A DNA stretch of 34,552 nucleotides from Chlorobiaceae bacterium. GTDB lineage: Bacteria; Bacteroidota; Chlorobiia; Chlorobiales; Chlorobiaceae. A program made the position numbers and the translations under genes. The notes below the pieces were generated by a model that was given only the letters and a program-made list of their open reading frames with translations, had not been told where the DNA came from and searched no databases. Positions 1 to 34,552 of this stretch are shown piece after piece. How positions within the stretch are numbered: the first letter of the stretch is position 1; each line of letters begins with the position of its first letter. Where the stretch lies: positions 1 to 34,552 of the forward strand of contig JAAXXL010000025.1 of assembly GCA_013334485.1 (NCBI GenBank), in the 5' to 3' direction.

Positions 1-31
1 ATTAACGGCGAAGAGGTATAGGATCACCGCT

Positions 32-451
32 ATGGCTGTCATGACCGAGTTTATTGATCTTATTGTACCCATTACCATTATTGAGGAGAAGTATCCCGGA
101 GGGTGGGAGCGATGTCTCAGCGATCACAAACGAGCTATAGGCGGCAGAGTCTGGTTTGATGACCACCTCTTTCGTGATGGTGCCATGAATCCCGAGGCAA
201 TGGAGGCACTTCTCAAAGAGTGGTGGAAGCTCGGGTTCGACTGTTACCGAGAGAAAGAGGGGAAAAAACAGTGGATAGATCTCTGTGTTTATGAAGGAAT
301 GCATGGCGGCCTGCAGATGCCCTGCGAGTGGCTTGCTGAAGATCCCGCAACACGAACGGTCTATTTGAAGGGAACCCCTCCGGGAGAAATAAAGGGCAGG
401 GACTGGGATCTCTGTGATGAGTGGGAGGCTCCGGTATTTCCCGGATTGTGA
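32..451 (+). CDS. Conserved-looking hypothetical protein, 139 aa
   Basis: I do not recognise the family. The product is a soluble acidic protein rich in Trp, Glu and Asp, with no signal peptide or membrane segment. Tryptophan-rich stretches (WWKLGF near residues 65-70, CEWLAED near 98-104, DWDLCDEW near 124-131) give it a real-protein character. An AGGA at 21-24 sits 7 nt before the ATG at 32, which favours this start; an in-frame ATG at 41 is the alternative. It converges on the DUF4403 gene, with only 18 bases between the two stop codons, so neither neighbour suggests a function. It is probably real because its composition is balanced and the overlapping opposite-strand frames do not resemble proteins. 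Confidence 0.6.
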   Translation: MAVMTEFIDLIVPITIIEEKYPGGWERCLSDHKRAIGGRVWFDDHLFRDGAMNPEAMEALLKEWWKLGFDCYREKEGKKQWIDLCVYEGMHGGLQMPCEWLAEDPATRTVYLKGTPPGEIKGRDWDLCDEWEAPVFPGL

Positions 452-469
452 AGCCTGCCGGATTTATTT

Positions 470-1903
470 TCAGTGGATCCTGATTGCCCGGCCTGCTTTT
501 ATTTTTTTCAGCCTGATTGTTGTTTCTGTTCCCGCGTTGATGATAAAGTGGATTTTCTCCTTTCCCAACAGGATGTCGCACTGTTTGATATCCAGATTTT
601 CAACCCTGAGGTCTATGGTCCGTCCGGTCTTTCCCTTTGCGATGGCTTGATTTATGAGGGAGGGCAATTTCATAATCAGTGTATCCAGGCCAAGGTTAAG
701 TTTTGATGCGATACGTTCCCGCAACAGATCGTGCAGTACCTCATCGCCTCTTTGTACCAGAAGGCTGCCGGAGTTGACTGCAAAGTCAAAATTTCTCACG
801 TTCAGCCGCTGTGTCGGAATATCAAAAACCGGATGACCGCTCAGATAAAAACGGCCATCCAGATCCCCTCCGGTATCTACCGCAACCGTTAATCCTTCCT
901 TCGAGGTGTAGGCTCGGATATCAAGTATGGAGATGCGGTATCCCTTTGAAAGGATCTCCGTTCCGTGCAGCATTCGGTTTAACTGCTGATTGATTTCATC
1001 AAATGAGGTGCTTGGATAGATGAAAATATCCGACACCGGCTGCTTCTCCCTGCCGACAATCTCTCTGTAGTCCGGCAAACGATGGTGAGTTGCCTGTGCA
1101 GTAGTGTCGGTTACAAGAAGCATTTTTGCTTTTACACTGGCAAAGCAGACAATGGTGCTCTTCTGCAGCTTGATATCTCCACTGATATCGCTACAGTTAA
1201 AACGTATCCAGACCGGAGCAGGGTAGCTGGTAATGCGAATCGGCTCCTGCAGGTCATGCCAGATATGGGCAACGGTTTTTCGCAGTGAAGCGGCCTTGTT
1301 TATCTCCAGGTCAACCATCGATGTCAGGCTTTTACTGTTCAGGCTGATCGCCTCATCCAACTGTTTTCTGATATGCTTCCTGAACGGCCCCAATTTGATG
1401 ACCGGTTCAATGACCCATTGATAGCCTATTATTTTGAATCTGGTTTTCAGTCTCCAGTTTTTGTCGAGATCAATGGGTGTCGTAAGGGTGAGGATAATGC
1501 TGGTGTGCAAGGGAGAAACAAGCCCGGAGAGCGTTTTACCGAACCGGCTGTCGAGCAGGGTGGCATCAACGGTTAATGGCAAGGTGCAGAGCAGTTCACG
1601 GCCATTGGAGGTGATGGTGATGTCGTCTGTTTTGGTGAGGGTGAGCAGAATTTTCTCTTTTTCGGACTCCTGAAGAAAAAGGGTCGTTTCAAGGAACTTC
1701 CCGGTGATTTTTTTGTTCAGGTAGTCGGCAAGGCTTTTAACCTCAATAATGATAGGGATATTGAAGGTGGATTGCGGAATATCGATGATGATTTTTTCGT
1801 TGATCGCAGCGGGGGGAGTAGTTGTATTCTTTCTCAGAAGCAAATAGAGTCCCGAAGCAAGGAGCCCCAGAATAAGGGTGGTGATCAGGAGTGCTTTTTT
1901 CAT
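470..1903 (-). CDS. DUF4403-family exported or membrane-anchored protein
   Basis: The 477-aa product starts with a short basic N-terminus and a hydrophobic stretch (about residues 4-23, ending in LYLLLRK). This is a signal anchor or uncleaved signal peptide, so the bulk of the protein is probably periplasmic. The remainder alternates beta-type segments (ITIIEVKSLADYLNKKI-like early, VRNFDFAVNSGSLLVQ near residue 370) and ends with a basic tail. This agrees with DUF4403, a family of roughly 450-550 aa whose function is not established. The gene reads away from bciA across a 305-bp divergent gap and converges on the small gene at 32-451. The family call is from memory of fold and layout; no catalytic motif is visible. 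Confidence 0.65.
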   Translation of the reverse strand: MKKALLITTLILGLLASGLYLLLRKNTTTPPAAINEKIIIDIPQSTFNIPIIIEVKSLADYLNKKITGKFLETTLFLQESEKEKILLTLTKTDDITITSNGRELLCTLPLTVDATLLDSRFGKTLSGLVSPLHTSIILTLTTPIDLDKNWRLKTRFKIIGYQWVIEPVIKLGPFRKHIRKQLDEAISLNSKSLTSMVDLEINKAASLRKTVAHIWHDLQEPIRITSYPAPVWIRFNCSDISGDIKLQKSTIVCFASVKAKMLLVTDTTAQATHHRLPDYREIVGREKQPVSDIFIYPSTSFDEINQQLNRMLHGTEILSKGYRISILDIRAYTSKEGLTVAVDTGGDLDGRFYLSGHPVFDIPTQRLNVRNFDFAVNSGSLLVQRGDEVLHDLLRERIASKLNLGLDTLIMKLPSLINQAIAKGKTGRTIDLRVENLDIKQCDILLGKEKIHFIINAGTETTIRLKKIKAGRAIRIH

Positions 1904-2208
1904 CTCCCCGGTTGTTCGTATGCTTTCATCGCTCCTGGTGTTGATTTGGATGCAATGGCACCCGTTCCCGAATAAATATAAACATTATTTATTCTCTATA
2001 GATTGCTCTGCGTGCAGAGTATTTCCTGGATGCTGGCCATCTTCAGGGTTATCAAAGAGAGTGCAGAAAAAACTATTCGGAGCAGAGGGGGATGTGACCC
2101 GTAATGAGAACGGGGGGTTTGAAGAGCCGATAATAAGCTGTATTTTCAGCTATTGCCTGTGCCTTGCGGGGTAGTTTCCTGCAATGAACCAATAACCATT
2201 TTCGATAC
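1904..2208. other. Divergent intergenic region between the DUF4403 gene and bciA
   Basis: This 305-bp stretch separates two divergent genes and must hold both promoters. It has an A/T-rich core around 1974-2002. I see no convincing ORF, RNA gene, strong inverted repeat or consensus promoter. Confidence 0.5.
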
Positions 2209-3231
2209 GTGAATACATCATCTCCCTCTCCTTCAATAACTCCAGGACGTGTTTTTGTTGTTGGCGCCACCGGCTATATCGGAAAATTTGTTGTTCGTGA
2301 ACTGGTATCAAGAGGCTATGAGGTGGTGAGTTTTGCCCGTGAGCGATCAGGTGTTGGAGCAACGACCATGGCCGATGAGCTTCGCCTTCAGTTGAAGGGT
2401 TCCCTGGTCCGGTTCGGAGATGTGAGCAGCATGGACTCCCTTCTGAAGAGTGGAATCCGCGGAGAGCATTTCGATGTTGTGGTCTCATGCCTGACTTCAC
2501 GCAACGGCGGAATACAAGACTCCTGGAATATCGATTATCAGGCTACACGCAATGCGCTTGATGTTGCGGTGGCTGCCGGAGCAAAGCAATTTGTTCTGCT
2601 CTCGGCGATTTGTGTTCAGAAGCCGATGCTTGAGTTTCAGAGAGCTAAACTCAAAATTGAAAAGGAGCTTCAGGAGTCAGGGCTGACATGGTCTATTGTT
2701 CGCCCTACGGCATTTTTCAAGTCTATTGCAGGCCAGGTAGAATCAGTAAAAAAAGGGAAGCCCTATGTTGTTTTCGGCAACGGTGAGTTGACCGCCTGCA
2801 AACCGATAAGCGAAAGGGATCTGGCCCGTTTTATTGCTGATTGTCTTGTAGATTCGTCAAAGCAAAACAGGATACTGCCCATAGGAGGTCCGGGCAAGGC
2901 TATTTCTGCCAGGGAGCAGGGCGAACTGCTCTTTGAACTTCTCGGTCTCAAGCCGAAGTTCAAAAATATGCCGATACAGATGTTTGATGTTATTATTCCC
3001 GTAATGACTCTGCTTGCAAAGTTTTTTCCGAAACTTGAGGACAAGGCTGAGTTTGCCCGCATCGGAAAGTACTATTGTTCGGAGTCCATGTTGGTGCTTA
3101 ATCCGGTTACCGGGAAGTATGATGCAGAGATAACCCCATCCTACGGCAGTGACACCTTGCGTGATTTTTACAAACGGGTGCTCAAAGAGGGGCTTGCTGG
3201 CCAGGAGCTTGGAGAGCACTCCATGTTCTGA
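2209..3231 (+). CDS. bciA: 3,8-divinyl (proto)chlorophyllide a 8-vinyl reductase, BciA type
   Basis: BciA reduces the C8 vinyl group of divinyl (proto)chlorophyllide to ethyl using NADPH, a step in making chlorophyll a and bacteriochlorophylls in green sulfur bacteria. The 340-aa product is an atypical SDR. It has an N-terminal Rossmann motif VVGATGYIG (about residues 17-25), the family segments ARERSGVG and VSCLTSRNGG, and the LLSAICVQKPMLEFQRAKLKIE region where other SDRs carry the catalytic Tyr-Lys. The C-terminal half contains SIVRPTAFFKSIAGQ and PIGGPGKAIS. Length and layout fit the Chlorobium family. The start is GTG with no clear Shine-Dalgarno; the first 12 residues are Ser/Pro-rich and poorly constrained. 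It is the strongest lineage marker in the window. A small membrane-protein gene follows 60 nt downstream. Confidence 0.92.
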   Translation: MNTSSPSPSITPGRVFVVGATGYIGKFVVRELVSRGYEVVSFARERSGVGATTMADELRLQLKGSLVRFGDVSSMDSLLKSGIRGEHFDVVVSCLTSRNGGIQDSWNIDYQATRNALDVAVAAGAKQFVLLSAICVQKPMLEFQRAKLKIEKELQESGLTWSIVRPTAFFKSIAGQVESVKKGKPYVVFGNGELTACKPISERDLARFIADCLVDSSKQNRILPIGGPGKAISAREQGELLFELLGLKPKFKNMPIQMFDVIIPVMTLLAKFFPKLEDKAEFARIGKYYCSESMLVLNPVTGKYDAEITPSYGSDTLRDFYKRVLKEGLAGQELGEHSMF

Positions 3232-3291
3232 GGCTGCGACGTTCGGGTTTTACATTCCAGCAGGTGTTTTTTTAAATAAATCGAGGGTCAA

Positions 3292-3753
3292 ATGCTTATA
3301 GCCTTTCTCAGGGAGATGAAAAAGACCCTTTTTCCTCATGCAATTGCAGCGCATTTCAGCAATGGTCTGATTCCTGTTGCAGTACTTTTTTTGCTTCTCT
3401 CTCTCCCTACCGGCGATATCTATTTTGAGCATACCGTCAGTCATCTGCTTCTTATCGTGCTGATGGCAATTCCGGTCTCCTTTGTTTCTGGCCTGTATGA
3501 CTGGAAAACAAGGTACAAGGGCGCCAAAGCACCCATTTTCATTAAAAAAATCAGGCTCTCGATTTTGCTTTTTGTGCTTTGCAGCACTGCGGTCGCAATT
3601 CGACTGAGCTTTCCTGATGTTATGTATACTGGCGGCCAGTTGCGCTGGATCTATATTGCGCTCTTGTTGTTTATGCTTTCGGTAGTGATTCTGCTCGGCC
3701 ATTACGGAGGAAAGCTCTCTCTGGCACAACGATCGGCAGCAGGGCGAAAGTGA
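3292..3753 (+). CDS. Small integral membrane protein, DUF2231-like
   Basis: The 153-aa product has about four membrane helices (residues near 25-42, 50-68, 85-105 and 118-138). Conserved-looking histidines sit at the edges of helices: FPHAIAAHFSNGLIP near 14-28, HTVSHLL near 47-53 and GHYGGKL near 139-145. The HxxxHFxxGLxP pattern, GLYDWKTRYKG and a terminal HYGG resemble DUF2231-type membrane proteins, whose paired histidines suggest haem binding. Haem binding is inference here. The gene lies between bciA and pfkA on the same strand with gaps of 60 and 44 nt, so co-transcription is possible. Function is unknown. Confidence 0.7.
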   Translation: MLIAFLREMKKTLFPHAIAAHFSNGLIPVAVLFLLLSLPTGDIYFEHTVSHLLLIVLMAIPVSFVSGLYDWKTRYKGAKAPIFIKKIRLSILLFVLCSTAVAIRLSFPDVMYTGGQLRWIYIALLLFMLSVVILLGHYGGKLSLAQRSAAGRK

Positions 3754-3797
3754 ATGCGTTGGTTTACTGCTTGTAACAGATGTAAAGCAAAGAACAA

Positions 3798-4802
3798 ATG
3801 AATATGTCAGAGAACAGCAAAACGCAGGAAATAAAGAAAATTGCGCTGTTTACTTCCGGAGGTGATGCCCCTGGAATGAATGCCGCAATTCGGGCTGTAA
3901 CCCGCGCAGCCATAGTCAATCATCTTGAGGTTGTCGGCATCCGCCGTGGTTATCAGGGGATGATTGAAGGCGATTTTATGCCGTTGTATGCCTCTGATGT
4001 GAGCGGAATCATGCATCAGGGCGGTACCATGCTTCGAACAGCACGCAGTGATGAATTCAGAACTCCTGAGGGACGAAGGAGGGCATATCGGGAGTTGAAA
4101 AATGCTGATATTGATGCCGTTGTCGTGATTGGCGGTGATGGTTCTTTCACCGGGGCACTGGTGATGTCACAGGAATACCCGGTCTCTTTTGTCGGCATTC
4201 CTGCCACTATTGACAATGATATGTTTGGTACTGACTATACCATCGGCTTTGAGACGGCGTTGAATACGGTGGTTGAAGCTGTCGACAAGATTCGGGATAC
4301 AGCGCGCTCCCATGGCAGGATTTTTTTTGTGGAGGTTATGGGGTGTGAAGCCGGCCAGCTTGCCCTGCACAGCGGGATTGCTTGCGGGGCAGAGGTTATC
4401 CTGATTCCTGAATCGCAGGAGCAGGGAGATGATCTCAATAATTTTCTCCACAACGGCTATAAAAACAAGGAGAGCAGCGGAATTGTGATAGTTGCTGAGG
4501 GTGATGAAACCGGCGGGGCAATGAAAATTGCAGAAAGAGTGTGCAAGGATCACCCTGAGCTGGAAGTTCGGGTTTCCATTCTCGGTCACATACAGAGAGG
4601 CGGCAGCCCCACAGCAAATGACCGGATTAATGCGACAAGAATGGGTGTTGCGGCTATTGACGCGCTGATTGATGGTCAGAATAATATCATGATCGGCCTC
4701 GAAAGTGATGAAATTGTTCGGGTGCCCTTCATGAATGCGGTAAAGCTTCATCACTCCATTGATGAGCATCTTCTTGAGATTCAGAGGATGATGAACGCAT
4801 AG
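3798..4802 (+). CDS. pfkA: ATP-dependent 6-phosphofructokinase
   Basis: The enzyme phosphorylates fructose 6-phosphate to fructose 1,6-bisphosphate, the committed glycolytic step, used in these bacteria mainly to mobilise glycogen. The 334-aa product carries the whole family signature: ATP-site SGGDAPGMNAAIRA (20-33), GGDGS (112-116), the catalytic loop TIDND (137-141, with Asp139 the expected base), GFETALNTVVEAVDKIRDTA (150-169), MGCEAG, and GHIQRGGSPTANDR. Gly in GGDGS and a non-Lys residue before TIDND point to the ATP rather than the PPi subtype. There is an alternative ATG two codons in (3804). No Shine-Dalgarno is obvious. Confidence 0.93.
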   Translation: MNMSENSKTQEIKKIALFTSGGDAPGMNAAIRAVTRAAIVNHLEVVGIRRGYQGMIEGDFMPLYASDVSGIMHQGGTMLRTARSDEFRTPEGRRRAYRELKNADIDAVVVIGGDGSFTGALVMSQEYPVSFVGIPATIDNDMFGTDYTIGFETALNTVVEAVDKIRDTARSHGRIFFVEVMGCEAGQLALHSGIACGAEVILIPESQEQGDDLNNFLHNGYKNKESSGIVIVAEGDETGGAMKIAERVCKDHPELEVRVSILGHIQRGGSPTANDRINATRMGVAAIDALIDGQNNIMIGLESDEIVRVPFMNAVKLHHSIDEHLLEIQRMMNA

Positions 4803-4850
4803 CAATCAGTTATGGTTACGCTGTGTAAGCTGAAGCGTGCACCCTTCACG

Positions 4851-5078
4851 TCAGGCTTTCGGAGTGCCTGTTTTGGCCGGTTTTTCATTGACGGAGCAAT
4901 TGCCGCATGATGAGATTTTCAGCAGGGTATAGAGTGGACAGAATCCCGAAAGTGCCGTGAGAATCGGAACCAGTCCAATGGCACCCCACCATGACTGGTT
5001 TATGATACCGATAAAAATAATAGAGACGCCAATTACTATGCGGATACCCTTGTCATATTTTCCGATATTTTTCTTCAT
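4851..5078 (-). CDS. DUF2892 (YgaP-type) small inner-membrane protein
   Basis: This 75-aa protein has two adjacent hydrophobic helices (about residues 12-28 and 31-47) after a basic N-terminus MKKNIGKYDKGIR. The pattern NxGxxDxxxRxxxG followed by a GFCPLYTLL motif (about 46-54) is typical of DUF2892. A Cys pair (SCGNC, about 57-61) near the C-terminus is a possible metal or redox site. The function of stand-alone DUF2892 proteins is unknown; some are fused to rhodanese domains, as in YgaP. It is divergent from the metal ABC genes with a 126-bp shared upstream region. An AAGAGA just before the ATG is a weak ribosome-binding site. Confidence 0.8.
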   Translation of the reverse strand: MKKNIGKYDKGIRIVIGVSIIFIGIINQSWWGAIGLVPILTALSGFCPLYTLLKISSCGNCSVNEKPAKTGTPKA

Positions 5079-5125
5079 AGGTTCTCTTTGATAAAAAATG
5101 AGTGTAAGTTATGTTTGACGAGCCT

Positions 5126-5153
5126 GGATGGTAACCCTTCCAAATTACCATCC
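5126..5153. promoter_or_regulatory. Perfect 9-bp inverted repeat in the divergent gap before the metal ABC genes
   Basis: GGATGGTAA (5126-5134) and TTACCATCC (5145-5153) are exact reverse complements separated by 10 nt. The site lies 52 nt before the GTG of the ABC ATPase and 48 nt from the divergent DUF2892 start. CCATCC occurs twice more at 5190-5195 and 5198-5203, just before the GTG, so GGATGG could pair with three different targets. It could be an operator for a metal regulator or an RNA structure affecting translation. It does not match the Zur or Mur boxes I know. Confidence 0.5.
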
Positions 5154-5204
5154 CTTTACCTCACAAGCAATGATTAAAGAGTAAAAGAGCCATCCAGCCA
5201 TCCT

Positions 5205-5948
5205 GTGACCATAAAACTTGACAATATAACAGCGGGCTATGACCGTCATCCTGTTGTTCATCATCTCAGCGGACTCTTTGCAGATAACTCTTTGACTGCG
5301 GTAGTAGGGCCGAATGGAGGGGGAAAGAGTACTCTGCTTAAAACCATTGTTGGCTTTGTTCCGTTGATGACAGGAACTATTGATCTCTGTGGCATCAATC
5401 CCGGTGAAATAGCATATCTGCCTCAGCAGTTCGAAATTGACCGCACCTTTCCGATTACGGTTATCGAGGTTGTTTTGCTTGGGAACTGGCAGCGAACCGG
5501 TGCATTCGGGCGCATGAGTAAATCGCACCGGTCTGAAGCTTTGGATGCACTTGAAGAGGTTGATATGGCCCCGTTTGCCTTATGGCCTGTTGCTTCGCTT
5601 TCAACCGGACAGTGGCAGCGTGTTCTTTTTGCCCGCATTATTGTGCAGCGAGCGCGCCTTGTCCTCCTTGATGAGCCTTTTGCTGCAATTGACGGCCATA
5701 CAACTCTTGCCCTAATGCAGCGGCTGGAGCATTGGTGCCGGAGCGGGATCACGATCATCTGCATCATGCATGATCTCAATCTGGTTCGTTCCCATTTTCC
5801 CCAAACATTGCTTTTATCAAGAGAGCTTGTTGCCTGGAGCAATACAGCGGAGGTACTCAGCAGCGAAAATCTTGATACTGCACTTGCAGTTGCTGAGAGC
5901 TGGCATGAAGCATCCGGGATCTGTTCTATCAAAGGGGAGAGCCGGTGA
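5205..5948 (+). CDS. Zinc/manganese-type ABC transporter, ATP-binding subunit
   Basis: The 247-aa ATPase powers the membrane permease encoded next. Motifs are in order: Walker A GPNGGGKST (35-43), Q-loop YLPQQF (about 71-76), a signature written LSTGQ rather than LSGGQ (about 131-135), Walker B LVLLDEP followed by the D-loop, and H-loop His in IMHD. The PQQFEIDRTFPITVIEVVLLG stretch after the Q-loop is typical of the ZnuC/MntB/SitB group. The start is GTG at 5205 and the gene overlaps the permease by 4 nt, indicating coupled translation. There is no periplasmic binding-protein gene adjacent, which is unusual for this type. Metal specificity cannot be read from the sequence. Confidence 0.88.
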   Translation: MTIKLDNITAGYDRHPVVHHLSGLFADNSLTAVVGPNGGGKSTLLKTIVGFVPLMTGTIDLCGINPGEIAYLPQQFEIDRTFPITVIEVVLLGNWQRTGAFGRMSKSHRSEALDALEEVDMAPFALWPVASLSTGQWQRVLFARIIVQRARLVLLDEPFAAIDGHTTLALMQRLEHWCRSGITIICIMHDLNLVRSHFPQTLLLSRELVAWSNTAEVLSSENLDTALAVAESWHEASGICSIKGESR

Positions 5949-6799
5949 CTCTTGAATTGTTTACCGATCCTGCGATGCAAAGGGCAATGATTGGCGCTCT
6001 GTTGATCTCATGCAGCAGTGCCCCTCTTGGCGTATTTCTGGTGCTTCGCCGAATGAGTCTGCTTGGAGACATCATGGCGCATGCCATTTTGCCTGGTGTG
6101 GCTGCGGCATTTATTGTTTTCGGTATGTCGATTCCGGCCATGAGCATTGGCGGATTGGCTGCGGGGTTGACGGTTGCTCTGCTTGCAGGGGTTGTCTCCC
6201 GATTTACAGCATTGCGTGAAGATGCTTCATTCGCAGCGCTCTATCTGATTGCTGTGGCTTCAGGGGTATTAATGATTGCGCTCCATGGCAATCCACAGGA
6301 TCTTGAGGATATTCTCTTCGGGGATGCACGGCTGCTGGATGAGAAGATTCTTTTTTATATGGCGACGATCAGTGCATTTACCCTGCTCACACTCGCTTTG
6401 ATCTATCGCACGCTGGTCGTGGAATCTTTTGATCCCGTATTTCTTCGCACGGTAAAAGGAAAAGGGGGGCTGGCTCATGCCATATTTATTTCACTTACCG
6501 TGTTGAATATGGTTGAAAGTTATCGGGCAATGGGAACGCTGATGTCGGCAGGACTCATGCTTGTTCCGGCCATTACATCGCAATTCTGGACTCAACATCT
6601 CAGAACAATGGTTGCTCTCGCTGTTGGCTTGGCTGTGAGCGGCTCTTTTCTCGGTCTGATTCTCTCCTTTACCTTGGCGGTGCCTTCAGGCCCGTCAATT
6701 ATCCTGATTCTGGGTGGTTTTTACCTCTTCTCCCTCCTGTTAGGCCGTTTCGGAAGCGTAAGGGCCCGCTACTTTCCGTTCCGTCATCTATCCCGATAG
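5945..6799 (+). CDS. Zinc/manganese-type ABC transporter permease (ZnuB/ABC-3 family)
   Basis: The 284-aa product has about eight hydrophobic segments and the ABC-3 family signature FLVLRRMSLLGDIMAHAILPG (about residues 31-51), followed by GMSIPAMSIGGLAAG and a later YRAMGTLMSAGLMLVPAITS segment. It forms the inner-membrane channel for Zn2+, Mn2+ or Fe2+ uptake. Translation starts at the GTG that overlaps the ATPase stop (GTGA). It converges on the histidine kinase gene with 39 nt between, and no clear terminator hairpin is visible in that short gap. Confidence 0.88.
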   Translation: MTLELFTDPAMQRAMIGALLISCSSAPLGVFLVLRRMSLLGDIMAHAILPGVAAAFIVFGMSIPAMSIGGLAAGLTVALLAGVVSRFTALREDASFAALYLIAVASGVLMIALHGNPQDLEDILFGDARLLDEKILFYMATISAFTLLTLALIYRTLVVESFDPVFLRTVKGKGGLAHAIFISLTVLNMVESYRAMGTLMSAGLMLVPAITSQFWTQHLRTMVALAVGLAVSGSFLGLILSFTLAVPSGPSIILILGGFYLFSLLLGRFGSVRARYFPFRHLSR

Positions 6800-6838
6800 A
6801 TCTTATTTTCCGGGGATTGAGCTTCTCAGCATCCAGAG

Positions 6839-9800
6839 TCAGTTGCTCCCAGTTTCAGCCGCAGGAATCAACTCTTGTATTGCTGAAGCTATCTGAACCA
6901 TTTTGACCGGTTTGTTCAGTGACTTGCGTATACCGAATTGCTCAAGCGTATACTGGTCATCAGCATTTTTCCCATAACCGGAAATCATGATAATAGGGGT
7001 ACCGGGATTTGTTTTGTGTATCGCTGCTGCCAGTTCAAATCCGGTCATTTCAGGCATTGTCAGATCGGTCACGACAAGGTCATACTCATCCGGGTTGCTG
7101 CGGAACCTCTCAAGAGCCTGCTTGGGTGAGTTTTGAGCATCAGTGTTGAATCCGATTTTTGCTATCATCAGAGAGAGCACTTTAAGGGCCGCCGGTTCAT
7201 CGTCAACAAGCAGTACAGTTCCTTTTCCTTTTGCCTTTGTTACCTCTGTTTCGGATTCCGGGATCTCTTCGTTGATCACCGGCAGATAGATGATAAAGGT
7301 GCTCCCTTTTCCCTGGCGGCTTTCCACATTGATTTCGCCTTTCAGGCTTTTGACTATTCCATGAACAACTGAAAGGCCGAGACCGGTACCTTTATTCACT
7401 GATTTTGTTGTAAAGAAGGGCTCGAAGATTCGCTCCATGGTTTCATCGTCCATACCGGTTCCCGTGTCGGAAACGGTTAGCTGCAGATAGTTTTGAGCAT
7501 CAAGCTTCGGGAACATTTTCCGGTTATTGCTGTCCAGCGTTATCTCCTTGAGGCCGATTGTCAGGACGCCGCCGGACTCTTCCATGGCATGGAAGGCATT
7601 GGTACAGAGATTGACAATAACCTGATGGAGTTTTGAAGAGTCTGCAAGAATGTTGCGGCAGGATTTTTCGATACGCGACTCTATGGTGATAGTTGATGGT
7701 ATGGAGGGTCGAAGGAGTTTCAGCGCTTCATCAATAACCGCCTGAACACAAACGATCGTCGGAGTGCTCTCCTGATCCTTGCTGAAGGTCAGGATTTGTG
7801 CTACAAGATTGCGGGCTCGTTCGGCAGCACCCATAATCTCATTGAAATACTCCCTTATCGGGTCCTCTTCCAGGAGGCTCATATATCCCATTTCGGAGTA
7901 ACCGAGAATAGGGGTGAGGATATTGTTGAAATCGTGAGCAATTCCTCCCGCCAGTGTTCCGATGGCTTCAAGTCGCTGCGATTTTCTCAGGAGCGCTTCA
8001 AGTGCGCTTTTTTCTTCCTCTTCCTTTCTCTTTTCGGTGATGTCAAGAATGATGCCGACATACCGGGTTATTGTTGATGCTGAATCTCTGAACGGCACCC
8101 CTTTGCTTAAGAGCCACCGAATGGATCCCTTTTCATCAAGGATTCGCCAGATGCAGTTGAATTCCACCCCCCTCTTCATCGCCTCTCTGACCGCCTTTTC
8201 AGTAGGTACTCTGTCCTCCGGGATGATGGTTTTCAGCCAGTTATCAAATGAAGGTTGACAACTGTGAGGCTTCAGACCCATTAACGCCCACATCTCTTCA
8301 GACCAGACTGCAATATTGGTGTTCGGTATGTTCTCCCATATGCCGGAATTGGTTGCCGACATAATGACTCTCATCCGCTGACTGCTGGCTACAAGCTCCT
8401 CCTGTAAGCGTTTGCGTTCCGTAAAATCATGGACGATGGAGTAGAGGAGAGATTTGCCCTCAAGCATAATGGCACCGCTGACAACTTCCACATCGCGGAT
8501 TGAGCCGTCTCTTCGGCGATGCCGGAAAATAAAGTAGTTGCGTTCATCCTGTTTGGCTCGCTGCATTTCAGCTTTTATTTCAGGAGCAGTAAGCATGTTG
8601 ATCTGACTGATGTTCATCCGGCAGAGATCCTCTTGAGTCCAGCCATAAAAGTTTACAGCCGCAGGATTTGCGTCAACAATTTGACCATCCTCCGGATCAA
8701 CGATCAGCATGACGGTATACTTGTTCTGAAAGAGGCTTCTGTATCGCGCTTCACTCTGGTGCAGCTCATTTTCCGACTCTTCACGTGCCTTTCGGGTTCG
8801 GAGCGTTGTGATGCCGTAGGCAAGGTTGTCAGCCAGAGATGCGAGCAGTTCGGTCTCCTCCGCTGTAAATGCATCAGCCATGCCGGAGTAGATGTTCAAG
8901 ACACCGAATACATGATTACCGCTTCCCAGCGGCAACCCGAGGGAGGAGAGATAACCACGGGATATCGCCTCGTCACGCCATGGAGCGAAGCGTGGATCCA
9001 GTTGCATATTACGGGTGGTAAAGGGCTTGCCGGTACGAATTGCCGTTCCGCCCGGTCCCTGGCCGTGTTCGTTGTCTCCCCAGGAAATTTTAAGCTTCGA
9101 AAGGTAACCGTCATCAACACCGGCTTTGGCAACAGGTTGTACACTTTTTTCTGCATCGTCTAAAGCATAACCGACCCAGGTCATTCGATAGCCTCCGGTG
9201 TCTACGATAATGTTGCAGATCTCTCTGAGCAGCTCCTCTTCAGACTCGGCATGCAGAAGCGCCTTATTGCAGTTGTTGATAGCCTGCAGCGCACGGTTAC
9301 TCTTGTAAATTTCGGAAATATCGGAGAGAATGATCTGGCATTGATTGCTCTCGTGTAACGGCACAGCTTCCATGCGGACGTTTATACCGGAGCAGGCGGG
9401 TTTGGTTTTTCCTTGCAGGGTTTCAGGAGTGAGGAGCATTACTTCGCAGTGACCGGGTATTTTCTGCAGGAATATGCGTTCCATCAATGCGCTGAATGCG
9501 AAGCTGTCCTGAGGGGCAACAAAGGGTTGAAACTTTTGCTTGACAAGCACGACTCGATCCACACCAAGTATCGTTGATGCGGTCAGATTGGCCTCGAGAA
9601 CCATGCCCTCCTCATCAAGTGTCAGGTAGCCAAGCGGAGATAAGTTATAGATCTCTGTATAACGATCGAGAGCACTCTGCAACTCACGCCTCGAATGCGT
9701 CAGTTCATCCTGCTGCATTTCATGTTCAAGCTGATGAACTGACAACTCATGGATAATACGGATCATATCCTGCGGAGAGGACAAGGAGGCCATATCAATT

Positions 9801-9880
9801 TTCAGCTTTTCCTGAAGACGCTTTTCAGCAAGAAGCCGGAGCTCTGATGAGGGTTCTACAGTGGCTCTGTTCTTTTTCAT
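6839..9880 (-). CDS. Soluble hybrid sensor histidine kinase: PAS-GAF-PAS-PAS-HisKA-HATPase-REC
   Basis: The 1013-aa protein has no membrane segment, so it senses a cytoplasmic signal. Approximate order: coiled N-terminus (1-70), PAS (70-190), GAF (195-360), two PAS domains (375-500, 500-630), dimerisation/phosphoacceptor HisKA with GGIAHDFNN (His649), HATPase with an N-box [10 protein letters not shown] and [22 protein letters not shown] then GTGLGLS, and a C-terminal receiver with VDDE and Asp939 in VVTDLTMPE. The kinase and receiver residues are intact. No transcription-factor or other output gene lies beside it, so its partner is unknown. PAS/GAF ligands cannot be predicted; haem, flavin or tetrapyrrole binding are all possible. 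Confidence 0.88.
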
Positions 9881-10020
9881 GAAAGGGTTTTCATGCTCGG
9901 CGAAACACGGGTAATTCTGTACTGCTTCAATAATACCAAATGCGATGGACTATTCCCTTTTTTTATCGAAAAGGTTCAACTCAATCTCGTTGCATTTATT
10001 GGCTACTGTTCGGCATTATG

Positions 10021-10056
10021 GAGCAGGGGAGAGATAACGTTCTCTTGCCCCTGCTC
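10021..10056 (-). terminator. Strong hairpin downstream of the RhlE-like helicase gene
   Basis: GAGCAGGGG (10021-10029) pairs perfectly with CCCCTGCTC (10048-10056), with an inner GAGA/TCTC pairing. It begins 31 nt past the helicase stop codon on the minus strand. No U-run follows on either strand, so it may be an RNA-stabilising or factor-assisted terminator rather than a classical intrinsic one. Confidence 0.45.
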
Positions 10057-10086
10057 GATTGTGCGGAATCAACAAAGAGATCACTT

Positions 10087-11343
10087 TTACCTCGTTTTAC
10101 CCGATCTCGAAGACCACTGTTTAGGAGCACTTTTTGCCGGAGGTTTTGGTCCGGGGTGTCCCGAATTCCCTCTTCCGTGTTGTTTTGGGGCTTTTACAGG
10201 ATGATGATCCATCAAGGGGAACGGGTGGCTCTCTATAACCGGAATTTTTTTGCCAATCAGTTTCTCTACATCGCGCAGGTACTCTTTCTCTTCGGCATCA
10301 CAAAATGAGTAGGCGGTTCCTTTTGCCCCTGCTCTTCCGGTTCTTCCGATACGATGGACATAGGTTTCGGCAATATTCGAGATGTCAAAATTTATCACAT
10401 ACTCAAGTTCATCAACATCTATGCCCCGAGCGGCGATGTCGGTTGCTACCAGAACACGGGTAGACTGGTTTTTGAAATTCGTCAGGGCTCGCTGGCGGGC
10501 ATTCTGTGCCTTGTTGCCATGGATCGCTTCTGCACGGATATGATGATGAAGCAGGAATTTGACAACCTTGTCAGCCCCGTGTTTGGTTCGGGTAAACACA
10601 AGGGCGTTTTTAATATTCTGATCTTTCAGGATTTCAACCAACAGGCTGTTTTTATTACCCTTGTCGACAAAGTAGATGTACTGCTGAATAATGTCAACCG
10701 TTGAGGAGATCGGCGTTACTGATACCTCTGAAGGGTTATGCAGTATGGTGCCAGCAAGCTTGACGATTTCAGGCGGCAGTGTAGCTGAAAAGAAGAGTGA
10801 CTGTTTCTTCTTTGGCAGAACGGTCAATACTTTTTTTATGTCGTGAATAAAGCCCATATCGAGCATACGATCGGCTTCATCGAGAACAAATATCTCCACA
10901 TCCCGTAAATTAAGAAATCCCTGGTTCATGAGATCCAAAAGACGTCCGGGAGTAGCGATAACGATATCGACTCCGTTTCTCAATGCTGAAATTTGTGGAT
11001 TCTGGTTGACTCCACCGAAGATGACCGTATTGGTCAGTCCGGTATGACGTCCGTATGCCTTGAAACTTTCACCGATTTGAATGGCAAGCTCCCTGGTCGG
11101 GGTGAGTATGAGGCTTCTGATTTTCCTTTTTTTCTCATTAACCCGCGCTGCACTCAGGAGCTGAAGGATAGGAATCGCAAATGCTGCGGTTTTTCCGGTT
11201 CCGGTCTGTGCACATCCGAGTAAATCGTTGCCCTGGAGAATAATCGGGATGGCTTGAGCCTGTATAGGTGTAGGTGTTGTATAGCCCTCTTCCTGAAGCG
11301 ACTTTAAAATTGGCTCAATTATGTCCAATGAGTTGAATTGCAT
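10087..11343 (-). CDS. rhlE: DEAD-box ATP-dependent RNA helicase, RhlE-like
   Basis: The 418-aa helicase unwinds RNA duplexes in ribosome assembly, mRNA decay or cold adaptation. Every motif is visible: Q-motif TPTPIQ (23-28), Walker A AQTGTGKT (45-52), PTRELA (82-87), TPGR (131-134), DEAD (155-158), SAT (186-188), FTRTKHGADK, TDIAARGID and HRIGRTGRAG. The C-terminal tail (about 375-418) is Pro/His/Lys/Arg-rich and low complexity, typical of RNA-binding extensions in RhlE. It is preceded on the same strand by malic enzyme with a 99-bp gap. Assignment to RhlE rather than another DEAD-box paralogue rests on size and tail and is tentative. Confidence 0.9.
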   Translation of the reverse strand: MQFNSLDIIEPILKSLQEEGYTTPTPIQAQAIPIILQGNDLLGCAQTGTGKTAAFAIPILQLLSAARVNEKKRKIRSLILTPTRELAIQIGESFKAYGRHTGLTNTVIFGGVNQNPQISALRNGVDIVIATPGRLLDLMNQGFLNLRDVEIFVLDEADRMLDMGFIHDIKKVLTVLPKKKQSLFFSATLPPEIVKLAGTILHNPSEVSVTPISSTVDIIQQYIYFVDKGNKNSLLVEILKDQNIKNALVFTRTKHGADKVVKFLLHHHIRAEAIHGNKAQNARQRALTNFKNQSTRVLVATDIAARGIDVDELEYVINFDISNIAETYVHRIGRTGRAGAKGTAYSFCDAEEKEYLRDVEKLIGKKIPVIESHPFPLMDHHPVKAPKQHGRGNSGHPGPKPPAKSAPKQWSSRSGKTR

Positions 11344-11442
11344 AGGGTAAAATAGTAGTTCACGTGTACGTTAACGAGTGCATTGCTTTGCAGGTGCAGA
11401 GTGCCGTTCTGACGTTGAGTAGTTAGTAACGGCGTCATCTTG

Positions 11443-12609
11443 TTATGCTGCTGGTACAATGACCTCTCTTGATGCTATCTCAGTAATGGTGGCGACAATA
11501 TTATCCACCACATCTTCGTTAAATGCCGTCGGCATAAGCTGATCGGCGGTTGGAACTATGGAGTGGGCGATGGAAGCTGCTACAGCCATTTTTATTTCAG
11601 GTGTTACTTTTTTTATACCGGTTGTCAAGAGCCCCCTGAACAAGCCAGGAAAAACAAGGGCATTATTGACCTGGTTAGGGTAGTCAGAGCGCCCGGTGCC
11701 AACAATACTCGCTCCTGCTTTGAAAGCAAGATCAGGCATTATTTCAGGTGTCGGATTTGCCATGGGGAATATAAAGGGGTCCTTGTTCATTCCTGCAATC
11801 ATGGCTTCAGTTACAATGTTACCTTTCGAGACTCCGACAAAGACATCGGCACCAGCCAGTGTGCTTTGGAGATCACCGTGGTGTTTTGCCCTGTTACTGA
11901 CTTCAGCAATGTTTTGCTTGATCGGATTCATCCCCGGCCTGCCTTCATAGATGGCGCCCTTGGTATCAACGAGAACAACCTCCTTGACCTCTGCATGAAT
12001 AAGCAGTCGGGCGATAGCTATACCTGCGGCTCCAGCACCATTGATAACAATATGCAGGTCTCCGAGATTTCGGCCGGTAACGCGGCAGGCATTGATGATC
12101 GCGGCCAGGGTTACGATGGCAGTTCCGTCCTGATCATCATGAAAAACCGGAATTGAGAGCTCGTTTTCGAGGCGCTCCAGAATTTCAAAACAGCGTGGCG
12201 CAGAAATATCCTCCAGATTGATACCGCCAAAACTCGGCTCAATAAGTTTGCAGAATTTAATGATATCCTCAACATCGGTTGAATTGATGCAGAGCGGGAT
12301 AGCATCAATACCGGCGAACTCCTTGAAAATTATGGATTTCCCTTCCATGACCGGCATTGCCGCTTCCGGTCCGAGGTTGCCAAGTCCCAAAATCGCTGTT
12401 CCGTCAGAGACAACAGCAACCTGGTTTGCACGATTGGTCAGCGTAAAAGATTTCTCCTTATCACGACCGATTTCACTACAGACCGCAGCAACTCCGGGAG
12501 TATAGGCCAATGAGAGATCGTATTTGTTTTTGATCTCTACCTTGGATCGGATTTCGATTTTACCTCTTGATTTGAGGTGTAATTCAATAGATTTTTTTGA
12601 GTAGTCCAT
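11443..12609 (-). CDS. Malic enzyme, short NAD(P)-dependent form
   Basis: The enzyme decarboxylates malate to pyruvate and CO2 with reduction of NAD(P)+, linking the reductive TCA cycle to pyruvate. The 388-aa length matches short bacterial malic enzymes lacking the C-terminal phosphotransacetylase-like domain. Key residues are present: Tyr36 in AYTPGVA, Lys91 in MEGK, metal ligands Glu133-Asp134 in NLEDI and Asp159 in HDDQDGTA, and the Rossmann motif GAGAAG (191-196). VDTKGAIYEGR follows the nucleotide-binding fold; cofactor preference is not resolved. A 630-bp non-coding region precedes it, with a near-palindrome GAAAGCTCAAGCTTTC at 12691-12706 about 80 nt upstream that might be an operator. 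Confidence 0.92.
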   Translation of the reverse strand: MDYSKKSIELHLKSRGKIEIRSKVEIKNKYDLSLAYTPGVAAVCSEIGRDKEKSFTLTNRANQVAVVSDGTAILGLGNLGPEAAMPVMEGKSIIFKEFAGIDAIPLCINSTDVEDIIKFCKLIEPSFGGINLEDISAPRCFEILERLENELSIPVFHDDQDGTAIVTLAAIINACRVTGRNLGDLHIVINGAGAAGIAIARLLIHAEVKEVVLVDTKGAIYEGRPGMNPIKQNIAEVSNRAKHHGDLQSTLAGADVFVGVSKGNIVTEAMIAGMNKDPFIFPMANPTPEIMPDLAFKAGASIVGTGRSDYPNQVNNALVFPGLFRGLLTTGIKKVTPEIKMAVAASIAHSIVPTADQLMPTAFNEDVVDNIVATITEIASREVIVPAA

Positions 12610-13239
12610 TATTATTATTGCAGGTTTGCTTCCTGCTAAAAAATTGGTTGAAAAAGGAGTAATTCAGCTTGTTATACCGGGTATTCCTTTGAAAGCTCAA
12701 GCTTTCCGGAAATTAAGGTACAGGCGGAAAGGGTGAATGAAAAGCCCGACAATATAGATTTTTTTTTCTTTTCTGAACGTTCCAGGCAGGATAAATAAGC
12801 TTGAGATCTATTTTATTAATACCGAACCACTTACAAGAATCTCACGCTAAACGTTCCATCTTCCGGGTATTTATCCCGAACTCATCTGTTCCCCTTGCCA
12901 AAAAATGGCTCTCCAGGGTATATGCAAGTTGATTTCCCTTTCGGGTTGCAAGGCATTGAATACTCGTTCCGAAAAATGTCCGGGCACTGATTTCAATCAG
13001 TTGTATGGTATACAATATGCCGTATTACCGGTATTTACTTCAAGCAATATTATTGGCAATTTTGGACTATCAACATAAGAATCAACAATCAGTATGCTGT
13101 TTCTCTGCACGCCTGCTTGCGACTGAGAGTGGCTGATCGAAAGTGCCACACCTCTGTTACCGCTCGCTTAACAGTGATGCGTTTCAGAAAGGGATTGGCT
13201 GGTTCACTACAATTGAGTTTAACGTAAAATTCAGCACGC
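12610..13239. other. 630-bp non-coding region between malic enzyme and csp
   Basis: This holds the divergent promoters of malic enzyme and the cold-shock gene. Short inverted repeats are visible: GAAAGCTCAAGCTTTC (12691-12706), ACTGATTTCAATCAGT (12987-13002) and TTGTATGGTATACAA (13001-13015); the last two overlap. A long structured 5' leader for csp is plausible, as known for cspA-type genes, but is inference. The only sizeable ORF (12906, 57 codons) lacks a ribosome-binding site and I do not accept it. Confidence 0.5.
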
Positions 13240-13458
13240 ATGGCTAAAAGTATAGTCAAATGGTTTGATGGTAAAAAAGGGTATGGATTTATTGTGAATC
13301 CTGATGGGGGAGAGGATATTTTTGTTCATTACTCGACCATTGATTCCGTGCACCGTTTCAGGTTTCTTAACGAGAATGCACAGGTTGATTATGAACTTGA
13401 CAATTCAACGAAGAGGTTACAGGCTAAATATGTGCGGGAAATTTCAGTTGCCTCCTGA
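13240..13458 (+). CDS. Cold-shock domain protein
   Basis: The 72-aa single-domain OB-fold protein binds single-stranded RNA and DNA and acts as an RNA chaperone. RNP1 KGYGFI (13-18) and RNP2 DIFVHYS (26-32) are both present, and VKWFDGKKGYGF matches the family consensus. The C-terminal half (VHRFRFLNENAQVDYELD) diverges from E. coli CspA, which has more Gly here, but the length is standard. It converges on hup, with a strong shared hairpin between. Confidence 0.92.
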   Translation: MAKSIVKWFDGKKGYGFIVNPDGGEDIFVHYSTIDSVHRFRFLNENAQVDYELDNSTKRLQAKYVREISVAS

Positions 13459-13559
13459 CCAGCAAGGGAGTTTCAGCTAATGCTGAGATACCTCTGAAAT
13501 GGCAATCTGTTTTTTATGAAAGGGCAGGTTTTTCAGTAATTAATCGGCGCAACAGAATA

Positions 13560-13593
13560 CAAGTCCATCATGCGCACGGCTATGATGGACTTG
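13560..13593. terminator. Hairpin between convergent csp and hup, likely bidirectional terminator
   Basis: CAAGTCCATCAT (13560-13571) and ATGATGGACTTG (13582-13593) form a perfect 12-bp stem with a 10-nt loop. It lies 101 nt past the csp stop and 22 nt past the hup stop. No long U-run follows on either strand. Confidence 0.6.
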
Positions 13594-13615
13594 AAAAAGG
13601 TGTAAAGTCGCCTGA

Positions 13616-13891
13616 TTATCCCCCGACTTCATCCTTCAATGCCTTTCCTGGTTTGAATTTAACTACTTTTTTAGCGGCAATGGTAATGGTTTTGCCTGTC
13701 TGGGGATTTCTTCCCTGACGTGATGCCCGATCTACGGCTGCGAAGGTTCCGAAACCGGCAAGTGGCACATCGTTACCACTTTTTAAAGTAGCTTTTACAA
13801 TACTGATAAAGGCTGTAAGAGCCCTGTCAGCATCTGCCTTGGTCAGATTGGCCTGAGCAGCAATTTTTTCGATTAATTCTGCTTTGGACAT
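13616..13891 (-). CDS. hup: Histone-like DNA-binding protein HU
   Basis: The 91-aa protein is full length for HU, a dimeric nucleoid protein that bends DNA. It starts [16 protein letters not shown], has [24 protein letters not shown] (about 47-70) containing the DNA-contacting beta-arm with its RNP Pro, and ends [14 protein letters not shown]. Those segments are diagnostic; IHF subunits are usually longer with a different arm. Its 5' side contains one copy of the 142-bp mobile element, starting 105 nt upstream of the start codon, which may supply or displace promoter sequences. Confidence 0.94.
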
Positions 13892-13995
13892 AGAGTGTAT
13901 TATTTTTGAAGTTAGGGAAAAGGTCTATTTGTTCGGTCAAATCATGAGATTACAGGCAGTCCCGCGTTATTGTCGCGTGTACAGCATTTATATGA

Positions 13996-14137
13996 GGGCA
14001 CCTCTATTTATTGTCGTGAGAAGCCCGAGGATAAGGCGGATGGAGCACAGAAACCGGAGTGTACAGGTAGTACATGAGGATTTCGAGCACCACCCAACGC
14101 AGTAATCGGGTTTCGGAATAAATAAATAGAGGTGCCC
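13996..14137 (+). mobile_element. 142-bp MITE-like element, copy 1
   Basis: The element has 17-bp perfect terminal inverted repeats: GGGCACCTCTATTTATT at 13996-14012 and its reverse complement at 14121-14137. It is flanked by a 4-bp direct repeat ATGA (13992-13995 and 14138-14141), the expected target-site duplication. A second copy in the opposite orientation at 28770-28911 matches at 138 of 142 positions with no length change. It has no coding capacity, so it would depend on a transposase elsewhere. It lies upstream of hup. Confidence 0.9.
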
Positions 14138-14532
14138 ATGATCTGGTTACTTTATGATACCCGAAAAAAGGAGGTCATGAAATCAATCTGATAGTGATAG
14201 GTGGTGAGTGATGAGCGTTATCACCAGAAACGGCTACCAACAGCTAAAATAAACCAAAATATCTCAAATATTTCAAATTCATGCCTCTTGTATACTCTTA
14301 AAACACTCTTAACCGGTGATTCTCCTCTCTTTTGATCTTGATTTTTGTCCTTTTGCGTTATAAATAACAGCGAATGAACTGCGAACTCTCTGTCAGGGCA
14401 ATGTTTTCGTGACAACAGGGCCACTGTTTCTCGAAAGCGCAGGTTGAGAGTGGTTATCCTCCTTTATTGTATCTCTCTTGTTGTGGTATCGCATTTATTT
14501 AATTACCGTTTACTCTCAGCAGGAGGGAACAG

Positions 14533-14577
14533 TTGTTTCTTTTTCCGACTGCATATTCTGAACTGATAAACCGGTGA
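14533..14577 (+). CDS. Possible 14-codon leader ORF before recC
   Basis: A TTG codon 4 nt after AGGAGGGA opens 14 codons (MFLFPTAYSELINR if TTG initiates) and stops at TGA, 9 nt before the recC ATG. It is in the recC frame. The recC start has only a weak ribosome-binding site, so translational coupling through this leader is plausible. Alternatively, the TTG is not used. Confidence 0.3.
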   Translation: MFLFPTAYSELINR

Positions 14578-14586
14578 GCCAGACTG

Positions 14587-17500
14587 ATGCCGCTTAATCT
14601 TTTTACAAGCAACCGGATGGAAGTTCTGGTTGATGCCCTTGGCAGTACACTTTCTGAACCCGCAACTTCGGTGTTGTCGAGAGAGATGATTGTTGTGCAG
14701 AGCAGGGGCATGCAGCGCTGGCTTTCAATGGAACTGGCCAGCCGTTTTGGCGTATGGGCCAATGGCCACTATCCCTTCCCTAACTCTATGGTCATTGAGC
14801 TTTTTGCGTCGCTGTTCCCATCTCTCTCGAACTCCTCCGCTTTTGTTCCGGAGGTCATGGCATGGAAAATCATGCAGCTTCTGCCGGCACTGCTTGAAAG
14901 TGCCCCATTTGACTCATTGCAGCACTATCTTTCAGACGATTGCGATGGCATCAAGCTTTTCCAGCTTTCGGAAAAAATTGCAGATACCTTTGACCAGTAC
15001 ACCCTTTTCCGTTCGGATCTGCTTGCAGAATGGGAGAGTGGCAAGAGTGATATAGTTGGAGATGAGTGGCAGGCAATTTTGTGGCGCAGGCTTAATTCGG
15101 AAATTCCGGGAGTGCATCGGGGTCAGATGAAAGAGCAGTTCTGTATGAAGCTGAGTCACTCATTACGCAAAGAGTTTGATCTGCCGGAGCGGATCTCGCT
15201 TTTCGGGATTTCGTACCTGCCGAAATATCATCTTGATATCCTTTCATCAGTCGCAAGGTTGACAGAGGTAAACCTTTTTCTTTTAAGCCCGACCTATCAA
15301 TACTGGTCTGATATTCTTCCCAAAAAAAGGGTCATGAGGCTCTCTTTGCCGGAGCGGAAACTCCGGAGTGAAGGTAATCCGTTGCTGGCATCTCTCGGCA
15401 CGACAGGTCGTGATTTTTTTGACATGATTCTTGACCTGAGCGATGGGGCATATATCCAGGAGGAGATGTATGACGATCCGGGACATGATTCTCTGCTCCA
15501 CTCGTTGCAGTCTGATATGCTGCACCTTTCAGGTACCGGTGACGAGGCGGATGAAACAGCAAGGACTCTTGATCCCCTTGACCGATCGGTTCGAATCCAC
15601 TCCTGTCACTCTCCGCTTCGTGAAATTGAGGTGCTTCATGACAACATTCTTGAGATGCTCTCAGGTGACAGCACGCTTACTGCGGGGGATATTGTTGTAA
15701 TGACCCCTGATATCGAGATCTACTCCCCCTACATTGCAAGTGTTTTTTCTGAAGTGGTGAATGGCGCTGCACATCTTCCATTTTCGATTGCGGATCGCAG
15801 GATCGTTAATGAAGGGGAGATCGCTCATGCGGTTCTCAAGGTTTTATCGCTTTATGGAAGCAGGCTTGCTGCATCCGAACTTTTTGATCTGCTCTCCTCT
15901 CCGCCAGTAATGAGGCGTTTCGAAATTGATGATGAAGCTCTCGGCATTATCCGGAACTGGATAGAGAAAACCAGGATTCGATGGGGAATGGATGAGCATG
16001 ATCGGGAGAGGAGGGCGCTGCCCTCCTACAGGGAAAACTCATGGCGGGAAGGGCTGAAGCGTTTGCTGCTCGGTTATGCCATGGCGGATGAAGAGCAGCT
16101 TTTTAATGGTACTCTTCCTTTTGGCGATGTTACGGCTTCGTCTTCCGATACTCTCGGCAGGTTTGCTGAATTTGTCGATGCCGTTGAGGCTTTTGTTCAA
16201 TCGCTTGATCGATTGCGCGATCTTGAGGGGTGGAGGCGCTGGTTTCAGGAGCTTCTTGCTGCTTTTATTTCACCGGATGAGAGTTCTGAACGGGAGTACG
16301 CCTCGATTGCTGCACTAGGTGAAACGATCTCTGATATCTCCGGAGGTGCAGCGTATGATGGTGAGGTGAGTGCGTCAGTCATGCTCTCCTGGTTCAAGGC
16401 CAGGCTTGAGCAGCAGGAGCAGGGTCTCGGATTTATGACTGGCGGGATAACGTTTTGCGCCATGTTACCGATGCGAAGTATTCCATTCAAGGTTGTTGTG
16501 CTTGTCGGTATGAATGATTCGGCCTTTCCCCGTCAGAACCGTCCGCCGGGATTTGATCTCATTGCAACATCGCCCCGTCGCGGAGATCGCTCCCTGCGCA
16601 ATGAGGATCGTTACCTTTTTCTTGAGTCTCTTCTGTCAGCCAGGGAGATATTCTATATCAGCTATGTCGGTCAGAGTATCAGGGACAACAGTGAAAAACC
16701 TCCCTCTGTGCTTGTCAGCGAACTGCTTGATGCGGTACATAGAGGGTTTCGTCTCTCCTCAGGAGCCCCTCTCACGGATCATATAGTGGTTCGCCATCGG
16801 CTGCAAGCTTTCAATCCTGAATATTTTACAGCAGGGTCCGGCCTCTTCAGCTATTCAACAGATAATTACAATGCGCTCATTGAAAAACAGCACCCGCTCA
16901 GCACGTTACGACCCTTCATGAGTGAACAGCTTGAAGAACCCTCAGAGGAGTGTAAATCTGTGCCGCTGGAGCAGCTTCTCAGATTTTATGACAATCCCTC
17001 CCGTTTTTTTCTTGAGCAGCGACTTGCTATCCGGATTGAAGAGTCCGCGCGACCGCTTGAAGATCGTGAGCCTTTTACCCTGGAGGGGCTGGAGCGATAC
17101 CAGCTCCAGCAGGAGCTTCTGAAGATTATACTCCAGGGTGAGGCGCCCGAAGAACAGCTCCCCCTGTTTCGAAGCCGGGGGATGCTGCCGCCTGCCCTGC
17201 ATGGTGAACGGTTGTTTTTTGAGCTTCTTGGGGAGGTGAAGGCTTTTGCCGCACAGGTACAAGAGCAGAGTGGTGGAAGAGAGCGGCTTGCCCCGCTTGA
17301 TGTTGATCTTCAGCTTGGCGGATTTCGACTTACCGGGAGGCTTGAGAGGGTGTGGCCGGAGCATCAACTGCATTATCGATGCGCAAAGAGGCGTCCGAAA
17401 GACACCATCAGGAGTTGGATAGAGCATCTTGTGCTCAATGCGGAAGCCAGAATTGGTTATCCTGCCGGGACTCTTCTGCTCATGGTTGACGGCCTCACGC

Positions 17501-17814
17501 GATTTTCCCCCGTTGATGACGCAGCAGTTCATCTTGAACACCTGCTGAACCATTACTGGCAGGGGCTCTTGACGCCGCTTCGATTTTTCCCCCACTCATC
17601 ACTGGCTTATGCTTCAAAGAGTGAAGAGCCTGAGAAGCTCAAAGCGGCACGCGTGGCGTGGATGGATAACGACTTTACCAGCATACCCGGAGAGGGCTCT
17701 GATCCGGCAATCTTGCGCTGTTTCGGAGTCGGCGATCCCTTTGATGCCGAGTTCCGCGCTCTTTCCGACGAGCTGCTCTCCCCCATGATTCGGGCAGGAG
17801 GCAATGCGGAATGA
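14587..17814 (+). CDS. recC: Exodeoxyribonuclease V gamma subunit RecC
   Basis: RecC is the Chi-recognising scaffold of RecBCD, which processes double-strand breaks for recombination. The 1075-aa length is normal. The N-terminus LFTSNRMEVLVDAL...VQSRGMQRWLSMELASRFGVWAN aligns by eye with E. coli RecC (HSNRLDVL...VQSTGMAQWLQ), which supports the start at 14587. The segment ALLESAPFDSLQHYLSDD...KLFQLSEKIADTFDQY is also RecC-specific. The inactivated helicase fold shows in FKVVVLVGMNDSAFPR (about 635-650). The stop overlaps the recB start by 4 nt (ATGA). Confidence 0.95.
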   Translation: MPLNLFTSNRMEVLVDALGSTLSEPATSVLSREMIVVQSRGMQRWLSMELASRFGVWANGHYPFPNSMVIELFASLFPSLSNSSAFVPEVMAWKIMQLLPALLESAPFDSLQHYLSDDCDGIKLFQLSEKIADTFDQYTLFRSDLLAEWESGKSDIVGDEWQAILWRRLNSEIPGVHRGQMKEQFCMKLSHSLRKEFDLPERISLFGISYLPKYHLDILSSVARLTEVNLFLLSPTYQYWSDILPKKRVMRLSLPERKLRSEGNPLLASLGTTGRDFFDMILDLSDGAYIQEEMYDDPGHDSLLHSLQSDMLHLSGTGDEADETARTLDPLDRSVRIHSCHSPLREIEVLHDNILEMLSGDSTLTAGDIVVMTPDIEIYSPYIASVFSEVVNGAAHLPFSIADRRIVNEGEIAHAVLKVLSLYGSRLAASELFDLLSSPPVMRRFEIDDEALGIIRNWIEKTRIRWGMDEHDRERRALPSYRENSWREGLKRLLLGYAMADEEQLFNGTLPFGDVTASSSDTLGRFAEFVDAVEAFVQSLDRLRDLEGWRRWFQELLAAFISPDESSEREYASIAALGETISDISGGAAYDGEVSASVMLSWFKARLEQQEQGLGFMTGGITFCAMLPMRSIPFKVVVLVGMNDSAFPRQNRPPGFDLIATSPRRGDRSLRNEDRYLFLESLLSAREIFYISYVGQSIRDNSEKPPSVLVSELLDAVHRGFRLSSGAPLTDHIVVRHRLQAFNPEYFTAGSGLFSYSTDNYNALIEKQHPLSTLRPFMSEQLEEPSEECKSVPLEQLLRFYDNPSRFFLEQRLAIRIEESARPLEDREPFTLEGLERYQLQQELLKIILQGEAPEEQLPLFRSRGMLPPALHGERLFFELLGEVKAFAAQVQEQSGGRERLAPLDVDLQLGGFRLTGRLERVWPEHQLHYRCAKRRPKDTIRSWIEHLVLNAEARIGYPAGTLLLMVDGLTRFSPVDDAAVHLEHLLNHYWQGLLTPLRFFPHSSLAYASKSEEPEKLKAARVAWMDNDFTSIPGEGSDPAILRCFGVGDPFDAEFRALSDELLSPMIRAGGNAE

Positions 17815-20800
17815 CACAGAAACTTGAGCATGCATCCATCGCTCTTTCGGGGATAAACCTGATTGAGGCAAGTGCCGGAACCGGGAAAACCTACGCTATC
17901 ACCTCACTCTATCTGCGACTGCTTGTAGAAAAAGAGCTTCTCCCGGACCAGATTCTGGTTGTTACTTATACCGAGGCGGCAACAGAGGAGCTTCGTGCAA
18001 GAATCCGGAGCCGGATACGGGAAGCGATTGATTTTAGTGAAAATCCCCAGGGAGAGGATCCCTTTCTTGATGCATTGATTGGCAATTGCAGTCAGATTGA
18101 GCGTACTAAAAAGAGAGAGCTGCTTGAGGGTGCACTGGGAGCCTTTGATATGGCATCGATTTTTACCATTCACGCATTCTCTCTCCGGGCATTGCAGGAT
18201 AATGCGTTTGAAAGCGGTTCACTTTATGATACCGAACTGGTAACTGATCAAACTGAGCTTGTCGGAGAAATTCTCGATGACTTCTGGCGTCGCCACTTTT
18301 TTATTGATTCGGCACCCCTTCTCGGTTTTGCATTGCAAAACCGGGCTGCTGAACTCTTTTCGACACTTCTTAATGCTCTTCGTTCAGGAAGCGGTGCCCG
18401 GATTATTCCGGAATTCAGTGAGGCGGAAGTTGCAGCTCTTGATGTGGAGTGCGGCGAACGCTACAGGATGCTCAGCACGATCTGGATGAATGATCATGAT
18501 GAGATAAAAGAGCTGCTGAAGTGCGACAAGGGGCTGCGGCGTTCAGAAGAGACCTACCGCGAAGACCTGCTTGGGCCCCTTTTGGAAAAGCTGGAGGCCT
18601 TTGTTTTTGGAGGTAATCCCTATGATCTCTTTTCGGGGTTTGTGCGCTTTACTACCGCAGGTATTGCAAAAGGAACCAAAACAAAAGCATTACCGCCCCA
18701 ACACCTCTTTTTCGAGAGCTGTGAAGCCCTGCAGATCGCTGTAAACCAGCGATTTCTTGCCCTGCAGGCAGAACTGGCAACCTTTTACCGCAAAAGCCTC
18801 ATTGAACGCAAAAGGGCTGCGAATATACGGTTTTTTGACGATCTGCTTGACGATCTCTACCATGCACTTCTCTCTGAGAGCGGTGGAGGGAAGCTTGCAG
18901 GCACTCTTCGTGAAAAGTACAGAGCCGCGCTTATTGATGAATTTCAGGATACCGATCCAGTCCAGTATGAGATATTCCGGAAAATCTATGCCGGTTCAGA
19001 TAATCCCCTTTTTCTTGTCGGTGATCCCAAGCAGGCGATTTACAGCTTTCGCGGGGCTGATATATTTGCCTATATGCGAGCGGCTCGTGAGGTGAGTGAT
19101 GACCGTCAATTTACGCTTACTGAAAACTGGCGCTCCTCTTCGCGGCTTTTGGATGCCTTCAATATGCTGTTTGAAAACGACCGTCATCCATTCTTGTATG
19201 ACGAGATAGCCTACTATCCGCTTACATCCGGCAATCCGGAGCAACAGCAAGGTTGTGGAGAAGTCGAGCCACTCCGGCTTTGGTTGATGGATTCAAGGAT
19301 CGAAAAAAATGAGACACTGACAGTAGATGCAGCTTCCCGTATCGCCTCTGCTTCCGTTGCCGGGGAGATTGCCCGGATTCTCAGGGACGGAGATTCCGTT
19401 GATGGCGTTCGGTCCGTGGAGGCTGGTGATATTGCCATTATTGTGCGTACCCACCGCCAGGGAGCAATGGTTCTTGATGCTTTGAGACAGAGGGGGATTG
19501 CCGGAGTCATGCGGAGCGACAAGAGCATTTTCAGCTCAATGGAGGCTGATGAGGTAAGAGTTCTGCTTTCTGCACTCTGTGACCCTGGCAGTGAATCGAA
19601 GGTGCGTGCGGCGCTGGTAACCGGTATACTTGGACGAACAGGAAATGATATTGCCTGTTTTGCCGATGATGAAGCTGCATGGAGTGAGATGCTCAGTCAG
19701 TTTCGACATTACCATCATCTCTGGCAGGATCGGGGATTTATGGTCATGAGTCGGGAGCTTATGGCTAAAGAGGGTGTGCGGGGTCGTCTTCTCAACGCGC
19801 CAGACTCGTCGGGTGAGCGCTGGCTCACCAATCTGCTTCACTGTTTTGATCTGCTGCATCAGGAGGAACATCAGCGGGGGTCAGGCATGGAAAAGCTTGC
19901 GGCCTGGTTCAGTGAGCGATGTGCTGCCAGCGAGAGCAGGGAGGAGTTTCAGATACGACTCGAAACCGATGAGGCTGCCGTCAAGGTTCTTACGGTTCAT
20001 ATCAGTAAAGGACTTGAGTTTCCTGTTGTCTTTTGTCCTTTTCTCTGGAGCGGGATTAACAGCACTAACAGGGTGGTCATGTTCCACAATGATAATGGGG
20101 ATCTCGTAAAAGATTTTGGTTCCCCTGATATTGACCGTCATCGTTCGATAGCCGGCAAGGAGGCTCTTGGCGAATGCCTCAGGTTGCTCTATGTGGCATT
20201 GACAAGGGCGAAGTACCGTTGCTATCTTTTTTCAGCAAAAATCCGATCAGAGAGCTCGCCTCTCAGCTATCTTCTCTACTCTTCTGATGATCTTCGAAAC
20301 GTTGAAGATCCTCTTGCTCAACTTCAGGCCGGAGCTGCTGCCAATACCGCCCGGACAATGGCTGAACGGTTGCAGCTCCTTGCCGAACGTTCAGGCGGAT
20401 CAATCGGATTCAACTGGATCAATCCCGAGCCTCAGGATTGCAGCAAGTCAGCTTCTTTCGGCAGTTCTTCTCATGGCAAATTTTCCCCGCTCAAACGCTC
20501 CTTTAACGGCATGATTGAGAGTGGGTGGCGGGTTTCAAGTTTCACCTCGTTTTGTCGCCATGAGTTCAGTGCCTCTGAGCTGCCGGATCGCGATGAGCAA
20601 CCGTTGACAGCGCCGCAGGCCGTGGTTATTAATCCGGAAAAGAACCTTTTTGCTTTCCCCCGCGGGGCCCAGGCAGGTATTTTCATGCATGGTATTTTTG
20701 AAAAGCTCAATTTCGCATCTCCCTCTATCCTGCAGATCCGGGAACTTGTTACAAAGGGACTTGATCGTTATGGTTATGATCATGAGTGGGAACCCTCTGT

Positions 20801-21389
20801 TACAAAGATGGTTCAACAGGTGCTTGGAGTGCCGCTCTCTTCGCCTAATGGAACCTTTACTCTCGGTGCCCTCAGACGCGGGAGCTGGGTTACCGAAATG
20901 GAGTTTTTCTTTCCTCTCAGCTTTATCACTCCCGCTATTCTTGGCGAGGTTCTCTCTCGATACGGCGCTCTCGACGAGGGGATTGATCTTGCCGCACTTG
21001 CCTCTAAGTTGCAGTTCAGGCCTGTCAGGGGTATGATGATGGGCTTTATGGATATGGTTTTTGTTGCAGACGGGCGGTACTATCTGCTCGACTGGAAATC
21101 AAATTTTCTGGGAAGCAGTTATGAAGATTACAACAAAGAGGCCATGAAAGAGGCTATGGAAACGAATCTTTATGCGTTGCAGTATCTTCTCTATACCGTT
21201 GCTCTTGACCGCTATCTTTCACTCCGGGTTAAAAACTACAGCTACGGTGAGCATTTTGGCGGCGTTATCTATGTTTTTTTACGCGGAGTGCACGGTGAGT
21301 ATGGGGAAACAAAAGGTTTCTTCCGTGACCGGCCACAGGAAGAGCTGATAAAAGAGTTGACCAATATTCTGATTCAACAGGGAGGGTAG
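17811..21389 (+). CDS. recB: Exodeoxyribonuclease V beta subunit RecB
   Basis: RecB is the 3'-5' helicase and sole nuclease of RecBCD. The 1192-aa product has Walker A ASAGTGKT (20-27), VVTYTEAATEELRARIRSRI (motif Ia), DEFQDTDPVQYEIF (motif II), VGDPKQAIYSFRGADIFAY (motif III), HISKGLEFPVVFCP (motif V) and LLYVALTRAKYRC (motif VI). The C-terminal nuclease is intact: His in FMHGIFEKL, Asp1081 in GFMDMVF and Asp1094-Lys1096 in LLDWKSN. Overlap with recC by 4 nt and a 4-nt gap before recD indicate one operon with coupled translation. Confidence 0.96.
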   Translation: MTQKLEHASIALSGINLIEASAGTGKTYAITSLYLRLLVEKELLPDQILVVTYTEAATEELRARIRSRIREAIDFSENPQGEDPFLDALIGNCSQIERTKKRELLEGALGAFDMASIFTIHAFSLRALQDNAFESGSLYDTELVTDQTELVGEILDDFWRRHFFIDSAPLLGFALQNRAAELFSTLLNALRSGSGARIIPEFSEAEVAALDVECGERYRMLSTIWMNDHDEIKELLKCDKGLRRSEETYREDLLGPLLEKLEAFVFGGNPYDLFSGFVRFTTAGIAKGTKTKALPPQHLFFESCEALQIAVNQRFLALQAELATFYRKSLIERKRAANIRFFDDLLDDLYHALLSESGGGKLAGTLREKYRAALIDEFQDTDPVQYEIFRKIYAGSDNPLFLVGDPKQAIYSFRGADIFAYMRAAREVSDDRQFTLTENWRSSSRLLDAFNMLFENDRHPFLYDEIAYYPLTSGNPEQQQGCGEVEPLRLWLMDSRIEKNETLTVDAASRIASASVAGEIARILRDGDSVDGVRSVEAGDIAIIVRTHRQGAMVLDALRQRGIAGVMRSDKSIFSSMEADEVRVLLSALCDPGSESKVRAALVTGILGRTGNDIACFADDEAAWSEMLSQFRHYHHLWQDRGFMVMSRELMAKEGVRGRLLNAPDSSGERWLTNLLHCFDLLHQEEHQRGSGMEKLAAWFSERCAASESREEFQIRLETDEAAVKVLTVHISKGLEFPVVFCPFLWSGINSTNRVVMFHNDNGDLVKDFGSPDIDRHRSIAGKEALGECLRLLYVALTRAKYRCYLFSAKIRSESSPLSYLLYSSDDLRNVEDPLAQLQAGAAANTARTMAERLQLLAERSGGSIGFNWINPEPQDCSKSASFGSSSHGKFSPLKRSFNGMIESGWRVSSFTSFCRHEFSASELPDRDEQPLTAPQAVVINPEKNLFAFPRGAQAGIFMHGIFEKLNFASPSILQIRELVTKGLDRYGYDHEWEPSVTKMVQQVLGVPLSSPNGTFTLGALRRGSWVTEMEFFFPLSFITPAILGEVLSRYGALDEGIDLAALASKLQFRPVRGMMMGFMDMVFVADGRYYLLDWKSNFLGSSYEDYNKEAMKEAMETNLYALQYLLYTVALDRYLSLRVKNYSYGEHFGGVIYVFLRGVHGEYGETKGFFRDRPQEELIKELTNILIQQGG

Positions 21390-21393
21390 TCGG

Positions 21394-23145
21394 GTGAGTA
21401 TCGAATTTCATGAACGGTTGATCGACCGCCATTTTGCAGCATTTATCACTGGTTCGTCCGGAAACGAGAGAGATCTTTTCTCACTTCTCGTCTCCATGCT
21501 CAGCAGCTCCGTCGGTGATGGCAATACCTGTCTGAATCTTCGAGAAGTTGCTGAAGAGCGAGTCATTGTTGATGGAACGGTTTTTGATTTTCCGGCCATT
21601 GACGAGCTGAGAGGGCTGGTCGTGCAATCGTCGGCGGCAGGTGTTCCAGGGCAGTTCAGGCCTCTGGTACTGGATGATGCCGGGCGGCTCTATCTCTACC
21701 GCTACTGGCGTTATGAGCATGATCTTGCCTCACTGCTACTTGAGAAAGCGCGAGGAGAGGATTGCAGGGTTGAAGATAAACTGCCGGATGACACATTGGT
21801 CAGAATGTTCCCGGAGAGTTCTGAGGGTGATAGTTCCCGTCAGAAAGAGGCTGCCGCTGTTGCTCTCTGCAGGCAGTTGTGTGTTATTTCCGGAGGTCCA
21901 GGAACAGGCAAGACCTCGACAGTTGTCCGGATTCTCGCACTGTTGCTCGAGCAGCATAACGGGCTGAAGCTGAACATTGCTATGGCTGCGCCGACAGGTA
22001 AAGCGGCAGCGCGTCTTAAAGCTTCAGTGTCTGCTCTTCGCCAGGTTCTTGATTGTTCAGATAACGTCAGAAACGCTATACCTGACAACGTTGTGACCAT
22101 TCATCGTCTTCTCGGTACGCTTTCAGGAACGGATCGTTTCCGGCACTCAGCATTGAATCCGCTTGCATTTGATATTGTCGTTGTTGATGAGGCCTCGATG
22201 ATTGCCCTGCCGCTTATGACCGCTCTGCTTAGAGCGCTGAAGCCCGGGGCTCGCCTTATACTGCTTGGAGACCGCGATCAGCTTGCTTCGGTAGAGGCCG
22301 GAGCTGTACTTGGCGATATCTGCCGGGCCGGAGAGCTGTTCCCGGATTCCCCGCTCGGCCAATCAATGGTTATGCTTGAAAAAAATTTCCGTTTTAAAGA
22401 GAAGAGCGGCATTGGTGAACTGAGCAGCCGGGTCAATGCCGGAAGAGGGGTAGATGCTTTACAGCTCCTGACAAACAGTGCTCAGGAGAGGCTCACCTGG
22501 CAGTCTGTTTCATCCCGTGAAGAGCTGAGGCGGTTACTTCCCGAAAGCGTTGTTGAGGGATACAGCTGCTCATTTAAAGCCGCTACACCCGGAGAAGCTC
22601 TTGAGCAGTTTGACCGGTTCAGGATACTCTGTGCGCTTCGTGATGGGCCGTTCGGAGTAAGTGGCATCAATGGCTATGTTGAAAGCACTCTTCGCAGGGC
22701 GAATCTGATTTCCGGCATAGAGGCCAATTATCGCTGCCGCCCGATTCTTGTTACGGCCAATGATCATACACTTCAGTTATTCAACGGTGATACCGGAATT
22801 CTTTTTCCCGATCCTGATTATGGCGGTGAACTCAGGGCGTTCTTTCCCTCATCTGACGGCGGTATCCGCAGCCTGGCTCCGATAAGAGTTCCTCATCATG
22901 AGAGTGCATTTGCCATGACTGTTCACAAAAGCCAGGGTTCGGAGTTTGAGCGTATTCTGTTGATTCTTCCTCCGACAGAGTCAGATATTCTGACAAGAGC
23001 GCTGCTCTATACAGCCATAACAAGGGCTAAGGCAAGTGTCGAGATCTGGGGAGATAAAGAGGTGTTTGTGAAGGCGGTCAGTCGAAAGAGTGAGCGGCAT
23101 TCCGGACTTGCCGATGCTCTGCTGTCGGCTGTAGAGGTGTGTTGA
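21394..23145 (+). CDS. recD: Exodeoxyribonuclease V alpha subunit RecD
   Basis: RecD is the 5'-3' helicase of RecBCD. The 583-aa product has an N-terminal domain (1-150), Walker A GGPGTGKT (167-174), APTGKAAARLKASV, DEAS (265-268), LLGDRDQLASVEAGAVLGDI and the C-terminal AMTVHKSQGSEFERILLILP and YTAITRAK motifs. The start is GTG at 21394, supported by a GGGAGGG ribosome-binding site overlapping the recB end. Length is typical of RecD1. There is no RecD2-type N-terminal extension, consistent with a partner of RecBC. No terminator hairpin is obvious before the next gene. Confidence 0.95.
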   Translation: MSIEFHERLIDRHFAAFITGSSGNERDLFSLLVSMLSSSVGDGNTCLNLREVAEERVIVDGTVFDFPAIDELRGLVVQSSAAGVPGQFRPLVLDDAGRLYLYRYWRYEHDLASLLLEKARGEDCRVEDKLPDDTLVRMFPESSEGDSSRQKEAAAVALCRQLCVISGGPGTGKTSTVVRILALLLEQHNGLKLNIAMAAPTGKAAARLKASVSALRQVLDCSDNVRNAIPDNVVTIHRLLGTLSGTDRFRHSALNPLAFDIVVVDEASMIALPLMTALLRALKPGARLILLGDRDQLASVEAGAVLGDICRAGELFPDSPLGQSMVMLEKNFRFKEKSGIGELSSRVNAGRGVDALQLLTNSAQERLTWQSVSSREELRRLLPESVVEGYSCSFKAATPGEALEQFDRFRILCALRDGPFGVSGINGYVESTLRRANLISGIEANYRCRPILVTANDHTLQLFNGDTGILFPDPDYGGELRAFFPSSDGGIRSLAPIRVPHHESAFAMTVHKSQGSEFERILLILPPTESDILTRALLYTAITRAKASVEIWGDKEVFVKAVSRKSERHSGLADALLSAVEVC

Positions 23146-23222
23146 TCCGGTAAGTTTTTAGATAGTGAGAGCAGGGATTGATATTTTGTTGAAGGTTCCA
23201 GTAACCATAAACAATACAAGAG

Positions 23223-24014
23223 ATGAATGATATTCTGTTTATTACGGCTATCACTGCAGTTGTCATATTCTTTTCGGTTTTTTGCATGCTGGTGGTGCGC
23301 AAGCAGTTTGGTTATACAGAGCTTTCGAAGCATAATGACGTTGCTGGTTTTATCTATGCTGTTGTCGGAGTTATCTATGCAGTTCTGCTTGCGTTCGTTG
23401 TGATTGTCGAGTGGGAAATGTATCGGGAAGCCAAAACAAAGGTCGATGAAGAGGTTCGTTACATGGCCTCGGTATTCCGCGATATGAGAGCTTTTGCAAA
23501 GAGTGATGTCGTCAATAGAGAGCATGTATCATCAATCCAGCGGGAGTTCGTTAACTATAGTGAGATCGTCATCAATAAGGAGTGGCCGTTGATGGCCAAA
23601 GGTGAGGCGAGTCCCGAAGCTCTTGAGACCCTGCACCGGATATTCAATCTGGTTCTCGAGATCAGACCGCAAAATGATTACGAAAAAATCTGGTATCAGG
23701 AGATAGTTTCAAACCTCAACGATTTCAGTGATGCAAGAAACCAGAGAATTATTTCCGGAAAAGAGGGGGGAATACCGGTATTCATGTGGACAGTCATGAT
23801 TATTGGCGGTGTTGTCACCATCGGTTTCAGCTTCCTGTTCGGAACGAGCAACTCCATTGCTCAGTCGTTTATGGTAGGTACTCTTGCCTGTATCATTACG
23901 CTTGTACTGTTAATGATTGTTGCGTTTGATAACCCTTACGAGGGCATCATCAGGGTTAATCCTGAACCATTTATTGAACAGTTAGAGCATTTCAAAGGAT
24001 ATCTGAAGCCTTGA
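23223..24014 (+). CDS. DUF4239 (bestrophin-like) membrane protein
   Basis: The 263-aa product has two N-terminal helices (about 5-24 and 40-62), a soluble helical middle (65-175) and two C-terminal helices (about 182-202 and 212-232). The segments DVAGFIYAVVGVIYAVLLAFVVI and the ending AFDNPYEGIIRVNPEPF are hallmarks of DUF4239, described as bestrophin-like. A channel role is inference from that similarity. It is 77 nt downstream of recD on the same strand but is probably unrelated functionally, and it ends before a strong convergent hairpin. Confidence 0.85.
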   Translation: MNDILFITAITAVVIFFSVFCMLVVRKQFGYTELSKHNDVAGFIYAVVGVIYAVLLAFVVIVEWEMYREAKTKVDEEVRYMASVFRDMRAFAKSDVVNREHVSSIQREFVNYSEIVINKEWPLMAKGEASPEALETLHRIFNLVLEIRPQNDYEKIWYQEIVSNLNDFSDARNQRIISGKEGGIPVFMWTVMIIGGVVTIGFSFLFGTSNSIAQSFMVGTLACIITLVLLMIVAFDNPYEGIIRVNPEPFIEQLEHFKGYLKP

Positions 24015-24066
24015 AGCTGTACTTTCTTCGATGGATCGATGAGGGCGAGTGGGTAGAGAACGATAC

Positions 24067-24102
24067 AATGAATCAGAGGGAAGGAGTTCCCTCTGATTCA
24101 TT
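24067..24102. terminator. 16-bp perfect hairpin between convergent genes
   Basis: AATGAATCAGAGGGAA (24067-24082) pairs exactly with TTCCCTCTGATTCATT (24087-24102) around a GGAG loop. It sits between the stops of the DUF4239 gene and the beta-barrel gene and probably terminates both. There is no extended U-run on either side. Confidence 0.7.
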
Positions 24103-24113
24103 CAGATCTGACA

Positions 24114-24791
24114 TTAAAACTTGTAGGCCAATCCAAGGGATATAACCGGGTAGTACTGCAGGTTTTTTATTTTATCCTCCAGATCAGCAACTTCATTGGC
24201 AAGATTGGTTATGAAGGTTGCGTTGGTGGCAATCGGTCCGCTTGCAGCCAGTGAGACATTCGGCTTACCCTGAAACATGACACCGAGGTCAAACGCGATT
24301 GAAAGTCTCTTGTCAGGTCCCACAGCATTTCCCCATCCGATCCCTGCATAGGGCGAAACTTTTTTAAAAGCAACATCTCCGGTAAGAGAGACGACGTCGG
24401 CAGCAGAATATGATGTTCCGCCAATGGTATAGGTACCCTGCGGGGTGCCGGTTGCATTCACCTTGTTGCTGTTGAAGACTACTCCGGATGAGACTCTGAA
24501 CCCTGAGTTGTCAATGGGATGCCAGTCAAGCAGTACAGGAATAGATTGCAGTTTCAGCTTGTAATCATATCTGATATCACTCTCTGTTGCATTACCATCA
24601 TAATTGAAGGCGTTAAATCCTGCTCTTGCATTCAGGGCGGGTGTAAGTCCAACCGTTACTTCACCCCCAAGTCCCAGGGTGCCTCCCTTGAGGGCTAATC
24701 CGATGTCACCGGTATCGGCAAATGCCGAAGGAGAGAGGGAGAACGAGATCATGGCAACAAGCAATGCCTGTTTAAACGTGCTGATTTTCAT
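24114..24791 (-). CDS. Small outer-membrane beta-barrel protein
   Basis: The 225-aa precursor has a clear signal peptide cleaved near residue 25 (SPSAFA before DTGD). The mature part alternates polar and hydrophobic residues in strands (LALKGGTLGLGGEVTVGL, ARAGFNAFNYDG, VSPYAGIGWGNA, LSIAFDLGVMF) and ends in an aromatic LAYKF, the C-terminal signal for outer-membrane assembly. An 8-strand barrel is likely by length. A coiled or Gly/Asn-rich loop (ATNATFITNLANEVADLEDKI) precedes the last strand. I cannot assign a transport substrate. Confidence 0.8.
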   Translation of the reverse strand: MKISTFKQALLVAMISFSLSPSAFADTGDIGLALKGGTLGLGGEVTVGLTPALNARAGFNAFNYDGNATESDIRYDYKLKLQSIPVLLDWHPIDNSGFRVSSGVVFNSNKVNATGTPQGTYTIGGTSYSAADVVSLTGDVAFKKVSPYAGIGWGNAVGPDKRLSIAFDLGVMFQGKPNVSLAASGPIATNATFITNLANEVADLEDKIKNLQYYPVISLGLAYKF

Positions 24792-24840
24792 AATCGTAAC
24801 AGTTTGGTTGAAGGATTGGTTGTTTTGTAATGGCGGTTAA

Positions 24841-25476
24841 TCAGGATGGTTCACTATCCTTTACTCTCTGCGGTTTTGTTTCTTTGGAAGGTTCAAAGAG
24901 TCGCACTGCCCCGGCAAATCGTTTTTCGTAATAGTCGTGTTTGAGCTGGTCTTCAGTAATCCCCTTGGTGAGGGAGGAGTGAACAAAAGTATCGTTGCCG
25001 ATAAAGATCCCGACATGGTTGATCTGGCGTCCTGCTGTCTGGAAAAAGACAAGATCACCGGGCTGGAGATCCTGCTTGCTGATTTTGTTGCCAATAGCCG
25101 CCATCTCCCGCGATGAACGGGGCAGTTCCATGTTGAACACCTTACCGAACATGAATCGGACAAAACCAGAACAGTCAAATCCGGCAGGAGTCTGACCGCC
25201 TGAGCGGTATCGGGTGCCGAAATACTGGGTGACATTAACAAAAAATTTCTGCATTGGTCCTGAGAAGGTGCAGGACTCACCGGATTGCTTCTCTGATACC
25301 TCTTTTTTTGCTGTTTCGGAGTTATTTTCCGCAAAAGCAATTGAGGGCAGTTGTATTGCTGCTGTTGAGAAACAGAGAAGTGAAATACGGAGAAGTACGG
25401 AGATCTTTTTCAGGGGGGAAATCACACAAAAAGGTGAGCGCTTATTCTGTTCAGGTGGCATACGCAGTACTCTCAT
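24841..25476 (-). CDS. NlpC/P60-family peptidoglycan endopeptidase, exported
   Basis: The 211-aa precursor has a long basic N-region and a hydrophobic segment (about 24-42), with likely cleavage after AFA near residue 49; a start at the sixth codon would give a more usual signal peptide. The catalytic domain has Cys102 in FDCSGFVRFMF, His154 in NHVGIFIG and His166 in FVHSS, the Cys-His-His triad of NlpC/P60 enzymes that cut peptide crosslinks in peptidoglycan. LQPGDLVFFQTAG before the His is also typical. The C-terminal 20 residues are polar and Lys/Glu-rich. No lipobox is visible, so it is likely periplasmic. Confidence 0.9.
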   Translation of the reverse strand: MRVLRMPPEQNKRSPFCVISPLKKISVLLRISLLCFSTAAIQLPSIAFAENNSETAKKEVSEKQSGESCTFSGPMQKFFVNVTQYFGTRYRSGGQTPAGFDCSGFVRFMFGKVFNMELPRSSREMAAIGNKISKQDLQPGDLVFFQTAGRQINHVGIFIGNDTFVHSSLTKGITEDQLKHDYYEKRFAGAVRLFEPSKETKPQRVKDSEPS

Positions 25477-25540
25477 TTTTCAGGTTAAGGTGCGGCTGTC
25501 TTACTGATCAAGTGCTTATCTTTAATTATAAGGATATATA

Positions 25541-25624
25541 ATGAAAGATTCTAAAGCTTTTCTGCATGTTATCATCTTTTCGCTCTTTTTTTATGGCCAC
25601 ACCCTCTTTGGAGTATCAATGTAA
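25541..25624 (+). CDS. Possible 27-aa single-pass membrane peptide
   Basis: An ATG preceded by AAGGA (25530-25534, 6-nt spacing) opens a 27-codon frame. Residues 7-26 are mostly hydrophobic and aromatic (AFLHVIIFSLFFYGHTLFGV), as expected for one membrane helix with two histidines. It ends 47 nt before the NYC1/NOL-like SDR on the same strand. I recognise no family. The good ribosome-binding site and hydrophobic pattern are the only support, and chance cannot be excluded for so short an ORF. Confidence 0.4.
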   Translation: MKDSKAFLHVIIFSLFFYGHTLFGVSM

Positions 25625-25671
25625 TTGTACAGCTTTACAAATTAAACAGAGATGTCAAACAGATTACCGGT

Positions 25672-26490
25672 ATGCATAACATCAGACTTTCAAAGAACTC
25701 TCTTGGTATTGTTATTACCGGCGGGAGCAGAGGATTGGGCTATGCCCTTGCGGAAGCCTTTCTTTCAGCCGGAGACAGGGTGGTTATCTGTGGCCGCGAT
25801 CAGCAGCAGCTCGACACTGCGATCTCTGCCCTGGAAAAATCCTTTCCGGAGGCAGAGGTTTATGCCTTCAGATGTGACGCTGCCGATCCGGAAACGGTGA
25901 GGGCGTTTGCCGGATTTGCCAGAGAGCATCTCGGTCAGATCGATCGCTGGATTAATAATGCAGGAACTGCGGGCCGGTTGAAACGTCCGTTATGGGAGTT
26001 GCCGTTGAGTGATATTCTGGAAACCTCGGCAACAAACCTTTCCGGCTCCCTGATGCTTTGTGCCGAAGCTGTAAGGATCATGAACTGTCAGCCCCCGTCA
26101 AAAGAGGCGGTTTACCATATTTTTAATATGGGTTTTTCTTCACCTGGAGCAACCTTTTCCCGCACAGCAGTTCCGCATAAAGCATCGAAAAGAGGGGTGG
26201 CTGAAGTGACCCGTTTTCTTTCACGGGAGCTGAAAAATGAAGGGAAAACAGCGATCGGCGTTCATGAACTGAGCCCTGGGCTGGTATTGACAGAGCTGCT
26301 TTTGAAAGATGCCCCTGCTTCATCACTCAAGATTCTTGATCTCATTGCTGAACGTCCGGAAAAAGTCGCATCGGCCCTGGTTCCGAAAATTCGATGCATA
26401 ACCGCCAGGAAGGGAGGCGTGCGTTACCAGCCGCTCGTTTTTACACTCCTGAAGCTGATAAGCGGGATGGCTCGGAGCAAAGTCAGATAG
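25672..26490 (+). CDS. Short-chain dehydrogenase resembling NYC1/NOL chlorophyll b reductases, with altered active site
   Basis: The 272-aa product is a classical SDR with cofactor motif TGGSRGLG (16-23), NNAG (95-98) and TNLSGS (121-126). The order INNAGT, RPLW, TNLSGSLMLCAEAVRIMNCQP, HIFNMG, HELSPGLVLTELLL and RPEKVASALVPKIR follows plant NYC1 and NOL closely (remembered NYC1: INNAGTNKGFRPLL, NLVGSI, MNIMRNQP, HIFNMDG, ASPGMVLTDLLL, PETVARTLVPRMR), enzymes that reduce the C7 formyl of chlorophyll b. The catalytic Tyr is replaced: the motif reads HKASK (His169, Lys173) where YxxxK is expected; Ser156 is retained. In a green sulfur bacterium a pigment-related substrate is reasonable, but reductase activity is in doubt. 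Confidence 0.75.
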   Translation: MHNIRLSKNSLGIVITGGSRGLGYALAEAFLSAGDRVVICGRDQQQLDTAISALEKSFPEAEVYAFRCDAADPETVRAFAGFAREHLGQIDRWINNAGTAGRLKRPLWELPLSDILETSATNLSGSLMLCAEAVRIMNCQPPSKEAVYHIFNMGFSSPGATFSRTAVPHKASKRGVAEVTRFLSRELKNEGKTAIGVHELSPGLVLTELLLKDAPASSLKILDLIAERPEKVASALVPKIRCITARKGGVRYQPLVFTLLKLISGMARSKVR

Positions 26491-26633
26491 GATGCTATGA
26501 GCGCAAAAAGGGGTATTGTCAATCCATCAAAGAGAGTAACCCTCCCGGCAGGGTTTTAAATGGTGAGAATATTCCCTATTTTAAAAATCAAAAAAAACGG
26601 CAAATCAATGGTAGTTCCAACCTTTTTTCTGCT

Positions 26634-27683
26634 ATGAGAATGAAACAGCTCTATCCTTGTCTGCTTGCCTTTTTTCTTTTTCTTGCTGGCTGCGCCGGTC
26701 AAAAAGATGATCAAACAACCAAAGAGAGATCTTCGAGTGACAAACTACAGGTTGGCCTTGTTTTTGATGTAGGGGGACGGGGTGATAAATCATTCAATGA
26801 CTCCGCCTACAACGGGCTTGAAATGGCCAAAAAGAAGCATGGAGTTACCTTTCTTTATGTTGAACCGCAGGGAGAGGGAGCTGATCGTGAAGCTGCGCTG
26901 CGCCAGATGGCATCGGATCCTGATACCGGCCTTATCATAGGAGTCGGTCTGCTTTTCAGTGATGATATTACAAGGATTGCGGCTGAATTTCCCGACAAGA
27001 AATTTGCATGCATCGATTATATCAGTAAACCGGGTGCCGTCATACCTGCAAATCTCCAGGGAGTGGTTTTTGAGGAGAAGAAAGGCTCTTATCTTGTTGG
27101 CGCTCTGGCCGCTCTTGTGAGCAAAACAAAGACGGTTGGATTTATTGGCGGCATGGAGTCTTCGGTTATCAAAAAATTCGAGACCGGCTTTATCAAAGGT
27201 GTTCACGCAGTTGATCCCCGCATCAAGGTTATTTCCGGCTACATCGGTATGACAGGGAGCGCTTTTGCCAACCCTTCCAAGGGCAAAGAGCTTGCACTCG
27301 GGCAGTTTGCCAGGGGAGCCGATATTATCTACGAAGCTGCCGGAGCAAGCGGACTTGGCGTGATTGAAGCTGCCAGGGAGACAAAAAAACTCGTTATCTG
27401 TACAGACCGTGATCAGGAGCCTGATGCACCCGGTTTTGTTTTGAGCAGTATGATCAAGGCTGTTGACCGTGCTGTGCTTAAAACGGTGGAAGGTGTGCTT
27501 GACGGTTCATTCAAGGGTGGAACGGTTGCTGTATACGGGCTGACTGATCGCTATACCGACTACGTCTATAATGATAAAAATTCAGCTCTGATCGGCCAGG
27601 AAAAATATGACAAAGTTGAGGCTTTCCGTAATAAAATAGTCGGTGGTGAAATTGTGGTCGATGAGAACGATACGGCACAATAA
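26634..27683 (+). CDS. BMP-family (PnrA/TmpC-like) substrate-binding lipoprotein
   Basis: The protein binds a small ligand, often a purine nucleoside in this family, for an ABC importer. The start at 26634 (MRMKQL) gives a proper lipoprotein signal with lipobox LAGC (Cys20); the longer open frame upstream overlaps the SDR gene and is not credible. ATG 26640 is equally possible. Family motifs follow: VGLVFDVGGRGDKSFNDSAYNGL, LIIGVGLLFSDDI, FACIDY, VVFEEKKGSYLVGALAALVSKTKTVGFIGGM, YEAAGASGLGVIEAA and TDRDQEPDAPGFVLSSMIK. The length of about 350 aa is normal. No permease or ATPase genes of the type are adjacent. A 143-bp gap without features separates it from the SDR. Confidence 0.9.
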   Translation: MRMKQLYPCLLAFFLFLAGCAGQKDDQTTKERSSSDKLQVGLVFDVGGRGDKSFNDSAYNGLEMAKKKHGVTFLYVEPQGEGADREAALRQMASDPDTGLIIGVGLLFSDDITRIAAEFPDKKFACIDYISKPGAVIPANLQGVVFEEKKGSYLVGALAALVSKTKTVGFIGGMESSVIKKFETGFIKGVHAVDPRIKVISGYIGMTGSAFANPSKGKELALGQFARGADIIYEAAGASGLGVIEAARETKKLVICTDRDQEPDAPGFVLSSMIKAVDRAVLKTVEGVLDGSFKGGTVAVYGLTDRYTDYVYNDKNSALIGQEKYDKVEAFRNKIVGGEIVVDENDTAQ

Positions 27684-27777
27684 TGGTTGGCGGTATGGCA
27701 GAACGGCTCTATCCTGTTGCCGGAATTGAATGTGCAGAGAGATGACAGCTTGTTAATTTTTATGAAGTATTATATTT

Positions 27778-28770
27778 GTGAATAACAAAATTCTTGTAAC
27801 CGGAGCGACAGGTTTTATTGGATCCCGTCTTGTAATCAAGCTTGCTGCTTCATCGGACGAAATCTTTGTTCTTGTCAGAAAGTCATCTGACTTGACTTCA
27901 CTCTCTGATGTATTGGATCGCATTCATCTGCTCTATGGTGATATAACCGATGGTGAGTCGATTAATGCTGCAATGAAGGGCATTGACTATGTCTATCATA
28001 CCGCAGGTCTTACCTATATGGGCGATAAAAAAAATGCCCTGCTTTATAAAATCAATGTTGATGGAACCAAAAATATCTTGCGTGCTGCAGCCGCAGAGGG
28101 TGTGAAAAGAGTTATTCATGTCAGCTCCATTACGGCTGTAGGTATTGCTTTTGACAAAAAGCCGGTCAATGAATCTGTTGTCTGGAATTTTGAAACGATC
28201 AGCCTTGAGTATGCAAGAACCAAACATATAGCAGAGCTTGAGGTCGCAAATGCCGTTAAAAAAGGACTTGACTGTGTGATTGTCAATCCGGCATTTGTGT
28301 TCGGTGCGGGTGATATCAATTTTAATGCCGGTCGTATAATCAAGGATGTCTATAACCGGAAGCTGCCCTTTTACCCTCTTGGCGGCATCTGCATCGTCGA
28401 TGTTGAAATTGTGGCGGAGGCCATCATATCGGCCATGGAAAAAGGGAGAACAGGTGAGCGCTACATTATCGGCGGCGAGAACGTCTCCTACAAAAAGCTT
28501 GCTGATACGATTTCACGGATTACCGGAGCGCCGAAAGTTCGTTTACCTATGCCATTCTGGATGGCAAAGATACTGAAGTTGATTCTGGATCTTTACAAGA
28601 ACAAAAACAGCATATCAAAGTTGTTCAACCTCTCCATGTTCAGGGTTGCATCCGAGTTTCTCTACTTTGATTCATCCAAGGCATCACGGGAGTTAAACAT
28701 GCGATACGAACCGCATGAACACAGTATTCGCAGCGCCTATGAGTGGTATCGTGACAGGAACCTTCTTTAG
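27778..28770 (+). CDS. Extended SDR, HpnA/dihydroflavonol-reductase-like NAD(P)-dependent epimerase or reductase
   Basis: The 330-aa product has Rossmann motif VTGATGFIGSRL (5-16), LLYGDITD, VYHTAG and INVDGTKNIL, catalytic Tyr-Lys in YARTKH, then VIVNPAFVFGAGD and GERYIIGGENVSYKKL. This order fits hopanoid-associated epimerase HpnA and dihydroflavonol-reductase-like extended SDRs, which act on lipid-linked or aglycone substrates. The exact substrate is unknown. The start is GTG. The gene ends in TAG, whose G is also the first base of the second MITE copy; before insertion the stop would have been the same TAG. The MITE separates it from the sugar operon downstream. Confidence 0.85.
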   Translation: MNNKILVTGATGFIGSRLVIKLAASSDEIFVLVRKSSDLTSLSDVLDRIHLLYGDITDGESINAAMKGIDYVYHTAGLTYMGDKKNALLYKINVDGTKNILRAAAAEGVKRVIHVSSITAVGIAFDKKPVNESVVWNFETISLEYARTKHIAELEVANAVKKGLDCVIVNPAFVFGAGDINFNAGRIIKDVYNRKLPFYPLGGICIVDVEIVAEAIISAMEKGRTGERYIIGGENVSYKKLADTISRITGAPKVRLPMPFWMAKILKLILDLYKNKNSISKLFNLSMFRVASEFLYFDSSKASRELNMRYEPHEHSIRSAYEWYRDRNLL

Positions 28771-28911
28771 GGCACCTCTATTTATTTGTTCCGAAACCCG
28801 ATTACTGCGTTGGGTGGTGCTCGAAATCCTCATGTACTACGTGTACACTCCGGTTTCTGTGCTCCATCCGCCTTGTCCTCGGGCTTCTCACGACAATAAA
28901 TAGAGGCGCCC
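28770..28911 (-). mobile_element. 142-bp MITE-like element, copy 2
   Basis: This is the reverse complement of the element at 13996-14137, with four substitutions in 142 bp. Terminal repeats match at 16 of 17 positions (GGCGCC replaces GGCACC at one end). The 4-bp flanks TTTA (28766-28769 and 28912-28915) form a target duplication different from copy 1, so the two insertions are independent. The left end falls inside the stop codon of the extended SDR, and the right end lies 80 nt before the sugar operon. Confidence 0.9.
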
Positions 28912-28972
28912 TTTAGTTGAGGCTGATTTGCTGTCTACCCGATGATTGAATAAATATTTAACAATACATTAC

Positions 28973-28980
28973 TATCTTTG
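28973..28980 (+). promoter_or_regulatory. Weak candidate -7 element for the sugar operon
   Basis: TATCTTTG matches the TAnnTTTG -7 consensus known in Bacteroidetes and ends 11 nt before the ATG at 28992. A good -33 TTTG is not evident, and I do not know that Chlorobi use this consensus. It is listed only because it lies in the 80 bp between the mobile element and the operon. Confidence 0.2.
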
Positions 28981-28991
28981 CAAATAGTGAA

Positions 28992-30098
28992 ATGAGTTTC
29001 AACCCTTTTTTCAGCACAGTTCACAGGTTTTTCATGCGGAATCAAACAAAATCCGGCGCATCATGGACCGGTTACGTTGGTCTTTCTCTTGGTGTTTTAC
29101 TTATTGGCTATCTTTTCAGCCAGGTTGATCTCCAGGGCGCTGTTGAGCGGATTTCGCTTATCGGTTTCTCATCACTTTTTATTTTTCTGCCCTATCTCGG
29201 CCTTCATGTGCTTGAGTCCATTGCCTGGTTCATGCTCTTCCCCGGAAGCAGTGTGCCGATATCTTTTTTCAAACTTCTGAAAATCCAGTTGATTGCAGAG
29301 ACGGTTTCCATGACACTTCCCGCTGGCGTAGCCGTTGGTGAACCTCTTCGTCCCTTTCTCTGTTCCAGGTTTATGGGTATACCGATTCCCGCCGGCGTTG
29401 CAAGTGTTGCCGTTCGCAAGCTCATGCTTGGTGTTGCCCAGGGGATCTATACTATTTTCTGTGCAGTAGCGGGTTTTACCTTTCTTCAGACGGTCTCCTT
29501 CAGGATGCTTGGATTCGGGGGTCTGGGTACGATCATGATAGCAACGGGCATAGCTGTTTTTCTGATATTTCTCTCTCTGCTTTTTCTGCTCCTTAACGGC
29601 AGGGCGGCTCAGAAGGTGCACGCTCTGTTGATGCTGATCCCGTTCAACCGGGTGAAGCTCTGGCTGCTCTCGAAAGAGTCCGCATTTCTTGATACGGATG
29701 TTGAATTAAAGCACTTCCGTGGCCCTTTTGCCGCCAGGCTTGTACCGATAATGCTGATCTATGTGCTCGCCTGGTTCATGCTTGCCATCGAGAGTTATAT
29801 TATCCTGACCCTTCTCGGAGTAAAGATCTCTTTTTTTCAGGTGCTTGCCATAGATGCATCGCTTACCATGCTTCGGGTCCTTTTTTTCTTCGTACCTTCG
29901 GGTCTTGGGGTACAGGATCTCGGATACATAGCGTTTTTTCAGGCGCTCGGAATTCAGGATTATCTGGCTTTAGGGGGGGCATTTGTGCTTTTGAGGCGGT
30001 TCAAGGAGCTTCTGTGGTACGCATTTGGCTACGGGATTATGTTTTTTTCAGGTGTTCATCTGCGTGATGCTGAACAGATCAGTCAAAAAAATTCATGA
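28992..30098 (+). CDS. Lysylphosphatidylglycerol-synthase-type membrane protein (UPF0104/PF03706)
   Basis: The 368-aa product has about eight hydrophobic segments between residues 28 and 350. It contains family features LPYLGLHVLESIAWFMLFPG, TLPAGVAVGEPLRP near residue 110 and FFFVPSGLGVQDLGYIAFF near residue 300. This is the flippase-like half of MprF-type proteins without the aminoacyl-transferase domain. Stand-alone members often occur in glycan or glycolipid clusters and are suspected of moving lipid-linked products across the inner membrane. Here it heads an operon of sugar genes and overlaps the next gene by 4 nt (ATGA), suggesting export or flipping of the product those genes make. That role is inference. 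Confidence 0.85.
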   Translation: MSFNPFFSTVHRFFMRNQTKSGASWTGYVGLSLGVLLIGYLFSQVDLQGAVERISLIGFSSLFIFLPYLGLHVLESIAWFMLFPGSSVPISFFKLLKIQLIAETVSMTLPAGVAVGEPLRPFLCSRFMGIPIPAGVASVAVRKLMLGVAQGIYTIFCAVAGFTFLQTVSFRMLGFGGLGTIMIATGIAVFLIFLSLLFLLLNGRAAQKVHALLMLIPFNRVKLWLLSKESAFLDTDVELKHFRGPFAARLVPIMLIYVLAWFMLAIESYIILTLLGVKISFFQVLAIDASLTMLRVLFFFVPSGLGVQDLGYIAFFQALGIQDYLALGGAFVLLRRFKELLWYAFGYGIMFFSGVHLRDAEQISQKNS

Positions 30099-31051
30099 GG
30101 AAAAAAGTTTTATTTATATGCGGTTCGATGAATCAGACCACCCAGATGCATCAGATTGCATCGGGCTTGGAGGATTACGACCAGTACTTTTCAACTTTTT
30201 TCAGTGACGGCCTCCTCGGTACCGCCAGTGATATGGGGTTGCTTGAATTTACCATCATGGGTCGCAAGCGCTCGGACCGTACTCTCGACTATCTTCGTTC
30301 CCATAATCTTAAGCTTGATATAGGCGGATACAGCCATACCTATGATCTTGTTGTAACCTGTACAGATCTTATTGTTCCGAAACATATCCGCCGCAGGAAA
30401 ATTGTACTTGTACAGGAGGGGATGACTGAACCGGAAACCATTTTCTACCATCTTGCCAGAAACTTTCAATGGGTTCCCCGCTGGATTGCCGGAACAGCGA
30501 CCACAGGGTTGTCGGATGCGTATGAAAAGTTCTGCGTTGCCAGTGAAGGGTACCGTGATCTCTTTATTCGCAAAGGGGTGAACCCTGCAAAAATTGAGGT
30601 GACAAGCATACCCAATTTCGACAATTGTGAGCAGTACCTTCAGAATGATTTCGAACATCGCGATTACATTCTAGTCTGTACATCGGATAATCGTGAAACC
30701 TTTATCTACGAAAACCGCCCGAAAAATATCAGAAAGTATCTTGAAATGGCTGAAGGGCGGCAGCTTCTTTTCAAGCTCCATCCCAATGAAAATGCCGAAA
30801 GAGCCAGAAGGGAGATTGAACTTTATGCTCCCGACGCACTTGTTTTCAGTGAAGGCCGTACAGAGGAGATGATCGCCAATTCGCGAATGCTGATTGCCCA
30901 GTTTTCATCCACAATTTTTGTCGGTTCCGCCCTGAACAAGGTTGTTCATTGCGGTCTGGATCCAGCGGAGCTGAAACGGCTTACTCCGATACAGAATAAA
31001 TCGGCGGCAAAAAAAATAGCTGATGTCTGCCGGAAAGTGCTGGAGGGATGA
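30095..31051 (+). CDS. GT-B-fold glycosyltransferase-like protein
   Basis: The 318-aa product starts KKVLFICGSMNQTTQMHQIA, an N-terminal Rossmann-like start with a GSMNQTTQMH loop. The C-terminal half contains LLFKLHPNENAERARREIELYAPDALVFSEGRTEEMIANSRMLIAQFSSTIFVGSALNK, the layout of nucleotide-sugar binding in capsule and CDP-glycerol-type transferases and UDP-GlcNAc 2-epimerase-like folds. I cannot name donor or acceptor. Because the three following genes would make a CMP-activated acidic sugar, it is the best candidate for the transferase using that donor. Its translation is coupled to the upstream membrane-protein gene. An epimerase rather than transferase activity cannot be excluded. Confidence 0.7.
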   Translation: MRKKVLFICGSMNQTTQMHQIASGLEDYDQYFSTFFSDGLLGTASDMGLLEFTIMGRKRSDRTLDYLRSHNLKLDIGGYSHTYDLVVTCTDLIVPKHIRRRKIVLVQEGMTEPETIFYHLARNFQWVPRWIAGTATTGLSDAYEKFCVASEGYRDLFIRKGVNPAKIEVTSIPNFDNCEQYLQNDFEHRDYILVCTSDNRETFIYENRPKNIRKYLEMAEGRQLLFKLHPNENAERARREIELYAPDALVFSEGRTEEMIANSRMLIAQFSSTIFVGSALNKVVHCGLDPAELKRLTPIQNKSAAKKIADVCRKVLEG

Positions 31052-31102
31052 GTGGTTTTCAACAAAAAGAGAGTGTTTAACGTGCCTGTAAATTAACGCG
31101 CA

Positions 31103-31816
31103 ATGCATACCGTAGCGATCATACCTGCAAGAGGCGGCTCAAAAGGTCTCAAAAACAAAAATATCTATCCGGTGGCAGGCCAGCCGCTGCTTGCCTGGAC
31201 TATCCAGCAGGCACTCTCTTCGAAGCGGATTGACAGGGTTTTCGTTTCGACTGATGACCTTGATATTGCTGCTGTTGCAAAAGCATACGGAGCAGAGGTG
31301 ATTGAGCGTCCGGAGGAATTGTCCGGTGACAAGGCTACCTCCGAATCAGCCATTCTGCACGCAGCAGGGGTTATTGAAGGTGAACATGGTCTCCCGATCA
31401 AAACAATAGTCTTTCTGCAGGCAACCTCTCCCCTGAGAAAACCGGACGATATCGACCGGGCTGTTGAGCTCTTTGAATGCGATGGGGCAGACTCCCTGAT
31501 TTCGGTCACAAGAGCTGATGACCTTACCATCTGGGAATCAAGGGCGGGGAAGTGGAGCAGCCTTAACTTTGATTACCGCAATCGCGGCATGCGCCAGGAT
31601 CGTCCTGCGCAGTTCATCGAGAACGGTTCAATCTATATTTTTACGCCCGGCACCATCAAGAGCTTTAATAACCGGATCGGCGCCAGATTAAGTGCCTATG
31701 AGATGGAGTTCTGGCAGACATGGGAGATTGATACTGTTGAAGAAATAGATTTAATTGAGTTTTACCTATACAAAAAAAACCTGGCCGGCCAGGTGGCAGA
31801 GCTGAAAAACCAATAG
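31103..31816 (+). CDS. CMP-sugar synthetase, acylneuraminate cytidylyltransferase (NeuA) type
   Basis: The 237-aa enzyme couples an ulosonic acid to CMP with release of pyrophosphate. The start is [20 protein letters not shown] (residues 1-20), the NeuA-type CTP-binding loop, followed by [54 protein letters not shown] and a late ENGSIYIF. KdsB enzymes for CMP-Kdo instead begin with PARYxSSRxPGKPL. So the enzyme belongs to the sialic/legionaminic side of the superfamily even though its neighbours resemble Kdo8N synthesis genes. Substrate is therefore uncertain: 8-amino-Kdo or another amino-ulosonate. It is 51 nt downstream of the transferase and 12 nt before the dehydrogenase. Confidence 0.88.
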
Positions 31817-31828
31817 ACCACTGTTGTT

Positions 31829-32959
31829 ATGAATTTTTTTTTATCCACCGATCTTGTCATCGGGGTGAATGAAGCATTGAACCTCAATGAGCATCTTGCT
31901 CATCTTGCCGTGCAGAAGCCCGGCATTATCTACGATGCCAATCTGGCGGGCAATCTCTATTTTCAGGATGTTCTGAAAAATATTACCACCGGATACAAAA
32001 ATTCGGTACTCTACTGTAACGAATTCGGTGGCGAGCCGACCTACGCGCACCTGGAGAACGTAGCGGAATTTTTCAGGGGCAATGTTCCTGATGGAATTAT
32101 TGCCATAGGCGGAGGCAGTACTCTTGATCTCGGCAAAGGGGTTGCGCTGCTTCTTACCAATCAGGTACCCGCGCTCTCGCTCAAGGGATTTCCGAAAGGG
32201 GTCAACGATCCTCTTCCTCTTGTAACAGTTCCTTCACTGCTTGGAAGCGGCGCAGAGGTCAGTTTTAATGCAGTCTTTATTGATGAGGCTGAGGGGCGCA
32301 AACTCGGCATCAACAGCCGGAAGAATTTCCCCAAAAAAGCAGTTATCGATCCGAACCTCTCCATGACCGCTCCGATGGAGAGCGTCATAGCCTCAGCCAT
32401 GGACAGTCTTGTTCACTGTGTTGACAGTTTCGGTTCAGTCAAGCACACTGCGCTTAGCCGGATATTTTCCGTTGAGGGCTTTCAGCGTACCTTTTATGCC
32501 CTTCAGCAGGGTCAGCTTGACCGGGCTGAATCCCGACTTGATCTTGCCATAGGGAGTGTTTGCGGTACGGTTGCCCTAATGAACTCGGGAGATGGCCCGA
32601 CCAACGGTTTTGCCTACTATCTCGGAGTCAAGCACAAGGTGCCTCACGGTCTTGCAGGAGCAATCTTTCTCAAGGAGGTCATGCGCTACAACCATAATCA
32701 TGGCTATGAGAAGTATGCCCTGCTCAATCCGATGAGAAGCTCACCTTCACCAGCAGAGGCTACTTCCGAACTGCTTGACGAGATGGATGCTCTCTACCGG
32801 CAGCTTCAGATTCCGACCCTTTCCCGTTACGGTTACGGACGGGATAATGCCGCCGAGTTTGCACACAATGCATCGGAAGCGCTGAAAGGCTCATTCTCGG
32901 GCAATCCGGTTGAGTTTACCGAAGAGTCGGCAAGATCTGTAGTTTTTCAATTAACCTAA
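31829..32959 (+). CDS. kdnB: Iron-type alcohol dehydrogenase resembling KdnB (Kdo 8-oxidase)
   Basis: KdnB oxidises the C8 alcohol of Kdo to an aldehyde in the two-step synthesis of 8-amino-Kdo known in Shewanella. The 376-aa product is a group III dehydrogenase with IIAIGGGSTLDLGKGVALLLTN (90-111) for NAD(P), VPSLLGSGAEVS (134-145), and metal ligands Asp192 and His196 in MDSLVHCVD. In FucO the third ligand is His in AHPLG; here that position is Tyr263, and His269 and His273 follow in VKHKVPHG. The segment GFAYYLGVKH resembles the KdnB sequence as I remember it. Position directly before a KdnA-like aminotransferase, 16 nt apart, is the main support. Another dehydrogenase role is possible. Confidence 0.7.
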   Translation: MNFFLSTDLVIGVNEALNLNEHLAHLAVQKPGIIYDANLAGNLYFQDVLKNITTGYKNSVLYCNEFGGEPTYAHLENVAEFFRGNVPDGIIAIGGGSTLDLGKGVALLLTNQVPALSLKGFPKGVNDPLPLVTVPSLLGSGAEVSFNAVFIDEAEGRKLGINSRKNFPKKAVIDPNLSMTAPMESVIASAMDSLVHCVDSFGSVKHTALSRIFSVEGFQRTFYALQQGQLDRAESRLDLAIGSVCGTVALMNSGDGPTNGFAYYLGVKHKVPHGLAGAIFLKEVMRYNHNHGYEKYALLNPMRSSPSPAEATSELLDEMDALYRQLQIPTLSRYGYGRDNAAEFAHNASEALKGSFSGNPVEFTEESARSVVFQLT

Positions 32960-32975
32960 AGGAGTAAAAGAGAGT

Positions 32976-34133
32976 ATGGCTGGTGCAGAACTAATCGGTC
33001 GGGAGGAGCTGGCCGAAATTCAGGAACTTTTCAGCAGAGAAAAGGTCAATCTCTACCGTTACGGCGGAGGTAATTACAAGGCTCGTGAGTTTGAAGAGAA
33101 ATTTGCCGCATGGATGGGGGTAAAGTATGCCCACGCCGTATCGTCAGGAACAGCGGCAATTCACTGCGCGCTTGCCGGTGCTGGAATTGCCCCCGGTGAC
33201 GAAGTTATTACAACAGCATGGACCTTCATTGCCCCTGTTGAGGCAATCAGTGCTCTTGGCGCCGTACCGGTGCCAGTTGAGCTCGATGAGACCTACCACC
33301 TCGACCCGCTTGAGATAGAGAATGCCATCACTCCGGCCACAAAGGCGGTCGTTGCCATACCGATGTGGGCTTCACCGAAAATGGATGAAATAGCTGCAAT
33401 CTGCCGCAAACACAACCTTATTCTCATTGAGGATGCTGCCCAGGCGCTTGGTGCATCTTACAAGGGGCGTAAACTCGGTACTATCGGCAGTGTGGCCTCT
33501 TTCTCGTTTGATGCAGGCAAGACGCTCCATACCGGTGAAGGTGGGATTATTATTACCAATGACAAGGAGATCTACGACCGTGCTGCGGAGTTTTCTGATC
33601 ATGGCCACATGCATATCCCTGGTCTGCCGAGAGGCAAAGATCCCCGTCGCTCCAAAGGACTCAACCTTCGTCTCAGCGAAGTGACGGCGGCAATAGGGCT
33701 TGCCCAGCTTGCCAAAATCGAGATGATCCTTTCGAAATCACGGGAGAACAAGAAGAAAATCAAGGACGCAATCCGTTATCTTCCGAACATCACTCTCCGT
33801 CCGTTCAGTGATGAAGAGGGATCACAGGGTGATACCCTTATTTTCAGGGTGAGGGACCGCGAGGCCGCGCTGCAGCTTGAGGCACATCTTCTGGAGCATG
33901 GCTTTGGTACCAAAATTCTGCCGGAAGCTCTTGACTGGCATTTTGCTGGCGTATGGGGTCATCTGCTCGGAGAGTATGACCGCTATCGTGATGCTGATCT
34001 TGAGGCACTCTGGCCAAAAACCGGCACCATGCTTCGTAGCAGTATCTGTATTAACATACCGGTGCTGATTGATGAACCGACCATTGAAAAACTGGTACAG
34101 GCTATTATTTCAGGAGCGAAGAGGATCGGATAA
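32976..34133 (+). CDS. kdnA: DegT-family PLP aminotransferase resembling KdnA (8-amino-Kdo transaminase)
   Basis: KdnA transfers an amino group from glutamate to the C8 aldehyde of oxidised Kdo, giving 8-amino-3,8-dideoxy-octulosonate. The 385-aa product has SSGTAAIHCAL (56-66), PMWASPKMDEIAAICRKHNL, Asp153 in LIEDAAQALGAS, the PLP Lys182 in FSFDAGKTLHTGEGG, and EFSDHGHMHI then RSKGLNLRLSEVTAAIGLAQL. The SFDxxKTxxxGEGG, FSDHGHxHI and KKxIKDA segments match Shewanella KdnA as remembered and are not typical of nucleotide-sugar aminotransferases such as ArnB or PseC. AGGAG at 32960-32964 supports the ATG. This is the last gene of the operon, closed by a terminator 18 nt after the stop. Confidence 0.75.
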   Translation: MAGAELIGREELAEIQELFSREKVNLYRYGGGNYKAREFEEKFAAWMGVKYAHAVSSGTAAIHCALAGAGIAPGDEVITTAWTFIAPVEAISALGAVPVPVELDETYHLDPLEIENAITPATKAVVAIPMWASPKMDEIAAICRKHNLILIEDAAQALGASYKGRKLGTIGSVASFSFDAGKTLHTGEGGIIITNDKEIYDRAAEFSDHGHMHIPGLPRGKDPRRSKGLNLRLSEVTAAIGLAQLAKIEMILSKSRENKKKIKDAIRYLPNITLRPFSDEEGSQGDTLIFRVRDREAALQLEAHLLEHGFGTKILPEALDWHFAGVWGHLLGEYDRYRDADLEALWPKTGTMLRSSICINIPVLIDEPTIEKLVQAIISGAKRIG

Positions 34134-34150
34134 CAGAGAGAAATTGGTAA

Positions 34151-34193
34151 AACTGAAAAAGCCTGCGACGAGCAGGCTTTTTCAGTTTTTTTT
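34151..34193. terminator. Rho-independent terminator after the sugar operon, probably bidirectional
   Basis: AACTGAAAAAGCCTGC (34151-34166) pairs with GCAGGCTTTTTCAGTT (34172-34187) over 16 bp with a 5-nt loop, followed by six T. In the other direction a run of four T follows, so it can also end the tRNA-Cys transcript. Confidence 0.92.
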
Positions 34194-34266
34194 GGAGGCG
34201 AAGAGCGGATTCGAACCGCTGTACAAGGTTTTGCAGACCTCTGCCTAACCACTCGGCCACTTCGCC
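34193..34266 (-). tRNA. trnC: tRNA-Cys, anticodon GCA, CCA encoded
   Basis: Read on the minus strand, the acceptor stem is GGCGAAG/CTTCGCC, the D-stem GCC/GGC, the anticodon stem GAGGT/ACCTT (one G-U pair) around CTGCAAA with anticodon GCA, and the T-arm AGCGG-TTCGAAT-CCGCT. The discriminator base is U73, an identity element for cysteinyl-tRNA synthetase. CCA is encoded (34193-34195). It converges on the sugar operon. Confidence 0.96.
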
Positions 34267-34552
34267 CTCTCGGGAATGACAAAGGTAAGAAAAACTTCTT
34301 GTTTTGCAAACTGATACCGGGTTATTTGCAAGCTTCATGTTTGCTTTGTCTCTATCTCAACAAGCCTCAACCTTGGGAGGTATGCATCCCTGAAAATTCG
34401 GGATCTCCGGAAACTCTTCAGCTCGGGAATATGTTCTTTTCTAAAGAGGAGCTTTCAGTAGTGTCCGGTTAAAATAATGTCAGTTGAGGTACCGGATCCC
34501 TCACTTTTTTGAGAGATTGTTCTTTGAGAGATAAAATATCGATCAACAAGCG
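34267..34552. other. Region upstream of tRNA-Cys to the window edge
   Basis: This must contain the tRNA promoter on the minus strand. I see no ORF with a ribosome-binding site. TAGTGTCCGGTTAAAAT at 34459-34475 resembles the terminal repeat of some IS4-like insertion sequences and might be the end of an element continuing beyond the window. That is a guess, as the partner end is not visible. Confidence 0.3.

Follow-up and report, generated by a model that had tools for sequence, protein, structure and literature searches.

The window analyzed here, a 34,552-nt contig from the draft genome of a Chlorobiaceae bacterium (G000; 2.59 Mb in 130 contigs, 95.9% complete), contains two copies of a 142-bp element. 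Copy 1 adjoins a row of genes encoding the RecC, RecB, and RecD subunits (14587 to 23145, assigned with Pfam), and an epimerase-like gene (27778 to 28770) takes the last base of its stop codon from the first base of copy 2. A tRNA gene on the minus strand (34196 to 34266) is the sole Rfam match in the window above its gathering score. The features of the two copies are the following:

13996..14137, plus strand: MITE copy 1, 142 bp, sequence read directly
28770..28911, minus strand: MITE copy 2, inverted, 142 bp, sequence read directly
13992..13995, no strand: target duplication ATGA, left of copy 1
14138..14141, no strand: target duplication ATGA, right of copy 1
28766..28769, no strand: target duplication TTTA, left of copy 2
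28912..28915, no strand: target duplication TTTA, right of copy 2
13996..14012, plus strand: left terminal inverted repeat of copy 1, equal to the left end of a Chlorobiaceae IS5-family insertion sequence (IS)
14121..14137, minus strand: right terminal inverted repeat of copy 1
14037..14096, plus strand: conserved interior core, MITE positions 42 to 101, common to enterobacterial intergenic repeats
14029..14075, minus strand: subthreshold match to Rfam sX9 (RF02228), 33.6 bits against a gathering score of 44

A sequence-only reading of the window had described two copies of a MITE at these positions, differing at four bases, with 4-bp duplications and perfect or near-perfect terminal repeats, and direct reading bore out each of these points. 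The copies differ at four bases (97% identity over 143 nt in a repeat search of the window), and both the ATGA and the TTTA duplications are exact in the flanks. In copy 1 the 17-bp terminal inverted repeats, GGGCACCTCTATTTATT, match perfectly, while copy 2 has one mismatch, with GGGCGCC at one end. Like a MITE, the element is short and noncoding and has terminal inverted repeats, and this identification is further supported by the 4-bp duplications, by many additional copies in the genome, and by a site that is unoccupied in relatives.

At least 40 copies of the element are present in G000 (109 candidates in a first look). TIR-like ends with no more than three mismatches occur 164 times (93 + 71), compared to 2 + 0 for a reversed-pattern control. 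Exact 4-bp duplications flank 16 of the 19 intact copies whose two ends were both scored by script, compared to 2 of 114 when the same comparison is made at shifted positions, and five further copies that were read by eye outside the script scoring also have exact duplications. The duplications are AT-rich (ATAA, TTAT, TTTA, TAAA, TAAT, ATTA, ATGA, and TACA). The element is found in 18 of the 61 genomes searched, the window's own included, and all of the carriers belong to one genus. The outer 34 bp of the element had no match in plasmids.

The two sites in the window were compared with those of G007 and G015, the two relatives whose copies of the element are closest. In neither is site 1 occupied; the MITE is absent between the same genes, with flanks too diverged to display the exact empty target. 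Copy 2 sits exactly at a break in synteny: in G007 and G015, the sequences to its left and right belong to separate contigs. A chimeric contig at this site is made less likely by the matching TTTA duplication, although matches between AT-rich tetramers are not rare.

The 17-bp end of the MITE recurs as the left end of an IS5-family IS of ∼1.31 kb in sister Chlorobiaceae (loci L221, L222, L191/L252, L240, L241, L224, and L232; the end is the same or nearly the same). It is flanked by target duplications of the same AT-rich 4-bp kind (TCAA, TTAA, ATAA, and TAAA). Two of its transposases were scanned against the NCBIfam model IS5_4 (NF033581) and scored 270 and 285.5 bits, above the cutoff of 140, which places them in the IS5 family. 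The MITE and the IS are alike at 17 of 17 bases at the left end and share no similarity above noise elsewhere; the IS encodes a transposase of ∼350 to 380 amino acids, and its interior is unrelated. Since the similarity is confined to the ends, the element is a type II MITE, a class defined as shorter than 500 bp, with inverted ends, target duplications, and similarity to an autonomous IS only at the ends (review PMC10969869). The 142-bp element resembles this class in each of these properties and differs from it in having an interior that is conserved between phyla and ends that vary.

The sequence-only reading had also predicted a partner transposase in the same genome, and here the prediction held only for the sister species. 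The best match in G000 is a fossil 60-residue piece of the transposase C terminus, 75% identical, with a TIR-like end next to it at C46:56442; a second, weaker match, within a 389-amino-acid frame on C11, has no matching end nearby. Neither the 95.9% complete draft of G000 nor G007 and G015, both of which are rich in copies, yielded an intact partner IS, and an intact IS may be present in the organism while absent from the draft assembly. L031, the sole PF01609 transposase in G000, was considered as the partner and rejected, its ends being unrelated. Single TIRs that were retrieved from G000 in the search for the IS were mostly variant copies of the MITE, and the two that were inspected closely are solo ends adjoining genes. 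One locus (L199 564 to 606; G000:C39:9663-9705) carries a 43-bp mini-palindrome in which two TIRs (GGTCACCTCTATTTATT) surround 9 bp, with AAAA on both sides.

The sequence-only reading of the element itself stands, but a second property was not visible to it, namely, an interior module that is conserved across phyla. In a blastn search made without any pattern, MITE positions 42 to 101 matched intergenic repeats of Escherichia coli, Salmonella, Klebsiella, and Aeromonas at 82 to 90% identity. The core is found in 5,375 of 5,426 E. coli genomes, at a median of two places per genome. In E. coli, Salmonella, and Klebsiella, the repeat shares with the MITE a core that is 82 to 90% identical over 40 to 60 bp, a length of ∼150 bp, and inverted ends, but these ends are GAGCCTATCCCAGTAGGC-like rather than GGGCACCTCTATTTATT. 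We take this repeat to be possibly the same as the RSA/BEE95 repeats. A literature search for the core sequence returned no relevant report.

When one genome of each species was scanned with a pattern, at least 114 related loci were identified in Beta- and Gammaproteobacteria, Chlorobiota, and one metagenome-assembled genome labeled Pedobacter. Bases that the pattern itself fixes are not evidence of conservation; the enteric matches are, and so are positions that covary outside it. Most of these elements are ∼140 to 150 bp long, with interiors that are alike and terminal repeats that vary from one taxon to another; examples are AGAGCGGCTAACAAAAC in Xanthomonas, GAACCTGTTCACGATC in Pseudogulbenkiania, and GGGCACTTCCAGAAATTC in Rhodoferax. 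The end of the Rudaea element (L160), GGGCACTTCGAAAAACC, differs by a single base from the end that IS5_4 elements have in Pseudogulbenkiania and Chitinimonas. For most proteobacterial versions, a cognate transposase was not found, and the IS5_4 copies in several of these genomes had other ends. Long TIR pairs in Xanthomonas hortorum (L212 and L213) resembled autonomous partners but are MITE-like pieces of 450 bp. This 450-bp repeat, present at L212, L213, and L214, and the 142-bp element have AGAGCGGCTAACAAA ends in common; IS5 and IS110 elements appear to be nested in two of its copies, and the IS110 in L213 was named from its translation. In Curvibacter (L090, 2737 to 3154), two core elements lie in tandem, 274 bp apart.

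The interior forms a long, imperfect hairpin whose bulges are constant. Among 47 diverse sequences, 94.3% of cells hold standard pairs, compared to at most 36% for slid structures, and 23 of the 36 pairs display two-sided changes. These changes number 289 (at most 89 for slid structures), and the covariation score is 0.476 (at most 0.091). One inner pair, at columns 60 and 94, is GC in 23 sequences, AU in 17, and CG in 7. Covariation in a palindrome can arise in part from repair at the DNA level or from a need for matching ends. Indications of the strand are divided: folds of the whole element favor the plus strand (50 of 82), as do consensus energy and wobble pairs, while folds of the core alone favor the minus strand (67 of 82), the strand of the reported sX9 transcript.

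The left half of the element, read on the minus strand, is homologous to sX9, with the match reaching 102 bits in Xanthomonas dyei. The Rfam model covers only 76 nt, and the window copy scores below its gathering threshold. This relationship raises the question of whether the element is a conserved functional RNA gene, like the sX9 small RNA (sRNA), that merely resembles a MITE. sX9 is among the 20 most prevalent annotated sRNA families in bacteria (PMC9029176) and is reported to be upregulated under copper in Xanthomonas (PMC10924375), and the strong covariation is also what such a gene would display. Exact target duplications at differing sites refute an sRNA gene as the sole explanation, and the unoccupied site 1, the identity of the terminal repeats to an IS end, and the low sX9 score of the Chlorobium copy weigh against it as well; we regard it as unlikely. 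In the literature examined, sX9 is described as an sRNA, and nothing was found that places it within a transposable element. Our results suggest that this widely annotated sRNA family belongs to a transposable element, which would bear on the annotation of many genomes.

Two other origins concern the way in which the element moves. An internal-deletion derivative of a resident IS, that is, a type I MITE with an interior of leftover IS sequence, would also have ends identical to the left end of the IS, but similarity to the IS copies found does not extend past the 17-bp end, and the interior is instead common to other repeats across phyla, making this origin very improbable. The hairpin form, GTAG-like motifs, and intergenic position recall REP-like palindromes moved by a Y1 (RAYT) transposase. 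Y1 transposition makes neither 4-bp target duplications nor terminal repeats of the IS5 type, and both are present here, so that there is scarcely any likelihood of this mechanism.

The element has the ends, duplications, copy number, and unoccupied site described above, and sister species carry an IS that agrees with it in its ends and its duplications. We infer from these observations that an IS5 transposase moves the MITE. A type II MITE mobilized in trans by an IS5-family transposase and carrying an old structured module is, in our judgment, highly probable. In this mechanism, a DDE transposase of the IS5_4 group would recognize the GGGCACCTCTATTTATT ends, mobilize the gene-less 142-bp element in trans, and duplicate 4 bp of an AT-rich target upon insertion. 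The interior would be an old, separately conserved module carried between different terminal repeats in different lineages.

MITEs are normally recognized by ends that fit a transposase, and their interior is free to drift. As a type II MITE of an IS5-family element, the 142-bp element is ordinary in kind; it is unusual in its structured interior conserved across phyla. The usual pattern is reversed, with the structured interior kept from Chlorobium to E. coli and the ends differing. Possibly, though we would not call it probable, a functional structured module, RNA or DNA, makes up the interior, spreading between phyla and exchanging its ends to match the resident transposase. If this exchange of ends is real, sX9 and the enteric repeat would be branches of one ancient superfamily. 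The interior has most likely been kept because its folded form matters for persistence, a claim that we make less firmly than those above. The folded interior, as a transcribed RNA or an extruded DNA hairpin, could aid the persistence of the element, for example, by making insertions at the 3′ ends of genes tolerable.

At the pattern loci, genes reading toward the right end of the element frequently end no more than a few bases from it (median distance of −1, with genes called by a simple open reading frame rule). Both a target preference for stop-codon-like sequence and selection against insertions within genes would produce this pattern. Solo MITE ends also lie immediately past stop codons at L209 (2480 to 2520) and L196 (1267), where they may serve as transcription terminators.

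Follow-up and report, generated by a model that had tools for sequence, protein, structure and literature searches.

Several described systems modify or activate ulosonic acids with enzymes related to those considered here. In the Kdo8N (8-amino-Kdo) system of Shewanella, defined by KdnA and KdnB, an oxidase of the Fe-ADH family and a KdnA-family aminotransferase act, together with a CMP-sugar synthetase, on an ulosonate. A logic of synthase, 9-phosphatase and CMP-synthetase is common to the KDN pathway of Bacteroides thetaiotaomicron (BT1713-BT1714-BT1715) and to the Kdn pathway of Prymnesium parvum (PMC6200933). The locus described below, from a Chlorobiaceae genome, resembles each of these in part, and we consider it likely that it encodes one half, comprising amination, activation and transfer, of a pathway that is split over two loci, yields a sialic-acid-like nonulosonic acid of nine carbons and is core to Chlorobiaceae.

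The locus comprises five open reading frames on the + strand of a contig of 34,552 nucleotides (the window). The first two overlap by 4 nt and the remainder are separated by gaps of 51, 12 and 16 nt. An intrinsic terminator with an 18-bp stem, a 5-nt loop and a U-rich tail follows on the same strand (34149..34189), and folding of the region 34145-34192 gave -28.1 kcal/mol (z = -8.4 versus shuffles), so that both the tight spacing and the strong terminator reported in the initial annotation are borne out. This terminator is absent from the list produced by a generic pattern scan. The gene 5 transaminase was found in 80 of 86 Chlorobiaceae genomes, and all five genes are present in the same order at 60 of 67 Chlorobiaceae loci, the other seven being incomplete in a manner compatible with contig ends. 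Such retention of order and content means that the arrangement is not due to chance; the operon is a real one, and nearly all Chlorobiaceae carry it. Searches with Pfam and TIGR models and a structure model upheld the assignment of its genes to flippase-like, glycosyltransferase-like, CMP-sugar synthetase, dehydrogenase and aminotransferase families. The presence of these families therefore stands, and it is the enzyme specificity that needs correction.

The initial annotation identified genes 4 and 5 as a KdnB-like dehydrogenase and a KdnA-like aminotransferase acting on Kdo, and our own starting hypothesis was the Shewanella route, with the operon producing Kdo8N, activating it and adding it to the inner core of the lipopolysaccharide. 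In its favor, the window genome makes Kdo, gene 4 (31829..32959, +; 376 aa; PF00465/PF25137) shares the Fe-ADH superfamily with KdnB, and the solved structure nearest to gene 5 (32976..34133, +; 385 aa; a PLP aminotransferase of DegT type, PF01041) is that of Shewanella KdnA, PDB 5k8b, at 285 bits versus 163 for the next. The likeness of gene 5 to KdnA is thus genuine, but it does not extend to clade membership. Gene 5 is recovered within a clade of aminotransferases from nonulosonate clusters (support 99/98) with canonical KdnA apart, and a topology forcing it together with KdnA was rejected (AU p = 0.018). Gene 4 is no nearer to KdnB than to FucO (64 versus 96 bits), and its third metal-ligand His, retained by KdnBs, is replaced by Asn in a motif (GPTNGFAYYLG) whose Asn is unchanged among the Chlorobiaceae gene 4 copies listed. 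In a quick tree with long outgroup branches, gene 4 joins alcohol dehydrogenases of nonulosonate clusters (85 and 96), and KdnB-type proteins form a clade of their own (100) from which it is excluded.

The position of both proteins outside the KdnB and KdnA clades argues against Kdo as the substrate, as does the identity of their closest relatives beyond Chlorobiaceae. Their partners in the trees are dehydrogenase/KdnA-like pairs from clusters containing NeuB, NeuC, LegB or LegC, archaeal clusters included. Outside Chlorobiaceae, all nine loci of the gene 4 subfamily with sufficient flanking sequence are nonulosonate clusters, three of them archaeal, and in every one a KdnA-like gene adjoins the dehydrogenase gene or lies one gene away. 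Archaea are not known to have Kdo. On the basis of these relationships we propose that gene 4 is a nonulosonate 8(9)-oxidase and that gene 5 may aminate the oxidised nonulosonate.

Gene 3 (31103..31816, +; 237 aa; PF02348) matches the PseF model at 114 bits and KdsB models at no more than 63.5 bits, and its best PDB matches are CMP-NeuAc synthetases (134 bits), with KdsBs below 36. It is of NeuA/PseF type and not KdsB, whereas several canonical KdnA/KdnB loci of Bacteroidota carry a KdsB-like gene, which again weighs against Kdo8N. In several near-complete Chlorobiaceae genomes the gene 3 orthologue is the only NeuA-type enzyme, and in near-complete genomes with a single NeuB the family CTP_transf_3 comprises nothing beyond KdsB, the orthologue of gene 3 and a weak IspD-like protein. 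We propose that gene 3 activates the amino-nonulosonate. A phosphonate-type CTP transferase pathway, suggested by the mix of genes, is unlikely given the strong NeuA and KdnA matches. The check for kdsA, kdsB and waaA proposed with the initial annotation recovered all three, and the window genome encodes Kdo synthesis in full, apart from the operon.

A second locus (G000:C102:~29137-30655) encodes a NeuB-type synthase beside a HAD phosphatase. A NeuB-family match is present in 95 of the 98 genomes of the class, with orthologues 75-97% identical, and in the predicted scheme this conserved NeuB and its phosphatase, which resembles KDN-9-phosphate (KDN9P) phosphatase, probably supply the nine-carbon substrate. 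Each of nine genomes tested encodes two KdsC-like HAD proteins, one of which adjoins kdsA in eight of the nine; the idea that the NeuB-linked HAD is the sole KdsC was consequently rejected. Residues E56, R64 and K67 of the Bacteroides KDN9P phosphatase occur in all NeuB-linked or orthologous HADs aligned, and neither E56 nor K67 occurs in any of the other KdsC-like HADs of the nine genomes. The second-locus HAD scores 145.8 bits with the KDN9P phosphatase model (curated cut-off 180) versus 124 with KdsC, and the kdsA-linked HAD has no match to the former model at 1e-20. Following the trees, the neighborhoods and these phosphatase residues the Kdo8N hypothesis was dropped, and we now regard it as very improbable.

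The same pathway could also operate on Neu5Ac or another hexose-derived nonulosonate, and the best model for the second-locus NeuB is indeed N-acetylneuraminate synthase, albeit at 235 bits versus the 399.65 needed. Against such a base sugar, this NeuB is without a SAF domain, which helps meningococcal NeuB to recognise the N-acetyl group, and neither the operon nor the conserved NeuB has a NeuC next to it. The match of E56 and K67 to the KDN9P phosphatase likewise favors KDN, although functional redundancy among such sugar phosphatases (PMC6200933) lends the alternative some weight. A variant in which amination takes place at C4, C5 or C7 is disfavored by the fact that C8 is the one side-chain hydroxyl common to Kdo, legionaminic-type sugars and KDN. 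We consider another base sugar or one of these positions unlikely.

Since NeuB and the phosphatase lie outside the operon in Chlorobiaceae, their link to it rests on relatives and on the single-copy inventory. In Bacteroidota, NeuB relatives 65-79% identical to that of Chlorobiaceae share a cluster with gene 2 relatives, in the arrangement GT - CMP-synthetase - (transketolase) - class-III aminotransferase - SDR - HAD - NeuB - FA hydroxylase. Gene 2 relatives (46-56% identity) were found in 18 of 20 Bacteroidota NeuB neighborhoods and a CMP-sugar synthetase, of a subfamily different from gene 3, in 19 of 20; an SDR and a class-III aminotransferase also occur in these clusters. The linkage of synthase to CMP-synthetase and glycosyltransferase is thus seen in 18-19 of 20 Bacteroidota neighborhoods and not in the window genome itself. 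The linkage partner of gene 2 relatives is NeuB and not kdsA, a further point against Kdo8N. Sister families of the order keep flippase-GT-CMP-synthetase and NeuB with the HAD, and are without the FeADH/KdnA-like pair. A class-III aminotransferase orthologue (at least 78% identity) is present in 9 of 12 sister-family genomes, one of them partial, and the best match among 86 Chlorobiaceae is 39% identical. The amination module has therefore been exchanged between sister families, SDR/class-III aminotransferase against FeADH and KdnA-like aminotransferase.

Gene 2 (30095..31051, +; 318 aa) gave no Pfam match above cut-off. Its AlphaFold model (pLDDT 84.7) has a GT-B fold, whose Foldseek neighbors include UDP-GlcNAc 2-epimerases, TagF and a CMP-bound capsule synthase (8a0c). 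The epimerases rank above the transferases, at low identity and large rmsd, and the Epimerase_2 Pfam family scores weakly on the gene 2 family (11-23 bits versus a cut-off of 30.6), so that gene 2 might instead be an NDP-sugar 2-epimerase-like enzyme, with transfer carried out elsewhere. This seems rather improbable, as the epimerase motif HRxEN is not kept in the gene 2 family (TSDNRET or TSDTRET), one relative barely passes the cut-off for CDP-glycerol glycerophosphotransferase (22.6 versus 22.1 bits), a CMP-synthetase gene adjoins the gene 2 type gene in nearly every neighborhood seen, and KDN synthesis from Man-6-P requires no 2-epimerase. Within the family EG and KLHPNE are invariant and FS[ST]T is conserved, and gene 2 carries HP and S(S/T) motifs as well as the GT-B fold, features that we take to be marks of CMP-ulosonate-dependent GT-B transferases. 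We propose, from model and motifs, that gene 2 is a CMP-nonulosonate transferase. Gene 1 (28992..30098, +; 368 aa) is a flippase-like integral membrane protein of LPG_synthase_TM/HpnL type (PF03706, 77.6 bits, cut-off 33.4; TIGR00374, 43.8 bits, cut-off 43.2), whose orthologue, at 31-42% identity, adjoins the glycosyltransferase and CMP-synthetase genes in the sister families.

From these data we infer a pathway, including its base sugar, amination position, acceptor, flipping step and every enzymatic activity. The SAF-less NeuB would join PEP to a hexose-6-phosphate without an acetyl group, most likely Man-6-P, to form KDN-9-phosphate, which the HAD phosphatase would convert to KDN. Gene 4 would oxidise a side-chain hydroxyl of KDN and gene 5 would aminate the resulting carbonyl. 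The product would be an amino-deoxy-KDN of formula C9H17NO8, isomeric with neuraminic acid; gene 3 would convert this to CMP-amino-KDN, gene 2 would move the amino-KDN onto a lipid or onto a glycan carried by a lipid, and gene 1 might aid passage of the sugar-lipid product across the membrane. By analogy, the position aminated is most likely C8, because only this side-chain hydroxyl is common to the three sugars compared above, with C9 possible. Locus L111 had been considered as proof of a C9 reaction and was dropped: its cluster is legionaminic-type, and in such clusters amination of C9 by the FeADH/KdnA-like pair is excluded because C9 should be a methyl group (CH3). C8 therefore became the preferred position.

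The direction of the initial annotation, a route in Chlorobi that makes, activates and transfers an aminated ulosonate, is upheld. The pathway predicts that an entire family of phototrophs shares an unrecognised amino-nonulosonic acid, separate from Kdo, as a conserved part of the cell envelope. Literature searches for Chlorobium with neuraminic, sialic or nonulosonic acid returned nothing relevant, and one for triamino-nonulosonate found nothing. An aminoglycosphingolipid from Chlorobium limicola was reportedly described in 1991, and the isomerism of amino-KDN with neuraminic acid bears on that report; the identity of its sugar becomes directly testable. A speculative suggestion is that a membrane lipid of nearly all Chlorobiaceae, perhaps this aminoglycosphingolipid, is capped with zwitterionic 8-amino-8-deoxy-KDN by way of a FeADH/KdnA-like module replacing the SDR/class-III aminotransferase module that does the equivalent job in related Bacteroidota. 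Our results further suggest that nine-carbon sugars, in archaea as well as bacteria, also undergo the KdnA/KdnB type of reaction, and that one pathway has swapped its amination module; they also caution that not every KdnA-like match signifies Kdo8N.

In comparison with Shewanella, the Chlorobiaceae dehydrogenase and aminotransferase belong to sister clades of KdnB and KdnA, the dehydrogenase is without one metal-ligand His, activation is NeuA-type and not KdsB-type, and the proposed substrate has nine carbons where that of Shewanella has eight. The phosphatase specificity residues match BT1713, but relative to B. thetaiotaomicron and P. parvum the Chlorobiaceae add an oxidation-amination module, a glycosyltransferase and a flippase, and distribute the genes over two loci. 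Genes 4 and 5 are most closely related to members of legionaminic-type FeADH and KdnA-like clusters (L122-L128, L131, L132), which have NeuB nearby and, in several cases, NeuA; these differ in that NeuC, LegB or LegC is present and NeuB is longer (of SAF type where tested), and their base sugar is therefore other than that of Chlorobiaceae. Finally, the Bacteroidota cluster has a homologous glycosyltransferase, NeuB and HAD and likewise a dehydrogenase and aminotransferase module, but its SDR and class-III aminotransferase stand where Chlorobiaceae have the FeADH and KdnA-like enzymes, and its synthetase belongs to a KdsB-like subfamily instead of being NeuA-type.

Re-examination of the window bore out the five forward-strand ORFs (28992-34133), the spacing and the terminator described in the initial annotation, with a tRNA directly past the terminator on the opposite strand. 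The window forms a single contig within a draft genome of 2.59 Mb, and the nearest named locus for genes 4 and 5 is that of Chlorobium ferrooxidans DSM 13031 (96% identity). Elsewhere in the window are two MITE-like elements of ~143 bp (28769-28912 and, in opposite orientation and 97% identical, 13995-14137) ending in 17-18-bp terminal inverted repeats, GGGCACCTCTATTTATT; copies also occur elsewhere in Chlorobiaceae, at loci such as L041 and L043. The recC-recB-recD operon (exodeoxyribonuclease V) occupies 14587-23145, and gene-poor surroundings hold two small ORFs resembling, by eye, a cold-shock protein (13240-13458) and an HU-like DNA-binding protein (13616-13891).

The operon is a core trait of Chlorobiaceae and not an accessory island. 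Of 86 Chlorobiaceae genomes, 80 have a gene 5 match of at least 78% identity; none of 12 genomes from sister families does, their best match being 44%. In an independent collection, all five genes keep their order at 60 of 67 Chlorobiaceae loci; at the remainder, genes at the ends are missing and the contig is short or breaks off nearby.

Gene 1 encodes a membrane protein of the LPG_synthase_TM/HpnL type. Gene 2 has no above-cut-off match in Pfam; its predicted structure is GT-B, and EG, KLHPNE and FS[ST]T motifs are kept across 18 relatives. Gene 3 is of the NeuA/PseF type. Gene 4 belongs to the iron-dependent alcohol dehydrogenase (Fe-ADH) family; among solved structures FucO-type enzymes match it best, with KdnB ranking far lower, and in all Chlorobiaceae copies compared Asn replaces the third metal-ligand His. 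Among solved structures, KdnA is by far the best match to gene 5.

The initial annotation had proposed 8-amino-Kdo (Kdo8N) as the product. The genome does contain kdsA (contig C60, adjoining a KdsC-type HAD), kdsB (C50) and waaA (C15), so that Kdo is made from loci apart from the operon. In the single-contig Chlorobiaceae genome G016, kdsA is apparently split by a frameshift into two adjacent matches (C1:2232049-2232812).

Across 84,980 species genomes, the ADH subfamily turned up at 13 loci outside Chlorobiaceae. All nine with enough flank, three of them from archaeal MAGs, are nonulosonate clusters carrying NeuB and NeuC, together with LegB and/or LegC and NeuD, and in five cases NeuA; a KdnA-like gene, frameshifted in L132, is adjacent to the ADH or one gene off in every one. 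One archaeal nonulosonate cluster holds a 580-aa ORF (L126:4059-5801) weakly resembling NeuB plus a CMP-sugar synthetase, a possible fusion. Gene 4 groups with nonulosonate-cluster ADHs in a quick tree, which carries moderate weight because its branches are long. A careful tree with a LegC outgroup joins gene 5 to nonulosonate-cluster aminotransferases (99/98; AU test against grouping with KdnA, p = 0.018). KdnA/KdnB-type pairs occur in varied Bacteroidota (L110, L112, L113, L114, L117, L118), several with a KdsB-like gene; Kdo8N-type genes are thus not restricted to Shewanella.

A second ulosonate locus, on contig C102, encodes a 289-aa NeuB-family synthase without a SAF domain, of a type conserved throughout the class, downstream of a second KdsC-like HAD. 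For this HAD the KDN-9-phosphate phosphatase model outscores KdsC models, at a score below that model's curated cut-off. Numbered by the Bacteroides KDN9P phosphatase, Glu, Arg and Lys stand at 56, 64 and 67 in all aligned NeuB-linked or orthologous HADs from Chlorobiaceae and sister families; in the other HAD set, whose members are linked to kdsA in eight of nine genomes, residue 56 is Arg and residue 67 is not Lys. Position 56 is mutated to Ala in PDB 4hgq; positions 56 and 67 reportedly set specificity. In near-complete genomes with a single NeuB, CTP_transf_3 is represented by KdsB, a weak IspD-like protein and the orthologue of gene 3, which makes gene 3 the natural partner for the C102-type NeuB.

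Relatives of this short NeuB occur in 141 of 394 genomes sampled from the phylum. Their genes lie mainly in a single contiguous run; 20 neighbourhoods contain an SDR (20), a CMP-synthetase (19), a class-III aminotransferase (19), a gene 2 relative (18), a HAD (12) and a weak flippase match (2), followed, where tested, by a fatty acid hydroxylase. A common and fairly uniform Bacteroidota arrangement (L232-L251) is GT, CMP-synthetase, (transketolase N/C), class-III aminotransferase, SDR, HAD, SAF-less NeuB and fatty acid hydroxylase. In sister families of the order, the flippase-GT-CMP-synthetase block is at one site and NeuB-HAD at another. The class-III aminotransferase is present in 9 of 12 sister-family genomes (one partial) and has no match above 39% identity in Chlorobiaceae genomes; therefore the Fe-ADH and KdnA-like enzyme appear to have taken over the oxidation-amination step there, and the synthetase type appears to have changed along with the amination module. 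The two modules are inferred to perform the same chemistry.

This is a real, conserved amino-ulosonate operon. The general idea of the initial annotation was right, but its sugar class, Kdo, is very probably wrong, and the sugar is very probably a nonulosonate; we propose amino-KDN. Neuraminic acid, whose formula amino-KDN would share, is reportedly named as the sugar of a Chlorobium limicola aminoglycosphingolipid. A lipid acceptor for amino-KDN is a lead, not a finding. PMC11762602 cites Jensen et al. 1991 for this aminoglycosphingolipid. BT1714 and a homologue convert Man-6-P to Kdn-9-P, and a Kdn-linked sphingolipid in Emiliania huxleyi is mentioned in the same paper (PMC6200933). We infer that genes 4 and 5 aminate at C8; amination at C9 of KDN is possible. 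Legionaminic-type sugars carry a methyl at C9, leaving hydroxyls at C4 and C8, and KdnB acts on Kdo at C8, which makes C8 the position shared by legionaminic-type sugars, Kdo and KDN.
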